A stretch of DNA of 64,000 nt from Porphyrobacter sp. (GTDB lineage: Bacteria; Pseudomonadota; Alphaproteobacteria; Sphingomonadales; Sphingomonadaceae), in assembly GCA_016125555.1 (NCBI GenBank), contig WGLN01000006.1, forward strand, positions 89,644 to 153,643. Direction: 5' to 3'. Position 1 is the first letter of the stretch. The number at the start of each line of letters is the position of its first letter. Positions 1 to 64,000 of the stretch are shown here, piece after piece. The notes below the pieces were generated by a model that was not told the DNA's origin, searched no databases, and worked only from the letters and a program-made list of their open reading frames with translations. Position numbers and translations under genes: made by a program.

Positions 1-1041
1 GTCCTGAAGGCCCACCCCGTCGGGCAGATCGCGAAGGCCATAGCGCACCCCGTCATAGCGCGCGAGGTTCGACGAGGCTTCGGCAGGCGCAACGATGTAA
101 TAGGCGGGCAGCGCATACTTGGTGTGCGGCAGCGAGACGTCGACGATCTCGGCGCCCGCGTCCTTGAGCCATGCCTTGCCCTGTTCCCAGCTATCGAGGA
201 TCGCCTGATCGGTGCCCTCCATCCGGTATTCGCGCGGGATGCCGACCTTCTTGCCGCGCAGGTCGCTATTCAGCGCCGCTTCCCAGTCGGGCACGGGCAT
301 GTCGAGGCTGGTCGCGTCCTTGGGATCGAACCCGGCCATCGCGCCCAGCATGATCGCGCAGTCCTCGACCGAGCGCGCCATCGGCCCCGCCTGATCGAGC
401 GAGGAGGCGAAGGCGACCACGCCCCAGCGCGAGCAGCGCCCATAGGTCGGCTTGATCCCGCAGATGCCGGTGAAGGCGGCGGGCTGGCGGATGGAACCGC
501 CGGTGTCGGTGCCGGTGGCTGCGGGCGCGATGCGCGCGGCGACGGCAGCGGAGGAGCCGCCCGAGGAACCGCCGGGCGACATGGCGGCATTGCTGCCCGC
601 CTTCCTCCACGGCGAGGACACGTTGCCGAAGTAGCTCGTCTCGTTCGAGGAGCCCATCGCGAACTGGTCGAGGTTGAGCTTGCCCAGCATCCCCGCGCCC
701 GCGTTCCACAGGTTCTGGCTGACGGTGCTCTCGTAGCGCGGCGCGAAGCCTTCGAGGATGTGGCTCGCAGCGGTGGTCTGCACGCCATGCGTGGCGAACA
801 GGTCCTTCATGCCGATCGGCACGCCCGCCATCTTGCCGAGCTGCTTGCCCGCCGCACGGTCGGCATCGACCTTGTCGGCGGCGGCGAGCGCATGGTCGGG
901 GGTGGTGACGATGAAGGCGTTCAAGGCGGCCGCCTCGGCCACGGCGGCGTTGAAGCTTTCCGCCACTTCACGCGCGGTGAAGTCGCCCTTGGCCACGCCG
1001 TCGCGGATGTCCTTGACGCCGAGAGAGGTAAGGTCAGTCAT
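1..1041 (-). CDS. gatA: Aspartyl/glutamyl-tRNA amidotransferase subunit A (3' part outside window)
   Basis: Amidase subunit of the GatCAB complex, which converts Glu-tRNA(Gln) or Asp-tRNA(Asn) to the amide form in the cytoplasm. The minus-strand frame opens with ATG at 1041 ([11 protein letters not shown]) and stays open to the left edge: 347 codons of a family length near 490, so the C-terminus is cut off by the window. The glycine/serine-rich amidase signature ([13 protein letters not shown]) and the catalytic lysine segment (GMKDLF) are visible. It starts 1 bp after the gatC stop, so the two are co-translated. The amidase signature alone would allow another amidase, but gatC next door settles the call. 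Confidence 0.95.
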
Positions 1042-1042
1042 G

Positions 1043-1345
1043 TTATTCGATCACCTTGGGCACGCCGAAGAAGCCGTGCTCGGCGGCGGGAGCATTGGCG
1101 AGCACGTCGGCCTGCTTGCGGCCGCCGGTCAGCGGGTCGGCATCGACCACATCGTCGCGCAGGCGCAGCGTGCCCGGGATCACCGCCGCCATCGGCTCGA
1201 TCCCGGTGACGTCGACCTCGCCAAGCTGCTCGACCCAGGCGAGGATCCCGTTCAGTTCGGGCACCATGCGTTCAAGCTCGGCGTCATCCATGCGGATGCG
1301 CGCGAGGCTCGCGATCTTGGCGACGGTGGCCTTGTCGACCGACAT
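1043..1345 (-). CDS. gatC: Aspartyl/glutamyl-tRNA amidotransferase subunit C
   Basis: Small stabilising subunit of GatCAB, 100 residues, the usual size. It opens [17 protein letters not shown] and carries the conserved [15 protein letters not shown] segment and the LRDDVV motif, both typical of GatC; the protein wraps around GatA and is needed for its folding. It lies directly upstream of gatA with 1 bp between stop and start, and 12 bp downstream of an FKBP isomerase gene on the same strand, so the three may share a transcript. Family assignment is firm. Confidence 0.95.
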
Positions 1346-1357
1346 GCCGTGTCTCCC

Positions 1358-1945
1358 TTACTGGCCCGGAGTGCCCTGCGGCGGACCGCCCGGCCCGCCC
1401 GCGCCGCCTGCCCCCATCCGCGACTGCATGGTCTGCTGGAGGATCTGGAGATTGCGCTCGAAGGTCTTCTTGCTCATGATATCGACCACCTCGATATCGA
1501 ACTCGAGATCGGCCCCCGGCGGGATCGGCGCGCCTTGCGGCGGGGAATCCCCGTAGGCCATGTCGGCGGGGATGAAGAGCTCGTACTTGCCGCCCTTCTG
1601 CATCTGCTTGAGGCCTTCGAAGAAGCCCGGGATGGTCGCGCCCTCCTCGATCGGGAAAGGCGTGCCCTTGGGGAACAGGCCTTCGACGGGCAGCGGAATG
1701 TCGCGCGATTCGTCGAACACCGTGCCATCGGCGGCGAGCTTGCCCTTGTAGTTGATGAACACCACGTCGCCGTTCTTGGGCATCGGCCCGGTGCCCGGCG
1801 TGATGACGTCGACGTCGAGCCCGCGCGGCACTGCCGCCCAGGCGAGCCCCGCACCGACGAGAAGAGCGAGGATGACGCCGATCCACAGCTTGGTCAGCGA
1901 GCCCTTGGCGACGGGCTGGATCGGAACGCGGGTAATCTCGGTCAT
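1358..1945 (-). CDS. FKBP-type peptidyl-prolyl cis-trans isomerase, membrane anchored
   Basis: 195-residue protein with one N-terminal membrane segment (about residues 20-38, KLWIGVILALLVGAGLAW) followed by a periplasmic FKBP domain (about 60-160). The FKBP core signatures are present: NYKGKLADGTVFDES-like strand, IPGFFEGLKQMQKGGKYELFIP and AYGD. The C-terminus is a Gly/Pro-rich tail. It should catalyse proline isomerisation during folding of exported proteins. It precedes gatC by 12 bp on the same strand. The chaperone role is family knowledge; the substrate cannot be read from sequence. Confidence 0.9.
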   Translation of the reverse strand: MTEITRVPIQPVAKGSLTKLWIGVILALLVGAGLAWAAVPRGLDVDVITPGTGPMPKNGDVVFINYKGKLAADGTVFDESRDIPLPVEGLFPKGTPFPIEEGATIPGFFEGLKQMQKGGKYELFIPADMAYGDSPPQGAPIPPGADLEFDIEVVDIMSKKTFERNLQILQQTMQSRMGAGGAGGPGGPPQGTPGQ

Positions 1946-1990
1946 GCTATGGTCCTGAATAGCGCGGGCCTTGCGCCGCGTGATGACGGC

Positions 1991-2018
1991 AAAAGGGCGC
2001 GGGGATGAGCCGCGCCCT
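1991..2018 (-). terminator. Rho-independent terminator downstream of rpsU
   Basis: Read on the minus strand, GGGCGCGG pairs with CCGCGCCC across a 7-nt loop and is followed by TTTTG. It lies 65 bp past the rpsU stop and before the FKBP gene, so it most likely ends the rpsU transcript. Confidence 0.6.
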
Positions 2019-2082
2019 GATGGCTTATCGCAAAAGGGGTTTCAAGCGGCATCCGCACCGGCGGAAGCGCCTGGCGCCGGGA

Positions 2083-2289
2083 TCACTTGCTCCCGTCGCG
2101 CTCCATCCGCTTGCGCTCGAGCTTGCGGGCGCGGCGCACGGCGGCGGCCTTTTCGCGGGCGCGCTTTTCCGAGGGCTTTTCGTAGTGGCGACGCAGCTTC
2201 ATCTCGCGATAGACGCCCTCGCGCTGCAGCTTCTTCTTGAGCGCGCGCAGAGCCTGGTCGACGTTGTTATCGCGAACGATGATTTGCAT
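2083..2289 (-). CDS. rpsU: 30S ribosomal protein S21
   Basis: 68-residue basic protein, [20 protein letters not shown] at the N-terminus, then the conserved [20 protein letters not shown] block and an Arg/Lys-rich C-terminal tail. S21 binds the 30S platform near the anti-Shine-Dalgarno region and helps initiation. The ATG at 2289 is preceded by a GAGG-containing stretch. It appears to be a single-gene transcript with its own terminator downstream. Length and sequence fit alphaproteobacterial S21 throughout. Confidence 0.96.
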
Positions 2290-2520
2290 AGAAGACGACT
2301 ACCTCATTTCCTCAAACGCCCAGAGCCCGCCTCGATTCTTCGCGGGGATGCGCGGTGAATTGCCAATGAAAACCGGGCGATTCCCACAGGGAGCCGCCCT
2401 CCAAACCGCGCCCCGATAGTCCAACAGCGCCCGAAAGGCAAGCGTCCTGCGCCCGGTGGCGGGACGAATGGCGTGCCGCTCGCGCTAGGCAGAGCCGCCC
2501 GCCGCCGCTATGGGCGGGCC

Positions 2521-2934
2521 ATGGCCGGTGAAATCTCCCCTCTCGTCGCAAGCCTCAACGTCGCGCTCGGCGGCGGAGTGGGCGCGGTGCTGCGCTACCA
2601 CGCGGGGCGCGCGGTGGCGCATCTCGCAGGACCCGGCAACGCCTTCCCCTGGGCGACGCTCACCGTCAACATCCTCGGCAGCCTCGCGATGGGCGCGCTG
2701 CTCGGCTGGCTGGCGCGCGGCACCGCTTCGGCTCCCGCTGCGGAAAGCCTGCGGCTGCTGGTGGGCGTCGGGCTGCTCGGCGGGTTCACCACCTTCAGCG
2801 CCTTTTCCGCCGAGCTCGTCACCATGCTCCACCGCGGGCAGCCCGGCCTCGCGGCGGGCTATGCCGCGGCCTCGCTGGTCGCCGGGATGGCGGCGATGAT
2901 CGTCGGCCTGATCGCCGCGCAGAGCGCCGCATGA
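2521..2934 (+). CDS. crcB: Fluoride ion channel CrcB/FluC
   Basis: 137-residue four-helix membrane protein. CrcB subunits form antiparallel dimers that export fluoride. Visible family marks are GAVLRYH near residue 20, the TLTVNILGS helix with the pore asparagine, and GFTTFSAFS with the phenylalanine/threonine pore track. The ATG at 2521 gives the normal family length; an upstream in-frame extension to 2473 adds a non-hydrophobic stretch and is unlikely. It overlaps the next gene by 4 bp (ATGA), so translation is coupled to the pseudouridine synthase. I saw no fluoride riboswitch upstream. Confidence 0.92.
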   Translation: MAGEISPLVASLNVALGGGVGAVLRYHAGRAVAHLAGPGNAFPWATLTVNILGSLAMGALLGWLARGTASAPAAESLRLLVGVGLLGGFTTFSAFSAELVTMLHRGQPGLAAGYAAASLVAGMAAMIVGLIAAQSAA

Positions 2935-4112
2935 GCGCGGGCACCGACAACGTGCGCCAGTTCACCGTCGGCGCGGATGACGACGGCATCCGGCTCGACC
3001 GCTGGTTCAAGCGCAATCTGCCGCAGGTCGGTTTCGCCACGGTGTCGCGCTGGGCGCGCACGGGGCAGGTGCGGGTCGACGGCAAGCGCGCGAAGCCCGA
3101 GGATCGCCTCGCCGAAGGTCAGGTGCTGCGCGTGCCGCCCGGCGGCGAGGATGCGCCCGCCCGCAAATCCGCGCCCCGCGCCCGCCCGCTCAGCCCCGAA
3201 CAGATCGCCGAAGCGCGCGCCATGGTGATCCGCGAGACACCGACCGCGATCGTGCTCAACAAGCCCCCCGGCCTCGCGACGCAGGGCGGCAGCAAGACCA
3301 CCAAGCATGTCGACGGCCTGCTCGATGCCTTCGTCACCGACGAGAAGACGCCCCGCCCGCGGCTCGTCCACCGGCTCGACAAGGACACCTCGGGCGTGCT
3401 GCTGATCGCCCGCACGCCGGGGAGCGCCGCGAGTTTCTCCAAGCGTTTCGCCAGCCGCAGCGCACGCAAGGTCTACTGGGCGCTGGTGGTCGGCGTGCCG
3501 CAGCTCGCCGAGGGCGTGATCGACGCGCCGCTCGCCAAGCAGCCGGGCACCGGCGGCGAGAAGATGCATGTCGACGAGGAGAACGGCGCGGCGGCCAAGA
3601 CCCGCTACCGCGTGGTCGATCGCGCCGGGCAGCGCGCCGCCTGGGTCGAGCTGGAGCCGCTAACGGGCCGCACCCACCAGCTGCGCGTCCACATGGCGGC
3701 GATCGGCCACCCGATCGTCGGCGACGGGAAATATGGTGGGCAGGACGCCTTTCTGACCGGGGCGATCAGCCGCAAGATGCACCTCCACGCGCGCCGCCTG
3801 ATCATCACCGAGCCCAAGGCCGGGGAAGGTTCGGGCGGCAAGCTCGACGTCACCGCCGAACTCCCGCACCATTTCGCCGCGAGCATGGAGGCGCTGGGCT
3901 TCGACCCCGCGCAGTCCGACGCCGCGCCCTTGCGCGAAGAGGCACCGGAAAAGACCGCGGAAGAAAAGAAGCAGGCCGCGCGCCGCCACTTCAAGCAGGC
4001 GAGAAAGGAAACCCGCACCCCCCGCCGCGCCCGCGGTGCCGCACCGGCGAAGAAGGGCAAGCCTGCGGCCAAGGGCAAGCCCGGCGGCAAGCCGAAGGGC
4101 AAGCGCAAGTGA
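2931..4112 (+). CDS. RluA-family 23S rRNA pseudouridine synthase (RluC-like) with basic tail
   Basis: 393 residues. An N-terminal S4 RNA-binding domain (about 10-75, RLDRWFKRN) is followed by the RluA catalytic domain. The active-site motif HRLDKDTSG begins at residue 147, which makes Asp150 the catalytic aspartate; the GRTHQLRVH motif follows. The order S4 then synthase matches RluC/RluD, which modify helices 39 or 69 of 23S rRNA; the exact site cannot be told from sequence, and a second family member lies at 29260. The last 60 or so residues are unusually rich in Lys, Ala, Pro and Gly and probably add RNA affinity. It overlaps crcB and the following HAD gene by 4 bp each. Confidence 0.9.
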   Translation: MSAGTDNVRQFTVGADDDGIRLDRWFKRNLPQVGFATVSRWARTGQVRVDGKRAKPEDRLAEGQVLRVPPGGEDAPARKSAPRARPLSPEQIAEARAMVIRETPTAIVLNKPPGLATQGGSKTTKHVDGLLDAFVTDEKTPRPRLVHRLDKDTSGVLLIARTPGSAASFSKRFASRSARKVYWALVVGVPQLAEGVIDAPLAKQPGTGGEKMHVDEENGAAAKTRYRVVDRAGQRAAWVELEPLTGRTHQLRVHMAAIGHPIVGDGKYGGQDAFLTGAISRKMHLHARRLIITEPKAGEGSGGKLDVTAELPHHFAASMEALGFDPAQSDAAPLREEAPEKTAEEKKQAARRHFKQARKETRTPRRARGAAPAKKGKPAAKGKPGGKPKGKRK

Positions 4113-4777
4113 GCGCGACGCGTCTCGCCGTGTTCGATTGCGACGGGACGCTGGTCGACGGGCAGGCGGATGTCTGCTGGGCGATGGAGCGCGCCTTCGC
4201 GCGCGCCGGCCTGCCTGCGCCCGACCCGCGCGACGTGCGCCGCATGGTCGGGCTCAGCCTGCCGGTCGCCGTGCGCCACCTCGCTCCCGACCTTGCCGAG
4301 GAACAGGCCCGCGCCGTCACCGAATATTACAAGGCCAGCTTCCGCGCACGGCGCGAAGAGGGCCTGCTCGACGAGCCGCTCTACGACGGCATCGCCGAAC
4401 TGCTGGCGAGCTTGCGCGATGCGGGTTGGAGCCTCGCGGTCGCCACCGGCAAGTCCGACCGGGGGCTCACCGCCTGCCTTGCCGGGCACGGCATCGCCGA
4501 GCTGTTCTGCTCGCTCCAGACCGCCGACCGGCACCCCTCAAAACCGCACCCGGCGATGCTCGAAGCCGCGCTGTTCGAAGCCGGGGCGGCGCCGCACCAG
4601 GCGGTGATGATCGGCGACACCAGCTTCGACATGCTGATGGCGAGAAGCGCGCGGGTGCCCGCGATCGGGGTCGCCTGGGGTTACCACGCGCCGGCCGAGC
4701 TCATCGCCAGCGGCGCGATGCGCGTCGCCGAGACCGTCTCCGCGCTGTCCGCGGCGCTCGATGAGGCGCTGGCGTGA
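4109..4777 (+). CDS. HAD-superfamily phosphatase (phosphoglycolate phosphatase-like)
   Basis: 222-residue cytoplasmic hydrolase. HAD motif I is FDCDGTLVDG near the N-terminus, with the nucleophile and acid/base aspartates spaced DxD; motif II threonine lies in VATGKSDRGL, motif III lysine in KPHP, and motif IV in MIGDTSFDMLMA. The cap sits between motifs I and II, as in Gph and related phosphatases. The substrate is not predictable; sphingomonads carry several such paralogues. It overlaps its two neighbours by 4 bp each, in a tightly coupled run from crcB to the ATP12 gene. Confidence 0.85.
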   Translation: MSATRLAVFDCDGTLVDGQADVCWAMERAFARAGLPAPDPRDVRRMVGLSLPVAVRHLAPDLAEEQARAVTEYYKASFRARREEGLLDEPLYDGIAELLASLRDAGWSLAVATGKSDRGLTACLAGHGIAELFCSLQTADRHPSKPHPAMLEAALFEAGAAPHQAVMIGDTSFDMLMARSARVPAIGVAWGYHAPAELIASGAMRVAETVSALSAALDEALA

Positions 4778-5013
4778 GCCGCTCCGCGCACGACCCCGCC
4801 GAGGCGCGGGCGCGCAACCGCTACGTGGTGCTCAACGCGCTGCGGTTCGGTGGGCTCGGGCTGGTGTTGCTCGGCATCGCCATTGCGCGCGGGTTGATCG
4901 GCTGGCCATGGTGGACAGGCGCGGTGCTGGCTGTCATCGGGGTGCTCGATTTCTACTTCCTGCCGCGCTTCCTCGCGCGGGCGTGGAAAGCCGGGGACGC
5001 ACGCGAGAAATGA
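4774..5013 (+). CDS. Small two-helix membrane protein of unknown function
   Basis: 79 residues with two predicted membrane segments: about 24-40 (GGLGLVLLGIAIARGLI) and about 43-64 (WWTGAVLAVIGVLDFYFL). Charged ends flank both helices. I recognise no domain. It overlaps the upstream HAD gene by 4 bp and shares an ATGA overlap with the ATP12 gene downstream, so it is translated as part of that run. Start is the ATG inside the overlap. Confidence 0.75.
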   Translation: MSRSAHDPAEARARNRYVVLNALRFGGLGLVLLGIAIARGLIGWPWWTGAVLAVIGVLDFYFLPRFLARAWKAGDAREK

Positions 5014-5720
5014 TCCGCAGGTTTTACAAGGAGGTGACGCTCGGCCAGCAGCCGGGCGGCTGGCAGGTGCTGCTCGACGGGCGCGGGGTCAAGACCGTGG
5101 GCGGCGCGGCGCAGATCGTCCCAACCGAACCGCTCGGTCAGGCGCTCGCGGCGGAATGGCGGCGGCAGGGCGAGACAATCGACCCGAAGGACCTGCCCCT
5201 GCGCGACATGGCCGACTACGCGATCGACATGGTCGCGCCCGCGCGGGAGGCGGTGGCCGACGCGCTGCTCGCCTATGCGGAAACCGACACGCTGTGCTAC
5301 CGCGCCGACCCCGACGAGCCGCTCCACGCACGCCAGCAGGCCGAGTGGGAGCCGCTGCTCTGCGCTTTCGAGGCGGAGAACGGCATCGCCTTGACGCGGG
5401 TGAGCGGCGTGCTCCATCGCCCGCAGCCGCCCGCGACGCTCGCCGTCCTGCGCGCGCGGCTGGTGGCGGAAAATGCCTTCGTGCTGGCGGGCGTCGAGGC
5501 AATGGCCAAGCTCGCCGCCTCGCTGGTCACCGCGCTCGCCGCGCTCGGTGCGCAGCACGCGGACGAGCCGCTGGCGCTGTGGCGCGCGGCGTGCCTCGAG
5601 GAGGAATGGCAGGCCGAATTGTGGGGCCGCGACGAAGAGGCCGAGGAGCGCCGCCGCAGACGCGAGGCCGATTTCCTGCGCGCCTGCGCCTTCGCGCGGC
5701 TCGCGGGGCCAGACGCCTAG
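5010..5720 (+). CDS. ATP12 family F1-ATPase assembly chaperone
   Basis: 236 residues, opening MIRRFYKEV and followed by the family pattern of a short N-terminal strand (VLLDGRGVKT), a TEPLG/AWRRQGE-like helix, and an acidic mid-section ending in ETDTLCYRAD. ATP12 proteins, found in mitochondria and alphaproteobacteria, hold the F1 alpha subunit during assembly. The ATG at 5010 overlaps the preceding stop, and the open frame further upstream is shadow coding. The gene ends in a 4-bp tail-to-tail overlap with the lipoprotein gene on the other strand. Confidence 0.88.
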   Translation: MIRRFYKEVTLGQQPGGWQVLLDGRGVKTVGGAAQIVPTEPLGQALAAEWRRQGETIDPKDLPLRDMADYAIDMVAPAREAVADALLAYAETDTLCYRADPDEPLHARQQAEWEPLLCAFEAENGIALTRVSGVLHRPQPPATLAVLRARLVAENAFVLAGVEAMAKLAASLVTALAALGAQHADEPLALWRAACLEEEWQAELWGRDEEAEERRRRREADFLRACAFARLAGPDA

Positions 5721-6361
5721 CCCTCCATCGCCCACGCCGCGACGTCCTGCGCCACCCGGTTCGCCGCACGGTTGAGCGCCGCGCCGACCGCGGGCGCCTC
5801 GGCCGTCACGCCGGTTTCGCGTGCCTCGAAGCGGCGGGTGCTCGCCTCGCCGTCCTTGTCGATGCGGATCGCGTCGAAGGTCACCACCGCCGCCGAACCT
5901 TGCGCATCATAGCCCATGTCGACGAGGCGGCCGCGCAAGGTTGTCGAGGCGACCGCCACGCTCTCGTCCCCGTCGAGCACCAGCGTGTTCGCCCCGCCCT
6001 TCGCCCGCAGCGTCTCGCCGAGCAGCTGGCGGAACAGCCGCGCGGGCTTTTCCACCCAATAGGCTTCCTTGAGATAGGCGAGCTGGGTGTCGGTCACCTG
6101 CACCGGCACACGCATCACGTCGAGCTTGGCAGGCGCGTCGAGTTCGAGCACCGCAATGACCTTGCGGTCGGGCGCGGCGGTGGTCGCGCTGCCGGTGGGC
6201 GCAGGGGCCTCGGCGCTCAATGTCAGCAGGCTTTCGGGCGGTTCGCCGCCCAAGCTGATGCAGCCGGCGAGCCCGAAGGCGAGCAGCGCCGGCGCGGCCA
6301 CGGCCAGCGCATGTCTGGCGGGCTTGGAAAAAGCGGAAGTGTTCACGGCCAGTTCCTTCAT
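5717..6361 (-). CDS. ABC-type transport auxiliary lipoprotein (Mla-type system)
   Basis: 214 residues with a signal peptide ending in a lipobox (LAFGLAGC), so it should be lipidated and held in the periplasm. The rest matches the auxiliary lipoprotein family that accompanies MCE/MlaD transporters; ALNRAANRVAQDVAAW near the C-terminus is the typical end of that family. It is the last gene of a four-gene run and overlaps the MlaD-like gene by 4 bp, which supports a role as the outer-membrane-facing partner of the transporter. The longer open frame upstream of 6361 is out-of-frame shadow of mlaD. Confidence 0.82.
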   Translation of the reverse strand: MKELAVNTSAFSKPARHALAVAAPALLAFGLAGCISLGGEPPESLLTLSAEAPAPTGSATTAAPDRKVIAVLELDAPAKLDVMRVPVQVTDTQLAYLKEAYWVEKPARLFRQLLGETLRAKGGANTLVLDGDESVAVASTTLRGRLVDMGYDAQGSAAVVTFDAIRIDKDGEASTRRFEARETGVTAEAPAVGAALNRAANRVAQDVAAWAMEG

Positions 6362-7305
6362 GGCTTGTAGTCCGGCAGGGCCTTGCCGCCGACGAGCGAG
6401 CCCGCGCCCTCGCTTTCGAGCTTCTCGGTGACCGAGCGCAGCGCCTTGCTGGTCGCCCGCAGGTCCTTGAGCGTCGCCTCGACATTGGGGAGCGTGTTTT
6501 CGCGGAACTGCTTGGCTGCGGGCCGCGCGTCCTCGAGCGTCGCCGCCAGCGCATCGGCGGCGTCGCTCGCCGAGCGCAACGTCGAGCGGAGGTCGGCGGC
6601 GATCGGCCTGCCCTCGTCCTTGACCAGCTGATCGGTGTCGCGGGTCAGTTGTTCGACCGCATCGAGCGTCTGGTTCAGCTCGGCAAGCGTGGTCTGGAAC
6701 TGCTCGAGATTTGCGGTCAGCGCCGGGGTCGCGTCGGCCAGTCCGCCGGTCAGACGGTTGGTGTTCCTGAGGATCCCGGCGATTTCCTTCTGGTTGTCCG
6801 GCCCCAGGATGGTGTTGAGCTGCTCGGTGAGCGTCGCCAGCCGTTCGAGCAGCAGCGGGGCGTTGGCGACAATTTCGCCGAAGCCGCCGCGCCCCGGCGG
6901 GATCACCGGGCGCCCTTCGGGACAGGCGGTGGTTTCGCAGGTGATCGGCGGATTGTCCTTGCGCGCGCCGTCGAGCAGGATCGTCGAGACCCCGGTGAAG
7001 CTCGCCTGGATGGTGGCCTGGGTGCCGACGAGGATCGGCACGTCGCTTTTCACCTTGATGCGCACCCGCACGAATTCGGGATTGTCCTTGGCGAGCGCGA
7101 TCTCCTTGACCTGCCCCACCGGCACCCCGGCGAAGCTGACCTCGCTGCCGTTGGCGAGACCCGAGACCGACTGGCCGTAGAAGATGTCGTATTCGTCCTG
7201 CTCGCCCTGCCCCAGCCGCGCGATCCACACGATGAAGGCCGCCAGCCCCACCAGCAGCACCAGCGTGACCGCACCGACCCAGAGATGGTTGGCTCTCGTT
7301 TCCAT
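6358..7305 (-). CDS. mlaD: MlaD-family MCE domain substrate-binding protein
   Basis: 315 residues. An N-terminal membrane anchor (about 9-27, VGAVTLVLLVGLAAFIVW) is followed by an MCE domain (about 38-118, YGQSVSGLANGSEVSFAGVPVG) and a long helical C-terminal region. MCE proteins form rings that carry phospholipids across the periplasm. A Cys pair near residues 123-128 may form a disulfide. It is third in the mlaE-mlaF-mlaD-lipoprotein run. Direction of lipid transport cannot be inferred. The Mla label rests on family and operon order, not on tested function. Confidence 0.88.
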   Translation of the reverse strand: METRANHLWVGAVTLVLLVGLAAFIVWIARLGQGEQDEYDIFYGQSVSGLANGSEVSFAGVPVGQVKEIALAKDNPEFVRVRIKVKSDVPILVGTQATIQASFTGVSTILLDGARKDNPPITCETTACPEGRPVIPPGRGGFGEIVANAPLLLERLATLTEQLNTILGPDNQKEIAGILRNTNRLTGGLADATPALTANLEQFQTTLAELNQTLDAVEQLTRDTDQLVKDEGRPIAADLRSTLRSASDAADALAATLEDARPAAKQFRENTLPNVEATLKDLRATSKALRSVTEKLESEGAGSLVGGKALPDYKP

Positions 7306-7348
7306 GCCTTGTCCCTATGAACGCGAAGCCGCGGGGATGTCCAATATT

Positions 7349-8167
7349 CTATCCATCGCGCGCCCCGGACCCGCGCGCGTGCGCAGCCTCCGCCGCCCGG
7401 CCGCGCGGACCGTTGAAATACTCCTCGATCCACGGATGGCCGGTGGCAATCAGTTCGGGGATGGTGCCGACCGCGATGATCTTCTTCTCGGCAATCACCG
7501 CCACCCGGTCGCAGATCTCGTAGAGCGTATCGAGATCATGGGTTATGAGAAACACGGTGAGGCCGAGCGTTTCCTTCAATTCGCGGGTCAGCCGGTCGAA
7601 CTTGGCCGCGCCGATCGGGTCGAGGCCGGCGGTCGGCTCGTCGAGGAACAACAGTTCGGGATCGAGCGCCAGCGCCCGCGCCAATCCGGCGCGCTTCTTC
7701 ATCCCGCCCGAGAGTTCGGAAGGGTATTTCTCCACCGCGTCCTCGGGGAGCCCCGAGAGGATCACCTTGTAGCGCGCGATCTCGTGGCGCAGCTTGGGTT
7801 CGAGTTCGGGGTAGAACTGCTTCAGTGCCACCTCGACATTCTCGCCCACGGTGAGGGTCGAGAACAGCGCCCCGCCCTGGAACAGCACGCCCCAACGGCA
7901 GCGCACGCCGACATTGGTATCGGGATCGACATCGGTGATGGTGTGGCCGAGCACCTCGATGCGTCCCGCCGCCGGAACCTGCAGTCCGATGATCGAGCGC
8001 ATCAGCACCGATTTGCCAGTCCCCGAACCGCCGACCACGCCGAGGATCTCGCCGCGTCGGACGGTGAGGTCAAGCCCGTCGTGCACGGTCGTCTCGCCGA
8101 AGCGGTTGACCAGCCCTTCGACCACGATCGGCGGCGGCGCGTCGGAATTGTCGCGGGGATCGTTCAT
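7349..8167 (-). CDS. mlaF: MlaF-like ABC transporter ATP-binding protein
   Basis: 272 residues, a complete ABC ATPase. Walker A is GGSGTGKS, the signature LSGGMKKR, Walker B LLFLDEPTAGLDP, and the H-loop VFLITHD. LSGGMKKRAGLARAL is the form typical of the MlaF/Ttg2A group. It would energise lipid transport by the permease encoded 4 bp upstream. The C-terminal tail after EEYFNGPRG is Ala/Arg-rich and specific to this lineage. Confidence 0.9.
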   Translation of the reverse strand: MNDPRDNSDAPPPIVVEGLVNRFGETTVHDGLDLTVRRGEILGVVGGSGTGKSVLMRSIIGLQVPAAGRIEVLGHTITDVDPDTNVGVRCRWGVLFQGGALFSTLTVGENVEVALKQFYPELEPKLRHEIARYKVILSGLPEDAVEKYPSELSGGMKKRAGLARALALDPELLFLDEPTAGLDPIGAAKFDRLTRELKETLGLTVFLITHDLDTLYEICDRVAVIAEKKIIAVGTIPELIATGHPWIEEYFNGPRGRAAEAAHARGSGARDG

Positions 8168-8171
8168 CGCC

Positions 8172-9284
8172 TCACCCCCACCCGATCTCGGTGAAGAACA
8201 CCGCGAAGAACGCGTCGAGCACGATCACCGCGAAGATCGCCGAGACCACCGCCATCGTCGTGCGCCGCCCGACCTCCTCCGAATTGCCGCGCACCTGAAG
8301 TCCGTTGTAACAGCCCGCCAGCGCGACGATCAGGCCGAACACCGGCGCCTTGATGAGGCCCACCCACAGGTCGTGCGTCGGCACCACGTCCTGGATGCGG
8401 TCGAGGAAGGTGAAGAAGGGGATGCCGAGCGAGAACTGGCCGACCACCGCCCCGCCCATGATCGCCACCACCGAGGCATAGAAGCCGAGCAGGATCATCA
8501 TGAAGGTCGCCGCGAGCAGGCGCGGGATGACCAGCACCTCGATCGGCGAAATGCCGATGGTGCGCATCGCGTCGATCTCCTCGGTCAGCCGCATCGTGCC
8601 GAGCTGCGCGGCGAAAGCGCTGCCCGAGCGGCCTGCGACCATGATCGCGGTCATCAGCACGCCCAGTTCGCGCAAGGTGATGCGCCCGACGAGATTGACC
8701 GTGAGCGCCTCGGCGCCGAACTGTTCGAGCTGCACCGAGCCCTGCTGGGCGATGACGATGCCGATCAGGAAGCTCATGAGGCCGATGATCGGCAGCGCCG
8801 AAACGCCGACCAGTTCCATCTGGTGCACCAGCGCCTTGAAGGGGAAGCGCGTCGGGTGGCGGACGAAGCTGGCCCCGCCGATCAGGATCTGGCCGAAAAA
8901 GCCGACCACGCCATAAAGTCCGGAGCGAGCGCCGTAAACGTGCTCGCCCAGCGCGAGGGGGACGCGCTCCCACACCGGTATGCGCTGCGGGCGCACGTCG
9001 CCGCTCGCGTCGATCCCGCGCACCGCGGCGAGCAGCCGCTCGGCCGCCTCGTTCGCGCCGGTGATCTCGGCATCGTGCTCGCGCGCGAGGCCGCACACCA
9101 CCCAGGCGCCGATCGTGTCGATTTCCTCCACCGCGCCAAGGTCGATGATCGCCAGCGGGCCGGGGATCGCGCGCAGATCGCGTTCGACCCCGGCGATCCC
9201 GGCGAGGGTGAGCGGGCCTGCCAGCACCAGCCGGGCACCGCCCGCGCCGGCCTCCTCGAGCGAATATTGCGCGGCCTCGTTCAT
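8172..9284 (-). CDS. mlaE: MlaE-like permease with N-terminal STAS domain
   Basis: 370 residues. The first 95 or so form a STAS-like domain ([20 protein letters not shown]), which in MlaB is a separate subunit; here it is fused to the permease. The rest is the MlaE domain with five to six membrane segments and the conserved [20 protein letters not shown] stretch. It is first in the run and starts at ATG 9284. The fusion explains why no separate mlaB is present. It lies head-to-head with valS, 106 bp away. Confidence 0.9.
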
Positions 9285-9390
9285 CGGAGTGAGGCTATGG
9301 GGCGATTTTCATGGCCCCGCAAGGGCATCGGGGCGATCCCGATGCGCCGGCGGCTTCTGTCCATCATTGCATCGCAACATAGGTGCTGGC

Positions 9391-12156
9391 ATGGCGCAGG
9401 CCATCATGAGCGAAACTTTGCCCACCACTTTCGACCCCGCCGAAATCGAGGCGCGCTGGTATGCCCATTGGGAGGCGAAGGGCTGTTTCCGGCCCGAGCG
9501 GCCCGACGCGGAAGCCTTCACCATCGTCAACCCGCCGCCCAACGTGACGGGGAGCCTGCATATCGGCCACGCGCTCGACAACACGCTCCAGGACGTGGTG
9601 ATCCGCTACGAGCGCCTGCGGGGCAAGGACGCGCTGTGGGTGGTCGGCACCGATCATGCGGGCATCGCGACGCAGATGGTGGTCGAACGCCAGCTGGAGG
9701 CGCGACAGGACAAGCGCACCAACTACACGCGCGAAGCCTTCGTCGAGAAGGTGTGGGAGTGGAAGGCCGAAAGCGGCGGCACCATCACCAACCAGCTGCG
9801 CCGGCTGGGCTGTTCGATGGACTGGTCCAGAGAGCAGTTTACCATGGACCCGCACTTCACCCGTGCGGTGATCAAGACCTTCGTCGATCTCTACAACGAC
9901 GGGCTGATCTACCGCGACAAGCGATTGGTGAACTGGGACCCCAAACTAAAGACCGCGATCAGCGATCTCGAGGTCGAGACGCAGACCATCGCGGGGAGCT
10001 TCTGGCACTTCAAATATCCGCTGGCCGACGGCGCTACGCTGGACGACGGGCGCGACTATCTCGAAGTCGCCACCACCCGGCCCGAGACGATGCTCGCCGA
10101 CATGGCGGTCGCGGTGAACCCGGCGGACGCGCGCTATGCCAGTGTCGTCGGCAAGTTCGTGATCCAACCCCTCACCGGTCGCCGCATCCCGGTGATCGCC
10201 GACGAGCACGCCGATCCCGAGCTCGGCTCGGGCTGCGTCAAGATAACCCCGGGCCACGACTTCAACGACTTCGAGGTCGGCAAGCGGGCGGGAATCGAAC
10301 CCGCGCAGATGCTCAACATGCTCGATGCCGAGGCGAACGTCTGCCAGACCGCCGACGGGCTGGTGCCGGAGGAGTTCCTCGGCCTCCACCGCTTCCGCAA
10401 GGACGGCGAGGACGGTGCGCGCGAGCTGGTGGTCGCGCGGATGAAGGAGCTTGGCCTCCTTATCCCGCACGTGACCAAGGACAAGGACGGCAACGACGTC
10501 GAACACGACGCCGAACCGCGCCAGATCGCAACCCCCTTCGGCGACCGCGGCGGCGTGGTGATCGAGCCGTGGCTGACCGACCAGTGGTATGTGAACGCGG
10601 CCGAACTCGCCAAGAAGCCGATCGGAGCGGTGCGCTCGGGCGACATCCAGATCGTCCCCAAGACCTGGGAGAAGACCTTCTTCAACTGGATGGAGAACAT
10701 TCAGCCGTGGTGCGTCAGTCGCCAGCTGTGGTGGGGGCACCGCATTCCGGCGTGGTTCGCCGATGACGGACGCTGCTTCGTCGCCGAGGACGCGGCTGCC
10801 GCGCAGGCGCTTGCAGGCGACGGCGTGAAACTGACGCAGGACGAGGACGTGCTCGACACGTGGTTCTCTAGCGCGCTGTGGCCCTTCGCCACGCTCGGCT
10901 GGCCGGACGAAGGCGCGCCGCTGCTCGAAAAACACTTCCCCAACTCGCTCCTCATCTCGGGCTTCGACATCCTGTTCTTCTGGGATGCGCGGATGATGAT
11001 GATGGGCTTTTACAACATGGGCCAGAAGCCCTGGGACACGCTCTATCTCCACGGTCTCGTGCGCGCGGCGGACGGGGCGAAGATGTCGAAGTCCAAGGGC
11101 AATGTCGTCGATCCGCTCGGTCTCATCGACCAGTATGGCGCCGACGCGCTCAGGTTCTTCATGGCGGCGATGGAGAGCCAGGGCCGCGACATCAAGATGG
11201 ACGAGAAGCGGGTCGAGGGATACCGCAACTTCGCCACCAAGCTGTGGAACGCGGCGCGCTTCTGCCAGTCGAACGGCATCGGCGCCTCGGACACGATCAA
11301 GGCGCCCCCTGCGCGGCTCGCCGCCAACCAGTGGATCATCGGCGAGGTGCAGGCCTGCGTGGCCGAGATCGAGCGCGCGATGGACGACCTGCGCTTCGAC
11401 GCGGCGGCGAACGCCATCTACCAGTTCACGTGGTCGAAGTTCTGCGACTGGTATCTGGAACTAATCAAGCCGATCCTTAACGTGTCGGCGTTCGAGATGC
11501 CCCCTGAGCAAAATGCCCCGTATGCTGAGACAAAGGCAGTCGCCGGCTGGGCGCTCGACCAGATCCTCGTCATGCTCCACCCCTTCATGCCCTTCATCAC
11601 CGAAGAGCTGTGGCACAAGCTGGGGGCGCGTCCCTACGAGCTGATCGTGGCGCAGTGGCCCAAGCCGGAAGCGGAAGTCAGCAAGGATGCGACCGACGCG
11701 ATCGACTGGGTGATCGACCTCACCACCAGCACCCGCTCCGCGCGCGCCGAACTCGGGATCGCGCCCGGCGCGAAGCTGGCGGCGTGGCTGGCGAACCCTT
11801 CGGATGTGGCGGCGCGCACCATCGAGCGCTCCAGCGCCGCGATCGAGCGGCTTGCGCGCCTCGCCCCCGTGACCATCGGCGAGCCCCCCGCAGGCCCCGC
11901 GATGCAGGTGACCGCGGGCGAGGACGTGTTCGTCGTGCCCCTCGAAGGGATCGTCGACATCGCGGCGGAGAAGGCGCGGCTCGAGAAGGCGCTGGCGGCC
12001 AGCACCAAGGAGGCCAAGTCGCTCGAAGGGCGGCTCTCCAACCCCGCCTTCGCCGAGAAGGCCAAGCCCGAAGCGGTCGAGAAGGCCCGCACCGATCTCG
12101 CCCACCACCAGGGCGAGGTCGCGCGGCTGACCGCGGCGCTGGCCCGGCTCGGTTAA
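9391..12156 (+). CDS. valS: Valyl-tRNA synthetase
   Basis: Class Ia synthetase, 921 residues. The HIGH signature is at 57-60 within [15 protein letters not shown] and the KMSKS loop is at 564-568 (AKMSKSKGN); the editing (CP1) domain lies between them and a C-terminal coiled coil ([20 protein letters not shown]) closes the protein, as in bacterial ValRS. The ATG at 9391 follows AGGTG at suitable spacing; ATG at 9406 (MSETLPTTF) is an equally plausible start. The open frame further upstream runs antisense over mlaE and is not coding. Confidence 0.96.
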
Positions 12157-12176
12157 CGGGACCGGTTCGGGGGGCG

Positions 12177-12800
12177 ATGGCGACGCGACTGCTGCTGATC
12201 GACGACCACGAGCTTGCCCATGCGGGCCTCAGGATGCTGTGCGCGGCGCGTCCGGACCTCGCGCTCGCCGCATGCTTCCCGCTCGCCAGGCCGGCGCTGG
12301 AGTGGCTCGCCCGCAATCCCGTCGACCTCGTCCTGCTGGATCTCGACCTGCCCGACCTCGCCGGACCCGCGGTTCTGGTGGAAATCCTCGCGCTCGGCCC
12401 GCATCGGGTCGTGATCATGACCGGCGCGGGATCGGGCGACGTGATGCGCACTTGCCTTGATCTGGGCGCGCTTGGAGTGGTTTCGAAGTCCGATCCGGCC
12501 GAATGCGCGCTCTCCGCGGTCGACGCCGTGCGCGCGGGCGGCCGCTATGTCTCGCCCAACGCGCAGCGGCTGATCGATGCGCTGGCGGCGCCCGCCATCC
12601 AGCTGACGCCGCGCCAACTCGGCATCCTCCACCTGCTCGCCGCCGGGGTGAGCAACAAGGAGATCGCCTATCGCCTCGGCATCGCCGCGCCGACCGTCTC
12701 CTTTCACCTCGCCGAACTGCGCCGCCGGCTCGGTGCCGAGACCAATCGTCAGCTTGTCGACCGGGCGAGAGCGGCGCGGCTGCTCAACGCCGAGACATAG
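12177..12800 (+). CDS. NarL/LuxR-type response regulator
   Basis: 207 residues: receiver domain (1-125) and LuxR-type helix-turn-helix (about 145-205). The acidic pair is Asp9-Asp10, the phosphoacceptor Asp55 (LVLLDLDLPD) and the conserved lysine lies in VSKSD. The HTH reads LTPRQLGILHLLAAGVSNKE, the usual GerE/LuxR form. Its last 52 bp overlap, tail-to-tail, the 3' end of the histidine kinase gene on the opposite strand. The pair is a natural candidate for a cognate two-component system, though partnership is inferred only from position. Confidence 0.9.
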   Translation: MATRLLLIDDHELAHAGLRMLCAARPDLALAACFPLARPALEWLARNPVDLVLLDLDLPDLAGPAVLVEILALGPHRVVIMTGAGSGDVMRTCLDLGALGVVSKSDPAECALSAVDAVRAGGRYVSPNAQRLIDALAAPAIQLTPRQLGILHLLAAGVSNKEIAYRLGIAAPTVSFHLAELRRRLGAETNRQLVDRARAARLLNAET

Positions 12801-15001
12801 GGGTGACGCATCATCGCCGGGACCAGCGGGCGCACCAGCAGCAGCCGCCCGAGCGCCGCCGCCTTGACCCGGTTCTCGGCCGAGGCGCGTCCGGCGACGA
12901 ACACCGGTAGGCGGTCGGGATCGAGATCGGCGAGGCGCCGCGCGAGTTCCCCCTCGTTCGCGCCCTCGGCGTCGATGAAGCAGGCTTCGGGGAAGGCTTC
13001 CTCCAATGCGTCGATCGCCACCGGTTGCGCCGGCTCGGCCGCGAGCGGCAGGGTTACGGTGACGCAGGTGCCGCCAGGGCCGGTTTCCACCGCATAACCG
13101 CCCCGCAAGGCCGCGAGGCTCTCGCGGATTGCGCGCCAGCCGCTGCCGAAGCCCTCGGGCATCGGCCCGCCTGCGCCCTCCTCGCTGTCGGTGGTGAGAA
13201 AGTCGGCGACGTCGCGCGGCATGCCCGGTCCGCTGTCGGTGACGCTGAGTGCGATGCAGTCCTCGCGAACATCGCAGGCAATCGCGATCTCGCCGTCGCG
13301 GGTGGCGCGAAGGGCGTTGTTGATGAGGTTCGAGAGCACCCGCACCAGCAGCGCCTCGTCGGTCACGATGCGCGTCCCGGGTGGACAGGCGCGGCGAAGC
13401 ACGACATTGCCGCTCATCGCCGCGGCGGCGTAGATGGTGACGAGGTCCTCGAGCAGCCGCTCGACATCGACCAGCCCGAGCGCGAGGAAAGGGCCGTCGC
13501 TGCGGCGCCCCGGGACACTCGATCCGACGATCTCCTCGAGGTGCCGGGCCGAGGCCTCGATCAGGCCCATGAGGTCGTGCGGTGGCAGGTCGCTGCCGGT
13601 CTGGCGCGCGAGGAACACCGCGCTGCTGAGCGCGTGGAGAACGTGGCGCGTGTCGTGCGCGGACATCTCGATCAGCCGGTCGCGCACCTTGAGCGCGGCC
13701 AGTGCCTTCTCGCGCTCCTCGGCGATCGCCTTGGCGTCCTCGCTGATCGCGATCCGCGCGAGCAGCTCGCGCCGCGCCTCCTGTTCGGCGGCGAGCCTAT
13801 CGTGCTGCAGCCTGCGCAGGTGCAACCCCACCGCGAGCGTCGCCATCGCGCATTCGAACAGGCCTATCGGGCCGATCCAGTGCCAGTTGACCGCAAGGAA
13901 GGGCACCAACCCGGAAATCGCGATGGCGGTGGTGACGATGTAGAGCGCCAGCGCCGACCAGCCGATCAGCAGCGGAAGATATTGCAATCCGCTGCGCCGG
14001 GTGGCGATCCAGCCGATCACCGGCAGCACGGCCGAGGCAAGCAGGGTGAACAGCCAGCCGGCGGCGTGGAGCGGCATTTCGGGGATCGCCGGCACCGCCA
14101 GCCTGGTCGCCGCCGTCAGCACCACCAGGAGGCCCAGCCCCGTCGTCGCGCGCAGAAAGAGATCGTAGCGCGGCATGCGCCGGCGCGTTGCCAGGAACTC
14201 GCGCCCGAATTGCAGCATCAGCAAGCCGAAGGCGCCGCGGGTCAGGTCTCCGAACACCGCCTGCAGCTCGGGGTGGCGATAGAGCCAGAAGATCGACAGA
14301 TACCCCTCGGCATGAAGCGTGTTGAAGGCGAAGGCGGCCTCGGCAAGGCCCAGCCAAACGAACACCCGCTGCCCGGTCGCGCCGAGCAGAACGACATTGA
14401 ACAGGGCAAGGATCAGGCTGCCCGTGACCACCGCCGCGACCAGCGCGATGTTGCTGCGCCGCGCGGTGAAGAAATCGCCAAATGTCTTGATTTCGAGCGG
14501 CATCCACGAGGACACCTCGTCGCGGAAGCGGATCGCGTAAAGCGCCTCCTCGCCCGGTCCGAGGCTGACTTCGGTGGCATAGGCCTGGTAGCGGTCGAGC
14601 ATCCGCCCCAGCCTTGCGCGATCGGCATTGTCGACCATCAGGTGCCACCCTGACGCATCACCACGATAGAGCGCGAAATCGGTGATGGTGCTGCGCCCGG
14701 TGGTCAGCATCCAGTTGGCACGCTCGGACCCTGCGTTGCGCAGCCGCAGGAACACGTAGACCGGCTCGCCGACCGTGCCGAACTGTGTGGAGGTGTGATC
14801 GACCGGCCCGGCGGCGGCGAGATCGCTCGCCAGCGGGACTCCTTCGTGATCGGCGCGGGCGTAGCGGATGTCCTGCTTGATCGCACCTGCCGAAGCTCCG
14901 GGCAGGAGGTCGATCACCGGCAATCGGGTGGCCGCGCCGGCAGGGGCGCCGAGAGCCACGAACGCCAGGGCCAGCAGCGCAAGCCACGCAAATCTTCCCA
15001 T
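12749..15001 (-). CDS. 7TM-DISM sensor histidine kinase with degenerate receiver-like tail
   Basis: 750 residues. Signal peptide (1-24), extracellular 7TMR-DISMED2-like domain (about 45-180), seven membrane helices (about 185-400), a coiled coil, then the kinase core. The phosphoacceptor is probably His449 in MSAHDTRHVLHAL, and the ATPase domain has the N box LVRVLSNLINNALRA and the G box DSGPGMP. After about residue 670 a 75-residue segment follows a receiver fold pattern (PVFVAGRAS, LLLVRPL) but lacks a clear phosphoacceptor aspartate. The start at 15001 has a GGGGGGAAT ribosome site. The extracellular domain suggests sensing of a carbohydrate or other small ligand; the ligand is unknown. 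Confidence 0.87.
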   Translation of the reverse strand: MGRFAWLALLALAFVALGAPAGAATRLPVIDLLPGASAGAIKQDIRYARADHEGVPLASDLAAAGPVDHTSTQFGTVGEPVYVFLRLRNAGSERANWMLTTGRSTITDFALYRGDASGWHLMVDNADRARLGRMLDRYQAYATEVSLGPGEEALYAIRFRDEVSSWMPLEIKTFGDFFTARRSNIALVAAVVTGSLILALFNVVLLGATGQRVFVWLGLAEAAFAFNTLHAEGYLSIFWLYRHPELQAVFGDLTRGAFGLLMLQFGREFLATRRRMPRYDLFLRATTGLGLLVVLTAATRLAVPAIPEMPLHAAGWLFTLLASAVLPVIGWIATRRSGLQYLPLLIGWSALALYIVTTAIAISGLVPFLAVNWHWIGPIGLFECAMATLAVGLHLRRLQHDRLAAEQEARRELLARIAISEDAKAIAEEREKALAALKVRDRLIEMSAHDTRHVLHALSSAVFLARQTGSDLPPHDLMGLIEASARHLEEIVGSSVPGRRSDGPFLALGLVDVERLLEDLVTIYAAAAMSGNVVLRRACPPGTRIVTDEALLVRVLSNLINNALRATRDGEIAIACDVREDCIALSVTDSGPGMPRDVADFLTTDSEEGAGGPMPEGFGSGWRAIRESLAALRGGYAVETGPGGTCVTVTLPLAAEPAQPVAIDALEEAFPEACFIDAEGANEGELARRLADLDPDRLPVFVAGRASAENRVKAAALGRLLLVRPLVPAMMRHPYVSALSSRAALARSTS

Positions 15002-15181
15002 ATTCCCCCCGGAATGGTCCGCGCGACGTGCGGCGGAGGCGGGTGATTACAACCTCGTCCATCCATTCCGCAAGCTGCTTCGGCGGTTCGCACGCGGCCG
15101 CTTCCTCTGGTGTCCCGCAATGTGGCATAGCCGGGCGATGATCCATCCTTCCCGACTCCGCCACCGGTGCGGAGCCCGCAC

Positions 15182-15916
15182 ATGAATCTTACACTCGCCA
15201 CCGACGACCGCGGCGGCCCGGAGATTTTCGCCTCGCTCCAAGGCGAGGGACCGAGCATGGGCAGGCCGGTCGCCTTCGTGCGGCTGTCGCGCTGCAACCT
15301 CGCCTGCGTGTGGTGCGACACGGCCTACACCTGGCGGTTCACGGGCGACAATCGCCCCCACCACGACGCGATCGCCTTCGAGCGTAAGGCCAACCAGGTT
15401 ACGCTATCGCCGGAGGACACCGCCGCGCGGATCGCGGCGCTCGGCCAGAAGCGGCTCGTCATCACCGGGGGCGAGCCGCTGCTGCAGGCGGGCGCGCTCG
15501 CCGAAATGCTCGCGCACCTGCCGGACATCGCCGTCGAGATCGAGACCAACGGCACCGTCGCCCCGCCGGCGCGGCTCGACGTGCGGGTCGACCAGTACAA
15601 TGTCAGCCCCAAGCTGGCGCATAGCGGCAATCCCGCCGACCTCGCGCTGCTGCCCGAGCGGCTCGACGCCTGGGCGAGCGAACCGCGCGCCTTCCTCAAG
15701 TTCGTGGTGGCCTCGCCCGAGGACGTCGAGGAGGTGCTGGCGCTCCACGCCCACTACCGCTTCCGGCCCGACCGCGTGTTCCTGATGCCCGAAGGCACCG
15801 ACAGCGCCACCCTGCGCAGGCGCGAAGCGTGGCTGTCAGAGCTGTGCCTGAAGCACGGCTTCCGGATGAGCGACCGGCTGCATATCCACCTTTACGGGGA
15901 CACGCGCGGAACGTGA
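15182..15916 (+). CDS. queE: 7-carboxy-7-deazaguanine synthase
   Basis: Radical SAM enzyme of queuosine biosynthesis, 244 residues; it converts carboxytetrahydropterin to carboxydeazaguanine. The cluster motif is CNLACVWCDT (CX3CX2C) and the N-terminal SLQGEGPSMGRP segment is typical. The glycine-rich SAM-binding motif TGGEPLLQ follows. The ATG at 15182 has GGAG seven bases upstream; a GTG at 15167 would add five residues and lacks such a site. No other queuosine gene is in the window, so it is a solitary gene here. Confidence 0.92.
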   Translation: MNLTLATDDRGGPEIFASLQGEGPSMGRPVAFVRLSRCNLACVWCDTAYTWRFTGDNRPHHDAIAFERKANQVTLSPEDTAARIAALGQKRLVITGGEPLLQAGALAEMLAHLPDIAVEIETNGTVAPPARLDVRVDQYNVSPKLAHSGNPADLALLPERLDAWASEPRAFLKFVVASPEDVEEVLALHAHYRFRPDRVFLMPEGTDSATLRRREAWLSELCLKHGFRMSDRLHIHLYGDTRGT

Positions 15917-15917
15917 C

Positions 15918-17627
15918 CTAACCCTGGCTTCTCCAGCGCATCACCACGCGCTCGACCAGTTCCTCCTCGCCGCCGTCCTTGCTCCACAATTCGACGAAGC
16001 TCGGGTCTTCGGAAGCCGGGCGCTTGTGTTCCTCGAGGTTGTCGAAGGTCACGCGGATCGGGATCGCCACGCCCTCGCCGCAGATGATGCATTCACGGTT
16101 GCGCAGCGCCGGGATCGAATCGAGGAAGCCGCGCGCGCCTTCGGGCATGGCCGCCTTGACGAAGGCCTGGTCGCGGTCGTTGTTGAGGCGCATCGAGATG
16201 ATCGTGCCGCACTGCGACAGCACCCCTTCGGCAAGGTCCGAGGGACGCTGGGTGATGAGCCCCAGGGAGATTCCGTATTTGCGCCCTTCCTTGGCGATGC
16301 GGCCGAGGATCTTGGCGACCGAGGAACCGTCGGCGTGCTTTTCGCTCGGCACGTAGCGGTGCGCTTCCTCGCACACCAGCAGCACTGGCCGGGTCTTCTC
16401 GTCGCGGCCCCAGATCGCGAAGTCGAAGACGAGCCGACTCAGCACCGCCACCACCGTCGAGGTGATGTCCGAGGGCACGCCCGAGACGTCGATGATCGAG
16501 ATCGGCTTGCCGTGGCCGGGCATGCGGAAGATCTTGCCGATGAAATTGGTCATCGTGTCGCCGACCAGCATCCCGGAGAACATGAACTGGTAGCGCGGAT
16601 CGGCCTTCAGCTCGTCGAGCTTGCCCTTGATGCGCATGTAGGGCGCGGACGAGGTCGCCTTGTCGAGCTTGCCCATCTCGTCCTGCAGGATGTTGCTGAG
16701 GTCCGAGAGCAGGTAGGGGATCGGCGAATCCACGGTGATCTTGCCCATGGTCTGCGCCAGCCGGCTCTTGCCGCGCGCGGCGAGCAGGCACTTGGCGAGA
16801 ATATCGGCATCGACCTGCCGCTCGTTCCCGCTGGAGGAGAGCAGCACCTCGCAGTGCTCCTCGTAGTTCATCAGCCAATAGGGCATCTGCAGGTTGGAAA
16901 CGTCGAGGATCACCCCGGTGTTGCGGAAGGCGGCCGAATATTCGCCGTGCGGGTCGATCATAACGATGTGACCCTTGGGCGCGGCCTCGCAGATCTTGTG
17001 CAGGATCAGCGCGGCGCTGGTCGACTTGCCGGTCCCGGTCGAGCCGAGCAGGGCGAAGTGCTTGCCGAGCATCGCGTCGATGTAGAGCCCGGCCCGGATG
17101 TCGCGGGTCGGGAAGACCTTGCCGATGGTGATGCTCGCGCGCCCGTCGCTGGCGTAGATCTGTTCGAGGTCCTTGGTGGTCGCTGGATAGACCATCGCGC
17201 CGGGCACCGGATAGCGGGTGACGCCGCGCTTGAAGCCGTGGATGCGACCCGTCAGCTTCTCCTCGCCGCCCTCGCCGAGAAAGTCGATATGGGCGATGAT
17301 TCCGCCCTCGCTGCGGCGGTCCTTGCGCTGGTCGCGCACGCTGGCGAGCAGCCAGGCATCGCCGACGCGGATCTTGATCTGGCTGCCGACCTGCCCGGCG
17401 AGCGCCACAGAAGGATCGGCGTCCTCCATGCATTCATTGATGCGCTGCAGGTCGAAGGCGATCTGCGAGCCCGAGCCCGAGATTTCCAGCACGACGCCGA
17501 TCGGCAGGCGCGCGTTGTCGGGCGCGGCCTTGCGGGGCGCGGGCGCCGCGACGGGCGCGTCCTCTTCCGCCCCGGAGGACGCGGAACCGGTGATACCTGC
17601 GAAATCATGGCGGCCGTGGTCGGTCAT
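15918..17627 (-). CDS. HerA-like ATPase (DUF87 family)
   Basis: 569 residues. An N-terminal HAS-barrel-like region (about 40-170) is followed by a RecA-type motor with Walker A LLGSTGTGKST near residue 195, Walker B LLVCEEAHRYVP and a conserved GLITQRPSDL sensor segment. HerA family ATPases translocate DNA, usually with NurA nuclease; no nurA-like gene is adjacent, so the partner is unknown. The ATG at 17627 has GGAAAGG upstream; a TTG at 17654 is a weaker alternative. It sits tail-to-tail with queE with 1 bp between stops. Confidence 0.88.
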   Translation of the reverse strand: MTDHGRHDFAGITGSASSGAEEDAPVAAPAPRKAAPDNARLPIGVVLEISGSGSQIAFDLQRINECMEDADPSVALAGQVGSQIKIRVGDAWLLASVRDQRKDRRSEGGIIAHIDFLGEGGEEKLTGRIHGFKRGVTRYPVPGAMVYPATTKDLEQIYASDGRASITIGKVFPTRDIRAGLYIDAMLGKHFALLGSTGTGKSTSAALILHKICEAAPKGHIVMIDPHGEYSAAFRNTGVILDVSNLQMPYWLMNYEEHCEVLLSSSGNERQVDADILAKCLLAARGKSRLAQTMGKITVDSPIPYLLSDLSNILQDEMGKLDKATSSAPYMRIKGKLDELKADPRYQFMFSGMLVGDTMTNFIGKIFRMPGHGKPISIIDVSGVPSDITSTVVAVLSRLVFDFAIWGRDEKTRPVLLVCEEAHRYVPSEKHADGSSVAKILGRIAKEGRKYGISLGLITQRPSDLAEGVLSQCGTIISMRLNNDRDQAFVKAAMPEGARGFLDSIPALRNRECIICGEGVAIPIRVTFDNLEEHKRPASEDPSFVELWSKDGGEEELVERVVMRWRSQG

Positions 17628-17722
17628 CCGCGCCTTTCCCTGCGAAGTGCCCAAGTGGGACCAGCGATAGGCCAGGCGGGGTTAAGAACGGGTCAACGAT
17701 GCCGAGACCGGCCCCGTGCCGG

Positions 17723-18481
17723 CTAGCCGCGCACGAAGGCGCGGCCGGCGATCCAGCCCATCACAAGCGACAGCGCGATGGCGCCGAGCCCGTAGAGAAA
17801 GGACCAGCGCTGGGCGGCGGCGACCACCCGGCCTTCCAGCCCGACCTTCTCGACCTCGATCCGGGCGGTCGCACTCGCCAGCACGCGCCCCCGGGCGATC
17901 GCGAAGGTCTCGGCGGTGTAGCGCCCGGTGGTGACGTTGGAGGGCAGGTCGATCCGCGCCTGGTAGAGCACCCCCTCGCTGATCCTCACCCCGCGCGGGT
18001 TCTCCTGGTAGAGCCCCTGCTTCTCGCGCAGCGCAACGAGCCCGTGGGCGAAGCGGGTCTGTTCCTCGGGGTCGATCTGGCCGGAAGGCGAGAGCTGGAT
18101 GAAATCCGTGCCGAGTTCGTAGATGGCCGCCGTGCGCTCGTCGACGATCTCGCGCACCGGCCGCGACGAGGCGACCGCGAAGAACGAGGGCGCGGAGCGG
18201 AAATCGCTCGCCCCGGAGTTCATCCAGATGCCCGCGATGCGCTCCTTCTCGCGAATCCGCACCGGCTCGGTCGGGCCCTTGAGCACCACCACGATGTCGT
18301 AGTCCTCGCTCGCGCCGCGCGGGGCGATCACCGCGCCGTAGAGCAGCAGGCTCGCCCCCGTGAAGCCCTGCCGCACCTCGATCCGCGACTGGCTGACCTC
18401 GGGCACCAGGGTCGGCTCGGCCTGGGCGGTGATCAGCGGGGCGGCGAGCAGCAGGAACAGCGCGGCGAAGGGGCGTCTCAC
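17723..18481 (-). CDS. TIGR02186 family membrane protein
   Basis: 252 residues: signal peptide (1-21), a periplasmic beta-rich domain, and one C-terminal membrane helix (about 228-248, FLYGLGAIALSLVMGWIAG). This family is restricted mainly to alphaproteobacteria and is usually next to a TauE/SafE exporter, as here. The GTG start overlaps the TauE stop (GTGA), so the two are translated together. Function is unknown; the pairing suggests an accessory role in the same transport step. Confidence 0.85.
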   Translation of the reverse strand: MRRPFAALFLLLAAPLITAQAEPTLVPEVSQSRIEVRQGFTGASLLLYGAVIAPRGASEDYDIVVVLKGPTEPVRIREKERIAGIWMNSGASDFRSAPSFFAVASSRPVREIVDERTAAIYELGTDFIQLSPSGQIDPEEQTRFAHGLVALREKQGLYQENPRGVRISEGVLYQARIDLPSNVTTGRYTAETFAIARGRVLASATARIEVEKVGLEGRVVAAAQRWSFLYGLGAIALSLVMGWIAGRAFVRG

Positions 18482-19395
18482 AGGGGCGCCACCGTGTAGA
18501 TCTCGTCGGGCTGGACCCCGAGGCCGTAGAGCATCCTGAGCGCGATGATCAGCACCAGCGCGGCGAGCATGAGCCTCAGGTATTCGGGCCGCGCCTTCAG
18601 GGCGATCTGGGTCCCGAACTGCGCCCCCAGCACCGATCCGACCAGCAGCAGCGCGGCAAGCACGAGGTCCACCGCCTTGGTGGTCAGCGCGTGGGTCATG
18701 GTCGTCACCATGGTCACGAACAGGATCTGGTAGAGCGAGGTTCCGACCACCACGTTGCCGCTCATGCCGAGGATGTAGAGCATCGCGGGAACCAGCAGAA
18801 AGCCGCCACCCACGCCCATCAGCATGGTCAGCACCCCCACGCCCAGCCCCAGCAGCAGCGGCGCCAGCGGCGAGATGTAGAGCCCCGAGGCATAGAACCG
18901 CCAGCGGAACGGCAGGCTCGCCACCAGCGGGTGGTGGCGCCGCTTGCGCACCGGCGCGCCGCCCTTGGCCGCCGCCTCGGGCCGCAGCGCGGTCACCGCC
19001 TCGCGCATCATCAGCGAGCCGATCGAGCCGAGCAGCACCACGTAGAGGATGTTGATGACGACGTCGATCTGCCCCAGTGCCTGAAGCAGCCGGAACAGCG
19101 CCGCACCGATCATCGCGCCGATCACCCCGCCGGCGACCATCACCGTGCCCATCCGGTAATCGACGCCATTGCGGCGCGAATGGGCGAGCACGCCCGAAAC
19201 GCTGGCGCCGGTCACCTGGGTCGCCGCCGAGGCCGCCGCGACCGTGGGCGGAATGCCGTAGAAGATCAGCAGCGGCGTCGTCAGGAACCCGCCACCCACT
19301 CCGAACAGGCCCGACAGGAGGCCCGTCAGCCCGCCCAGCACCACGATGTAGAGGCCGTTGACCGAGAGATTCGCGATGGGCAGGTACACGTCCAT
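18478..19395 (-). CDS. TauE/SafE family sulfite or anion exporter
   Basis: 305-residue inner-membrane protein with about eight helices in two repeats, each holding the family's glycine-rich signature: GLLSGLFGVGGGFLTTPLL in the first half and TMLMGVGGGFLLVPAML in the second. Members export sulfite, sulfoacetate or related organosulfur anions. A short charged cytoplasmic loop (AAAKGGAPVRKRRHH) separates the halves. It overlaps the TIGR02186 gene by 4 bp. Substrate is not determinable from sequence. Confidence 0.88.
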   Translation of the reverse strand: MDVYLPIANLSVNGLYIVVLGGLTGLLSGLFGVGGGFLTTPLLIFYGIPPTVAAASAATQVTGASVSGVLAHSRRNGVDYRMGTVMVAGGVIGAMIGAALFRLLQALGQIDVVINILYVVLLGSIGSLMMREAVTALRPEAAAKGGAPVRKRRHHPLVASLPFRWRFYASGLYISPLAPLLLGLGVGVLTMLMGVGGGFLLVPAMLYILGMSGNVVVGTSLYQILFVTMVTTMTHALTTKAVDLVLAALLLVGSVLGAQFGTQIALKARPEYLRLMLAALVLIIALRMLYGLGVQPDEIYTVAPL

Positions 19396-19485
19396 GACCA
19401 GCCGATTAGCTTAGGCGCGCGGGCGATAAAAGCCGCGTTGCCGCCTTTATTGCCCGCCACTTTCGATGGTGCGCACGCCGCCTCG

Positions 19486-20607
19486 TCAGAAACGCGTCGA
19501 GAGCGTCACCGCAAGGCCCGAATCCGGCCCGGCATCGCCCCCCACCCGCTCGCGCCAGTCGAGCGAGAGCCGGGCGGGCACATCGCCCACTCTCATGTCG
19601 AGCCGCAGGGTCGGCCCGACGTCGACGCGCTGCGCATCCTCCTGCGCCCCGCCCCAGGCGGCCGCCCCGAGACTGAGCCGCACAGCATCGTCGGTGGCTT
19701 GTCCCAACGCCCCCACCTCGCGCGTGAGGCTCGCCTGCCCATCGGCGAAGGGCGTGTCACCTGCGCCGCCCACCCAGCCGCCTTGCGCATAGGCCTCAAG
19801 CCGCGCGCCGAGCGGCAGGGCGATGGGAGGCAACTCGGTCACCGCGAAGACGGCCGGGCGCAGCTCGCTGCGGAAGGCGCCGTCGGTGAACCGCACCTCG
19901 CCGAAGACCCGCAGGGGCACGCGCGCCAGCGGACGGACCGAAGCGCCGAGCGCGACCTCGCTCTCCCCGCGCCGCACCAGCGCCTTGTAGCCGCGCAGGT
20001 GAAGCCGCGGATCGCGGCCCGATCCGGGGGCGAGGCGGTATTGCAGCAGCGCGCCCGCCTGGCTCGCGCCGTAGATCGGAACGCGCCCCTGCGAGACCGG
20101 CGCGGCGTTCGAACCCTCCCGCCAGAACCCCCAGGCATCGAGCGACCAGCGCCCCGCGCGAGGCGGCGCGGCGGGTGCATGGGCGGTGGCCGCGAGGAAA
20201 GGCGGATGGCCCTGGCTCTCTGCCGCGCGCGGCGCCGCGGGGGCACCGGGTGAGGGAACAGCGGCGCGCATGGCGAAGGGCCCCGCTTGCCGGCGCGCGA
20301 GGGCGGAACGCGGTCCGCTCCGGCCCGCCCGGCTGCCCGCTCCGGCAGCGGTGCGCGGTGCCCAGCCTATCGCCGGCGGGGCGGCGCTGACCGGCATGGG
20401 CGGCGTTTTGGCCTCGCGCATCGGCAGGGGCGCGGGGCCTGCAGCGGCGATCCGCGGGCCGAGCGTCGAGGAGGCGAGCTGCGCGGCGGGAGCGGTGAAG
20501 GGGCTCTCCCAGGTCAGCGCGCGCCCGGCGATCCAGCCGGCGACGAGCAGCCCCATCATCACCAGCGGGGCGCCGCGCGCCGGAGCCGCTCGCCCCGTGC
20601 GGCTCAT
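19486..20607 (-). CDS. Putative outer-membrane beta-barrel partner of the NfrB-like glycosyltransferase
   Basis: 373 residues. One N-terminal hydrophobic segment (about 14-28, PLVMMGLLVAGWIAG), a Pro/Ala-rich linker of roughly 120 residues, then a C-terminal part with alternating strands (YRLAPGSGRDPRLHLRGYKA, ARLSLDWRERV) ending in Phe, the usual last residue of outer-membrane barrels. Its ATG overlaps the ancestral stop of the glycosyltransferase gene. NfrA/NfrB pairs, an outer-membrane protein with an inner-membrane glycosyltransferase, have this arrangement; the NfrA-like role is inferred from position and topology. Because the upstream gene is frameshifted, ribosomes now cross this start in another frame, which may lower its expression. 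Confidence 0.65.
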   Translation of the reverse strand: MSRTGRAAPARGAPLVMMGLLVAGWIAGRALTWESPFTAPAAQLASSTLGPRIAAAGPAPLPMREAKTPPMPVSAAPPAIGWAPRTAAGAGSRAGRSGPRSALARRQAGPFAMRAAVPSPGAPAAPRAAESQGHPPFLAATAHAPAAPPRAGRWSLDAWGFWREGSNAAPVSQGRVPIYGASQAGALLQYRLAPGSGRDPRLHLRGYKALVRRGESEVALGASVRPLARVPLRVFGEVRFTDGAFRSELRPAVFAVTELPPIALPLGARLEAYAQGGWVGGAGDTPFADGQASLTREVGALGQATDDAVRLSLGAAAWGGAQEDAQRVDVGPTLRLDMRVGDVPARLSLDWRERVGGDAGPDSGLAVTLSTRF

Positions 20608-22039
20608 CGGCCGGACGCTTCCCCGGCGAGCTCGAATCGCAGCGGATGGATCTCGTGCTCGGTCTTGTCCCACACCGCCGCCCGTCCCCCCAGCGTGCGG
20701 GCAGCGTGCGGGCATAGGCGAACACCGCCCGGCGCCCGGCGATGATCGCCACCACATTGGCGAGCGGCAGGCGCAGCACCGCCCGCACCCCCTCGGCCCA
20801 GCCATATTCGCGCGCGGCGAAGGCGAAGCGCAGCACCGCGCGCCAGGCGAAAGCGGCGAGGTTGGCGAGCAGCAGGAAGGCAAGCAGCGGGGTGAGCGGC
20901 ACCGGCTCCCCGATGCCGGCAAGGATCGACAGGCCGCCGACCAGCGTCAGCACCACCAGGGCGTAGCCGATCAGCAGCACCAGCGCGGCGAGCGGCCCGC
21001 GCCGGTCGCGCGCGCGCATCCAGCCTTCGAGCAGACCGCCGCTCCAGCCGATCCGGTCCCAGCCCTGCAGCGCGATGCCGAGCACCCAGCGGCTTTTCTG
21101 GCGCACCACCGCCTCGAAGCGGCTCGGGAACAGCGCGCGGGTGGCGATCAGCCGCCCGTCCTCGCCGCGTGCCCGCAGAAAGCGGCAGCGCCCGCCCTGC
21201 GCGGCGATGCCGAGACCGAGCTCGTAATCCTCGGTCAGCGATTCGGCGGCGAAGGGCAGCGCGTCGCCGTGCGCGGCGGCGAGCCTTTCAAGCGCATCGC
21301 GCGCCGCCGCGCAGCCCACGCCGGCGCCGGGCAGGCCTGCGCCCAGCCAGTCGCGCACCACCAGCGCCTTGCCGTGGCTTTCGGCGAACTCCTCGCAGTA
21401 ATGGCTGCCGAGCTGCTTGGCGAACCAGCTGCCGTGGGTATGGGGAAGCGGCTCGACCGGCAGCTGCGCGAAGTCGGCCCCGGCAGCGATCGCCTCGTCG
21501 AGCAGGCCGAGCCCGGCGGGATCGACCAGGTCCTCGGCATCGTGGAACACCACCATCGCGAAGCGACGGCCTGCACGCGCCTCGTCGGTCACCATCGCCG
21601 CATAGAGACGGTTGAGGCAATCGGCCTTGGTGCTCGGCCCGTCGCGGTCGTGAATCACCAGTCTCAGCCGCGCATCGCCCCTGGCCGCGGCGACCGCGGC
21701 GGCGAGCGTGGCGGGATCGTTGCGGTAGCAGCCGACGTAAAGCCGCAGGGCCGGCTGCGACCAGCTCCCGAGGAGATGCGCGATGGTGTCGCCGATCACC
21801 GCCGCCTCCTGCCACGCCGGCACCAGCACCGCGGCAGGTTTGTGAAGCGGGCGGTCGCGCAGCGCGGCGCGGTCGCGAAGGGAGGTCTTTGCCCGCCCGG
21901 TCAGGCGAAGCCACAGCCACAGCGCATCGACCGCGATATCATCAGCGGCGCCGATCAGGAAGAAGATCCCGGCGAACAGCAATAATTCGTGCTGCAACAG
22001 CGCGAACCACTGCCACAGGCCGAAATCCCCGATGGACAA
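20604..22039 (-). pseudogene. NfrB-like membrane glycosyltransferase (GT2), frameshifted near the 3' end
   Basis: Family 2 processive-type glycosyltransferase with an N-terminal helix (about 15-35), the cytoplasmic catalytic domain with HDAED (DxD-like), TEDYELG and QKSRW (QxxRW) motifs, and three C-terminal helices. An exact 11-bp tandem duplication at 20691-20712 breaks the frame after about residue 443. Removing one copy restores ARTLGGRAAVWDKTEHEIHP, a 474-residue protein whose TGA overlaps the next gene's ATG. As sequenced, the frame instead runs on out of phase to 19796 (747 codons). All catalytic motifs lie before the break, so a product with an aberrant tail could still be active; that is why broken rather than dead is the safer reading. 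Confidence 0.85.
20691..20712. repeat. 11-bp perfect tandem duplication causing a frameshift
   Basis: The unit CAGCGTGCGGG occurs twice in direct succession on the plus strand (20691-20701 and 20702-20712). One copy is needed for a continuous glycosyltransferase frame and the expected ATGA overlap with the downstream gene, so the second copy is a recent insertion by slippage, or an assembly error. Confidence 0.93.
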
Positions 22040-22163
22040 GGCGACCCCCTCCCCCCGTGTAAGTCGCCGAGACTACCGCGAAGGTGCAGAGCTTGCAACA
22101 GGGGCCCATTTTTTAATGGTTTAAGCCCGGTTTACTTTGCCGCCGGAGGTTAAGCCGCGCGCT

Positions 22164-22601
22164 TTACCAGCTGCCGACGTTTTCCATGCTGGCCCACGGT
22201 TCGGCCGGCTCGAGATGGCCTTCCTGGAGCAGCTCGACCGAGATGCCGTCGGGCGACTTGACGAAGGCCATGTGCCCGTCGCGCGGGGGGCGGTGGATGG
22301 TGTGCCCGGCATCCTTCAGGCGCTGGCAGGTCTCGTAGATGTTCTCGACCCGGTAGGCGAGATGGCCGAAATTGCGCCCGCCATCGTAATCCTCGGGCGC
22401 GCTGCCGTCCGCGGGCGGCCAGTTGTAGGTCAGCTCGACCTCGGCGACGCCCTCCTGCCCCGGGGCGGCGAGGAAGATCAGCGTGAAGCGCCCCGCTTCG
22501 ACGTCGAAGCGGCGGACCTCCTTGAGGCCGATCAGTTCGAAGAAGGCGACCGTCGCGTCCGGATCGGTCACGCGGATCATGGAGTGGAGATATTTGACCA
22601 T
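22164..22601 (-). CDS. gloA: Lactoylglutathione lyase (glyoxalase I)
   Basis: 145-residue VOC-fold metalloenzyme that converts the methylglyoxal-glutathione hemithioacetal to lactoylglutathione. The metal ligands are visible: His near the N-terminus (LHSMIRV), Glu in VELTYNW, His in FGHLAYRV and Glu in SVELLQ. GRNFGHLAYRVENIYETC is a close match to the family. The ATG at 22601 has GGGACGAG upstream and gives the conserved MVKYLHSMIRV start; the ATG at 22613 would add four residues. It is divergent from the SIMPL gene. Confidence 0.9.
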   Translation of the reverse strand: MVKYLHSMIRVTDPDATVAFFELIGLKEVRRFDVEAGRFTLIFLAAPGQEGVAEVELTYNWPPADGSAPEDYDGGRNFGHLAYRVENIYETCQRLKDAGHTIHRPPRDGHMAFVKSPDGISVELLQEGHLEPAEPWASMENVGSW

Positions 22602-22678
22602 GGCTCGTCCCATTCAAAAACGGTTCATCGATGAAGACGCACAACTCGTCGCATCACCAAGCACAAGGGAAACATGGG

Positions 22679-23431
22679 ATGAGCGACGACGACATGCAAC
22701 CGGAGACTGATGCCCGCCGGTCCGGCGCCGATCCTTCGACGCTGCGCTGGTTCGGCACCGCGGGGATCGTCGCGGTCGGCATGATCGCGGGCGGCTACCT
22801 GCTCGGCAATGGCCTGCTGCGCGCCAAGGACGCCGAGCGCGCGGTGACGGTCCGCGGCCTCGCCGAGCGCGACGTCACCGCGGACCTCGCGACCTGGACG
22901 ATCTCCTATTCGGCCTCCTCCACCAACCTTGCCGAAGCGCAGGACAAGGTGCGCCGCGACACGCGCGCCATCGAGGATTTCTTCAAGGACCTCGGCTTTC
23001 CGGCCGACGCGCTCCAGCCCACCGGCGCCAACGTGTCGAGTTTCACCAATGAGGGCGTGACCACCTACACAGTGCGCCAGCGGCTGGCGCTGCGCACCAC
23101 CGACATCGCCCGCGCGCAGAAGGCGGTGGCGCGCCAGTTCGACCTCGTCGGGCGGGGGGTGTTTCTCGAGGAGGGCTCGGGAATGAGCTACGCCTTCACC
23201 AAGCTCAACGACATCAAGCCGGCGATGGTCGCCGAAGCCACCAAGGACGCGCGCGCCGCCGCGCAGCAGTTCGCCGAGGATTCGGGATCGGCCGTGGGCA
23301 AGATCCGCGACGCCACCCAGGGCTATTTCACCATCGAGGCGCGCGACGGCGAGGTCGGCGGTTGGGGCATGGCGGACAGCCCCTACAAGAAGGTGCGCGT
23401 GGTCACCACGGTGAGCTTCTCGCTCGATTGA
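22679..23431 (+). CDS. SIMPL domain protein (DUF541)
   Basis: 250 residues. A short charged N-terminus, one membrane anchor (about 23-41, TAGIVAVGMIAGGYLLG), then a periplasmic SIMPL domain beginning VTVRGLAERDVTADLATW and ending KKVRVVTTVSFSLD, both standard for the family. SIMPL proteins form ring-like oligomers in the envelope; the function is mostly unknown, with links to oxidative stress in some species. The ATG at 22679 is chosen for AAGGGA nine bases upstream; the ATG at 22631 adds a histidine-rich stretch unlike the family. Confidence 0.85.
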   Translation: MSDDDMQPETDARRSGADPSTLRWFGTAGIVAVGMIAGGYLLGNGLLRAKDAERAVTVRGLAERDVTADLATWTISYSASSTNLAEAQDKVRRDTRAIEDFFKDLGFPADALQPTGANVSSFTNEGVTTYTVRQRLALRTTDIARAQKAVARQFDLVGRGVFLEEGSGMSYAFTKLNDIKPAMVAEATKDARAAAQQFAEDSGSAVGKIRDATQGYFTIEARDGEVGGWGMADSPYKKVRVVTTVSFSLD

Positions 23432-23436
23432 GCGAA

Positions 23437-23467
23437 GGGGGCGCGGCGGCGGACCGGCCGCGCCCCC
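23437..23467. terminator. GC-rich hairpin between convergent genes
   Basis: GGGGGCGCGGC pairs perfectly with GCCGCGCCCCC across a 9-nt loop, between the SIMPL stop and the porin stop. No T-tract follows on either strand, so it is at best a weak or factor-assisted bidirectional terminator. Confidence 0.45.
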
Positions 23468-23474
23468 GCATCCG

Positions 23475-24452
23475 TCAGAACGAGGCGGTGATCGAGAACA
23501 CCACCGTCGCGTCGGCGATCTGCTTGCCCGAAAGCGTCGCGAAGTTGGGCAGCAGGTACGCCCCGTCGGCCGCCGAGATGTCGGTGTCGACATAGGCAGC
23601 CGACAGCGTCAGCCCCTCGATCGGCGAGACATCGACGCCAAGCAGCCAGTCGAAATAGGTGCCGGTCGGCGCGATGCTGGTGCCGTTGGGCCCCAGGCCG
23701 GCGTTGCCGTCGGAATAGCCGATATGCGCCTTGAGGCTGACCGGCGTGTCGGCGATGCCGTAGACCGCATCGCCCGACAGGTAGAGGTTGTCCTCCTTGT
23801 CGCCGGGATTGTCGGGAATGCCCGCGGCGGCCGCGGCGCCGGTCAGGTAGACCTTGCCCAGCGCCTCCTGCTGGGGCGCATAGGCGACCCCGGCGGTGAG
23901 CGAGAGCGGGCCGATATCGCCCGACAGCTTGGCGTAGAGTTCGGCGAAGTCGGTGGTGTCGGCCCCGCTCGGATACATGTACCACACCACGCCGGTGTCG
24001 AGCGTGCCCTCACCCACCGGGAAGGCGAAGCCGGCGATCAGGTCGAGTTCCATGTTGGTGCCGCCGAAGGTGCCCCAGCCGGCGAGGTTCGAGCCCCAGG
24101 TGCCGACGTAGAAGCCGCTTTCGTGGCTTATGGTGATCCCGCCCTGCACCGCGAGGCCCTCGTCGGACTGCGAGACGCCGCGGAAGCGGTAGTCCGAGGT
24201 CAGCGTCGCGCTGCCCGAGACGGTGATGGGGGAGCTCGGTTCGTCCTCGGCGCGGCTCGCGTCGAGCGCGACCGGGGCGATGGCCCTCTCGGCGCTCGAC
24301 GCATCGGCGGCGGAAGCGGCGTCCACCGGTCCGGCGGTGTCGCGCGCGGACGAGTCGGCGTCGTCGCCCGCCTCCGCGGCGAAGGCGGGAGCGGCATAGG
24401 CAAGACAAACGGCGAGAGAAGCGGCGGAGAGGCCGCGAAGCATATAGGACAT
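23475..24452 (-). CDS. TorF-like putative porin (TIGR02001 family)
   Basis: 325 residues: signal peptide (1-25, LAVCLAYAAPAFAAEA), an acidic Ala/Asp linker to about residue 65, then a barrel beginning GSATLTSDYRFRGVSQSDEG, the hallmark start of TIGR02001, and ending in Phe (VVFSITASF). Outer-membrane pore of unknown substrate. The ATG at 24452 has AGGAAG upstream inside a hairpin loop (see 24453-24488). A frame extending to 24542 is untranslated leader. It is transcribed from a recognisable promoter at 24545-24573. Confidence 0.85.
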   Translation of the reverse strand: MSYMLRGLSAASLAVCLAYAAPAFAAEAGDDADSSARDTAGPVDAASAADASSAERAIAPVALDASRAEDEPSSPITVSGSATLTSDYRFRGVSQSDEGLAVQGGITISHESGFYVGTWGSNLAGWGTFGGTNMELDLIAGFAFPVGEGTLDTGVVWYMYPSGADTTDFAELYAKLSGDIGPLSLTAGVAYAPQQEALGKVYLTGAAAAAGIPDNPGDKEDNLYLSGDAVYGIADTPVSLKAHIGYSDGNAGLGPNGTSIAPTGTYFDWLLGVDVSPIEGLTLSAAYVDTDISAADGAYLLPNFATLSGKQIADATVVFSITASF

Positions 24453-24488
24453 GACAACAACTTCCTGATTTTGTTGTAGGTTGTTGTC
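24453..24488 (-). promoter_or_regulatory. Leader hairpin presenting the porin ribosome site in its loop
   Basis: On the minus strand GACAACAAC pairs with GTTGTTGTC, a 9-bp stem whose 3' arm ends directly before the porin ATG. The 18-nt loop contains the AGGAA ribosome site. A third copy of the motif (ACAACAA) in the loop could pair alternatively with the 3' arm. This could tune translation by temperature or an antisense RNA; that is inference. Confidence 0.45.
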
Positions 24489-24544
24489 CCACCTGCGTGC
24501 CCGACCGTCGTTTCGTTGCGAACGACCCCCTTCGGACGGCAAGG

Positions 24545-24573
24545 TTTATAACCGTGACACTTTATTGACGCAA
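24545..24573 (-). promoter_or_regulatory. Sigma-70 type promoter of the porin gene
   Basis: Minus strand TTGCGT, 17-bp spacer, TATAAA. The -10 is followed by a leader of about 85 nt to the porin ATG. The 316-bp gap 24453-24768 holds this promoter and the leader hairpin; I see nothing else definite in it, including no clear promoter for the phosphoesterase on the other strand. Confidence 0.55.
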
Positions 24574-24768
24574 GATATGTTCTGCACAGGCCCGCTGTCG
24601 GAACGCCAACCGGGCTCCGGCGCACATTCCGCACTCCCCGGCGCAATATCCGGTCGCACCATTGCGGTCGGCGCGCGGGAGGGCTAAACGGCGCGGCCTT
24701 GCAGGGGGCGGGTCCATGGTCGCCCCGCTTCTCCCTGTCCTTGCGCTCAACGGACCAACATACGCCCC

Positions 24769-25575
24769 ATGTTCGAAGCCCTGCGCGCCATCTTCCGTTC
24801 CCGCCCCGCCCCGAAGCTTCCCGCCGTGCCCCCCGGTACGCGCTATTACGCGATCGGCGACATTCACGGGCGGATCGATCTTTACGAGGCGATGATCGCC
24901 GGCATCGAGGAGGACGACCGCCGTGCCGGTCCGGCCGACACGCGGATCGTCCTGCTCGGCGATCTCGTGGACCGCGGCCCGGACAGCGCCGGGGTGCTCG
25001 CCCGCACGCGCGCGTGGCAGAAGCAGGCCAAGGTCCGGGTGCTGGCCGGCAACCACGAGGAGATGTTCCTCGCCGCCTTCGAGAAGCCCGAGGCGCTGCG
25101 GCACTTCCTGAAGCATGGCGGCCGCGAGACGGTGCTGAGCTACGGCCTGTCGAAGAAGCAGTTCACCACGCTCTCGATCGAGGAGATGTTCGAGCTGCTC
25201 CCCGCGCTCGTCCCCGAGGCAGAGCGCGCCTACATCGCCAGCTTCGAGACCATGATCCGCGCGGGCGATTACGTCTTCGTCCATGCCGGTATCGATCCCG
25301 ACCGTCCGCTGAATGATCAGAAGCGCTCCGACCTGCTGTGGATCCGCGAGCGTTTCCTCAATCACGAAGGGCCGCTCGAGAAGGTCGTCGTGCACGGCCA
25401 CACCATCTTCAACAAGGTTATGGACTGCGGCAACCGGATTGGCATTGACACTGGCGCTTTCCGCTCGGGTGTGCTTACAGCCCTCGTGCTCGAGGGCGAC
25501 CAGCGGCGGATCATCCAGGCCTGCTCACAGGACGGTGGGCCGGTCGAGATCTTCCACGGCGACCGGGCGGCCTAG
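24769..25575 (+). CDS. Metallophosphoesterase, Ser/Thr protein phosphatase-like
   Basis: 268 residues with all the calcineurin-like motifs in order: GDIHGR, GDLVDRGPDS, GNHEE, then HAGIDP and HGHTIF, which place two metal ions in the active site. This set matches the PPP-type serine/threonine phosphatases and the related bacterial diadenosine tetraphosphatases; the size fits the former. It lies 59 bp before ugd on the same strand. The substrate is unknown. Confidence 0.87.
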   Translation: MFEALRAIFRSRPAPKLPAVPPGTRYYAIGDIHGRIDLYEAMIAGIEEDDRRAGPADTRIVLLGDLVDRGPDSAGVLARTRAWQKQAKVRVLAGNHEEMFLAAFEKPEALRHFLKHGGRETVLSYGLSKKQFTTLSIEEMFELLPALVPEAERAYIASFETMIRAGDYVFVHAGIDPDRPLNDQKRSDLLWIRERFLNHEGPLEKVVVHGHTIFNKVMDCGNRIGIDTGAFRSGVLTALVLEGDQRRIIQACSQDGGPVEIFHGDRAA

Positions 25576-25634
25576 TCTTCACACGACTGCGCAGCGGTCC
25601 ACCTCTCACGACAGACACTAGGGCAGGATAAGAC

Positions 25635-26945
25635 ATGAAGATTGCGATGGTCGGTTCGGGTTATGTCGGGCTCGTGTCGGGGGCATGCTTCGCCGATTTC
25701 GGCCACGACGTGGTCTGCATCGACAAGGACCAGGCCAAGATCGACCGGCTCCACGCCGGAATCATGCCGATCTACGAGCCGGGTCTCGAGGCGCTGGTGG
25801 AAAGCAACGTCAAGGCCGGGCGCCTCGCCTTCACCACCTCGCTTGCCGAAGGCATCGAGGGCGCCGATGCGATCTTCATCGCGGTCGGCACCCCCAGCCG
25901 CCGCGGCGACGGCCATGCCGACCTCACCTTCGTCCATGCGGTGGCGAAGGAAGTGGGCGAGAACCTCGCCAATGACGCCGTGGTCGTCACCAAGTCGACC
26001 GTGCCGGTCGGCACCGGCGACGAGGTCGAGCGGATTCTTCGCGACACCGGGACCAGCCACCGCTTCTCGGTGGTCGCCAACCCCGAGTTCCTGCGCGAGG
26101 GCGCCGCGATCGGCGATTTCAAGCGCCCTGACCGCATCGTCATCGGCGCCGAGGACGATTTCGGCCGCGAGGTGATGCGCGAGGTCTACCGCCCGCTGTT
26201 CCTCAACGAATCGCCGATCCTGTTCACCAGCCGGCGCACCAGCGAGCTCATCAAGTACGCGGCAAACGCCTTCCTTGCGACCAAGATCACCTTCATCAAC
26301 GAGATGGCCGACCTGTGCGAGAAGGTCGGCGCCAACGTGCAGGACGTGAGCCGCGGGATCGGGATGGACAACCGCATCGGCTCCAAGTTCCTGCACGCCG
26401 GCCCCGGCTACGGCGGCTCGTGCTTCCCCAAGGACACGCTCGCGCTGCTCAAGACCGCCGAGGACTACGACAGCCCGACCCGGATCGTGGAAGCCGTGGT
26501 CAAGGTCAACGACAGCCGCAAGCGGGCGATGGGCCGCAAGGTCGTCGACGCGCTCGGCGGCATCGAGGCCGCGCGCGGCAAGAAGGCGGCGCTGCTCGGC
26601 CTGACCTTCAAGCCCAACACCGACGACATGCGCGATTCGCCCTCGATCGCGGTCGCCCAGACCCTCATCGACGCAGGGGTGGCAGTCTCCGCCTACGATC
26701 CCGAAGGCATGGAGCAGGCCCGCCCGCTGATGCCCGAGGTGACCATGTGCGACAGCCCCTACACCGCGATCGAGGGCGCCGACGTGGTGGTGCTGGTAAC
26801 CGAGTGGGACGCCTTCCGCGCGCTCGACCTTCGCCGCGTCAAGGAACTGGCGAACGCGCCGGTGATGGTGGACTTGCGCAACATCTACAAGCCCGAGGAC
26901 ATGCGCGCCGCCGGCTTCGCCTACACGAGCGTGGGAAGGGTGTGA
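25635..26945 (+). CDS. ugd: UDP-glucose 6-dehydrogenase
   Basis: 436 residues. N-terminal NAD-binding motif GSGYVGLVSGACFADFGH, the central helix, and the catalytic cysteine in GPGYGGSCFPKDT (about residue 260). The C-terminal UDP-binding domain begins LLGLTFKPNTDDMRDSPS. The enzyme makes UDP-glucuronate for exopolysaccharide or lipid modification. GDP-mannose dehydrogenase is related, but KPNTDDMRDSPS and the length favour Ugd. The ATG at 25635 follows AGGATA. No polysaccharide cluster is adjacent. Confidence 0.93.
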   Translation: MKIAMVGSGYVGLVSGACFADFGHDVVCIDKDQAKIDRLHAGIMPIYEPGLEALVESNVKAGRLAFTTSLAEGIEGADAIFIAVGTPSRRGDGHADLTFVHAVAKEVGENLANDAVVVTKSTVPVGTGDEVERILRDTGTSHRFSVVANPEFLREGAAIGDFKRPDRIVIGAEDDFGREVMREVYRPLFLNESPILFTSRRTSELIKYAANAFLATKITFINEMADLCEKVGANVQDVSRGIGMDNRIGSKFLHAGPGYGGSCFPKDTLALLKTAEDYDSPTRIVEAVVKVNDSRKRAMGRKVVDALGGIEAARGKKAALLGLTFKPNTDDMRDSPSIAVAQTLIDAGVAVSAYDPEGMEQARPLMPEVTMCDSPYTAIEGADVVVLVTEWDAFRALDLRRVKELANAPVMVDLRNIYKPEDMRAAGFAYTSVGRV

Positions 26946-26950
26946 TTGTC

Positions 26951-26978
26951 TTGCGAACGCGCCTCCGCGCGTTCGCAA
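26951..26978. terminator. Perfect 12-bp hairpin between ugd and rnpB
   Basis: TTGCGAACGCGC and its exact complement flank a CTCC loop, 5 bp after the ugd stop and just past the 3' end of the convergent rnpB. No U-tract follows on either strand, so termination would rely on the stem or on Rho; position argues for a shared, bidirectional terminator. Confidence 0.55.
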
Positions 26979-26988
26979 CAAAAACAAG

Positions 26989-27400
26989 ATCAGGGGGCCG
27001 TCATAAGCCGGGTTCTGTCTCCGCGCGCGGTATCCCGCTAGGGGACCGGCCGCGCGGCGGCAGCCATTCGTCTGGGCCGGCGATTGCTCGACGGCTCTAG
27101 CAGCCAACCCGGGTCTCTCGGCGCGAAACACGCCTGCCTTTCAGCGCGAGACCCCTATTCGGCCTTGCTCCGGGTGGGGTTTGCCATGCGGACCCTGTTG
27201 CCAGCGCCCCGGTGCGCTCTTGCCGCACCCTTTCACCCTTGCCTGTGCCCCGAAAGGCCATCGGCGGTCTGCTCTCTGTGGCACTTTCCCTTGCCCCGCC
27301 TCGCGGCAGGGCCGGCGGGCGTTACCCGCCACCCTCGTTTCGTGGAGCCCGGACTTTCCTCGCATCCTTGCGGACACGCGGCTGCCTCGGGCCCCCTGAC
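26989..27400 (-). ncRNA. rnpB: RNase P RNA, class A
   Basis: Catalytic RNA that trims tRNA 5' leaders. On the minus strand the 5' part contains GAGGAAAGTCCGGGCTCCA (P4 and J3/4) and the 3' part contains ACAGAACCCGGCTTAT, the two universally conserved blocks. P1 is visible as CAGGGGGCC at the 5' end pairing with GGCCCCCTG at the 3' end, which fixes the ends within a few bases and gives about 412 nt, usual for alphaproteobacteria. It is convergent with ugd and has its own promoter. This fills the 488-bp stretch between ugd and the amidase gene. Confidence 0.95.
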
Positions 27401-27407
27401 GCGGCGG

Positions 27408-27436
27408 CATATAGGCGCTCGCGCCACGTATGGCTA
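27408..27436 (-). promoter_or_regulatory. Promoter of rnpB
   Basis: Minus strand TAGCCA, 17-bp spacer, TATATG; the -10 ends 7 bases before the predicted RNA 5' end at P1. The -35 overlaps the stop codon of the upstream amidase gene. Confidence 0.5.
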
Positions 27437-28159
27437 GCGGGTGCGCCCCTGGTCGCGGTCGAGCAGCAGTTGCCACAGGATCGCCGCCACCTCCCCATCG
27501 ACGAGGCCGGTGATGTGCTCGGGCCGCCAGCGCCGCTCGAAGGCTTCCACCGCCTTGCGCGGATCGGTGATGTCGTAGCCGAACCGTTCGAGCGCGAGGA
27601 AGAAGGCGCCCTCGTTGTGGAAGGGATTGCCCGCGGCAAGGCTTTGCGGGCGCGGCAGGCATAGCCGGTATTCGGCGAGCCGCTCCCACGGGAACAGCTC
27701 GCCCGGATCGATCTTGCGCAGCGGCGCGACGCAGGAATGGCCGACCACGTTGGCGCGCGGGATGTCGTAGGTCTTCACGATCCGGGCCAGCAGCGGGATC
27801 AGCGCGTCGATCTGCGCATCGGCAAAGCCGCGATAGCCCAGCGCGTGACCGGGATGGTCGAGCTCGATCCCGATGCTCGCCGAATTGACGTCGCGATTGC
27901 CGCGCCAGAAGGACTGCCCGGCGTGCCAGGCGCGCTTGTCCTCGGCCACGAGGCGGATCACCTCTCCTTGCTCGGTGATGCAGTAATGCGCGCTGACCGA
28001 GGCCTCCGGATCGCACATCTTCGCGATCGCGCTCTCCACCGGCTTCATCTCGGTATAGTGGATGACCACCATGGAGATCGGCAGCGCGCGCGCGTTGAAA
28101 TTGGGCGAGGCCACCTCGCGGTGGACCAGTTCGTCGTCCCGGCCGCCGTTCCCGCTCAT
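27434..28159 (-). CDS. N-acetylmuramoyl-L-alanine amidase (AmpD-like)
   Basis: 241 residues, amidase_2 domain. Zinc ligands fit His in VVIHYTEM, a second His in GHSCVAPLRKIDPG with the following aspartate. SAHYCITEQGEVIRLVAEDKRAWHAGQS matches the family. No clear signal peptide, so it may act in the cytoplasm on recycled anhydromuropeptides, as AmpD does. The ATG at 28159 is chosen because GGGGGG lies seven bases upstream; the ATGs at 28165 and 28177 are too close to or before that site. It follows chpT by 25 bp. Confidence 0.87.
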   Translation of the reverse strand: MSGNGGRDDELVHREVASPNFNARALPISMVVIHYTEMKPVESAIAKMCDPEASVSAHYCITEQGEVIRLVAEDKRAWHAGQSFWRGNRDVNSASIGIELDHPGHALGYRGFADAQIDALIPLLARIVKTYDIPRANVVGHSCVAPLRKIDPGELFPWERLAEYRLCLPRPQSLAAGNPFHNEGAFFLALERFGYDITDPRKAVEAFERRWRPEHITGLVDGEVAAILWQLLLDRDQGRTR

Positions 28160-28184
28160 GTCCATGCCCCCCAGCATGCGGCCC

Positions 28185-28838
28185 CTAGCCGATCAGGCCA
28201 TCCGGCTCGGGCAGCACGGCGCCGAGCACCAGCACCCCCTCCCCGAGCTTGTATTGCAGCCCTCCGGCCATCTCCTCGGCGACCGTCGCGATCATGTGCG
28301 CGGCCGCGGTGCGGCTGGTCACCTCGCTGTCGGCGAGATCGCCCTGCAGCGCGCGGCCGATGGTCTCGTCGAAGGCGATGCGATCCCCGCGGGCGCGGGC
28401 GACGATCTCGACCGCCCCGTCGCGCCGCTCCGCCCCAAGGTCGAGCGTCCCGCCGCGCACCAGCGCATCGAGCGCGATCTGCGCGAGGTTCAGGAGCACC
28501 TTGACCGCGGGCTTGGGCAGGCTCGGTTCGGCGATCGCCCAGTTGATCTCGACCCGCTTGGCATCGGCAGCGAGCGCGGCGATCACACCTTGCGCCTCGT
28601 CGATCGGGATCGCCTCGCCAAAGCCGCCCGCCGCCCCGAAAGCGAGGCGGAAGAAGCGGAGCTTGTCGGTGCTGATCCGCGCCGATTGTTCGAGCAGTTC
28701 CATGCAGCGCGCGCGCATCTCCGGATCCTGCTCGTCGGCGAGCAGTTCGAGCCCGTTGGCGAGCGCGCCGACGGGGGACAGCATGTCGTGGCAGAGCCGC
28801 GAGCACAGCAGCGCGGCAAGATCGGTTTGCGAGATCAT
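28185..28838 (-). CDS. chpT: Histidine phosphotransferase ChpT
   Basis: 217 residues. The dimerisation helix carries LCSRLCHDMLSPVGALANGL with the phosphoacceptor His near residue 17, and the C-terminal half is a degenerate ATPase-like domain, as in Caulobacter ChpT. It passes phosphate from CckA to CtrA and CpdR, the alphaproteobacterial cell-cycle and motility relay. It lies 9 bp after the M67 peptidase gene. Neither cckA nor ctrA is in the window. Confidence 0.9.
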   Translation of the reverse strand: MISQTDLAALLCSRLCHDMLSPVGALANGLELLADEQDPEMRARCMELLEQSARISTDKLRFFRLAFGAAGGFGEAIPIDEAQGVIAALAADAKRVEINWAIAEPSLPKPAVKVLLNLAQIALDALVRGGTLDLGAERRDGAVEIVARARGDRIAFDETIGRALQGDLADSEVTSRTAAAHMIATVAEEMAGGLQYKLGEGVLVLGAVLPEPDGLIG

Positions 28839-28847
28839 CGCGCTTTC

Positions 28848-29243
28848 CTAGCTTTCGATGATGGCAAAGGAAAGTGGGGCGAAACCCGCTTCCCCGTCTT
28901 GCCAGAACAGCACGTCGTCCTCGGCGATGATCGCCCAGACGCGTCCGTCGCGCGCGGCGCATTCGCGGTCGGTCGCGGAAGGGTGCGGCGGGCCGTGCGG
29001 ATGCGAATGAAAATAGCCGAGGATCGCCGCTCCTCCGGCGCGCGCCGCGCGGTGTGCATCGATCAGCGCCTGCGGGTCGATCTCGAAACGGGTTTCCGGC
29101 GTCGGATGGACATTGCGCGCCGGGCGGGCCTCGACGATCCGCGCCCCCGTCCCCAGCAACAGCCCGCAGGCCTCGCGCGGGTGCGCCGCGCGCGCGGCGG
29201 AGCGCATCTGGCCGAGGGCGGCGCTTGTCACTTCGTGCCTCAT
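28848..29243 (-). CDS. M67 family JAMM metallopeptidase
   Basis: 131 residues, a compact JAB1/MPN domain. The JAMM motif is intact: Glu in HPREACGLLLG and HSHPHGPPHPSATD (HxHx7Sx2D), which bind zinc. Bacterial members process sulfur-carrier proteins or ubiquitin-like tags; no such partner is adjacent, so the substrate is unknown. The ATG at 29243 gives MRHEVTSAAL; longer upstream frames run antisense into the pseudouridine synthase. Its start lies head-to-head with that gene, 16 bp apart. Confidence 0.85.
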   Translation of the reverse strand: MRHEVTSAALGQMRSAARAAHPREACGLLLGTGARIVEARPARNVHPTPETRFEIDPQALIDAHRAARAGGAAILGYFHSHPHGPPHPSATDRECAARDGRVWAIIAEDDVLFWQDGEAGFAPLSFAIIES

Positions 29244-29259
29244 CGCGCATGGCCATAGC

Positions 29260-30225
29260 ATGTCGCCGAGCGAAATCATCACCGGCACCACCGCGGACTC
29301 CGCCGGCCGCGACGTTCGTCTGGATCGGGCGCTGGCCGATGCCTCGGGGCTGTCGCGGGCGCGGGTGCAGGCGCTGATCGCCGAAGGACGGGTCGAGGTC
29401 GGCGGCAGTCCCGCCACCTCCGCCTCGGCCAAGGTGGCAGCGGGGACGCCATTCCGAATCACCGTCCCGCCGGCGGCCGCCGCAGCCGCCGCGCCCGAGA
29501 ACATCCCGCTGGTCGTCGCTTACGAGGACGAACACCTGATCGTCGTCGACAAGCCCGCCGGAATGGTCGTGCACCCGGCGGCGGGCAATCCCGCCGGCAC
29601 GCTGGTCAACGCGCTGCTGCACCACTGCGCCGGGCAATTGTCGGGCATCGGCGGGGTCGCGCGCCCGGGGATCGTCCACCGCATCGACAAGGACACCTCG
29701 GGGCTGCTGGTGGTCGCCAAGACCGACGCCGCGCACGAAGGGCTCACCGCGCAGTTCGCCGCGCATTCTGTCCACCGCCGCTATCTCGCGGTCTGCGCCG
29801 GGCACCCTTCGCCCGCGGAGGGCACGATCGACGCGCGCATCGGGCGATCGGACGGGGATCGCAAGAAAATGACGGTGCTGCCCAAGAATTCCTCGCGCGG
29901 GAAAACCGCGGTCACGCATTACATGGTGATGGAGCGGTTCGACCATGCCGGCCTGATCGAATGCCGCCTCGAAACCGGGCGCACCCACCAGGTCCGCGTT
30001 CACTGTGCGTCAATCGGCCATGCGCTATTGGGAGACCCTGTCTATGGACGCGCCCCGAAACCGCTCCGCCCCCTGCTCGACTCGCTCGGCTTTGCGCGCC
30101 AGGCCTTGCACGCGGCGGAACTGGGGTTCGTCCATCCGGCCAGCGGCGAGACGCTCCGTTTTCGGGCCGATCTCCCCCCGGACATGGTGGAACTCATCGA
30201 CGAACTGCGACGTTGTAATCGATGA
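29260..30225 (+). CDS. RluA-family pseudouridine synthase (RluD-like)
   Basis: 321 residues: S4 domain (about 20-80, VRLDRALADASGLSRARVQA) then catalytic domain with HRIDKDTSG, which begins at residue 140 and puts the catalytic Asp at 143, and TGRTHQVRVH. Compared with the family member at 2931 it lacks the basic tail and fits RluD (helix 69 of 23S rRNA) best, though the site is not proven. The ATG at 29260 gives the family-typical MSPSEIITG start. rpoH follows after 112 bp. Confidence 0.9.
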   Translation: MSPSEIITGTTADSAGRDVRLDRALADASGLSRARVQALIAEGRVEVGGSPATSASAKVAAGTPFRITVPPAAAAAAAPENIPLVVAYEDEHLIVVDKPAGMVVHPAAGNPAGTLVNALLHHCAGQLSGIGGVARPGIVHRIDKDTSGLLVVAKTDAAHEGLTAQFAAHSVHRRYLAVCAGHPSPAEGTIDARIGRSDGDRKKMTVLPKNSSRGKTAVTHYMVMERFDHAGLIECRLETGRTHQVRVHCASIGHALLGDPVYGRAPKPLRPLLDSLGFARQALHAAELGFVHPASGETLRFRADLPPDMVELIDELRRCNR

Positions 30226-30337
30226 AAATCGCACACACGATCGATCTTCGCGTGTATATGTAACCGCGTGGCCCAATGCGACGGATGCCCATCAGGGGTC
30301 CTCGCCGAGCGGTCGACACAGAAAGGTTAGGTAACAA

Positions 30338-31243
30338 GTGACCAAGTCGAAAACCCCGTCGGTCCCGGCGTTGAGCGGCGAGCAGAGCCTCAACCGCTAC
30401 CTGTCGGAGATCCGCAAGTTCCCGGTGCTCACCGCCGAGCAGGAATACATGCTCGCCAAGCGTTACCAGGAGCACGAAGACCCCGATGCCGCCGCCCAGC
30501 TGGTGACCAGCCACCTGCGCCTCGTCGCGAAGATCGCGATGGGTTACCGCGGCTATGGCCTGCCGGTTGCCGATCTCATTTCCGAAGGCAACGTGGGCCT
30601 GATGCAGGGCGTCAAGAAGTTCGAACCCGATCGCGGCTTCCGCCTCGCGACCTACGCGATGTGGTGGATCAAGGCGAGCATCCAGGAGTTCATCCTGCGC
30701 TCGTGGAGCCTCGTGAAGATGGGCACCACCGCCGCGCAAAAGAAGCTGTTCTTCAACCTTCGCCGGATGAAGAAGCAGCTCGAAGCCTACGAGGATTCCG
30801 ACCTCAGCCCCGAGGACGTCGCCAAGATCGCGACCGATCTCGGCGTGCCCGAGCAGGAAGTCGTCAACATGAACCGGCGCATGATGATGGGCGGCGATGC
30901 CTCGCTCAACGTCAGCTTGCGCGGGGACGAGGAAGGCACCGGGCAGTGGCAGGACTGGCTGGCCGACGACCGCCCGCTGCAGGACGAGACCGTGGCCGAC
31001 GCCGAGGAATCGCACCTGCGCCACGAGATGCTGGTCGAGGCGATGGACAGCCTCAACGAGCGCGAACGCCACATCCTCACCGAACGCCGCCTGACCGACA
31101 AGCCGCAGACGCTCGAGGAATTGAGCCAGGTCTACGACGTCAGCCGCGAACGCATCCGCCAAATCGAGGTGCGCGCGTTCGAGAAGCTCCAGAAGGCGAT
31201 GCAGCGGATCGCCGGCGAACGGCTGCTGCCGGGCATCGCCTGA
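30338..31243 (+). CDS. rpoH: RNA polymerase sigma factor RpoH (sigma-32)
   Basis: 301 residues. Region 2 includes NRYLSEIRKFPVLTAEQEYM and LISEGNVGLMQGVKKFEP, the RpoH box QKKLFFNLRR is present, and region 4 reads SRERIRQIEVRAFEKL. It directs heat-shock transcription. The start is GTG at 30338, weakly preceded by AGGTTAGG. Several alphaproteobacteria carry two rpoH genes; which this is cannot be told. The 112-bp upstream gap contains TATATG but no clear -35, so I do not call a promoter. Confidence 0.95.
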   Translation: MTKSKTPSVPALSGEQSLNRYLSEIRKFPVLTAEQEYMLAKRYQEHEDPDAAAQLVTSHLRLVAKIAMGYRGYGLPVADLISEGNVGLMQGVKKFEPDRGFRLATYAMWWIKASIQEFILRSWSLVKMGTTAAQKKLFFNLRRMKKQLEAYEDSDLSPEDVAKIATDLGVPEQEVVNMNRRMMMGGDASLNVSLRGDEEGTGQWQDWLADDRPLQDETVADAEESHLRHEMLVEAMDSLNERERHILTERRLTDKPQTLEELSQVYDVSRERIRQIEVRAFEKLQKAMQRIAGERLLPGIA

Positions 31244-31269
31244 CGCCGCCGACGCACCCGGTTTCCCGA

Positions 31270-31305
31270 CCCTCTCCGGCCCCGTGCCGGGGAGGGTTTT
31301 GTTTT
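31270..31305 (+). terminator. Rho-independent terminator of rpoH
   Basis: CCCTCTCCGGC pairs with GCCGGGGAGGG (one G-T pair) over a CCCGT loop, followed by TTTTGTTTT. It is 27 bp past the rpoH stop and separates it from mtgA. Confidence 0.85.
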
Positions 31306-31338
31306 GCCGCCGCGTGGGCGTCCCGCTAAAGCCGCCGG

Positions 31339-32010
31339 ATGGCCCTCACCCTCGCCCGCTATCTCGCCAAGGCTGTCCTGTGGTTCACCGGCCTCACGCT
31401 GCTGCTGGTGGTCGCCTTCAAGTGGCTCCCCGTTCCCGTCACCGCGACCATGCTGATGGACGAAAACGGGATCACCAAGGACTGGGAAAGCCTCGACAAT
31501 ATCGACCGCAACCTGGTCGACGCGGTGATCGCGGCGGAGGATTCGCGCTTCTGCGAACATGCGGGCTTCGATCGCGAGGCGATCGAGCAGGCGCTCGAGG
31601 AACGGCTCGCGGGCGAGCGCAAGCGCGGCGGATCGACGATCAGCCAGCAGACCGCCAAGAACGTCTTCCTGTGGCAGGGCGGCGGCTGGTTCAGGAAAGG
31701 TCTGGAGGCGTGGTTCACCTTCTGGATCGAGCTCGTCTGGGGCAAGCGGCGGATCATCGAGGTCTATCTCAACGTCGCCGAAACCGGGATCGGCACCTAT
31801 GGCGCCGAGGCGGGTTCGCAGCGCTATTTCGGCCATTCCGCCGCGCGCCTGTCCGCGGACGAGGCAAGCCGCATGGCCGCCGCGCTGCCCAGCCCCAAGA
31901 AGCGCGCGGTCAGGAACCCCGGCGGGTGGCTGGCGCGCCACGGCAACCGGATCGAGCGGCGGATCGGGATCGTCAGGCGTGACGGGCTCGATGCTTGCGT
32001 CTACAGCTAG
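31339..32010 (+). CDS. mtgA: Monofunctional biosynthetic peptidoglycan transglycosylase
   Basis: 223 residues: an N-terminal membrane anchor (about 8-28, YLAKAVLWFTGLTLLLVVAF) and a GT51 glycosyltransferase domain. The catalytic glutamate lies in AAEDSRFCEHAGFD and the second conserved block is GGSTISQQTAKNVFL, followed by RIIEVYLNVAETG. It polymerises lipid II into glycan strands in the periplasm. Length is normal for MtgA. It starts 34 bp after the rpoH terminator and the CDF gene follows after 7 bp. Confidence 0.93.
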   Translation: MALTLARYLAKAVLWFTGLTLLLVVAFKWLPVPVTATMLMDENGITKDWESLDNIDRNLVDAVIAAEDSRFCEHAGFDREAIEQALEERLAGERKRGGSTISQQTAKNVFLWQGGGWFRKGLEAWFTFWIELVWGKRRIIEVYLNVAETGIGTYGAEAGSQRYFGHSAARLSADEASRMAAALPSPKKRAVRNPGGWLARHGNRIERRIGIVRRDGLDACVYS

Positions 32011-32017
32011 GCGCAGC

Positions 32018-32938
32018 ATGGGACACGCGCACAGTCACGGCCACGATGATTCCGCTGCAGGTGGCGGTCATTCGCACGCGCCTGCCGATTTCGGGCGCGC
32101 CTTCCTGATCGGCATCGTGCTCAACACCGTCTTCGTCGCACTCGAGGCCGGGGCGGGCTTCATCTACGGCTCGGTCGCGCTGGTCGCCGATGCCGGGCAC
32201 AACCTGTCCGACGTGCTGGCGCTGGCGCTCGCCTGGGTCGCGAGCATCGCCGCGCGCCGCCCGCCTTCGGGACGGTTCACCTATGGCTACAAGAGCTCGA
32301 CGATCCTCGCCGCGCTCGCCAATGCGCTGCTGCTGGCGATCGCGATCGGCGCGATCCTGTTCGAGACGATCCACCGCATGACCACCCCGCAGGAACCGCA
32401 GGGGATGGCGATGGTGATCGTCGCCGGGATCGGGATCGCGATCAACACATTGACAGCCATGCTGTTCGTGCGCGGCCAGAGCGATCTCAACGTCCGCGGG
32501 GCTTTCCTGCACATGGCCGCCGATGCGCTGGTGTCGCTTGGCGTGGTGGTGGCCGGCGGACTGATCCTGTGGACCGGCCTCGCCTGGATCGATGCCGCGG
32601 TGAGCCTCGCGATCGTCGCAGTGATCGCGTGGAGCACCTGGGGCCTTGCGCGCGACAGCGTGGCGATGGGCCTGCTTGCCGCCCCGCCGGGGATCGACCT
32701 CGGCGAAGTGCGCCGCCACCTCGCCGGGCTGGAGGGCGTCGATGCGGTCCACGATCTCCACGTCTGGCCGATGTCGACCACCGAGACCGCGCTGACCGCG
32801 CACCTCGTCATGCCCGAGCGACGCGCCGGCGACGGCTTCCTGCGCGATGTCGCGGCCGGGCTGCACGAACGCTTCGGCGTCGATCACGCGACGATCCAGG
32901 TCGAGACCGGTGACAGCCCGTGCGAGGCGGGCTGCTGA
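32018..32938 (+). CDS. Cation diffusion facilitator (ZitB/CzcD-like)
   Basis: 306 residues. A His-rich N-terminus (MGHAHSHGHDD, GGGHSHAP), six membrane helices, and the two metal-site motifs in helices 2 and 5: VADAGHNLSDVLAL and MAADALVSLGVVV, both HxxxD/DxxxD type. The C-terminal cytoplasmic domain (GVDAVHDLHVWPMSTTE) is typical. It exports Zn(II) or a similar ion by proton antiport. The stop shares one base with the start of the ECF sigma gene. Confidence 0.9.
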   Translation: MGHAHSHGHDDSAAGGGHSHAPADFGRAFLIGIVLNTVFVALEAGAGFIYGSVALVADAGHNLSDVLALALAWVASIAARRPPSGRFTYGYKSSTILAALANALLLAIAIGAILFETIHRMTTPQEPQGMAMVIVAGIGIAINTLTAMLFVRGQSDLNVRGAFLHMAADALVSLGVVVAGGLILWTGLAWIDAAVSLAIVAVIAWSTWGLARDSVAMGLLAAPPGIDLGEVRRHLAGLEGVDAVHDLHVWPMSTTETALTAHLVMPERRAGDGFLRDVAAGLHERFGVDHATIQVETGDSPCEAGC

Positions 32939-33525
32939 TGGCCGCGCGCCCGCGCCCGACCAGTGACGAGGCGCGCGAGGCGCTGCGCGACGCGATGGCG
33001 CGGCTTGCCGCCGGCGACCATGCCGCTCTGGAAGAGATATATCGCATGACTCGGGTGAAGCTGTTCGGCATCACCTTGCGTATATTGGGCGATCGAAAGG
33101 AAGCCGAGGACGCCTTGCAGGACGTCTATGTCAATCTCTGGCAGCGGGCCGACCGCTACGATCCCGCGCGGGCGAGCCCGATTTCGTGGCTGGCGACCTT
33201 TGCCCGCAATCGGGCGATCGACCGGCTGCGCACCGGCAAGGTGCGCGGCGGGGCGGTGGGTATCGAGGAGGCCGCGCCGCTCCCCGACGAGGCACCGCTC
33301 GCCGATGCACTGCTGGTCGACGCCGAGCAGCGCGAGCAGATCCACAAGTGCATCGCCACCCTCGACGAGCGCACCCGCACGCACATCCGCGCCGCCTTTT
33401 TCGACGGGCACACCTATGCCGAACTCGCCGAGCGCGCCGATGTGCCGCTGGGCACGATGAAGAGCTGGATCCGCCGCGGGCTGCAGCGCCTGCGCGCCTG
33501 TCTCGAAGCGAGCGAGAAGCCATGA
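32938..33525 (+). CDS. ECF-type RNA polymerase sigma factor
   Basis: 195 residues with region 2 (EEIYRMTRVKLFGITLRILG, then DALQDVYVNLWQ and NRAIDRLR) and region 4 (LAERADVPLGTMKSWIRRGL). No extra domain is fused. The ATG at 32938 overlaps the CDF stop. The following gene encodes a RskA-type anti-sigma factor, which places it in a sigma-K-like group. Regulon unknown; a fasciclin gene lies 154 bp after the anti-sigma gene and is a likely target. Confidence 0.88.
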   Translation: MAARPRPTSDEAREALRDAMARLAAGDHAALEEIYRMTRVKLFGITLRILGDRKEAEDALQDVYVNLWQRADRYDPARASPISWLATFARNRAIDRLRTGKVRGGAVGIEEAAPLPDEAPLADALLVDAEQREQIHKCIATLDERTRTHIRAAFFDGHTYAELAERADVPLGTMKSWIRRGLQRLRACLEASEKP

Positions 33526-34295
33526 GCGCGCCCGAGGACACCATGCCCGCCGCCGATCCGCCGCGCGACGATCCGACGCTCGCCGCCGAATGGGCGCTCG
33601 GCCTGCTCGAGGGCGAGGAACTGCTCGCCGCGCGCGGGAAATACGCGACCGATCCGGATTTCGCCTGGCGCAAAGAGTGGTGGGACAACTGGTTCGCCCC
33701 ATGGACCGACCAGATGGCCGGCGGCGCGGAGCCGGGCGATCACGTGTGGCAGGGCATCGCCGCACGCATCGGTGCTCCGGCGGCCGGCGAAGCGCCCGGC
33801 GCGCCGGCCGCCGAGGTGGTGGAACTCAAGGCGCGGTTGCGGCGCTGGCAATGGGCCGCGGGGCTGACCTCGGTGGCGGCTGCGGCGGCGCTGGCGCTGT
33901 TCCTGTTCTCGCCGCTCGGCTCGCCGGTGGCGCCGCCGACGCAGGTCGCCGCTGCCGAACCGATGGTCGCCACCGTCCCGATCGGCGAGACCGGCCTCCG
34001 GCTGGACGTGACCTACATCCCCGCAAGCGACCGCATGCTGATCGCCGCGATCGGCCTCACGCCTGACGGGGTGCACGATCACGAGCTCTGGCTGGTGCCC
34101 GACGACGGCAGCGCCGCGAAATCGCTCGGCGTGGTGGCGCCGGGCACGGTGCGCAGCATGGCGGTCCCGGCGGAGATCGTGGCGGAACTCCACGCCGGGT
34201 CGCGCCTCGTCCTGACCCGCGAACCGCTGGGCGGCAAACCCGCCGATGCCGATGCAGGGCCGGTGGTGGCCGAAGGCGCCTTCACCACCGTCTAG
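33522..34295 (+). CDS. RskA-type anti-sigma factor
   Basis: 257 residues. A cytoplasmic N-terminus (about 1-108) with a helix-rich sigma-binding part (LAAEWALGLLEGEEL), one membrane helix (about 110-130, QWAAGLTSVAAAAALALFLF), and a periplasmic domain of the anti-sigma-K type (ELWLVPDDGSAAKSLGV). I see no HxxxCxxC zinc motif, as in other RskA proteins. It overlaps the sigma gene by 4 bp. It should hold the sigma factor at the membrane until a periplasmic signal triggers release by proteolysis; that mechanism is family knowledge. Confidence 0.85.
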   Translation: MSAPEDTMPAADPPRDDPTLAAEWALGLLEGEELLAARGKYATDPDFAWRKEWWDNWFAPWTDQMAGGAEPGDHVWQGIAARIGAPAAGEAPGAPAAEVVELKARLRRWQWAAGLTSVAAAAALALFLFSPLGSPVAPPTQVAAAEPMVATVPIGETGLRLDVTYIPASDRMLIAAIGLTPDGVHDHELWLVPDDGSAAKSLGVVAPGTVRSMAVPAEIVAELHAGSRLVLTREPLGGKPADADAGPVVAEGAFTTV

Positions 34296-34449
34296 ATCGG
34301 CCGTCTGGGGCGCCCACGCTTCGCCGCGTGCCTGCGGCAATTCATCCGCAATAGCATTTTTTCGCGCATCCGGGCGCAGCGGGGTTCCGTAATCTCCTGT
34401 CGCAAGCGGGAGGGCTTGCAGACGAGACACCCCAACAGGAGATCCCACT

Positions 34450-35040
34450 GTGACCCCCAAGACCACGCTTACCGCCGCCATCGCCGCGGCGCTCGCCGCC
34501 ACCGCCGGCCTCGTCGCCGCGCCGGCGCTCGCCGATCACCACATGGAAAAGAAGGCTGACGTCCCGATGGTCGGCGGTGCGCCGATGTATCCGACCAAGA
34601 CGATCGTCGAGAACGCCGTCAACTCCAAGGATCACACCACGCTGGTCGCCGCAGTCAAGGCCGCGGGCCTCGTCGACACCCTGTCCGGCCCCGGCCCCTT
34701 CACTGTCTTCGCGCCGACCAACGCCGCCTTCGCCAAGCTGCCTGCCGGAACTGTCGAGACGCTGCTCAAGCCCGAGAACAAGGCGCTGCTGACCGGCATC
34801 CTCACCTATCACGTGGTGCCCGGCAGGGTTTCGGCAAGCCAGCTTATCGACATGATCAAGAAGGGCGGCGGCAAGGCCGAACTGACTACGGTCAACGGCG
34901 CCAAGCTGACCGCCATGGTAAAGGACGGCAAGGTCGTGCTGACCGACGCCAAGGGCGGCACGGCAACCGTTACCCAGGCGGACGTGTTCCAGTCGAACGG
35001 CGTAATCCACGTGACCGACGCCGTTTCGCTGCCGGGCTGA
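34450..35040 (+). CDS. Secreted fasciclin (FAS1) domain protein
   Basis: 196 residues: signal peptide (1-28, cleaved after APALA) and one FAS1 domain, with both conserved blocks: [17 protein letters not shown] and [12 protein letters not shown], then [14 protein letters not shown] at the end. FAS1 proteins are extracellular or periplasmic adhesion modules. The start is GTG at 34450, with AGGAGA upstream. FAS1, ECF sigma and RskA genes recur together in proteobacteria, so this gene is a probable output of the sigma factor. A 154-bp gap before it holds a hairpin (GCAAGC/GCTTGC) but no promoter I can name. Confidence 0.9.
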
Positions 35041-35115
35041 TCCGGCACGCATCAACGGAATAGCGCCGCGCCCCGCTTTCCCCATCCCCTCCCACGGGGA
35101 CGGCGCTGCTCCCGA

Positions 35116-35153
35116 CCCCGTCCGGCCTTCCTCCAGGGCCGGGCGGGGTTTTT
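35116..35153 (+). terminator. Rho-independent terminator of the fasciclin gene
   Basis: CCCCGTCCGGCC pairs with GGCCGGGCGGGG (one G-T pair), followed by TTTTTC. The last base touches the stop codon of the convergent phosphatase-like gene. Confidence 0.85.
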
Positions 35154-35494
35154 CATGCGTCCGGGAGCCAAGGGCGCATCTTCGCTCGCAGCAAGGCGAC
35201 GAGCGCGGGTTCCATGAAGGTGTAATCGTCCGGAATGCCGAGCACGACCACCCGCTTGTCACCCAGCGCGGCGCGGTGCTTGGTCTGCACCTTTTTCCGG
35301 TGCGTGCGCTCCATCACGAAGATGATATCTGCCCACACGACGAGTTCATCTGTCAGCGGCTCGTCTGCATCCCGGTTGATTCCGGCGGAGAGCGTCTCGA
35401 TCCCCGGCACGCTCGAAAAGAGATGCTCCGCCGTCGGACTGCGCAGACGGTTCTTGCCGCAGACAAACAGGTAGCGACGCACCGCTACGGACAA
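35153..35494 (-). CDS. Short low-molecular-weight phosphotyrosine phosphatase-like protein
   Basis: 113 residues, shorter than classical LMW-PTPs (about 150). The active-site loop is intact as [12 protein letters not shown] (CX5RS, Cys12 and Arg18) but the C-terminal DPY general-acid motif is replaced by [10 protein letters not shown]. This matches a small conserved branch of the family sometimes annotated as a protein tyrosine phosphatase of unknown target. The start is unsure: TTG at 35494 or GTG at 35482, neither with a good ribosome site. Confidence 0.75.
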
Positions 35495-35609
35495 AGCGAA
35501 AGGCGGACCGGTCGCGAAGCGACCGCAAGGCCAACCGGCCGCCCGAACCTATGCGAGGAAAGCCGAGGCGGACGGATGTCCGCCGCCCGGCGTATGAGGG
35601 CGCAACAAA

Positions 35610-36875
35610 TTACGCCGCCTCTTCCTTCTTCTTTTCGCCGCCGAGCACGCGGATCGGGTCCTTCTTGCCCTCGACCACGTCCTTGTCGATCACGATCTCG
35701 GTCACGCCGTCCATGTCGGGCAGGTCGAACATCGTGTCGAGCAGCAGGCCCTCGACGATGGAACGAAGCCCGCGCGCGCCGGTCTTGCGCTTGATCGCGC
35801 GCTCGGCGATCGCCTGGAGCGCATCGTCGGTGAAGGTGAGTTCCACGTCTTCCAGCTCGAACAGCTTGCGATACTGTTTGACCAGCGCGTTCTTCGGCTC
35901 CTTGAGGATCGTCACCAGCGCCTCGACATCGAGGTCGTGCAGGGTGGCGATCACCGGCAGGCGGCCGACGAATTCGGGGATGAGGCCGAACTTGAGGAGA
36001 TCCTCCGGCTCCGACTTTTCGAGCAGTTCGCCCACGCGGCGCTTGTCCGGATCGGCGACATGCGCGCCGAAACCGATCGAGCGCTTCTGCAGCCGGTCGG
36101 CGATGATCTTGTCGAGGCCCGCGAAGGCGCCCCCGCAGATGAACAGGATGTTGGTGGTGTCGACCTGCAGGAACTCCTGCTGCGGATGCTTGCGCCCGCC
36201 CTGCGGCGGAACGCTCGCGGTGGTGCCTTCCATCAGCTTCAGGAGCGCCTGCTGCACGCCCTCACCCGACACGTCACGGGTGATCGAGGGGTTCTCGGCC
36301 TTGCGGGTGATCTTGTCGATCTCGTCGATATAGACGATCCCGTGCTGCGCCTTCTCGACGTTGTAGTCGGACGCCTGGAGCAGCTTGAGGATGATGTTTT
36401 CCACGTCCTCGCCCACATAACCGGCTTCGGTCAGCGTGGTGGCATCGGCCATGGTGAAGGGCACGTCGAAGGTGCGCGCCAGCGTCTGCGCGAGCAGGGT
36501 CTTGCCGCTACCGGTCGGGCCGACCAGCAGGATGTTCGACTTCGCCAGCTCGACATCGCCCGCCTTGCCGGAGTGCTTGAGCCGCTTGTAGTGGTTGTGC
36601 ACCGCGACCGAGAGCACGCGCTTCGCCCGGTCCTGCCCGATCACGTAATCGTTCAGGGTGGTGAAGATGTCCATCGGCGTGGGGATCTCGCCTTCCTTCT
36701 TGCCGGCGATCCCCGCCTTGGTTTCCTCGCGGATGATGTCGTTGCACAGCTCGACGCATTCATCGCAGATGAAGACGGTCGGGCCGGCGATGAGCTTGCG
36801 CACCTCGTGCTGCGACTTCCCGCAGAAGCTGCAATACAGGGTGCTCTTGCTGTCGGATCCGCTCAATTTGGTCAT
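35610..36875 (-). CDS. clpX: ATP-dependent protease ATP-binding subunit ClpX
   Basis: 421 residues. N-terminal zinc-binding domain with CSFCGKSQ and CDECVELC (C4), then an AAA+ domain with Walker [11 protein letters not shown], Walker [10 protein letters not shown] and the IGFG loop that docks ClpP (SIGFGA). It unfolds tagged proteins for ClpP. The ATG at 36875 ([10 protein letters not shown]) gives the usual length; the frame upstream to 36902 lacks a ribosome site. clpP lies 198 bp upstream on the same strand; in this lineage ClpXP also degrades CtrA. Confidence 0.96.
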
Positions 36876-37073
36876 TCCTGTGTCCTCGATTCCGCGGGCC
36901 ATAGCACAGCCACGGCGCGGGCGGATTCGGCAAATGTATCCATGGCACCAGATGAATCAACACATGGTGCGGGTTTTAATGGTCCCGGCGTCCTGCCAGG
37001 CTCCGCGAAACGGCGGGTAAACCGCGCCCGCGGGGGAGTTGTTCCGCCGCGGGGCAGATCGAGAGCGAACCTC

Positions 37074-37778
37074 TTACGCAGGCGCGCCGCCCGATCCGTC
37101 CTCGACGCCCGTTTCCTCGGATTCGGGGCGGGTTTCGAAGACCTTGTCGACGATGCCGAACTTCTTGGCCTCCTCGGCCTCGAGGAAGGTGTCGCGGTCC
37201 ATCGCACGCTCGATGTCGGACAGGCTCTGCCCGGTATACTTGACGTAGAGGTCGTTCATCCGCTGGCGGATGCGCAGGATTTCGCGCGCCTGGATCTCGA
37301 TGTCCGATGCCATCCCGCGCGCCCCGCCCGAAGGCTGGTGGACCATGATCCGCGCATTGGGGAGCGCGATGCGCATCCCCGGCTCGCCCGCAGCCAGCAG
37401 GAAGCTGCCCATCGAGGCAGCCTGGCCGATGCACACGGTCGACACGCGCGGCTTGATGTATTGCATGGTGTCGTGGATCGCCATGCCGGCCGTCACCACC
37501 CCGCCGGGCGAGTTGATGTACATGCTGATCGGCTTGGAGGGATTCTCGCTCTCGAGGAACAGCAGCTGGGCGACGATCAGGCTCGCCATCCCGTCCTCGA
37601 CCTGGCCGGTGACGAAGACGATGCGTTCGCGCAGCAGGCGCGAAAAGATGTCGAAGCTGCGCTCCCCGCGGCTGGTCTGCTCGACCACCACGGGCACCAG
37701 TGCGCCGGTGACCGGATCGCGGGTGAACTGACCCTGGGTGCCGTAGGTGTCGCCGGAGTTGCCGAGCAGGTCGATCAT
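37074..37778 (-). CDS. clpP: ATP-dependent Clp protease proteolytic subunit
   Basis: 234 residues. The catalytic triad is visible as Ser122 in GQAASMGSF, His147 in IMVHQPSGG, and an aspartate in the DRD stretch near residue 196. The N-terminal pro-region is short, and the C-terminal 20 residues ([16 protein letters not shown]) are acidic and Gly-rich, somewhat longer than in E. coli. It forms the double heptameric chamber used by ClpX and ClpA. Confidence 0.96.
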
Positions 37779-37936
37779 GGGAGGTTCGCGTCCTTCGTGA
37801 AATGTCGGAATTGGCTATGTCGGAGCCGGGGGGGCAATTTCAAGGGCGTTTACCCTGTCGGCTGTGAATTGCCTTTGCCAGCCTCCTTGCGCAACACCCC
37901 TTGCCTTGCGGCGCGGTTCGGGCAAACCTGCGCGCC

Positions 37937-39469
37937 ATGACCATGAGGACCCTCGCGCGCCGCGCGCTCGCCGCCCTTCTCGCAACCACGGCCGTCACCG
38001 GCTTCGCCCAAGAAGCGTCGCCGCCGGCAAATCCGGCCGATCCCGAAGCGGCGGGCGAAGTGCTGGCGGTGGAGGACTACATCCTGCGCATCCAGGCGCT
38101 CGACGACAGCGGGCCGCACCTCAACGCGGTGATCGACTATGATCGTGCTGCCGCGGCGACCGCGCGTCGGCAGGCGAGCGTGGGACCGCTGCACGGGCGC
38201 ACCGTGCTGGTGAAGGACAATATCGAGACCCGCGAATTTCCGACGACCGCGGGCAGCCTTGCCCTCAAGGACAACGCGACCGGCCGCGATGCGCCGCTGA
38301 TTGCCGCGTTGCGGGCCGGCGGCGGCGTGGTGCTGGGCAAGACCAACCTCAGCGAATGGGCCAATATCCGCTCCGACAATTCGACCAGCGGGTGGAGCGC
38401 GGTGGGCGGGCTCACCCGCAACCCTTACGCGATCGACCGCAATTCCTGCGGTTCTTCCTCCGGCAGCGGCGCGGCGGTCGCGGCGGGCTTCGCCTGGGCC
38501 GCGATCGGCACCGAGACCAACGGATCGATCACCTGCCCGGCGAGCATCAACGGCATCGTCGGCTTCAAGCCGAGCGTGGGGATCGTCAGCCGCACCCATG
38601 TGGTGCCGATCTCCTCGACGCAGGACACCGCCGGGCCGATGGCGCGCAACGTCCACGATGCCGCGCTGCTGCTCACCGCCATCGCCGGCGCCGATCCGGC
38701 CGACCCGGCAACGCTGGAGGCGAAGCGGGTCGCCGATTACACGCAGGGGCTCGATGACTACTCGCTCAAGGGCGTGCGCATCGGGGTGCTGCGCAGCGCG
38801 GTCGGACAGCGCGGGGACGTGAAGGCGCTGTTCGACGCCGCGCTTGCGGACCTGACACGCGCCGGTGCGGTCCTGGTCGACATCGACTATCAGGCGCCCG
38901 GCGAGATGTGGCAGGCCTCGCTGCCGGTGCTGCTCTACGAACTGCGGGTGGAAATGGACAAGTACCTGTCCGGCCGCCCGGTCGAAGGCGGCCCGCGCAG
39001 CCTCGCCGATCTTGTCGCCTTCAACAAGGCGCATGCCGACGAGGAGATGCGCTGGTTCGGGCAGGAGCTGTTCGAACAAGCGCTCGAGACCACCGATGCC
39101 GATGCCTATGCCAAGAACGTCGCCACCTTGCGCCGCCTGACCCGCGCCGAGGGCATCGACAAGCTCCTGGCCGACAACAAGGTCGCCTTCCTCGTCGCGC
39201 CCACGCAGGGTCCGGCATGGACCACCGATCTCGTCAACGGCGACAATTTCGGCGGCCGCATCGGCGCGGGCTATCTGGCCGCCATCGCGGGCTATCCGCA
39301 CCTGACCGTGCCGATGGGCGCGGTCGAGGGGCTGCCGATCGGCCTCAGCATCATGGGCGGCCAATGGCAGGACCACGCGGTGCTGAAGGCGGGCGCCGCA
39401 TATGAAAGGGCGCGGACAGCCGTGCTGCCCGCGCCCCGGTTCCGTCCCTGGCGTCCGGCGGAGCGTTAA
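37937..39469 (+). CDS. Secreted amidase (amidase signature family)
   Basis: 510 residues with a signal peptide (about 1-22, RRALAALLATTAVTGFA). The Ser-Ser-Lys triad fits Lys in VLVKDNIETRE, Ser in SCGSSSGSG and the catalytic Ser in TNGSITCPASINGIVG. Unlike GatA it is exported, so it is not the tRNA enzyme. Substrate unknown; amidase-signature hydrolases act on diverse amides, including peptide amides. The ATG at 37937 is chosen as the first before the signal peptide; the ATG at 37943 is close behind. Confidence 0.88.
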   Translation: MTMRTLARRALAALLATTAVTGFAQEASPPANPADPEAAGEVLAVEDYILRIQALDDSGPHLNAVIDYDRAAAATARRQASVGPLHGRTVLVKDNIETREFPTTAGSLALKDNATGRDAPLIAALRAGGGVVLGKTNLSEWANIRSDNSTSGWSAVGGLTRNPYAIDRNSCGSSSGSGAAVAAGFAWAAIGTETNGSITCPASINGIVGFKPSVGIVSRTHVVPISSTQDTAGPMARNVHDAALLLTAIAGADPADPATLEAKRVADYTQGLDDYSLKGVRIGVLRSAVGQRGDVKALFDAALADLTRAGAVLVDIDYQAPGEMWQASLPVLLYELRVEMDKYLSGRPVEGGPRSLADLVAFNKAHADEEMRWFGQELFEQALETTDADAYAKNVATLRRLTRAEGIDKLLADNKVAFLVAPTQGPAWTTDLVNGDNFGGRIGAGYLAAIAGYPHLTVPMGAVEGLPIGLSIMGGQWQDHAVLKAGAAYERARTAVLPAPRFRPWRPAER

Positions 39470-39489
39470 GCCGCTCCGCCCGCGCCGGA

Positions 39490-41106
<1,617 letters not shown>

Positions 41107-41170
41107 AAGAACTGGTCTGGAGCCTTCTCGACTGGATATTCCGTGGGTACGGACCCGCTATGCGGCGAAT

Positions 41171-41255
41171 TGGTGCGGGCGAAGGGACTCGAACCCCCAC
41201 ATCTTGCGATACCAGAACCTAAATCTGGCGCGTCTACCAATTTCGCCACGCCCGC
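41171..41255 (-). tRNA. tRNA-Leu (anticodon TAG)
   Basis: 85-nt class II tRNA with encoded CCA. The acceptor GCGGGCG pairs with CGCCCGC, the D-arm is GCGAAATTGGTAGACGC, the anticodon stem CCAGA/TCTGG encloses TTTAGGT with anticodon TAG, the variable arm is short for tRNA-Leu, and the T-arm GGGGGTTCGAGTCCC is standard. It reads CUA and other CUN codons. Confidence 0.96.
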
Positions 41256-41385
41256 ATGCCCGAACGAAGCCGCGCGGGAAGCAATGCCCCCCGCGCGTAT
41301 CAGCCGCCGCCCTTATCCCCCCCAAGCCAAAAGGGCAAGCGCAACACGCTTGTCGTGCGGGCAAAGCGCCATTATGGGCGCGGCG

Positions 41386-41694
41386 ATGAGCGACAGCACC
41401 CCCGATACTCCGCCCGCCTCCGCCGGCGCCGACATTCCGCCCGATCACCTGTCGGTCAATCCGCGCAGCCCCCATTTCGACGCGGAAAAGCTCCAGCGCG
41501 GTATCGGCATCCGGTTCAAGGACCGGGTGCGCACCGATGTCGAGGAATACTCGATCTCCGAAGGCTGGGTGCGCGTGCAGGCGGGCAAGACCGTGGATCG
41601 CAAGGGCCAGCCGCTCACCATCAAGCTCAACGGCCCGGTCGAAGCCTGGTACGAGGACCTCGGCGAGAACCCGCCGGTCGCCCGCAAGGACTGA
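41386..41694 (+). CDS. DUF3297 family protein
   Basis: 102 residues. The conserved block HFDAEKLQRGIGIRFKDRVR followed by VEEYSISEGWVRV and the ending VEAWYED define DUF3297, a small family found mainly in proteobacteria. A disordered Pro/Ala-rich N-terminus of about 20 residues precedes it. Function unknown. The ATG at 41386 and one at 41374 are both in frame and neither has a clear ribosome site. Confidence 0.82.
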   Translation: MSDSTPDTPPASAGADIPPDHLSVNPRSPHFDAEKLQRGIGIRFKDRVRTDVEEYSISEGWVRVQAGKTVDRKGQPLTIKLNGPVEAWYEDLGENPPVARKD

Positions 41695-41745
41695 CCCCGC
41701 CCCCACGCTTGCCAAAGCGCGCGTTTGCGCCCACTTGGCGCTCCT

Positions 41746-43158
41746 ATGTCCCCGCCCCGCAAACCCGAGGTCGTCATCATCGGCCGCCCCAACGTGGGCA
41801 AGTCCACGCTGTTCAACCGGCTGGTGGGCAAGAAGCTCGCGCTGGTCGACGATCAGCCGGGGGTGACGCGCGACCGCCGCATGGGCGAAGCGGTGATCGC
41901 GGGGCTCCACTTCACCATCGTCGACACCGCCGGGTGGGAGGACGAGGACGAGCTCTCGCTCCCCGGGCGGATGAGGAAGCAGACCGAGGCGAGCCTTGCC
42001 GGCGCGGACGCGGCGCTGTTCGTGGTCGACGCGCGCGCCGGGCTGACGCCGCTCGACGAGGAAATCGCCCGCTACCTGCGCGAACAGGACGTGCCGGTGG
42101 TGGTCGTCGCCAACAAGGCGGAAGGCAACGCCGGGGAGAGCGGGGCGCTCGAAGCTTATGCGCTCGGCCTCGGCGAACCGCTCGCCATGTCGGCCGAGCA
42201 CGGCGAGGGCATCGCCGACCTGTTCGGCGGGCTGTGGCCGATCATCGGCGCCAAGGCCGAGGCATGGGAAGAGGCCGAGGACGCCGCGCGCGCCGAGGCC
42301 GAGGCCATGGACGAGGAGGACCGCCCCCAAGGTCCGCTCAAGCTCGCCATCGTCGGGCGGCCCAACGCCGGCAAGTCCACCCTCATCAACCGCCTGCTCG
42401 GCGAGGACCGGCTGCTGACCGGCCCTGAGGCCGGCATCACCCGCGATTCGATCGCGATCGACTGGGAATGGACCGACCCCCGCTTGGGCGAGACCCGCGA
42501 AATCCGCCTGATCGACACCGCAGGCATGCGCAAGAAGCGCAATGTCACCGAGAAGCTCGAAAAGCTCTCGGTCGCCGATGCGCGGCGCGCCGTGGACTTT
42601 GCCGAGGTCGTGGTGCTGCTGCTCGACGCGACGCAGGGCCTCGAACACCAGGACCTCAAGATCGCTTCGCTGGTGCTCGAAGAGGGCCGCGCGCTGATGA
42701 TCGCGATCAACAAGTGGGACGTGGCGGAAGACGCGAGCAAGCTGTTCAACGGCATCCGCGGCGCATTGGACGAAGGGCTGGCGCAGGTGCGCGGCCTGCC
42801 GCTGTTCGCCGTAAGCGCGAAGACCGGCAAGGGATTGGACCAGATGCTTGGTGCCGCCTTCGAACTGCGCGAGGCGTGGTCGAAGCGCGTCCCAACCTCG
42901 GCGCTCAATCGCTGGTTCGACGACGCGCTGGAGGCCAACCCGCCGCCTGCCCCCGGCGGCAAGCGGATCAAGCTGCGCTACATCACCCAGGCCGGGACGC
43001 GCCCGCCGCGCTTCGTGATCTTCGGCTCGCGATTGGACCTCCTGCCCAAGAGCTACGAACGCTATCTCGTCAACGGAATCCGCGCCAAGCTCGGCTTTGA
43101 CGCGGTGCCGGTGCGGGTGACGCTCAAGGCCCCGAAGAACCCCTACGCAAAGGACTGA
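41746..43158 (+). CDS. der: Ribosome biogenesis GTPase Der (EngA)
   Basis: 470 residues with two GTPase domains in tandem, GRPNVGKST near the N-terminus and GRPNAGKST near residue 205, and a C-terminal KH-like domain ending KAPKNPY. G3 motifs DTAGWED and DTAGMRKK are present. The double G domain is unique to Der, which acts in 50S assembly. The linker between the domains is acidic (EEAEDAARAEAEAMDEEDR). The ATG at 41746 is taken over an upstream TTG. Confidence 0.95.
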   Translation: MSPPRKPEVVIIGRPNVGKSTLFNRLVGKKLALVDDQPGVTRDRRMGEAVIAGLHFTIVDTAGWEDEDELSLPGRMRKQTEASLAGADAALFVVDARAGLTPLDEEIARYLREQDVPVVVVANKAEGNAGESGALEAYALGLGEPLAMSAEHGEGIADLFGGLWPIIGAKAEAWEEAEDAARAEAEAMDEEDRPQGPLKLAIVGRPNAGKSTLINRLLGEDRLLTGPEAGITRDSIAIDWEWTDPRLGETREIRLIDTAGMRKKRNVTEKLEKLSVADARRAVDFAEVVVLLLDATQGLEHQDLKIASLVLEEGRALMIAINKWDVAEDASKLFNGIRGALDEGLAQVRGLPLFAVSAKTGKGLDQMLGAAFELREAWSKRVPTSALNRWFDDALEANPPPAPGGKRIKLRYITQAGTRPPRFVIFGSRLDLLPKSYERYLVNGIRAKLGFDAVPVRVTLKAPKNPYAKD

Positions 43159-43163
43159 AGGCG

Positions 43164-43742
43164 TTGATCGAGGACCGCACGACCTTGCCGATCATCCTCG
43201 GGATCTTGCTGGCCGCAACCATGTTCCTCGCGGGACGGTTCCAGCGCCGTCGCGTGAGCAGCGCACCCGAGCCGGATCTCGACCGCGGCCGCATCCTCGT
43301 GACCGGCTGGAGTGCTGCCGAGACCAAGTCCATCCTCGCCGACTTCGCCAGACTCTACACGCTTCCGTCGGATATCTTCGCGCTCGCAGCCCCCACAGGC
43401 GAGCCGCAGCGGATCACCTGGAATCAGCCGATTGCCAGCGATATCGCGTTCTACCTCGTCAACTATCTCCACTACCCCATGGACATGGCGCTCGCGGGGA
43501 GAAAGCCCGAAGTTGTCGCGGTCATCGCCGTGCCTTCGGGAATCGCGCCCGGAAAGGTGCCCGCGGGCACGCTCGCCAAGGTGTTCGTCCCGGTTGGCGA
43601 CACCGAGCATGACCTCGTTCACGCGCTGAGCGAGGCGGGTCGCGCATTCAGGATCAGCTTCACCCGCCTCAAGTGGGAGCCCGTCGCGGACGCGCGCGCC
43701 CCCGCGCTCGCCGGACAGGTCGCTTTCGCACTGGAGGGATGA
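43164..43742 (+). CDS. Uncharacterised single-pass membrane protein
   Basis: 192 residues. An N-terminal helix (about 8-24, LPIILGILLAATMFLAG) is followed by a globular domain I do not recognise. GWSAAETKSILADFARLY, then SDIAFYLVNYLHYPMDM and FVPVGDTEHDLVHALSEAG, are the best conserved-looking stretches. The start is TTG at 43164 with GAAGG close upstream. It sits 5 bp after der and overlaps the DUF2721 gene by 4 bp, so the three form one run. Confidence 0.7.
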   Translation: MIEDRTTLPIILGILLAATMFLAGRFQRRRVSSAPEPDLDRGRILVTGWSAAETKSILADFARLYTLPSDIFALAAPTGEPQRITWNQPIASDIAFYLVNYLHYPMDMALAGRKPEVVAVIAVPSGIAPGKVPAGTLAKVFVPVGDTEHDLVHALSEAGRAFRISFTRLKWEPVADARAPALAGQVAFALEG

Positions 43743-44230
43743 TGCTCCCCGATTTTCTCGCCGCCGCCGCCGCGCAGGCGCCCTTCGGGCTCGAGATCAT
43801 CGAGCGCACCGCCTCGACCCCGCGGGTGCAGCAGGTGGTGCAGCTGAGTCTCGCACCGGCCTTCCTGCTCTCGGGCATCGGGGCGATCATGAACGTCATC
43901 ATGAGCCGCATGATCTGGATCGCCAAGCGGATCGAGACCATCGAGGACAAGATGGAGGAGCACCGCACCCCGCGCCAGACCCGCGAGCTCGGCTGGCTGA
44001 TGCGGCGGCGCAAGCTGATGCAGGGGGCGATCATGTTTTCCAGCGCCGCGGCGGTGATCATCAGCCTCGTCATCGGGCTGCTGTTCGTCGCGGCCTACAT
44101 CACCGCGCAGATCGGCACCCTGATCGCGCTCCTGTGGGTGCTGACGATGGCGCTGCTGGTGACGGGCCTTGCCTTCTTCCTGCGCGAGACGCGGCTGGCG
44201 GCACGCGGCGCACGGGCGGAGGAGGACTGA
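43739..44230 (+). CDS. DUF2721 family membrane protein
   Basis: 163 residues with three predicted helices: about 39-55 (QLSLAPAFLLSGIGAIM), 104-126 and 132-152. The block APAFLLSGIGAIMNVIMSRM followed by a charged segment (RIETIEDKMEEHRTPRQ) is typical of DUF2721. Function unknown. It overlaps the preceding gene by 4 bp at ATGATG, so the start could be 43739 or 43742. Confidence 0.82.
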   Translation: MMLPDFLAAAAAQAPFGLEIIERTASTPRVQQVVQLSLAPAFLLSGIGAIMNVIMSRMIWIAKRIETIEDKMEEHRTPRQTRELGWLMRRRKLMQGAIMFSSAAAVIISLVIGLLFVAAYITAQIGTLIALLWVLTMALLVTGLAFFLRETRLAARGARAEED

Positions 44231-44246
44231 GCCTTCCGCTATCCGC

Positions 44247-44290
44247 AAAAAAAAGGGGGCGGCGCCTCGCCTGGCCCCGCCCCCTTTTTT
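44247..44290. terminator. Bidirectional terminator between DUF2721 and bfr
   Basis: GGGGGCGG pairs with CCGCCCCC; an A8 run precedes the stem and a T6 run follows it, so it works as a U-tract terminator for both converging genes. Confidence 0.9.
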
Positions 44291-44330
44291 CGGTTCGACA
44301 GGCCGCACGCGCGGCGGTGCCGGATTTCGC

Positions 44331-44813
44331 TCAGCTGTCGCCCGCGGGCGCGCTCTGCAGCTGGCAGTAGTTCTGCAGCCCCATGCGCTCGATCAGCTCG
44401 AACTGGGTTTCGAGGAAGTCGACGTGCTCCTCCTCGTTCTTGAGGATATAGGCGAACAGCTCGCGGCTCACATAGTCGCGCACCTTCTCGCAATATTCGA
44501 TCGCGTCGCGCAGCAGCGGGATCGCCTCGTGCTCGAGCGCGAGGTCGGCCTTCAGCACCTCCTCGACGTTCTCGCCGACCTTGAGCTTGTGGATCGCCTG
44601 GAAATTGGGCAGCGCCTCGAGGAACAGGATGCGCTCGGCCAGCTTGTCGGCGTGCTCCATTTCCTCGATCGATTCGTGGCGCTCGTAGGCGGCCAGCTTC
44701 TTCATGCCCCAGTTGTCGAGCACGCGGTAATGCAGCCAGTACTGGTTGATCGCGGTCAGCTCGTTGGTGAGCGCCGCGTTCAGGAATTCGATGACCTTGG
44801 GATCGCCCTTCAT
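44331..44813 (-). CDS. bfr: Bacterioferritin
   Basis: 160-residue four-helix iron storage protein. Ferroxidase ligands fit Glu18 (TNELTAINQY), Glu51 and His54 (EMEHADKLAE), and later helix residues in LEHEAIPLLRDAI; the methionine in that second helix is the likely haem ligand, which marks Bfr rather than ferritin. AAGGAGA lies upstream of the ATG at 44813. It follows bfd on the same strand with 150 bp between, and shares a bidirectional terminator with the DUF2721 gene. Confidence 0.94.
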   Translation of the reverse strand: MKGDPKVIEFLNAALTNELTAINQYWLHYRVLDNWGMKKLAAYERHESIEEMEHADKLAERILFLEALPNFQAIHKLKVGENVEEVLKADLALEHEAIPLLRDAIEYCEKVRDYVSRELFAYILKNEEEHVDFLETQFELIERMGLQNYCQLQSAPAGDS

Positions 44814-44930
44814 GGCGGATCTCCTTCTTGCAATGCACCCCGGCGCCGATGCGCCATAGCCGCCTAGATAGAACGCGCGCCCCGCGGTCCGCAAGAGGAT
44901 GACGAGGAATTGTGCAGACGAATCAGCGGC

Positions 44931-44947
44931 TTGCGAGCGGTTCGCAA
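44931..44947. promoter_or_regulatory. Palindrome between bfd and bfr
   Basis: TTGCGA, five bases, TCGCAA: a perfect inverted repeat 118 bp upstream of the bfr start. It shares TGCGA half-sites with the Fur-like site before bfd, so it may be a second iron-responsive site. No proof from sequence alone. Confidence 0.35.
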
Positions 44948-44963
44948 TCGCGCTTCGCCCCGC

Positions 44964-45155
44964 TTATACTGCGAGTGCCTCGCACGAGGCCGCGGCGCGT
45001 TCAGCGTCGATGATTTCCTGCGCCTCCTCAAGGCATTGTCCGCAGTTGGGGCGCTTGCCGAGGCAGGCATAGGTCGCCTCGGCATCGCCGTCGCAGGTCA
45101 GCGCGGCCTTGCGCAGATCGGTTTCGCGGATCGCGTTGCAGATACAGATGTACAT
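44964..45155 (-). CDS. bfd: Bacterioferritin-associated ferredoxin
   Basis: 63 residues with a BFD-type [2Fe-2S] site: CIC near the N-terminus (MYICICNAIRE) and CGQC at NCGQCLEEAQEII. It reduces ferric iron stored in Bfr so that it can be released. The start is the family-typical MYICICN at 45155, with only a poor ribosome site nearby. It precedes bfr on the same strand, a common pairing, and has a Fur-like site upstream. Confidence 0.92.
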   Translation of the reverse strand: MYICICNAIRETDLRKAALTCDGDAEATYACLGKRPNCGQCLEEAQEIIDAERAAASCEALAV

Positions 45156-45200
45156 GGCCGCTCGAATCACTCCTGCGAAGCGTTTGCAGAAGCGAACGTA

Positions 45201-45215
45201 TGCGAACAATTCTCA
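45201..45215 (-). promoter_or_regulatory. Putative Fur-type iron box upstream of bfd
   Basis: Minus strand TGAGAATTGTTCGCA reads as a 7-1-7 inverted repeat with five of seven matches, like alphaproteobacterial Fur sites. It is 46 bp before the bfd start. TTGTTA and TACGTT could be the -35 and -10 flanking it, so binding would block transcription; that reading is tentative. Confidence 0.45.
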
Positions 45216-45360
45216 ATAACAAGGAGGATTTTCTGTCCGCACGCCGTCCGGCGTGCGAAATCCTCGCTCATGCGCCCTGCTGGCGCGTCGCTGCGGGCGG
45301 CCGGTCGGCCTTGCGGCCTGTCCTGCGGCAGGCCGGTTAACCGCCACGCGCCGGTGTCGG

Positions 45361-46662
45361 TTACTTCCTCAGCGGGAATAGCTGCCGATAGGTCAGGCAC
45401 CGCCACAACCATTCGAGCGGTCCGTAGCGGTAGCGGTCGAGCCAGGGCTTGGACCACGCCAGCATCGCCGCCCATGCCAGCACCATGACAAGGTAGAGCT
45501 GCGGGCGGTTCAGCTGTCCGAACAGCCCCAAGGCCCAGCCCTGAAAGACCAGCATCATCACGATCGAGGTGCCGAGATAATTGGTGAAGGCCGCCCGCCC
45601 GGCCGCACGCACCCGATCGCCCAGCCAACCCGTCGCCAGCGGCGCGTAGACCACCAGCAGCGCCGCCATCCCCAGAACCATCGCCAGCCGCGGCAGCGGG
45701 CTCCAGCCGATGAAGGCGGTGAGCGTGCCGTAATAGCTGAAACCGCCCTCGCGGATCACCAGACCGATCGCGAGATGCGCGAGCCCGCCCGTCACCAGCC
45801 CGATCCAGCCCCACCGCAGCAGCGTGGCGCGCGCGACGCCGCCGCTGAAGAAGCCGATGCGTAACAGCGCCATGCCGAACAGCATCATCGGCAGGGTCTC
45901 GAAGCCGAGCGACAGCGCGCCCTGGAGCGGTTCGGTCCATCTTTCGGTCAGCCGCTCGCTCACGAGAGCGCCGTAATCCCCCGATGCGAGCGCAGCATTC
46001 TCCGCCGCATCGCGCGCGAGGACCTGCTCCACCATCTCGGCCATTCCGGCGCGGCGGGCGGCGAAATCGGGATTCGATTCGCCGAGCGATGAATCGGACA
46101 CCGCCCACATGCTGCTCAGCAACAACCCGTAGAGCAGGGCGCCCGCGAGGTAGCCTATGAACCCCGCCGCGACCTGCGCCCTTACGCTCCAGCCCATGCA
46201 GGCGAGCGCAACAAGGCCGAACAGCGCGTAGAAGAACAGGATGTCGCCGCGCCACACGAAGAAGAAGTGGGCAAGGCCGAACGCCATCAGGATCACCAGT
46301 CGCCAGGCTTGCAGCGCGCGGGTCGCGCCGCGCGCGCGGGCTTTCTCCACGAACAGCACCATCCCCGCTCCGAACAGCAGCGTGAACAGTCCGCGCATCT
46401 TACCGTCGACGAGGACGAACTGCGCGATCCACAGCCATCCGCCGGGATCTCCGGGATCACCCTTGAAGGCGCCGGGATAGATCGCCGCGTGGAAGGGCTG
46501 ACCGAAGGCGGCGATGTTGGCGGCGAGGATGCCCATCACTGCCAGGCCGCGGATGAAATCGAGCGTCGCGATCCGCTCGCCCTCGGCGACCGGAGAGGCT
46601 CCCGCCCCGCTCTCTTCGCAGGTGTCCTGCACCTGCGGCATGCCTGCTGCCGCGTCGCTCAT
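45361..46662 (-). CDS. DUF418 family integral membrane protein
   Basis: 433 residues with about ten hydrophobic helices. The N-terminal RIATLDFIRGLAVMGILAAN, the internal LFTLLFGAGMVLF and the C-terminal GPLEWLWRCLTYRQLFPLRK all match DUF418, a family related to acyltransferase-3-like membrane proteins. No function is established. It starts at ATG 46662, 64 bp after a SPOR protein gene on the same strand. The 205-bp gap between its stop and bfd holds the Fur-like site and a GC-rich stem. Confidence 0.87.
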   Translation of the reverse strand: MSDAAAGMPQVQDTCEESGAGASPVAEGERIATLDFIRGLAVMGILAANIAAFGQPFHAAIYPGAFKGDPGDPGGWLWIAQFVLVDGKMRGLFTLLFGAGMVLFVEKARARGATRALQAWRLVILMAFGLAHFFFVWRGDILFFYALFGLVALACMGWSVRAQVAAGFIGYLAGALLYGLLLSSMWAVSDSSLGESNPDFAARRAGMAEMVEQVLARDAAENAALASGDYGALVSERLTERWTEPLQGALSLGFETLPMMLFGMALLRIGFFSGGVARATLLRWGWIGLVTGGLAHLAIGLVIREGGFSYYGTLTAFIGWSPLPRLAMVLGMAALLVVYAPLATGWLGDRVRAAGRAAFTNYLGTSIVMMLVFQGWALGLFGQLNRPQLYLVMVLAWAAMLAWSKPWLDRYRYGPLEWLWRCLTYRQLFPLRK

Positions 46663-46726
46663 GGCCGATCCCCCGCCCGCGATGGAGCGGCGAAACTAGC
46701 ACAGCGCGCGCGCTTGGGAAGTGGGC

Positions 46727-47794
46727 TCAGCCCTCTCCCATGGGGAGGCAGGCCTGCCCCTGCGCCTCGAGCCGCTTGCATGCCTGCTGGGCGGCGGTCT
46801 TGCTGGGGAAGCCGGTGGCGAGCAGACGGGTGATCCTGCCGCCGGAGATCAGCACCTTGCGCGTTCCCGCGAGCGCGGGATTGCCCGAAAGGCGCTTCCA
46901 CAGGCGGTCGGCATTGCCCGCGACCCCGAAGGCGCCGAGCTGGACCCGCCACCGGCCCGCGGGCTTCGCCGTGGCAGCGGGAGCAGCGGCGCGGGCGGGC
47001 GCAGGCGCTGCGCGCGCGGGAGCGGAGGCTGCGACCGACACCGCGGCGGGCACGGGGGCCGGTGCGGGAGCCGGAGCGGGTGCTGGTGCGGGCGGCGGGA
47101 CGGGTGCAGGTGCGGGAGAGGCTGCGGGCGTCGTCACGACGGCGTTACGGGGCTGCGCGGCGTTCGCGGGGCTTGTGCCGAGCTCGGCGGCTGCAAGCTC
47201 CGTGCTGCGCTGTTGCGCGGCGTCGGCCTCGATCTGGCGGGCGAGCGATTGCGCCTGTTGACGCTGCACCATCGGGATATACTGATCCATCTGCACCAGC
47301 GCCTCCTGCGCCTGCGGCAGCCCCTGGGCCTGCGCCAGCGTCATCAGCGCGTACGCGCGCACCCAGTCGCGCGGGGCATAGTCGGCGTTGAAGTGCGACA
47401 GGCCCAGCACGTATTCCGCGCGCGGATCGCCGCGTTCGGCGGCGGCGCGGATCAGCGGCATGGCCTTTTCCTGCTCGCCGGCCTGGAACAGCATCAGCCC
47501 GTAATTGTCGGCGGCCCTCACATGGCCGCGCCGCGCCGCCTCTTCATAGAGCTGGCGCGCGCGCGCCGCGTCGGCGGGGACCCCGCGGCCAAGGCGATAG
47601 GCCTGCGCGAGATTGAACAGCGCGTCCGCATCGCCCGCGGCCGCCGGCTCCTGCCATTCGGCCACGGCGCGGGCATAATCGCCCTCGCTCCATGCATCCA
47701 CGCCCGCCTTCACATCGGCGAGCACCGGTGCCGCGGCAGTCGCCAGCAAGCCCGCGACCAGCACGGTCCGTGTCGTTGCGAATTTCCAAGCCAT
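46727..47794 (-). CDS. Periplasmic Sel1-repeat protein with C-terminal SPOR domain
   Basis: 355 residues: signal peptide (about 1-25, TRTVLVAGLLATAAAPVLA), four or so Sel1-like repeats (ALFNLAQAYRLGRGVPAD, AADNYGLMLFQAGE), an Ala/Pro-rich linker of about 60 residues (PAPAPAPAP), and a SPOR domain (RWRVQLGAFGVAGNADRLW) that binds denuded peptidoglycan at the division site. The ATG at 47794 gives the expected signal peptide. It is head-to-head with the orphan parA, and another SPOR protein lies beyond that gene. Confidence 0.85.
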   Translation of the reverse strand: MAWKFATTRTVLVAGLLATAAAPVLADVKAGVDAWSEGDYARAVAEWQEPAAAGDADALFNLAQAYRLGRGVPADAARARQLYEEAARRGHVRAADNYGLMLFQAGEQEKAMPLIRAAAERGDPRAEYVLGLSHFNADYAPRDWVRAYALMTLAQAQGLPQAQEALVQMDQYIPMVQRQQAQSLARQIEADAAQQRSTELAAAELGTSPANAAQPRNAVVTTPAASPAPAPVPPPAPAPAPAPAPAPVPAAVSVAASAPARAAPAPARAAAPAATAKPAGRWRVQLGAFGVAGNADRLWKRLSGNPALAGTRKVLISGGRITRLLATGFPSKTAAQQACKRLEAQGQACLPMGEG

Positions 47795-48031
47795 ATGACG
47801 CCTCGCGTGGGTTCTCGTGCGGTTGCGGTCGCACTTCCTTAAGCACAACAGGGTTAGCAAACCGTTGCATCCGTGCCGGAGGCGTGTCCCGAACGCCGCG
47901 CTATCCGGGGGCGCGGCGGACGATTGCGGCAAAGCGCCGATCTTTTAACCCAAAATTAGGGGTATCCTGCGATCCCCTCCCCATCCAGCCGCTAACCGGG
48001 GTCGCAATGGGGCGGCCCGCAGCGGAAGTTA

Positions 48032-48772
48032 ATGCAGGGGGACCAGGCGTTGCGTGTACTCGCTTTGGCATCGCAGAAAGGCGGATCGGGCAAGACCACC
48101 CTGTCCGGTCATCTGGCCGTCCAGGCCCAGCGCGCCGGCGCCGGTCCGGTCGTGCTCATCGACATCGACCCGCAAGGCTCGCTGGCCGACTGGTGGAACG
48201 AGCGCGAGGCGGAATATCCCGCCTTCGCCCAGACCACCGTGTCGCGCCTCGCCAACGACCTTCAGGTCCTGCGCCAGCAGGGCTTCAAGCTGGCGGTGAT
48301 CGACACTCCGCCGGCGATCACCATGGCGATCCAGTCGGTGATCTCGGTCGCCGAGCTCATCGTCGTGCCGACCCGTCCGAGCCCGCATGACCTGCGCGCC
48401 GTGGGCGCCACGGTCGACCTGTGCGAACGCGCCGGCAAACCCCTGGTGTTTGTCGTCAACGCCGCCACCCCGAAGGCGAAGATCACCTCGGAAGCCGCGG
48501 TCGCGCTCTCGCAGCACGGCACCGTCGCCCCGATCACGCTTCACCACCGCACCGATTTCGCCGCCTCGATGATCGACGGGCGCACGGTGATGGAAGTCGA
48601 CCCCGAGGGCCGCTCGGCCGCCGAGATCGCCGCCCTGTGGCGCTACATCGCCGACCGGCTCGAGAAGAATTTCCGCCGCACCGTGTTCGCCCCCGCCCCG
48701 AACGGCGTCGGCCAGCCGATGGGCGGCGTGCCGCGCCCGGCCGGCGGCTTCGGTCGCCGGGTGGCCCAGTAA
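48032..48772 (+). CDS. ParA-family ATPase (orphan)
   Basis: 246 residues with a deviant Walker A SQKGGSGKTTL, the switch I aspartate in DIDPQGSLADWW and Walker B LAVIDTPPA. No parB follows; instead the next gene encodes an acidic protein with a ribbon-helix-helix-like C-terminus, and a SPOR lipoprotein gene comes after. Such chromosomal ParA orphans position protein clusters or envelope machines rather than DNA. The start may be ATG 48032 or TTG 48050, the latter with AGGGGGA upstream. Confidence 0.88.
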   Translation: MQGDQALRVLALASQKGGSGKTTLSGHLAVQAQRAGAGPVVLIDIDPQGSLADWWNEREAEYPAFAQTTVSRLANDLQVLRQQGFKLAVIDTPPAITMAIQSVISVAELIVVPTRPSPHDLRAVGATVDLCERAGKPLVFVVNAATPKAKITSEAAVALSQHGTVAPITLHHRTDFAASMIDGRTVMEVDPEGRSAAEIAALWRYIADRLEKNFRRTVFAPAPNGVGQPMGGVPRPAGGFGRRVAQ

Positions 48773-48794
48773 GCGCGACGAGGGAACAAGGGCG

Positions 48795-49469
48795 ATGTCC
48801 GAACCCGGTTTTGCCTCGCTCGGCCCCACCTTGCTGGCGCGCAAGGGCGGCGCCAAGCCGGCCATGCGCCCACAGGTCGCGCCGCTGGTCGCCGACGGGG
48901 CCGAACTGGCCGCGATTGCCGACGAGCAGCTCGAGGATCTCGGCTGGAACGACATGGGTGACGGCGAGGCCGCCTCCGGGGCCGACGTCGTGCCGATCAA
49001 TGCTTCGGTCGCCGATTCGGCAGTCGGAGCGCACAACCCGATCGTCCGCCGCCAGCAGCGCCGACTCGAGGAGCGCGTGCTCGCCGATGCGGCGATGACC
49101 GGCCCCGAGGACGAGGACGAGGCGCTCGAGGCCTTCGACGCCGAAGCCGAAGCCGAAGAGTTCGACGAGGAGGATTACGAGGACGGGTCGGAAATCTTCG
49201 ACGCGGTCGCTGCTGACGAGGTCGAAGCCGCACCTGCGCCGCGCGCCGCCGTGCCCGCCGCCAAGCCCGTTTCGCCGCCCGCTCCGCGCGCCGCCGAGCG
49301 CCGCGCCGCCTTCACGCTGCGGCTCGATTCCGAGCGCCACCTCAAGCTGCGCCTCGCGGCGACCATGCAGGGGGTGAGCGCCCAGGTTCTCGTCACCGAG
49401 GCGCTCGACCGGCTGCTCGCCGAGTTCGACGATCTCGACGTCATCGCCGCCCATCTCAAACGCCACTGA
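48795..49469 (+). CDS. Acidic protein with ribbon-helix-helix-like C-terminus
   Basis: 224 residues. Residues about 100-140 are strongly acidic (DEDEALEAFDAEAEAEEFD), followed by an Ala/Pro linker and a C-terminal 50 residues (AAFTLRLDSERHLKLRLAAT, then MQGVSAQVLVTEALDRLL) that resemble a ribbon-helix-helix DNA-binding or dimerisation fold. I do not recognise the family. It starts 22 bp after the parA stop and ends 38 bp before a SPOR protein, so it is probably the ParA partner. Confidence 0.7.
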   Translation: MSEPGFASLGPTLLARKGGAKPAMRPQVAPLVADGAELAAIADEQLEDLGWNDMGDGEAASGADVVPINASVADSAVGAHNPIVRRQQRRLEERVLADAAMTGPEDEDEALEAFDAEAEAEEFDEEDYEDGSEIFDAVAADEVEAAPAPRAAVPAAKPVSPPAPRAAERRAAFTLRLDSERHLKLRLAATMQGVSAQVLVTEALDRLLAEFDDLDVIAAHLKRH

Positions 49470-49507
49470 CGCCCGCAACACGCCACAGGATCACAGGGGA
49501 AACGACC

Positions 49508-50839
49508 ATGGACCGCAGCAACTCGACCGGCATCGCCACGCCGCGCCTCGCGCTGGCCGTCACGACCGCGCTCGCCGGGCTGGCGCTCGCCGGGTGCAGC
49601 ACCTCCACCGCGCCGCGCGCCGACCTGTCCTTTTCGAACGCGCAGACTGCGCTGAAGAAGGGGCAGACCGAGAAGGCGATCGCCCATGCCGAGGCCGCCG
49701 TGCTCGCGGAGCCGCGCAACCCCGGCTACCGTGCGCTGCTGGGCGCGGCCTATCTCGAGGCCGGACGCTTCCAGTCGGCGGCGACCAGCTTCGGCGATGC
49801 GCTCGACCTCGGCGACGAGGATGCGCGCACCGTGCTGAGCTTCGCGCTCGCCAAGACCGCGATCGGCGAACAGCAGTCCGCCGCGAGCGTGCTCGATGAA
49901 TATGCCCGCCTGATCGATCCCGCCGATCTCGGTCTTGCCTATGCTCTCGCCGGCCAGCCGGAACGCGGTGTCCACGTGCTGCTCAACGCGGTGCGCGCCA
50001 GCGAGAAGGCGAGCCCCAAGCTGCGCCAGAACCTCGCCTACACCTATGCGCTCGCCGGCGACTGGCGGATGGCGCGGGTGATGGCCGCCGAGGACGTGCC
50101 CGCCGACCAGCTCGACGCGCGCATGACCGAGTGGGCGCAGATGTCCGCGCCCGAGCACTTCCAGCAGCGGGTCGCGGCGATGCTCGCGGTGACCCCGTCG
50201 ATCGACGCGGGCCAGCCGCAGCAGCTCGCGCTCGCCAACTTCCCGGCGAACGAAGTGCTGGTCGCCGAAGCCGCGGCGCAGGCCGACGCACCGACGGCGG
50301 CGGAGTTCGTGTCCGAACCCGCCCCGGCGCTCGCCGCCGCGACCCCCGCGCCGAGCTTCTCGGAAAGCTTCACCGCGCCCGAGCCGGCCGCCCCCGCCAA
50401 GGCCCAGAGCATCCGCTACGTTTCCAACCCGGTGGTGCAGCCCCTGCCCGCGCGCAGCGAGCGCGTGGCGCCGCGCATGGCCTCGTCCTCGCAGCGTCGC
50501 ATGGCTCCGGCCGCAGCGCCGGTGGCGAGCGATGCCGGTGCGGCAACCCACCTCGTCCAGCTCGGCGCCTATGACAGCAAGGTCGAGGCCGAGCGCGGCT
50601 GGACCGTGCTCAAGCGCAAGTTCCCGCAGCTGAAGGACCGCGATGTCGTCATCACCGAAGCGGTGGTGAACGGGCGCACCTTCTGGCGCGTCGCCGCCGC
50701 CGGCTTCGGCGCGATGAGCGCAAGGTCGATGTGCTCGGCGGTCAAGGCGGAAGGACGCGGCTGCTTCGCCTATGCGGCGCAGAACCCGCCTCCCGGCGCG
50801 GTCGACCGCGGCGTCCGCATGGCGTCCAACGCGCGCTGA
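49508..50839 (+). CDS. TPR lipoprotein with C-terminal SPOR domain
   Basis: 443 residues: signal peptide with lipobox LAGLALAGC (Cys about 32), TPR-like repeats (about 45-190, ALLGAAYLEAGRFQSAATSF), an Ala/Pro linker, and a SPOR domain (about 355-430, HLVQLGAYDSKVEAERGW). It should sit in the periplasm and bind septal peptidoglycan. It is third in the run with parA and the acidic protein, and ends in a terminator. Together with the SPOR protein at 46727 it frames the parA gene. Confidence 0.85.
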   Translation: MDRSNSTGIATPRLALAVTTALAGLALAGCSTSTAPRADLSFSNAQTALKKGQTEKAIAHAEAAVLAEPRNPGYRALLGAAYLEAGRFQSAATSFGDALDLGDEDARTVLSFALAKTAIGEQQSAASVLDEYARLIDPADLGLAYALAGQPERGVHVLLNAVRASEKASPKLRQNLAYTYALAGDWRMARVMAAEDVPADQLDARMTEWAQMSAPEHFQQRVAAMLAVTPSIDAGQPQQLALANFPANEVLVAEAAAQADAPTAAEFVSEPAPALAAATPAPSFSESFTAPEPAAPAKAQSIRYVSNPVVQPLPARSERVAPRMASSSQRRMAPAAAPVASDAGAATHLVQLGAYDSKVEAERGWTVLKRKFPQLKDRDVVITEAVVNGRTFWRVAAAGFGAMSARSMCSAVKAEGRGCFAYAAQNPPPGAVDRGVRMASNAR

Positions 50840-50872
50840 TCTTCCCCGCTCGAAGAGCGAAGAGCGACCCTG

Positions 50873-50909
50873 CTCCCGGATGGCCCCTGCGCTGTCCGGG
50901 AGTTTCTTT
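50873..50909 (+). terminator. Rho-independent terminator of the parA run
   Basis: CTCCCGGA pairs perfectly with TCCGGGAG over a 14-nt loop, followed by TTTCTTT, 34 bp after the SPOR lipoprotein stop. Confidence 0.75.
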
Positions 50910-51001
50910 GTTGCCGATGCGCCGAAATGATCGGACGCGGGGATTGCCGCGCATGTCGGCTCCCGCAGAGACGTGCTGAAAGAATCGCGGTTCGGCGGGG
51001 T

Positions 51002-52234
51002 TCAGACCAGCCGCACCCCGCCCTTCCACAGCCCCAGCACCCGCCCCTGCGCCCCCTGGCGATCGAAGGGGGTGTTGTCGGCGGTCGCCTCCATCTTGCG
51101 GCGGTCGATGATCCACGGCGCGTCCGGATCGATCAAGGCGATGTCGGCCTCCAGTCCCTCCGCCAGCTCGCCTGCCGGAACGCCGAGCAGGCGCGCCGGG
51201 TTGCCGGCGAGCAGATCGAAGGCGCGGGTCATGTCGATCACCTCGTCGCGCACCAGCCCCAGAACCATCGCCAGCAGCGTCTCGGCCCCGGCCATGCCCG
51301 GCGCGGCATCGGCGAAGGGCAGGCGCTTGTCCTCAGGTCCTCGCGGATCGTGGCCGCTGGCGATCACGTCGACCGTCCCGTCGGCGATCGCCATGCGCGC
51401 CGCCTGCCGGTCGGCCTCGCTTCGCAGCGGCGGCGAGAGGCGGGTGAAGGTGCGGTAGTCAGCGGTGGCGAGGTCCGAGAGCATGAAGTGCGCCGGCGTG
51501 ATCCCGCAGGTGACCTTCACCCCGCGCGCCTTGGCTGCGCGCACCAAGGCAAAGCCCCGGGCGGTCGTCACCTGCCGGAAGTGGAGCCGCGCTCCCGCCC
51601 GTTCGGCGAGCGCGATGTCGCGGGCGATGGCGAGCGCCTCGGCCTCGGCGGGCGCGGCGGGAAGACCGAGCCGGGTGGCGATCTCGCCAGCGGTGGCGAC
51701 CGCGTTTCCGGCAAGCCCCGCGTCCTCGGCATGGGCGACGACCACGAGATCGAGCATCGCTGCATATTGCAGCAGCCGCAGCATCACGCCCGAATCCGCG
51801 ATCCAGCGCCGCCCTGTGGCGATCCCGCGCGCGCCGGCCTGCTGCGTCAGCGCGAGTTCGGCGAGCTCCTCGCCCGCCAGGCCCCGAGTCGCGGCAGCGA
51901 GCGGATGGACCCACAGGTCGGGCTTGCCGCTCTTGGCGATGAAGCCGACCCGGCTCGGCAGGTCGAGCGGCGGCGACTGGTCGGGCATCAGCGCGGCGCG
52001 CGTGATTCCTCCGAAGTGGAAGGCCGGCTTGTCGACCGCGAAGACCCCGAAATCGACGAGACCGGGCGCCACCAGCCTGCCCTTCGCGTCGAGCACCTCG
52101 TCCCCGTCCTGTGGGCAGACATCGGCGCCGACTGCCACGATCATCCCCTCGCCGCAGCGGAGCGCGCCCGAGACCACGCCTGCGGGCGTCACCAGCCGGG
52201 CATCGGTGATGGCAAGGGGCCGCGCCTGCTTCAT
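51002..52234 (-). CDS. Dihydroorotase-like protein lacking zinc ligands (PyrC-prime type)
   Basis: 410 residues with the amidohydrolase/dihydroorotase fold and the family frame ([23 protein letters not shown]). The HxH that binds the two metals in active enzymes is Gly63 and Phe65 here ([10 protein letters not shown]), and the later TDHAPH motif reads [11 protein letters not shown]. It is therefore probably not catalytic. In Pseudomonas an inactive homologue next to pyrB is a structural part of aspartate transcarbamoylase; the 4-bp overlap with pyrB here points the same way. An active dihydroorotase must be encoded elsewhere. Confidence 0.88.
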
Positions 52235-53250
52235 GCCGTCCAGCCTTCCACGCCCCGCGCCTCGCGGGTGAGGACGTCGAGACAGGCCATGCGGATCGCG
52301 ACCCCCATCTCGACCTGGCGGGTGATGAGCGAGCGGCCCACCAGATCGGCAACCTCGCTGTCGATCTCGACCCCGCGGTTCATAGGGCCGGGGTGCATCA
52401 CCAGTGCATCGGGCCGGGCGAGCGCGAGGCGATGCTTCGTCAAACCGTAGAGGTGGCGATATTCGCGCGGGGAGGGAATGAACTGGCCGCTCATCCGCTC
52501 GGATTGCAGCCGCAGCATCATCACCACGTCCGCGCCCTCCAGCGCCGCGTCGAAACGGTGGAAGGGGCGGACGCCCATCGCCTCGATCCCGGCGGGCATC
52601 AGCGCGGGCGGTGCGCAGGCGCGCACCTCGGCACCCAGCGCGGTGAGGGTGAGAATGTTCGAGCGCGCCACCCGGCTGTGCAGGATGTCGCCGCAGATCA
52701 CGACCTTGAGGCCGGTGAAGTCCTCCGCCCCCTCGCCCCGTTCGGCCAGCGCGTGGCGCAGGGTCAGCGCATCGAGCAGCGCCTGGGTGGGATGTTCATG
52801 GCTTCCGTCACCCGCGTTGAGCACCGGGCAATCGACCTTGTCCGCGATCAGCCCCGTCGCGCCCGAGGAGGCATGGCGGATGACGATCGCATCGGCGCGC
52901 ATGGCGTTCAGGGTGATCGCGGTGTCGATCAGCGTCTCGCCCTTTTTCACCGAGCTTTGCGCGGCGTGCATGTTGACCACGTCCGCCCCAAGCCGCTTGC
53001 CCGCGATCTCGAAGGACAGCAGCGTGCGGGTCGAGTTCTCGAAGAAGGCGTTGATGATGGTGAGGCCCGCGAGGAGGTCGGCATGCTTGGCGCTCTGGCG
53101 GTTGAAGGCGACCCATTGTTCGGCCTCGCCGAGCAGGTAGAGGATTTCGTGCCGCTGAAGATGGCCGATCCCGGTCAGATCGCGGTGCGGAAAGGCCATG
53201 CGCCCCGCCGGGAAGCGGCCCGAAGACGCAAGGGGATCGCTCGCACTCAT
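52231..53250 (-). CDS. pyrB: Aspartate carbamoyltransferase catalytic subunit
   Basis: 339 residues, first committed step of pyrimidine synthesis. The carbamoyl phosphate site is STRT at residues 73-76 ([12 protein letters not shown]); [13 protein letters not shown] and [11 protein letters not shown] are also canonical. The N-terminus is about 20 residues longer than in the E. coli enzyme, as in the pyrB group that pairs with an inactive dihydroorotase. The ATG at 53250 gives [10 protein letters not shown]; an upstream frame to 53292 is unlikely. It overlaps its partner by 4 bp. Confidence 0.95.
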
Positions 53251-53401
53251 TGGGATGACGCCCTTAAGCCCGTGACCGCCAACCTGCAACACGCCAGATC
53301 GTCACCGGTCGACCCGCATCGGCGCTCGGGACGCTTTCTCGTGGAAGTTGCGCGACAAAGCCCCTAGATCGGCGGGGCGAAAGGCAAGGGGACAGCAGAA
53401 C

Positions 53402-55297
53402 ATGAGTTTCGTGGGCAAGGTCTGGAAGGTGCTCGTCGGGGTCAAGGACGCCCTGGTGCTCTTGTTCATGCTGCTGTTCTTCGTGATGCTGTTCGGCATC
53501 CTCTCCGCCCGGCCCAGCGCCGGGCAGGTGCGCGAAGGCGCGCTGCTGATCGACCTCGACGGCTCGGTGGTCGAGGAGAAGTCCGCGCTCGACCCGATTT
53601 CGGCGCTGCTCAGCGGCACTGCCCCCGTCAAGGAGTATCGCGAACGCGACATCGTCCGCGCGCTCGATGCCGCCGCCACCGACGACCGCATCAAGGCGGT
53701 GGTGTTCGACCTCACCACCTTCACCGGCGGCGGTCAGGTCCACCTCACCGCGATCGGCGAGGCGATGGACCGGGTGCGCGCGGCGAAAAAGCCGGTGCTG
53801 ACCTATGCAATCGGCTATGCCGACGATCACATGATGCTCGCCGCCCACGCCAGCGAGGTGTGGCTCGACCCGCAGGGTGCGGCGCTGGTGACGGGGCCGG
53901 GCGGCAGCTACCTCTATTATGCCGACCTGCTGAACAAGCTCGGGGTCAATGCCCACATCTTCCGCGCAGGCGAATACAAGTCGGCGACCGAGCCCTATTC
54001 GCGCAGCGACATGTCGCCCGAGGCGCGCGAGAACGTCGGGGCGCTCTACGCCGCGCTGTGGGAGGAATGGCAGGCGAACGTCAAGAAGGCGCGCCCCCAG
54101 GCGAACCTTGCCGAGGTGACGGGCGATACCGCCGCCTTCCTCGCTGGCGGCAACGGCGATCTTGCCGATGCGGCGTTGAAGGCGGGCCTCGTCGACAAGC
54201 TCGGCGACCGTGTCCAGTTCGGCGAACGCGTCGCCGCGATCGCGGGGAAGGACCGCTTCGACGAGACCCCCGGCGCCTTCGCGGCGAGCGAGCTTGGTGC
54301 CTATCTCGCCGACATCCCGGCTCCGAGCGGCGGCAAGAAGATCGGCGTGGTGACCGTCGCGGGCGAAATCGTCGACGGTGACGCCGGCCCGGGCACTGCC
54401 GGGGGCGCGCGCATCGCCGATGTGCTCGACGCCGCGCTCGACGATGATCTCGCCGCGCTGGTGGTACGCATCGATTCGCCGGGCGGATCGGTAACCGCAT
54501 CGGAGGAGATTCGCCGCGCCGTCGAACGGTTCCGCGCCCGCAAGATCCCGGTGGCGGTGTCCTTCGCCAACATCGCCGCGAGCGGCGGCTATTGGGTCGC
54601 CACGGCGGGCGAGCGCATCTTCGCCCAGCCCGAGACGATCACCGGATCGATCGGCGTGTTCGCCGTGCTGCCGAGCTTCGAACAGACCGCGGCCAAGTTC
54701 GGGGTCAACGCCGATGGCTACCGCACCACGCCCCTGTCAGGGCAGCCCGATGTTCTCGCCGGCTTCTCGCCGGAAATCGAGGCGGTGCTGCAGGCCGGGG
54801 TCGCCTCGACCTATCGCGATTTCCTCGCGCGTGTTTCCAAGGCTCGCGGGCTCCCGGTTGCGCGCGTCGATGCGATCGGCGGCGGGCGGGTGTGGGACGG
54901 CGGCACGGCGCGCCAGCTCGGCCTCGTCGACCAGTTCGGCGGTCTCGACGACGCGCTCGCCTGGGCCGCCGCGAAGGCGGGCGCGAAGGAGGGCGAATGG
55001 CACCCGGTCTTCCTCGGGGAGAAGGCCGACGGCTACGATCCGCTGATCCGCCGTCTGATCGCGAGCGAGACCGGGGCGGCGGCGGCGCGCGCCAGCGGCA
55101 CGCCCTTCGCGATTGTCGCCCGCCGTCAGGACGAGCTCGCGGCACGGCTCTCGCGCGACATCGCCCGACTGACCGGCACGCCGGGCGTGCAGGCGCTGTG
55201 CCTCGAATGTCCGGGTGCGCAAGAGGCAGCGCAAACGCCGGATGCGCCCCGCGGTGCTTTTGCGTCGCTGGCGCGCCTCATCCTCGCCGCGCAGTGA
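53402..55297 (+). CDS. sppA: Signal peptide peptidase SppA, long form
   Basis: 631 residues, the tandem-domain form found in E. coli. One N-terminal membrane helix (about 18-36, LFMLLFFVMLFGI) anchors it; the catalytic dyad is Lys193 (AGEYKSATEP) in the first half and Ser394 (ANIAASGGYW) in the second. It degrades cleaved signal peptides in the membrane. It is divergent from pyrB, 151 bp away, and is followed by tRNA-Val. Confidence 0.92.
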   Translation: MSFVGKVWKVLVGVKDALVLLFMLLFFVMLFGILSARPSAGQVREGALLIDLDGSVVEEKSALDPISALLSGTAPVKEYRERDIVRALDAAATDDRIKAVVFDLTTFTGGGQVHLTAIGEAMDRVRAAKKPVLTYAIGYADDHMMLAAHASEVWLDPQGAALVTGPGGSYLYYADLLNKLGVNAHIFRAGEYKSATEPYSRSDMSPEARENVGALYAALWEEWQANVKKARPQANLAEVTGDTAAFLAGGNGDLADAALKAGLVDKLGDRVQFGERVAAIAGKDRFDETPGAFAASELGAYLADIPAPSGGKKIGVVTVAGEIVDGDAGPGTAGGARIADVLDAALDDDLAALVVRIDSPGGSVTASEEIRRAVERFRARKIPVAVSFANIAASGGYWVATAGERIFAQPETITGSIGVFAVLPSFEQTAAKFGVNADGYRTTPLSGQPDVLAGFSPEIEAVLQAGVASTYRDFLARVSKARGLPVARVDAIGGGRVWDGGTARQLGLVDQFGGLDDALAWAAAKAGAKEGEWHPVFLGEKADGYDPLIRRLIASETGAAAARASGTPFAIVARRQDELAARLSRDIARLTGTPGVQALCLECPGAQEAAQTPDAPRGAFASLARLILAAQ

Positions 55298-55327
55298 GGC
55301 GGGGCGAAGACGTCGCGCCGTCAGCGC

Positions 55328-55356
55328 TTGCCAAGCGCGGCGGACCACAGTAAAGG
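55328..55356 (+). promoter_or_regulatory. Possible promoter of tRNA-Val
   Basis: TTGCCA, 17-bp spacer, TAAAGG; the -35 is good and the -10 weak. It ends 34 bp before the tRNA. Nothing better is visible in the 93-bp gap after sppA. Confidence 0.35.
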
Positions 55357-55390
55357 CGCGCCCCTGCCCCGGCCGCAAGGCCTCCGGGAC

Positions 55391-55465
55391 GGGCGCGTAG
55401 CTCAGCGGTAGAGCACACCCTTCACACGGGTGGGGTCACAGGTTCAATCCCTGTCGCGCCCACCA
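55391..55465 (+). tRNA. tRNA-Val (anticodon CAC)
   Basis: 75 nt with encoded CCA. Acceptor GGGCGCG/CGCGCCC, D-arm TAGCTCAGCGGTAGAGCA, anticodon stem CACCC/GGGTG around TTCACAC (anticodon CAC), and T-arm CAGGTTCAATCCCTG. It reads GUG. Confidence 0.97.
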
Positions 55466-55501
55466 TCTTTTCAGAGACTTAGGAAAGATGGCGTCGTTTT
55501 T
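55463..55501 (+). terminator. Probable terminator of tRNA-Val
   Basis: CCATCTTT, starting within the CCA end, pairs with AAAGATGG across a 13-nt loop; TTTTT follows six bases later. Confidence 0.5.
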
Positions 55502-55648
55502 GCCGAGGCCATCTCGAGCGATCGTTTTCGCGCCCGCCGCCTTGTCCCCGCCAGACAGCAGGGGCGAGGTCCTTCACGATGCCCGACGGTGCAGCCGCAA
55601 GGGGAAACGCGGTTGCCTCGGTGCCCTCACGCGCTAGAGACGTCGCGC

Positions 55649-56620
55649 ATGGCGAACAGCGAAACTTCCGCAACCCTGCGCGCGATGATCTTCGAGGACG
55701 GAGCGGTGCGCGAGATCGAGGGCGACGAGGTCGCCGATTATCGCGGGGTCGGCTTCGTGTGGCTCCATGCCGAAGGCGCATTGGGCGACGGCCGAGCGGA
55801 CCTGCCGTCCTACGTGCCGCACCTCGCCGCCAATGCCCTGTTCGCCAGCGAGACCCGGCCGCGCTGCGACGAAGTCGACGAGGGCGCGCTCATCAACCTG
55901 CGCGGCAACGCGCTGGAGCCGACACGCGACAGCGACCGGCTGGTCTCCATACGCGTGTGGGTGGAAGGCAACCGCGTGACCTCGGTCAGCCGCAGACCGC
56001 TCGCCGCGCTCGGCAAGGTCGAGGCGGCGATGCGCGCCGGCCGGTTGACCGACGGCGGCGACTTCGTGTCCGCGCTCGCGCAGGCGATCAGCACCGAACT
56101 CGATCCGGAGGTCGCCGATCTCGGTGACAGGCTCGACGATTGCGAGGCCGAGATCGAGGAGGCCGACATCTACACGCTGCGCCGCCGCATCACCGCGCTG
56201 CGCTCGCAGGCGATCGCGCTGCGCCGCTTCGTCGCCCCGGACCGCGATGCACTCGCCTCGATGGCGCAGTTGCCCTTTGCCTGGATCAGCAAGGAGGATC
56301 GTCTGCACCTGCGCGAGGCGGCGGACCGCTTCGCGCGCATGGCCGAGGAGCTCGAGGCGGTGCGCGAACGCGCGGCGCTGCTCCACGAACAGCTCACCGA
56401 CCTGAGGGCCGAACTGATCGACCGCCGCTCGCTCGCGATCGCGGTGATCGCCTTCATCTTCCTGCCGCTGACCTTCGTCACCGGCCTGCTCGGCATGAAC
56501 GTGGCCGGCATCCCCTTCGCCCATGCGGATTGGGCGTTCTGGGGGGTCGTGGGGTTCTGCATGGTGATCGCGCTCCTCGTGCTGGCGTGGTTCGCGATGC
56601 GCCAATGGCTGGATGACTAG
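55649..56620 (+). CDS. zntB: CorA-family zinc transporter ZntB
   Basis: 323 residues: a large cytoplasmic N-terminal domain and two C-terminal helices with the pore signature GMNVAG (about 285-290) between them. The long central coiled coil (LRRRITALRSQAIALRRF) fits the CorA fold. GMNVAGIP favours the ZntB branch, which moves zinc, over Mg transport by CorA; that split is not certain. The ATG at 55649 is chosen; the frame upstream crosses the tRNA. The start of the histidine kinase gene overlaps its last 8 bp. Confidence 0.85.
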   Translation: MANSETSATLRAMIFEDGAVREIEGDEVADYRGVGFVWLHAEGALGDGRADLPSYVPHLAANALFASETRPRCDEVDEGALINLRGNALEPTRDSDRLVSIRVWVEGNRVTSVSRRPLAALGKVEAAMRAGRLTDGGDFVSALAQAISTELDPEVADLGDRLDDCEAEIEEADIYTLRRRITALRSQAIALRRFVAPDRDALASMAQLPFAWISKEDRLHLREAADRFARMAEELEAVRERAALLHEQLTDLRAELIDRRSLAIAVIAFIFLPLTFVTGLLGMNVAGIPFAHADWAFWGVVGFCMVIALLVLAWFAMRQWLDD

Positions 56621-59129
56621 GCTGGCGGAGCGAAAGTCTGTCCGTCGGGGCAGGCGGGAATTGCCGAAGCCGCCGTTCGCCGAAGACGATCTGTCGCAGC
56701 TTCCCCGTGACTCCTTCGCCGCGCGGCGTCATGGTGAAGCCAACCGGGAGAATGTGTTGCGACCAGAATGGCTCAGGGCCACAGGCGCCATGGCGGAGCG
56801 GATTAGCGCCTTCGACTGGGGTGCGACGCCGCTTGGGCCGATGCGCGGCTGGCCGGCGCCGCTCACGCGCACGCTCAATCTCGTGCTCGAGAGCCCCCTG
56901 CCGATGGTGCTGATCTGGGGGCGCGAACTGGTGATGCTCCAGAACGATGCCTATCAGGCGATGATGGATGCGCCCGCGGGGGCGCTCGGCGGATCGTATC
57001 TCGAAGCCTGGGGGGCGATCCGCGAGATCGTGACCCCGCAGATCGAAGAGGCCTTTGCCGGCAAGGCGATCCGGGTCGAGCGGCAAGGGTTCGACGTCGC
57101 CCAGCCGGACGGCACGATGGTGCGCCGCTTCTTCGACTATTCCTTCAGCCCCGTGCGCGACGAGCATGGCGCAGTGGCGGGACTGTTGCATTCCGGCTTC
57201 GAGATCACCTTGCGAGAAAACGCCTTCAAGGCGCTCCGCACCAGCGAGGCACGGCTGCGGGCGGCAATCGATCATGTTCCTGCAGGGGTTGCGATTCTGG
57301 ACATTGCGGGGAACTTCGTCGTCGCGAACGAGGAGTATCGCCGCTTTCTGCCCGCAGGCACAATGCCTTCGCGCGATCCCGAGCATGGATCGCGGTGGCA
57401 GGCCTGGGACGAAGAGGGGCGCCTCGTCGACCCCGAGCGCTATCCGGGCGCGCGTGCGCTGCGCGGGGAGATGGCCACCGAAGGGATGGAGTTTCTCTAC
57501 ACCGGTGAGGACGGCCGCGAAATCTGGACCAGCGTCGCGACCGCTCCGATCAAGGACGCGCGGGGTCAGGTGACCGGCATGGCCTCGGTCATCACCGACA
57601 TCACCGAGCGCAAGCGCGACGCCGAGATGCTGGCGCGCAGCGAGAAACGCAGCGCCTTTCTCCTGAAGCTCAGCGATGCGCTCCGGCCGCTCACCGAAGC
57701 AGCCGCGATGCGTCGCACCGCCTGCACGATCCTCGGCGAACAGCTCGGCGCGGACTGGGTCTATTATGTCGACTATTCGCTCGAAGAGGGCTTTGGCGTG
57801 GTCGAACAGGACTTTGCCCTGCCCGGCCTCGCCGATCTTTCGGGCTGCTACCCCGAAAAGGCGTTCCGGACCACCTTCGAACACCTCGGCGAGGGGCAGA
57901 CCTGGGTGGTCCACGATGTCCGGAACGAAGAGCGGATCGCATCGCACGAGCGGGGCTACTATGCGCGTCGCAAGGTCATCTCGTGGATCGACGTGCCGCT
58001 GCTGAAGGGCGGCAAGCTCGAGGGCATCCTGTGCGTCGTTCAGGCGCGGCCGCGCAGATGGAGCGCGGAAGAGATCGCGATCGCCGAGGAAGCTGCTGAA
58101 CGCCTGTGGGCGACGGTGCGCCGCGCCCGTGCGGAGTCCGCCCTGCGCGAAAGCGAGCTGCGCATGAAGACGCTCATCGACGGCGTCCCGCAACTGATCT
58201 GGCGCGCGCAGGCGGGCGGACACTGGATCTGGGCGAGCCCGCAATGGGAACAATATACCGGCCTCTCAATCGCGGACAGCCTCGGGCGCGGGTGGATGGC
58301 GGCGATTCACGCCGAGGATCGCGAAGCGGTCGCGCACTGCTGGGCGGAAGCCGCACGCACCGGCGCGCTTGAGGTCGAGGCGCGGATTTGCCGCGCACCC
58401 ACCGGCGAGTGTCGGTGGTACAAGATCAGGGCCACACCGGTGAGAAACGCGCAAGGGGAGGTCGTCGAATGGCTCGGCACCTCGACCGACATCCACGATC
58501 TGCGCGAACTCCAGGCGCGCCAGAGCGTATTGGTGGCCGAGTTGCAGCACCGCACCCGCAACCTCATCACCGTGGTCCGGGCGATCGGGCGCCGCACGCT
58601 TCGCAAATCGGAATCGCTCGCGGATTTCGAGCAGCAGTTCGGTCACCGGCTCGCCGCCCTGTCGCGGGTCCAGGGGCTGCTTTCGAACCTTGCAGCGGGG
58701 GAGCGGCTCGCCTTCGACGAATTGCTGCGGTCGGAACTCTCCGCGGCTGCCGCTCCGGAGGACGTGGTCGCGCTCGACGGGCCAGAAGGCATCGAACTGC
58801 GCTCAGCATCGGTCCAGACCCTCGCGCTCGCGCTCCACGAGCTAGCCACCAACGCCACCAAGCACGGCGCGCTGGCCTCGCGGCGCGGGCGCCTCGCCGT
58901 GAGCTGGAAAGTCGCCGCGACCGACGACGAGCGGCGCTTGCACGTCGATTGGCGCGAGACGGGCGTCGCGATGGAGGGCCGCGGCGATCGGAACGCAAAG
59001 GGCGGTTACGGTCGCGAACTGATCGAGCGGGCGCTACCCTACCAGCTCGATGCACGCACGAGTTTCACCTTCGCAAGCGACGGTTTGCATTGCACCATCG
59101 ACATGCCGATCCCCGTGCCCAGGGGCTGA
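56613..59129 (+). CDS. Multi-PAS/GAF sensor histidine kinase of the HWE family
   Basis: 838 residues, no membrane helix, so cytoplasmic. In order: a PAS-like domain after the DWGATPLGPMRGWP motif (about 66-210), a second PAS (about 215-335), a GAF domain (about 345-500, TACTILGEQLGADWVYYV), a third PAS (about 510-630), and the HWE kinase core with phosphoacceptor His646 (LQHRTRNLITVV) and N box ALHELATNATKHGAL. HWE kinases often feed the general stress response. No response regulator is adjacent. It overlaps zntB by 8 bp and ends 24 bp from the PYP cluster, tail-to-tail. Confidence 0.88.
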   Translation: MTRLAERKSVRRGRRELPKPPFAEDDLSQLPRDSFAARRHGEANRENVLRPEWLRATGAMAERISAFDWGATPLGPMRGWPAPLTRTLNLVLESPLPMVLIWGRELVMLQNDAYQAMMDAPAGALGGSYLEAWGAIREIVTPQIEEAFAGKAIRVERQGFDVAQPDGTMVRRFFDYSFSPVRDEHGAVAGLLHSGFEITLRENAFKALRTSEARLRAAIDHVPAGVAILDIAGNFVVANEEYRRFLPAGTMPSRDPEHGSRWQAWDEEGRLVDPERYPGARALRGEMATEGMEFLYTGEDGREIWTSVATAPIKDARGQVTGMASVITDITERKRDAEMLARSEKRSAFLLKLSDALRPLTEAAAMRRTACTILGEQLGADWVYYVDYSLEEGFGVVEQDFALPGLADLSGCYPEKAFRTTFEHLGEGQTWVVHDVRNEERIASHERGYYARRKVISWIDVPLLKGGKLEGILCVVQARPRRWSAEEIAIAEEAAERLWATVRRARAESALRESELRMKTLIDGVPQLIWRAQAGGHWIWASPQWEQYTGLSIADSLGRGWMAAIHAEDREAVAHCWAEAARTGALEVEARICRAPTGECRWYKIRATPVRNAQGEVVEWLGTSTDIHDLRELQARQSVLVAELQHRTRNLITVVRAIGRRTLRKSESLADFEQQFGHRLAALSRVQGLLSNLAAGERLAFDELLRSELSAAAAPEDVVALDGPEGIELRSASVQTLALALHELATNATKHGALASRRGRLAVSWKVAATDDERRLHVDWRETGVAMEGRGDRNAKGGYGRELIERALPYQLDARTSFTFASDGLHCTIDMPIPVPRG

Positions 59130-59153
59130 TCGGTGCGCGCTTCTTCCCGGGCG

Positions 59154-60038
59154 TCAGAACAACGGCACGAGCAACTGTGCGGATGCGGCAGGTTTGGGCT
59201 GCGGCGGGGCTGGAACGAGACGTTCGGCGCTAACCTGCGCGGAACCTCGGGTTGCGCCGCGCTGCGCCTTTTCGCTGAACACCCGGATGCGCGACAGCAC
59301 GGCGCGTTCCGCCGGGCCGGCCCTGCGTGCCTCGCGCGCCACGGCTTCGCGCATGGCGGGCGGCATCGCCACCTCGTCGACGGCGAGATCGATCATCTCC
59401 GCGATCGCGGTCCGCGGATCGGTGGCACCCGCATCGCGCAGGTAGATCGTCTGGCGGCAGGTCATGGCGAGCAGCAGGTCGCAGACCAGGCCCGTGTCGT
59501 GCTGCCCGCTGCGGTAGGACAGCCGGGCGCCTCCCTGCACGGGGCTCAGGCGCTGCGCGAGTTGAACGAGTTCGCGCTCGATCTCGGCGCCGGTGAACAC
59601 GCGCAGCGCCGCCAGCGGATCGGCAGCCGCACCCGGCACGGCCAGCAGCGCTCCGGGCCGCTGTGCGAGAGCCGCTGGAAGCCGCGCGAGATGCAGCGTG
59701 CATCCCCCTTCAGCCGCGGTAAACGCGATCTGCGCTCCGCCCTGCCCCTGAGTTTCGCTGACATTGCTCCGCAGAACCGCGCAGCCCGCGGTCGACAGGG
59801 GCAGAACAGTGAAGCCGCCGATCGCACAGGCGACGAGATCGATCACCGCCGCGAATCCGCCTTGTGCGGAACACAGCACCCCGCCCGGCTCCAGACCGCC
59901 TTCGCGCAGCGCGATGCGGCGGGCATGGGCCGAGGTCCAGATATTGCCCGCCGAGAGGATCGTCTCCCCTGCCGCGTCCACCGTCTGGAGCACCGGCGTG
60001 CCGCTGCCCTTCAGCAGCGCCTTGAACAGCGCCCTCAC
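59154..60038 (-). CDS. AMP-ligase-like protein, candidate p-coumarate activating factor
   Basis: 294 residues, well short of normal acyl-CoA ligases (390-550). The N-terminal part (about 38-85) resembles the start of such ligases (LREGGLEPGGVLCSA, AIGGFTVLPLS) and a later block (SYRSGQHDTGLVCDLLL, residues 174-190, then TIYLRD) resembles their substrate region. The ATP loop (SGTTGxPK) is absent and so is the C-terminal lid. The protein ends in a Pro/Ala/Gln tail. The GTG start shares bases with the lyase stop. In other PYP operons a p-coumarate CoA ligase is in this place; whether this one can activate the chromophore is open. Confidence 0.65.
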   Translation of the reverse strand: MRALFKALLKGSGTPVLQTVDAAGETILSAGNIWTSAHARRIALREGGLEPGGVLCSAQGGFAAVIDLVACAIGGFTVLPLSTAGCAVLRSNVSETQGQGGAQIAFTAAEGGCTLHLARLPAALAQRPGALLAVPGAAADPLAALRVFTGAEIERELVQLAQRLSPVQGGARLSYRSGQHDTGLVCDLLLAMTCRQTIYLRDAGATDPRTAIAEMIDLAVDEVAMPPAMREAVAREARRAGPAERAVLSRIRVFSEKAQRGATRGSAQVSAERLVPAPPQPKPAASAQLLVPLF

Positions 60039-61474
60039 GCGGCGGCCACCGCGTAGGCGGGCCAGGCGGCAAGCGACAGTGCTTCGGGAAGCGCGCCGGC
60101 GTGGCGCAGCAGCGCTCCGCGTTCCGCGATGAAGGCGGCACCACGGGTCAGCTCGCGGGCGATCTCGATGCGCTCGCCGAGGTTGAGCAGCGCGGCCATG
60201 CTGCCGGGCACGATGTCCTGGTTGTAGCTCTCCGCCGGGGTGGTCATATTGCGCGCCGCGACGCCGCCGGCGCGCAGCGATTGTTCGAGCGCGTTGACCA
60301 GCTGGTGGATGCCTTTGACATGGTCGCCGCGGGTCGCCTCGAGGTTCCGGGGAAGCCCCCCGCTCTGGGCAGGATCGACCAGCAGGAAGGTCTGCCGGTT
60401 CAGCACCTCGGCGCACTTGCACACCACGTCGAGCAGCTGGTCGGCGGCGGTGGCGAGCCCGGCGGTGTAGAACAGCCCGCCATGGGCAATGGCGATCGGC
60501 TCTGCCGCGTGATCGATGATCGGATTGTCCGAGACCGACAGCGCCTCGGCGACGATGCGCTCGGCGGCGAAGTGCAGTTGGGCGAGCGCGTTGCCGAAGA
60601 CCTGCGGTGTGCAGCGGATCGAATATCGCGGCTGCGGCGGGGCGTCCTGGTGGAGCGTCGCAATCTGCGCCGGGTTCCGCGCGAGAAAGGCCTCCCGCGC
60701 CCGGGCGATCCTTGCGCCCGCCTCGCGATTGCGGTGATGCGCCGGATTGATGGCGAGTGTCCCGCCCGCACAGAACTCGTCGTCGAGCCCGAGCGCAAGG
60801 CTGGCAAGCGCGGTCACCCGGCAGGCCGCGGCATGCAGCGCAAGCGTCTCGGCGAACAGCTCGACCGCCAGCGCGCTCATCATCGCGTTGGTGTTGACGA
60901 GACCCAGCACGTCGCGCGGGCCCTTGGCACCCGCGGCGCGGATCACTGGAGCGATGGCATGGGCCATCGGCACCAGATCGCCGCTCGCCCCGAGGCTGCC
61001 GTAACGCGGCACCGGAGGGAGCGCGGCGGCGTTGGAGAGTGCGATCAGCCCCGCGATGGTCTCGGGGTGGACCGCGGAATGGCCCTGCAGCGCCTTGCGC
61101 GCCTGGATGCGCAAGGCGCGGCGCACCACCCGCGCGGGCAGGGGATCTCCCACGCCGACATGCAGATAGCCGAGCAGCTCCTCCTGCTGGCGCCGCCAGT
61201 CGGCAGGATCGCGGGCGTCCTCGATATCGGCGCCGTAATAGGTGTGGATGCCATAGATGCGCCGGTCCGGGTGCTGCGCCATGAAGGCCGTCAGCGCCGC
61301 GAAGGAGGCCTGCGCCCGGTCGAGCTCGGCCTGGGTGGCTGCGAAATGCACCTGGCGCTCCCCGAGTGCATGGAGCTCCGCCATTCCCGCAAAGCCGGCC
61401 AAACCCGCGTCGGCCGCTTCGCAAGGCTCCAGCTGCCGGGACAGCTCCGCCAATCGCTGTGCTGCACCGCTCAT
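60035..61474 (-). CDS. MIO-type aromatic amino acid lyase, probable tyrosine ammonia-lyase
   Basis: 479 residues. The Ala-Ser-Gly that makes the MIO cofactor is at 163-165 (GSLGASGDLVPMAH), the active-site tyrosine region reads IYGIHTYYG (73-81), and RYSIRCTPQV, SVSDNPII and NQDIVP are the other conserved blocks. The substrate-selecting pair, His-Leu in characterised tyrosine lyases and Phe-Leu in phenylalanine lyases, is Tyr103-Leu104 here. Beside pyp it most likely supplies p-coumarate for the chromophore; a histidine lyase is less likely because no hut genes are near. It overlaps the genes on both sides by 4 bp. Confidence 0.87.
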   Translation of the reverse strand: MSGAAQRLAELSRQLEPCEAADAGLAGFAGMAELHALGERQVHFAATQAELDRAQASFAALTAFMAQHPDRRIYGIHTYYGADIEDARDPADWRRQQEELLGYLHVGVGDPLPARVVRRALRIQARKALQGHSAVHPETIAGLIALSNAAALPPVPRYGSLGASGDLVPMAHAIAPVIRAAGAKGPRDVLGLVNTNAMMSALAVELFAETLALHAAACRVTALASLALGLDDEFCAGGTLAINPAHHRNREAGARIARAREAFLARNPAQIATLHQDAPPQPRYSIRCTPQVFGNALAQLHFAAERIVAEALSVSDNPIIDHAAEPIAIAHGGLFYTAGLATAADQLLDVVCKCAEVLNRQTFLLVDPAQSGGLPRNLEATRGDHVKGIHQLVNALEQSLRAGGVAARNMTTPAESYNQDIVPGSMAALLNLGERIEIARELTRGAAFIAERGALLRHAGALPEALSLAAWPAYAVAAA

Positions 61475-62907
61475 GATCCGATCATCCCTTCGATGTTGAG
61501 AACCATCACCAGCTCTCCGCCGTTGTTGAGCACGCCCGCGATGCGCTGGCCGCCGGCATCGAAGGGCAGCGGCTTGACCCGTCCGCGGCAGATGCCGTGA
61601 ATCTCGCTGACCTTGAGCGCCAGCTTGCCCGTCTCGCCGAGGTCGGCGAAGACCACCAGGTTTTGCGCGTAATCCGCCTGCGCGCCGAACACGGACTTGG
61701 CGGTGTCGAGCAGCGAATAGAAATCGCCGTTGGCGGTGAACAGCGCCTGCGAGGCGGATTCCAGCTTGGCGTCGTCGACCAGCGAGATGAAGCTGACGAA
61801 CTGCGCCGGGATCGCCAGGGTCGAGCAATCGTGGCCGTTGAAGACCGAGAAACTCAGGTATTCGGCATTGCTGTTGAGCATGAAGTTGGATTCGATCACC
61901 AACTCGCTGCCGACACCCGGTTCCTGCGAATGGCGCACGAACAGCCCCGGGGCGAGCTCTTCGCTGGCGGCTGCGAAGCGACTGCTGCCCATGCCGTCGT
62001 CCCTGAGGAAAAAGCTCAGCCTGCGGTCGTTGCGCTCCATGCGCCAGGTCAGCGTGACATGGGCGCTCTTGCCGTTCACCTCGCGCTCGGCGGGGCTGCG
62101 CTCGATCGATTCGTCGAAAAGGTGCACCAGCCATTGCCGGATCACGCGGAAGAACAGGTCGGAGACATCGGGCGGGATGAGTTCCGAGCCGTCGGAGTTC
62201 TCCATCTTGAGCAGCGCGGTGACGCCCGATGTGGCGAGCCGCTCGACGAGTTCCGCCTCCAGCGCGGCGTGGACATCGTTGAGCTCGATGCCGACGCTGC
62301 GGTCGACGCATTCGATCGAGCGGGCGATCGCCTTGTCGAGCTTCTCGATGACCTCGCGGTCGGCGATGTGGCTGGCGAGCACCTCGCGGATGGCGTGGAA
62401 CTCCTGGAGCACCTGGTCGGCGCCGCGACCGGCCGAGGCGGTGATGCGCATCAGGCGCTTCGCCATGTGGGGGATGCGATCGACCGTGCCGAAAGGATCG
62501 GCGGCCAGCTTGAGCGTCCAGAACAGCTCCTTGCAGGTCTGCTGCGCCTCGAGCTTCTCGGCGATCTTGGAGAGCATCGAGCCGAGCGCCATGGTCATGG
62601 TGTCGGCCGCGCCCTTGAGGATGGTCTGGTACTGCATCTGGTCGTTGCAGCGCGACCATTCGTAACGGGTCGCGAGCCAGGTCAGCGGGATGTGTTTTTC
62701 CGCCTCGCTCTCGTCGCCCTCGAAGGTGAGATCGTCGAGCGCGGCGCAGATGCGTTCGCAGCGCGCGCGGTATTCTTCGGTCAGCTCGGCGAGCATCTCG
62801 GGCGTGAGGTCGGGCGTGAGCGCGACGACGTTCATCGCGCCTTGCACCTCGGCAGGGTCGAGCAGCGCGTGGCGCAGCGCCTGCACCTTGGAAACAGCGG
62901 CGTCCAT
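61471..62907 (-). CDS. CheA-like pseudokinase with CheW-like C-terminal domain
   Basis: 478 residues. No HPt motif is visible in the first 250 residues, which are helical. Residues 258-307 align by eye with the CheA ATPase: WLVHLFDESIERSPAERE takes the place of the N box (LVHLVRNSLDHGIE), with Glu266 where the ATP-binding Asn belongs, and DDGMG at 303-307 resembles the G1 box. After GVGSELVIES the usual ATP lid is missing. Residues about 350-478 look like a CheW/P5 domain (STLAIPAQFVSFISL to NNGGELVMVLNIEG). It therefore looks like a scaffold or adaptor without kinase activity. The ATG at 62907 has GGGGAG upstream. Confidence 0.72.
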   Translation of the reverse strand: MDAAVSKVQALRHALLDPAEVQGAMNVVALTPDLTPEMLAELTEEYRARCERICAALDDLTFEGDESEAEKHIPLTWLATRYEWSRCNDQMQYQTILKGAADTMTMALGSMLSKIAEKLEAQQTCKELFWTLKLAADPFGTVDRIPHMAKRLMRITASAGRGADQVLQEFHAIREVLASHIADREVIEKLDKAIARSIECVDRSVGIELNDVHAALEAELVERLATSGVTALLKMENSDGSELIPPDVSDLFFRVIRQWLVHLFDESIERSPAEREVNGKSAHVTLTWRMERNDRRLSFFLRDDGMGSSRFAAASEELAPGLFVRHSQEPGVGSELVIESNFMLNSNAEYLSFSVFNGHDCSTLAIPAQFVSFISLVDDAKLESASQALFTANGDFYSLLDTAKSVFGAQADYAQNLVVFADLGETGKLALKVSEIHGICRGRVKPLPFDAGGQRIAGVLNNGGELVMVLNIEGMIGS

Positions 62908-62937
62908 GATTCTCCCCGGTTCGGCAAGAGGGGGGTG

Positions 62938-62965
62938 GAGGAGCCGTCCGCGCGGGCGGCCCCTC
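62938..62965 (-). promoter_or_regulatory. Intercistronic hairpin between pyp and the CheA-like gene
   Basis: A 12-bp stem (one mismatch, one G-T pair) around a 4-nt loop, 13 bp after the pyp stop. No U-tract follows, so it is more likely a 3' stabilising structure or partial attenuator that keeps pyp mRNA above the downstream genes. Confidence 0.55.
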
Positions 62966-62978
62966 TCCTGCGGCAGAC

Positions 62979-63347
62979 TTACTTCTTCTTCACGAACACC
63001 CAGTTCGAGCCCGAGGCCTTGTCGCGCTTGAGGTGGATGGCGACGTTGGTGGGACGCAGCTTGTAGGTGAAGGTGTAGTTGAACTCGGCGTCGAGCTCGC
63101 CCGCCGCCACGCCCGACTGGAAGCGGCCGAAGAACAGCTTGTTGTTGGTGCAGGGGGCGATCTCGGTGAAGAAGTTGCGACCCTCGGCTGCCGCCGGGGT
63201 CACGCCGGCGAGGTCGGCCTCGTACTTGTTGTAGAGCTCGATCTTGCCCTCGTCGTCGACCTTCACGATGCCGAAATCGGCAAGGTCGGCATGTTCGCGC
63301 GACAGGGTCGCGAGGCTGGAATCGATTTCGGCGGTAATGAACGACAT
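62979..63347 (-). CDS. pyp: Photoactive yellow protein
   Basis: 122-residue PAS-fold blue-light receptor; the chromophore p-coumarate is bound as a thioester to cysteine. Against Halorhodospira PYP, the chromophore cysteine is Cys66 (IAPCTNN; Cys69), and Tyr39 and Glu43 match Tyr42 and Glu46, which hydrogen-bond the chromophore. Phe93 and Tyr95 match Phe96 and Tyr98. Thr50, Arg52 and Met100 become Ala47, Val49 and Leu97. NFFTEIAPCTNNKLFFGRF and the C-terminal WVFVKKK confirm the family. The ATG at 63347 has GAGGAGG upstream. It is the first gene of a run with a CheA-like protein, a lyase and a ligase-like protein. Confidence 0.95.
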   Translation of the reverse strand: MSFITAEIDSSLATLSREHADLADFGIVKVDDEGKIELYNKYEADLAGVTPAAAEGRNFFTEIAPCTNNKLFFGRFQSGVAAGELDAEFNYTFTYKLRPTNVAIHLKRDKASGSNWVFVKKK

Positions 63348-63693
63348 GGTATTCCTCCTCTGGATGGGTGTTCAACTCGGGTGGTGGGGGACTTCAGAAA
63401 TCCGCCATCTGCCGCGCGGGCGAAGGGGCGCGTTCGGGTTTGGCGGGTCATGCGCTCGTGCACGCTCCTTTCGCTGAACCCTGACGGTTCATGGGGACGT
63501 GTTACCCCGCGCACGTTAAGTCGGCGGCGACGCGCCCTTGGGTGGAAATACGAGCGTCGGGCCGGGCCGCGCGTCAGACTTTGCCAAGAAATGGGGCGCA
63601 TGCGCCGAGCGCCTTCGCGCCAGCCGGACGCCGCCCGCGGCTAGGCACCGCGGGGAGCCGGAGACGCTCTGGCCGCTCAGGCCCGGTCGGCGT
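63348..63693 (-). other. Intergenic region upstream of pyp
   Basis: 346 bp between the chemoreceptor stop and the pyp ATG; it should contain the pyp promoter. I see two inverted repeats (63475-63491 and ACGTG-N10-CACGT at 63497-63516), a stem CCCGCGG/CCGCGGG at 63634-63654 that may end the chemoreceptor transcript, and no convincing -35/-10 pair or gene. Confidence 0.6.
63475..63491. promoter_or_regulatory. Inverted repeat, possible operator for the pyp run
   Basis: TGAACC, five bases, GGTTCA: a perfect 6-bp dyad about 130 bp upstream of pyp. Size and spacing fit a dimeric regulator site. No known regulator is assigned. Confidence 0.4.
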
Positions 63694-64000
63694 TCAGAAC
63701 TCGCTCCAGTCGTCCTCGTCGGTTGCGGCGAGGGGCTGGGGTTTGCGCGCGAGGTTGCCGGTGACGGGGGCGGCGACGGGGCGGCGCGGGGCGGCGGGTT
63801 TGCGCGGCGGTGCCGGGCGCGGCGGTGCGGCCGGGGCGGCGAGCGCGTGGGCGCCCGTCCCGGCGGCGGCCTCGCCGACCCGGAACTGCGCGACCAGCTC
63901 GCCGAGGCGCTGCGCCTCGCTCGACAGGCTGCGCGTCGCGGCGGTCGACTGCTCGACCATCGCCGCGTTCTGCTGGGTCATGCGGTCGATCGTGCCGACC
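63694..64000 (-). CDS. Methyl-accepting chemotaxis protein (C-terminal part; start outside window)
   Basis: Only the last 101 codons are in the window. The sequence VGTIDRMTQQNAAMVEQSTA is the typical end of the MCP signalling bundle, followed by LSSEAQRLGELVAQFRV and a Pro/Ala/Arg-rich tail that ends ATDEDDWSEF. The tail ends in an acidic WSEF rather than a classical NWxTF pentapeptide, though it is similar in form and could tether a methyltransferase. Sensor domain and full length cannot be seen. It lies upstream of pyp in the same orientation. Confidence 0.88.
   Translation of the reverse strand, partial: VGTIDRMTQQNAAMVEQSTAATRSLSSEAQRLGELVAQFRVGEAAAGTGAHALAAPAAPPRPAPPRKPAAPRRPVAAPVTGNLARKPQPLAATDEDDWSEF

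Follow-up and report, generated by a model that had tools for sequence, protein, structure and literature searches.

How does a free photoactive yellow protein (PYP) relay its light signal to the rest of the cell? This question, named as an open gap in the text of two surveys of the family (PMC12826048, PMC9664959), is raised by the right-hand end of a 64,000-nucleotide stretch of Porphyrobacter sp. DNA (the window: contig WGLN01000006.1, positions 89,644 to 153,643). There, the minus strand carries, in transcription order, the tail of a gene for a methyl-accepting chemotaxis protein (MCP), pyp, a gene for a CheA-like protein (CheAL), an MIO-type lyase gene and a short ligase-like gene (Table 1). 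The first-pass annotation of this DNA had given this order with coordinates and had reported overlaps of 4 bp between the last three genes; on rechecking, all the coordinates were correct and both overlaps, CheAL/lyase and lyase/ligase-like, were found. The MCP stop codon lies 346 bp from pyp; we therefore consider the MCP as a neighbour of pyp and only as a possible member of its transcript. The contig ends where the window ends, which truncates the MCP gene. On the other side, a convergent gene (56613-59129) encodes a PAS/GAF HWE histidine kinase and stops 24 bp short of the ligase-like gene; this kinase and the MCP are the flanks of the cassette in the window. We report that the locus is a real, conserved and unusual operon of putative PYP-chemotaxis coupling, in which the candidate partner derives from CheA and has lost most of the kinase motifs, and that its hosts are some Erythrobacter-like bacteria.

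Table 1. Features of the pyp-CheAL locus (window positions unless a locus or contig is named)
Feature	Position	Strand	Remarks
MCP gene, 3' end	63694..64000	-	last ~100 codons; tail ends DDWSEF, stop at 63694
pyp (photoactive yellow protein)	62979..63347	-	122 aa; Cys69, Glu46 and Tyr42 equivalents present
pyp/CheAL gap	62908..62978	-	71 bp, GC-rich hairpin; hairpin in both relatives too
CheAL gene	61471..62907	-	478 aa, CheA-derived P3-P4-P5; without HPt, N-box Asn, ATP lid, G2 box
CheAL helical N-terminal domain, residues 1-150	62458..62907	-	
MIO-type aromatic amino acid lyase gene	60035..61474	-	479 aa; likely tyrosine ammonia-lyase role
Short AMP-ligase-like gene	59154..60038	-	294 aa, GTG start, degenerate
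107-aa coiled-coil gene	L037:8769-9092; L003:7058-7378		repeated LEAQxVxLYxEK-like motifs
Coiled-coil homologue elsewhere in the window genome	G000 C17:51902-52240		

The identity of the PYP, as first annotated, is clear: the protein matches TIGR02373 with an E-value of 7e-37 and 126.2 bits, though under the equivalog cut-off of 143.05 bits, a score attained in just 4 of the 396 genomes sampled from the order, and it aligns with the PYPs of the PDB (E 5e-29) ungapped over residues 3-121. In the clade at 80% identity or more, as represented among the best 120 of 255 PYP matches, Tyr42, Glu46 and Cys69 are conserved in all 23 clusters, and all 23 share the replacement of Thr50 by Ala and of Arg52 by Val or Ile. 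The lyase had likewise been named correctly; it matches PF00221 (E 5e-67), and its ASG (the MIO-forming Ala-Ser-Gly) and YSxRC stretches align to histidine ammonia-lyase. In aromatic lyases, a His-Leu selectivity pair is the mark of tyrosine specificity. Reading from the alignment, we found Tyr-Leu at the position of Ser-His in histidine ammonia-lyase, so the predicted substrate is likely aromatic. The label of the last product, AMP-ligase-like, proved weaker: one of three orthologues matches PF00501 (AMP-binding, E 2e-5), the window protein itself matches no Pfam family, and its hhalign comparison to an acyl-CoA ligase is weak (probability 1.2). Judged by its sequence, it looks like a shortened, degenerate relative of the ANL enzymes. 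In their predicted roles, these two proteins likely provide the PYP chromophore. PYP is likewise accompanied by lyase and ligase-type genes for its p-coumarate chromophore in the pyp-pcl-tal operon of Halorhodospira halophila and in the 113 operons of the 2025 survey, according to its text (PMC12826048).

The CheA-like nature of the third product, also claimed in the first-pass annotation, was confirmed by matches to the CheW domain PF01584 in 18 of 19 members (best E 2.2e-9) and by a predicted fold that matches CheA, with the order P3-P4-P5 kept and a CheW-like P5. The one member without this match is the window copy, for which the Pfam search returned nothing and in which the domain is seen by fold only: its P5 has drifted, with the result that Pfam misses it. 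These counts, like all those on CheAL motifs and conservation, rest on the 19 rows of alignment A1, that is, 19 of the 23 CheAL clusters (P0004, P0008, P0022 and P0023 are omitted; two end short and two miss a part). All 19 aligned proteins are open and full length, with 64-83% identity to the window copy. None of them gave an Hpt (P1) match at E <= 1, and the window genome's own CheA does match PF01627. The catalytic boxes of the CheA P4 domain are named N, G1, F and G2. In the shortened P4 of CheAL just DDGxG (G1) is left; the N-box Asn is found in 1 of the 19, and the lid and the G2 stretch are missing. The proposal of a catalytically dead adaptor thus stood as regards the loss of most kinase motifs from a CheA-derived protein, with the qualification that one box persists.

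In place of P1-P2, CheAL carries a helical domain without a clear match. Modelled alone, residues 1-150 are predicted to form a helical bundle (pLDDT 91), for which structure comparison gave no telling fold match indicating a ligand. Conservation within CheAL peaks in residues 61-150 of this domain, where the mean pairwise identity is 85% and 52 of the 90 residues are invariant; in residues 1-60, P3, P4 and P5 the identity is 61-64%. This block is a natural candidate for the PYP contact; its conservation could also come from a ligand other than PYP.

We then assessed how tightly CheAL is linked to pyp. Full-length CheAL occurs in 3 of the 114 genomes of the genus and a PYP of the window type in the identical three: the window genome (G000), G500, whose locus is labelled L037, and G662, to which the Erythrobacter MAG locus L003 corresponds. 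In all three, which are those with visible context, pyp, CheAL, the lyase and the ligase-like gene follow each other in the same order. Seen from the side of PYP, the model of this family was matched in 40 of 396 sampled genomes of the order, and in 15 of the 40 the match has E <= 2.7e-15; among these 15, CheAL adjoins pyp in G000 and G500 and is absent near pyp from the other 13, over stretches of up to ~8 kb on each side, some ended by the contig. The surroundings of these 13 pyp genes include GGDEF/EAL matches in four, an MIO lyase in three and an MCP match ~6 kb off in one.

Beyond these genomes, co-occurrence was scored when the longest contig of a 90% cluster had exactly the same number of base pairs in the CheAL and PYP lists, the PYP side being the best 120 of 255 matches. 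The longest contig of 11 of the 23 CheAL clusters is exactly as long as that of a PYP from the clade at 80% identity or more, with contigs down to 5086 bp; G500, whose contig of 3303132 bp stands in both lists, is one of the 11 and served as a positive check. Of the less similar PYPs among the matches listed, 97 in all and 51 of them with contigs of at least 3 kb, none has an equal contig. Conversely, 5 of the 16 PYP-clade clusters with contigs of at least 3 kb, again among the best 120 of 255 matches, correspond to no CheAL contig; two of the five are the window and G662, in which adjacency was seen directly, and the remaining three contigs measure 381298, 59325 and 5960 bp. The CheAL of G662 shares 94% identity with P0011, in whose cluster it probably falls. 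Where context was visible, CheAL homologues are thus not found mostly away from pyp, a finding that would have spoken against the link: adjacency holds in 3/3 genomes and equal contigs in 11/23 clusters, visible pyp context lacking for ~10 of the 23 after the 11 matched, the window's own and that of G662. PYP and CheAL distances are correlated over 12 pairs (r 0.74, reached in 0 of 10000 permutations), which, at the level of sequence, shows co-inheritance and not contact. Together, these data support a fixed place in this pyp operon for a CheA-derived protein that lacks most kinase motifs.

Such a gene is unusual in its setting. The 2025 survey covers 984 PYPs and 113 predicted pyp operons, and the operon genes of its Table 2 are GGDEF, EAL, HisKA, HATPase_c, pCL, TAL and BLUF, with MCP as a fusion only; that table holds no CheA- or CheW-type gene (PMC12826048). 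In the surveyed operons HisKA/HATPase genes tend to precede pyp, whereas CheAL lies downstream; the survey mentions CheA twice, in connection with the CheA/CheY pathway that stands behind sensory rhodopsin transducers and MCP-PYP fusions, and CheW does not occur in the main text (PMC12826048). The 2022 survey describes PYP genes that neighbour GGDEF genes and sensor-less chemoreceptors, and its main text mentions CheA once, for CetA/CetB, and CheW not at all (PMC9664959). By titles and abstract openings of the full-text literature matches, supplementary tables being outside this scope, no CheA-like gene has been described in a pyp operon. Three of the closest parallels belong here. Ppr of Rhodocista centenaria is likewise a PYP protein tied to chemotaxis, its kinase domain binding CheW; Ppr is a single fusion with a bilin domain and a histidine kinase, whereas here the PYP is free and its candidate CheA-derived partner has a CheW-like domain of its own (PMC2993699). 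CheA4 of the split kinase of Rhodobacter sphaeroides is, like CheAL, a CheA without P1 and is bound to its cluster by P5, but it is described as keeping a working P4 that phosphorylates CheA3, unlike CheAL with its missing N-box Asn, lid and G2 box (PMC3591291). Finally, the CheA structures of Thermotoga and E. coli have the P3-P4-P5 layout in common with CheAL, in which P1-P2 are exchanged for the helical domain and P4 is shortened.

We propose, with a probability of about one half, that CheAL uses its CheW-like P5 to dock into the chemosensory array and lets the light state of PYP, a blue-light sensor, alter the output of the array. The grouping of the four genes in three genomes and the loss of HPt and of the ATP-lid/G2 stretch from a protein with predicted P3, P4 and P5 provide the starting point. 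PYP would then bind the conserved N-terminal domain, which would stand in for P1-P2, and CheAL may pair through P3 with itself or with a full CheA. Because residues 131-210 of the whole-protein model, which include a P3-like hairpin, are of low confidence (block means 44-68), the basis for dimerization is weak. Within a CheA dimer, one subunit phosphorylates the P1 of the other. A pair of CheA with CheAL would therefore be dead, CheAL contributing no P1 and no working P4, and light on PYP might shift the amount of CheAL in the array, lowering or raising the output of CheA to CheY. In this more specific form, which we consider less likely than not, CheAL is a light-gated dead subunit and PYP, through the N-terminal domain, sets the number of kinase-less CheA units in the array; light would then hit the kinase layer by subunit poisoning, an input that bypasses the receptors.

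Alternatively, PYP could act directly on the adjacent MCP, CheAL being an extra adaptor that steadies the array of this receptor. Direct action on a chemoreceptor has been proposed for the Leptospira PYP and for CetA/CetB, and clade B PYPs often adjoin sensor-less chemoreceptors, according to the survey text (PMC9664959). The window strain fits this pattern in part. Its MCP tail agrees in 303 of 309 nt with the one that stands before the main CheA, at the right-hand end of contig C17, and the identity stops just past the stop codon. Across contigs C7, C17, C8 and C20 of this genome, there are two MCP genes with a near-identical signalling end, at which the assembly breaks. C8 and C20 each have an MCP N-terminal half at their right-hand end; that of C8 adjoins a CheB-like gene, as in the main che cluster of G500, and the C20 half is therefore likely the pyp-side MCP. 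In both halves there are two close hydrophobic segments and a HAMP match (below the cut-off for C8), and the domain search found a ligand domain in neither. A sensor-less MCP at pyp is thus likely in the window strain, as in the Leptospira clade B arrangement of pyp beside an MCP without ligand domain (PMC9664959), although the contigs are paired by elimination of their ends and the main-CheA-side half, equally devoid of a ligand-domain match, removes any special mark of the pyp-side one. In addition, G500 and G662 have CheAL but no MCP beside pyp: a gene for a 107-aa coiled-coil protein lies upstream of it instead. The chemoreceptor noted beside PYP in the first-pass annotation does adjoin it in the window, but it is not a fixed partner and is outside the conserved pyp cassette; in contrast with the Leptospira case, it is the CheA-like gene that is conserved here and not the MCP (PMC9664959). 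We thus regard direct action on the MCP as rather unlikely.

CheAL could also have left the array and serve as a maturation or scaffold protein that aids the lyase and the ligase-like protein in loading the chromophore. The 4-bp overlaps that tie CheAL to the lyase and the lyase to the ligase-like gene fit this idea, and a short ligase-like protein barely matched by family models may need help in loading. We find it doubtful, since the CheW-like fold of P5 is kept, PF01584 being matched in nearly all members, and since pCL and TAL activities alone are described as sufficient to load other PYPs (PMC12826048).

MCP and CheW-domain genes occur in two chemosensory gene sets in G000, G500 and G662 (the second of the window genome on contig C20). 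FlhA was found in all three, and FliM (PF02154) in 0 of 3; the FlhA and FliM searches, run on 14 known genomes as controls, each came out positive in 4. A flagellar output is likely in the CheAL hosts. CheAL might instead serve a non-flagellar output, such as c-di-GMP enzymes or the second chemosensory set, in line with the FliM result, with that second set in each genome and with a GGDEF/EAL-type gene read from the sequence as divergent to the pyp operon in G500. We judge this improbable: the G500 gene has no match in L003, the flanks in the window are the HWE kinase and the MCP, and FlhA is present. Lastly, the lost kinase motifs could mark CheAL as a decaying, functionless relic, which is hardly credible for 19 open, full-length proteins at 64-83% identity with 52 invariant residues in the 90 of block 61-150.

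In this operon, the candidate partner of PYP is one defined protein, co-inherited with it and endowed with a single strongly conserved domain. If the link holds, CheAL would be a CheA-derived PYP partner of a kind not found in the literature searched and a CheA pseudokinase that carries sensory input, and it would offer a basis from which to put chemosensory arrays under light control.

The gap between pyp and CheAL holds a hairpin in 3/3 loci (window 62908-62978, L003:7935-8000, L037:9765-9825). Compared with shuffled sequences it is clearly stronger in L003 only (z -2.4; L037 z -1.2, window z -0.05), and unequal amounts of the two proteins could be its effect. Among close relatives of this PYP, the clusters at 58-73% identity (P0047-P0143) contain records under the names Bacteriovorax, Bacteroidota, Kapaibacterium and Tepidisphaerales, a spread that suggests wide horizontal transfer.
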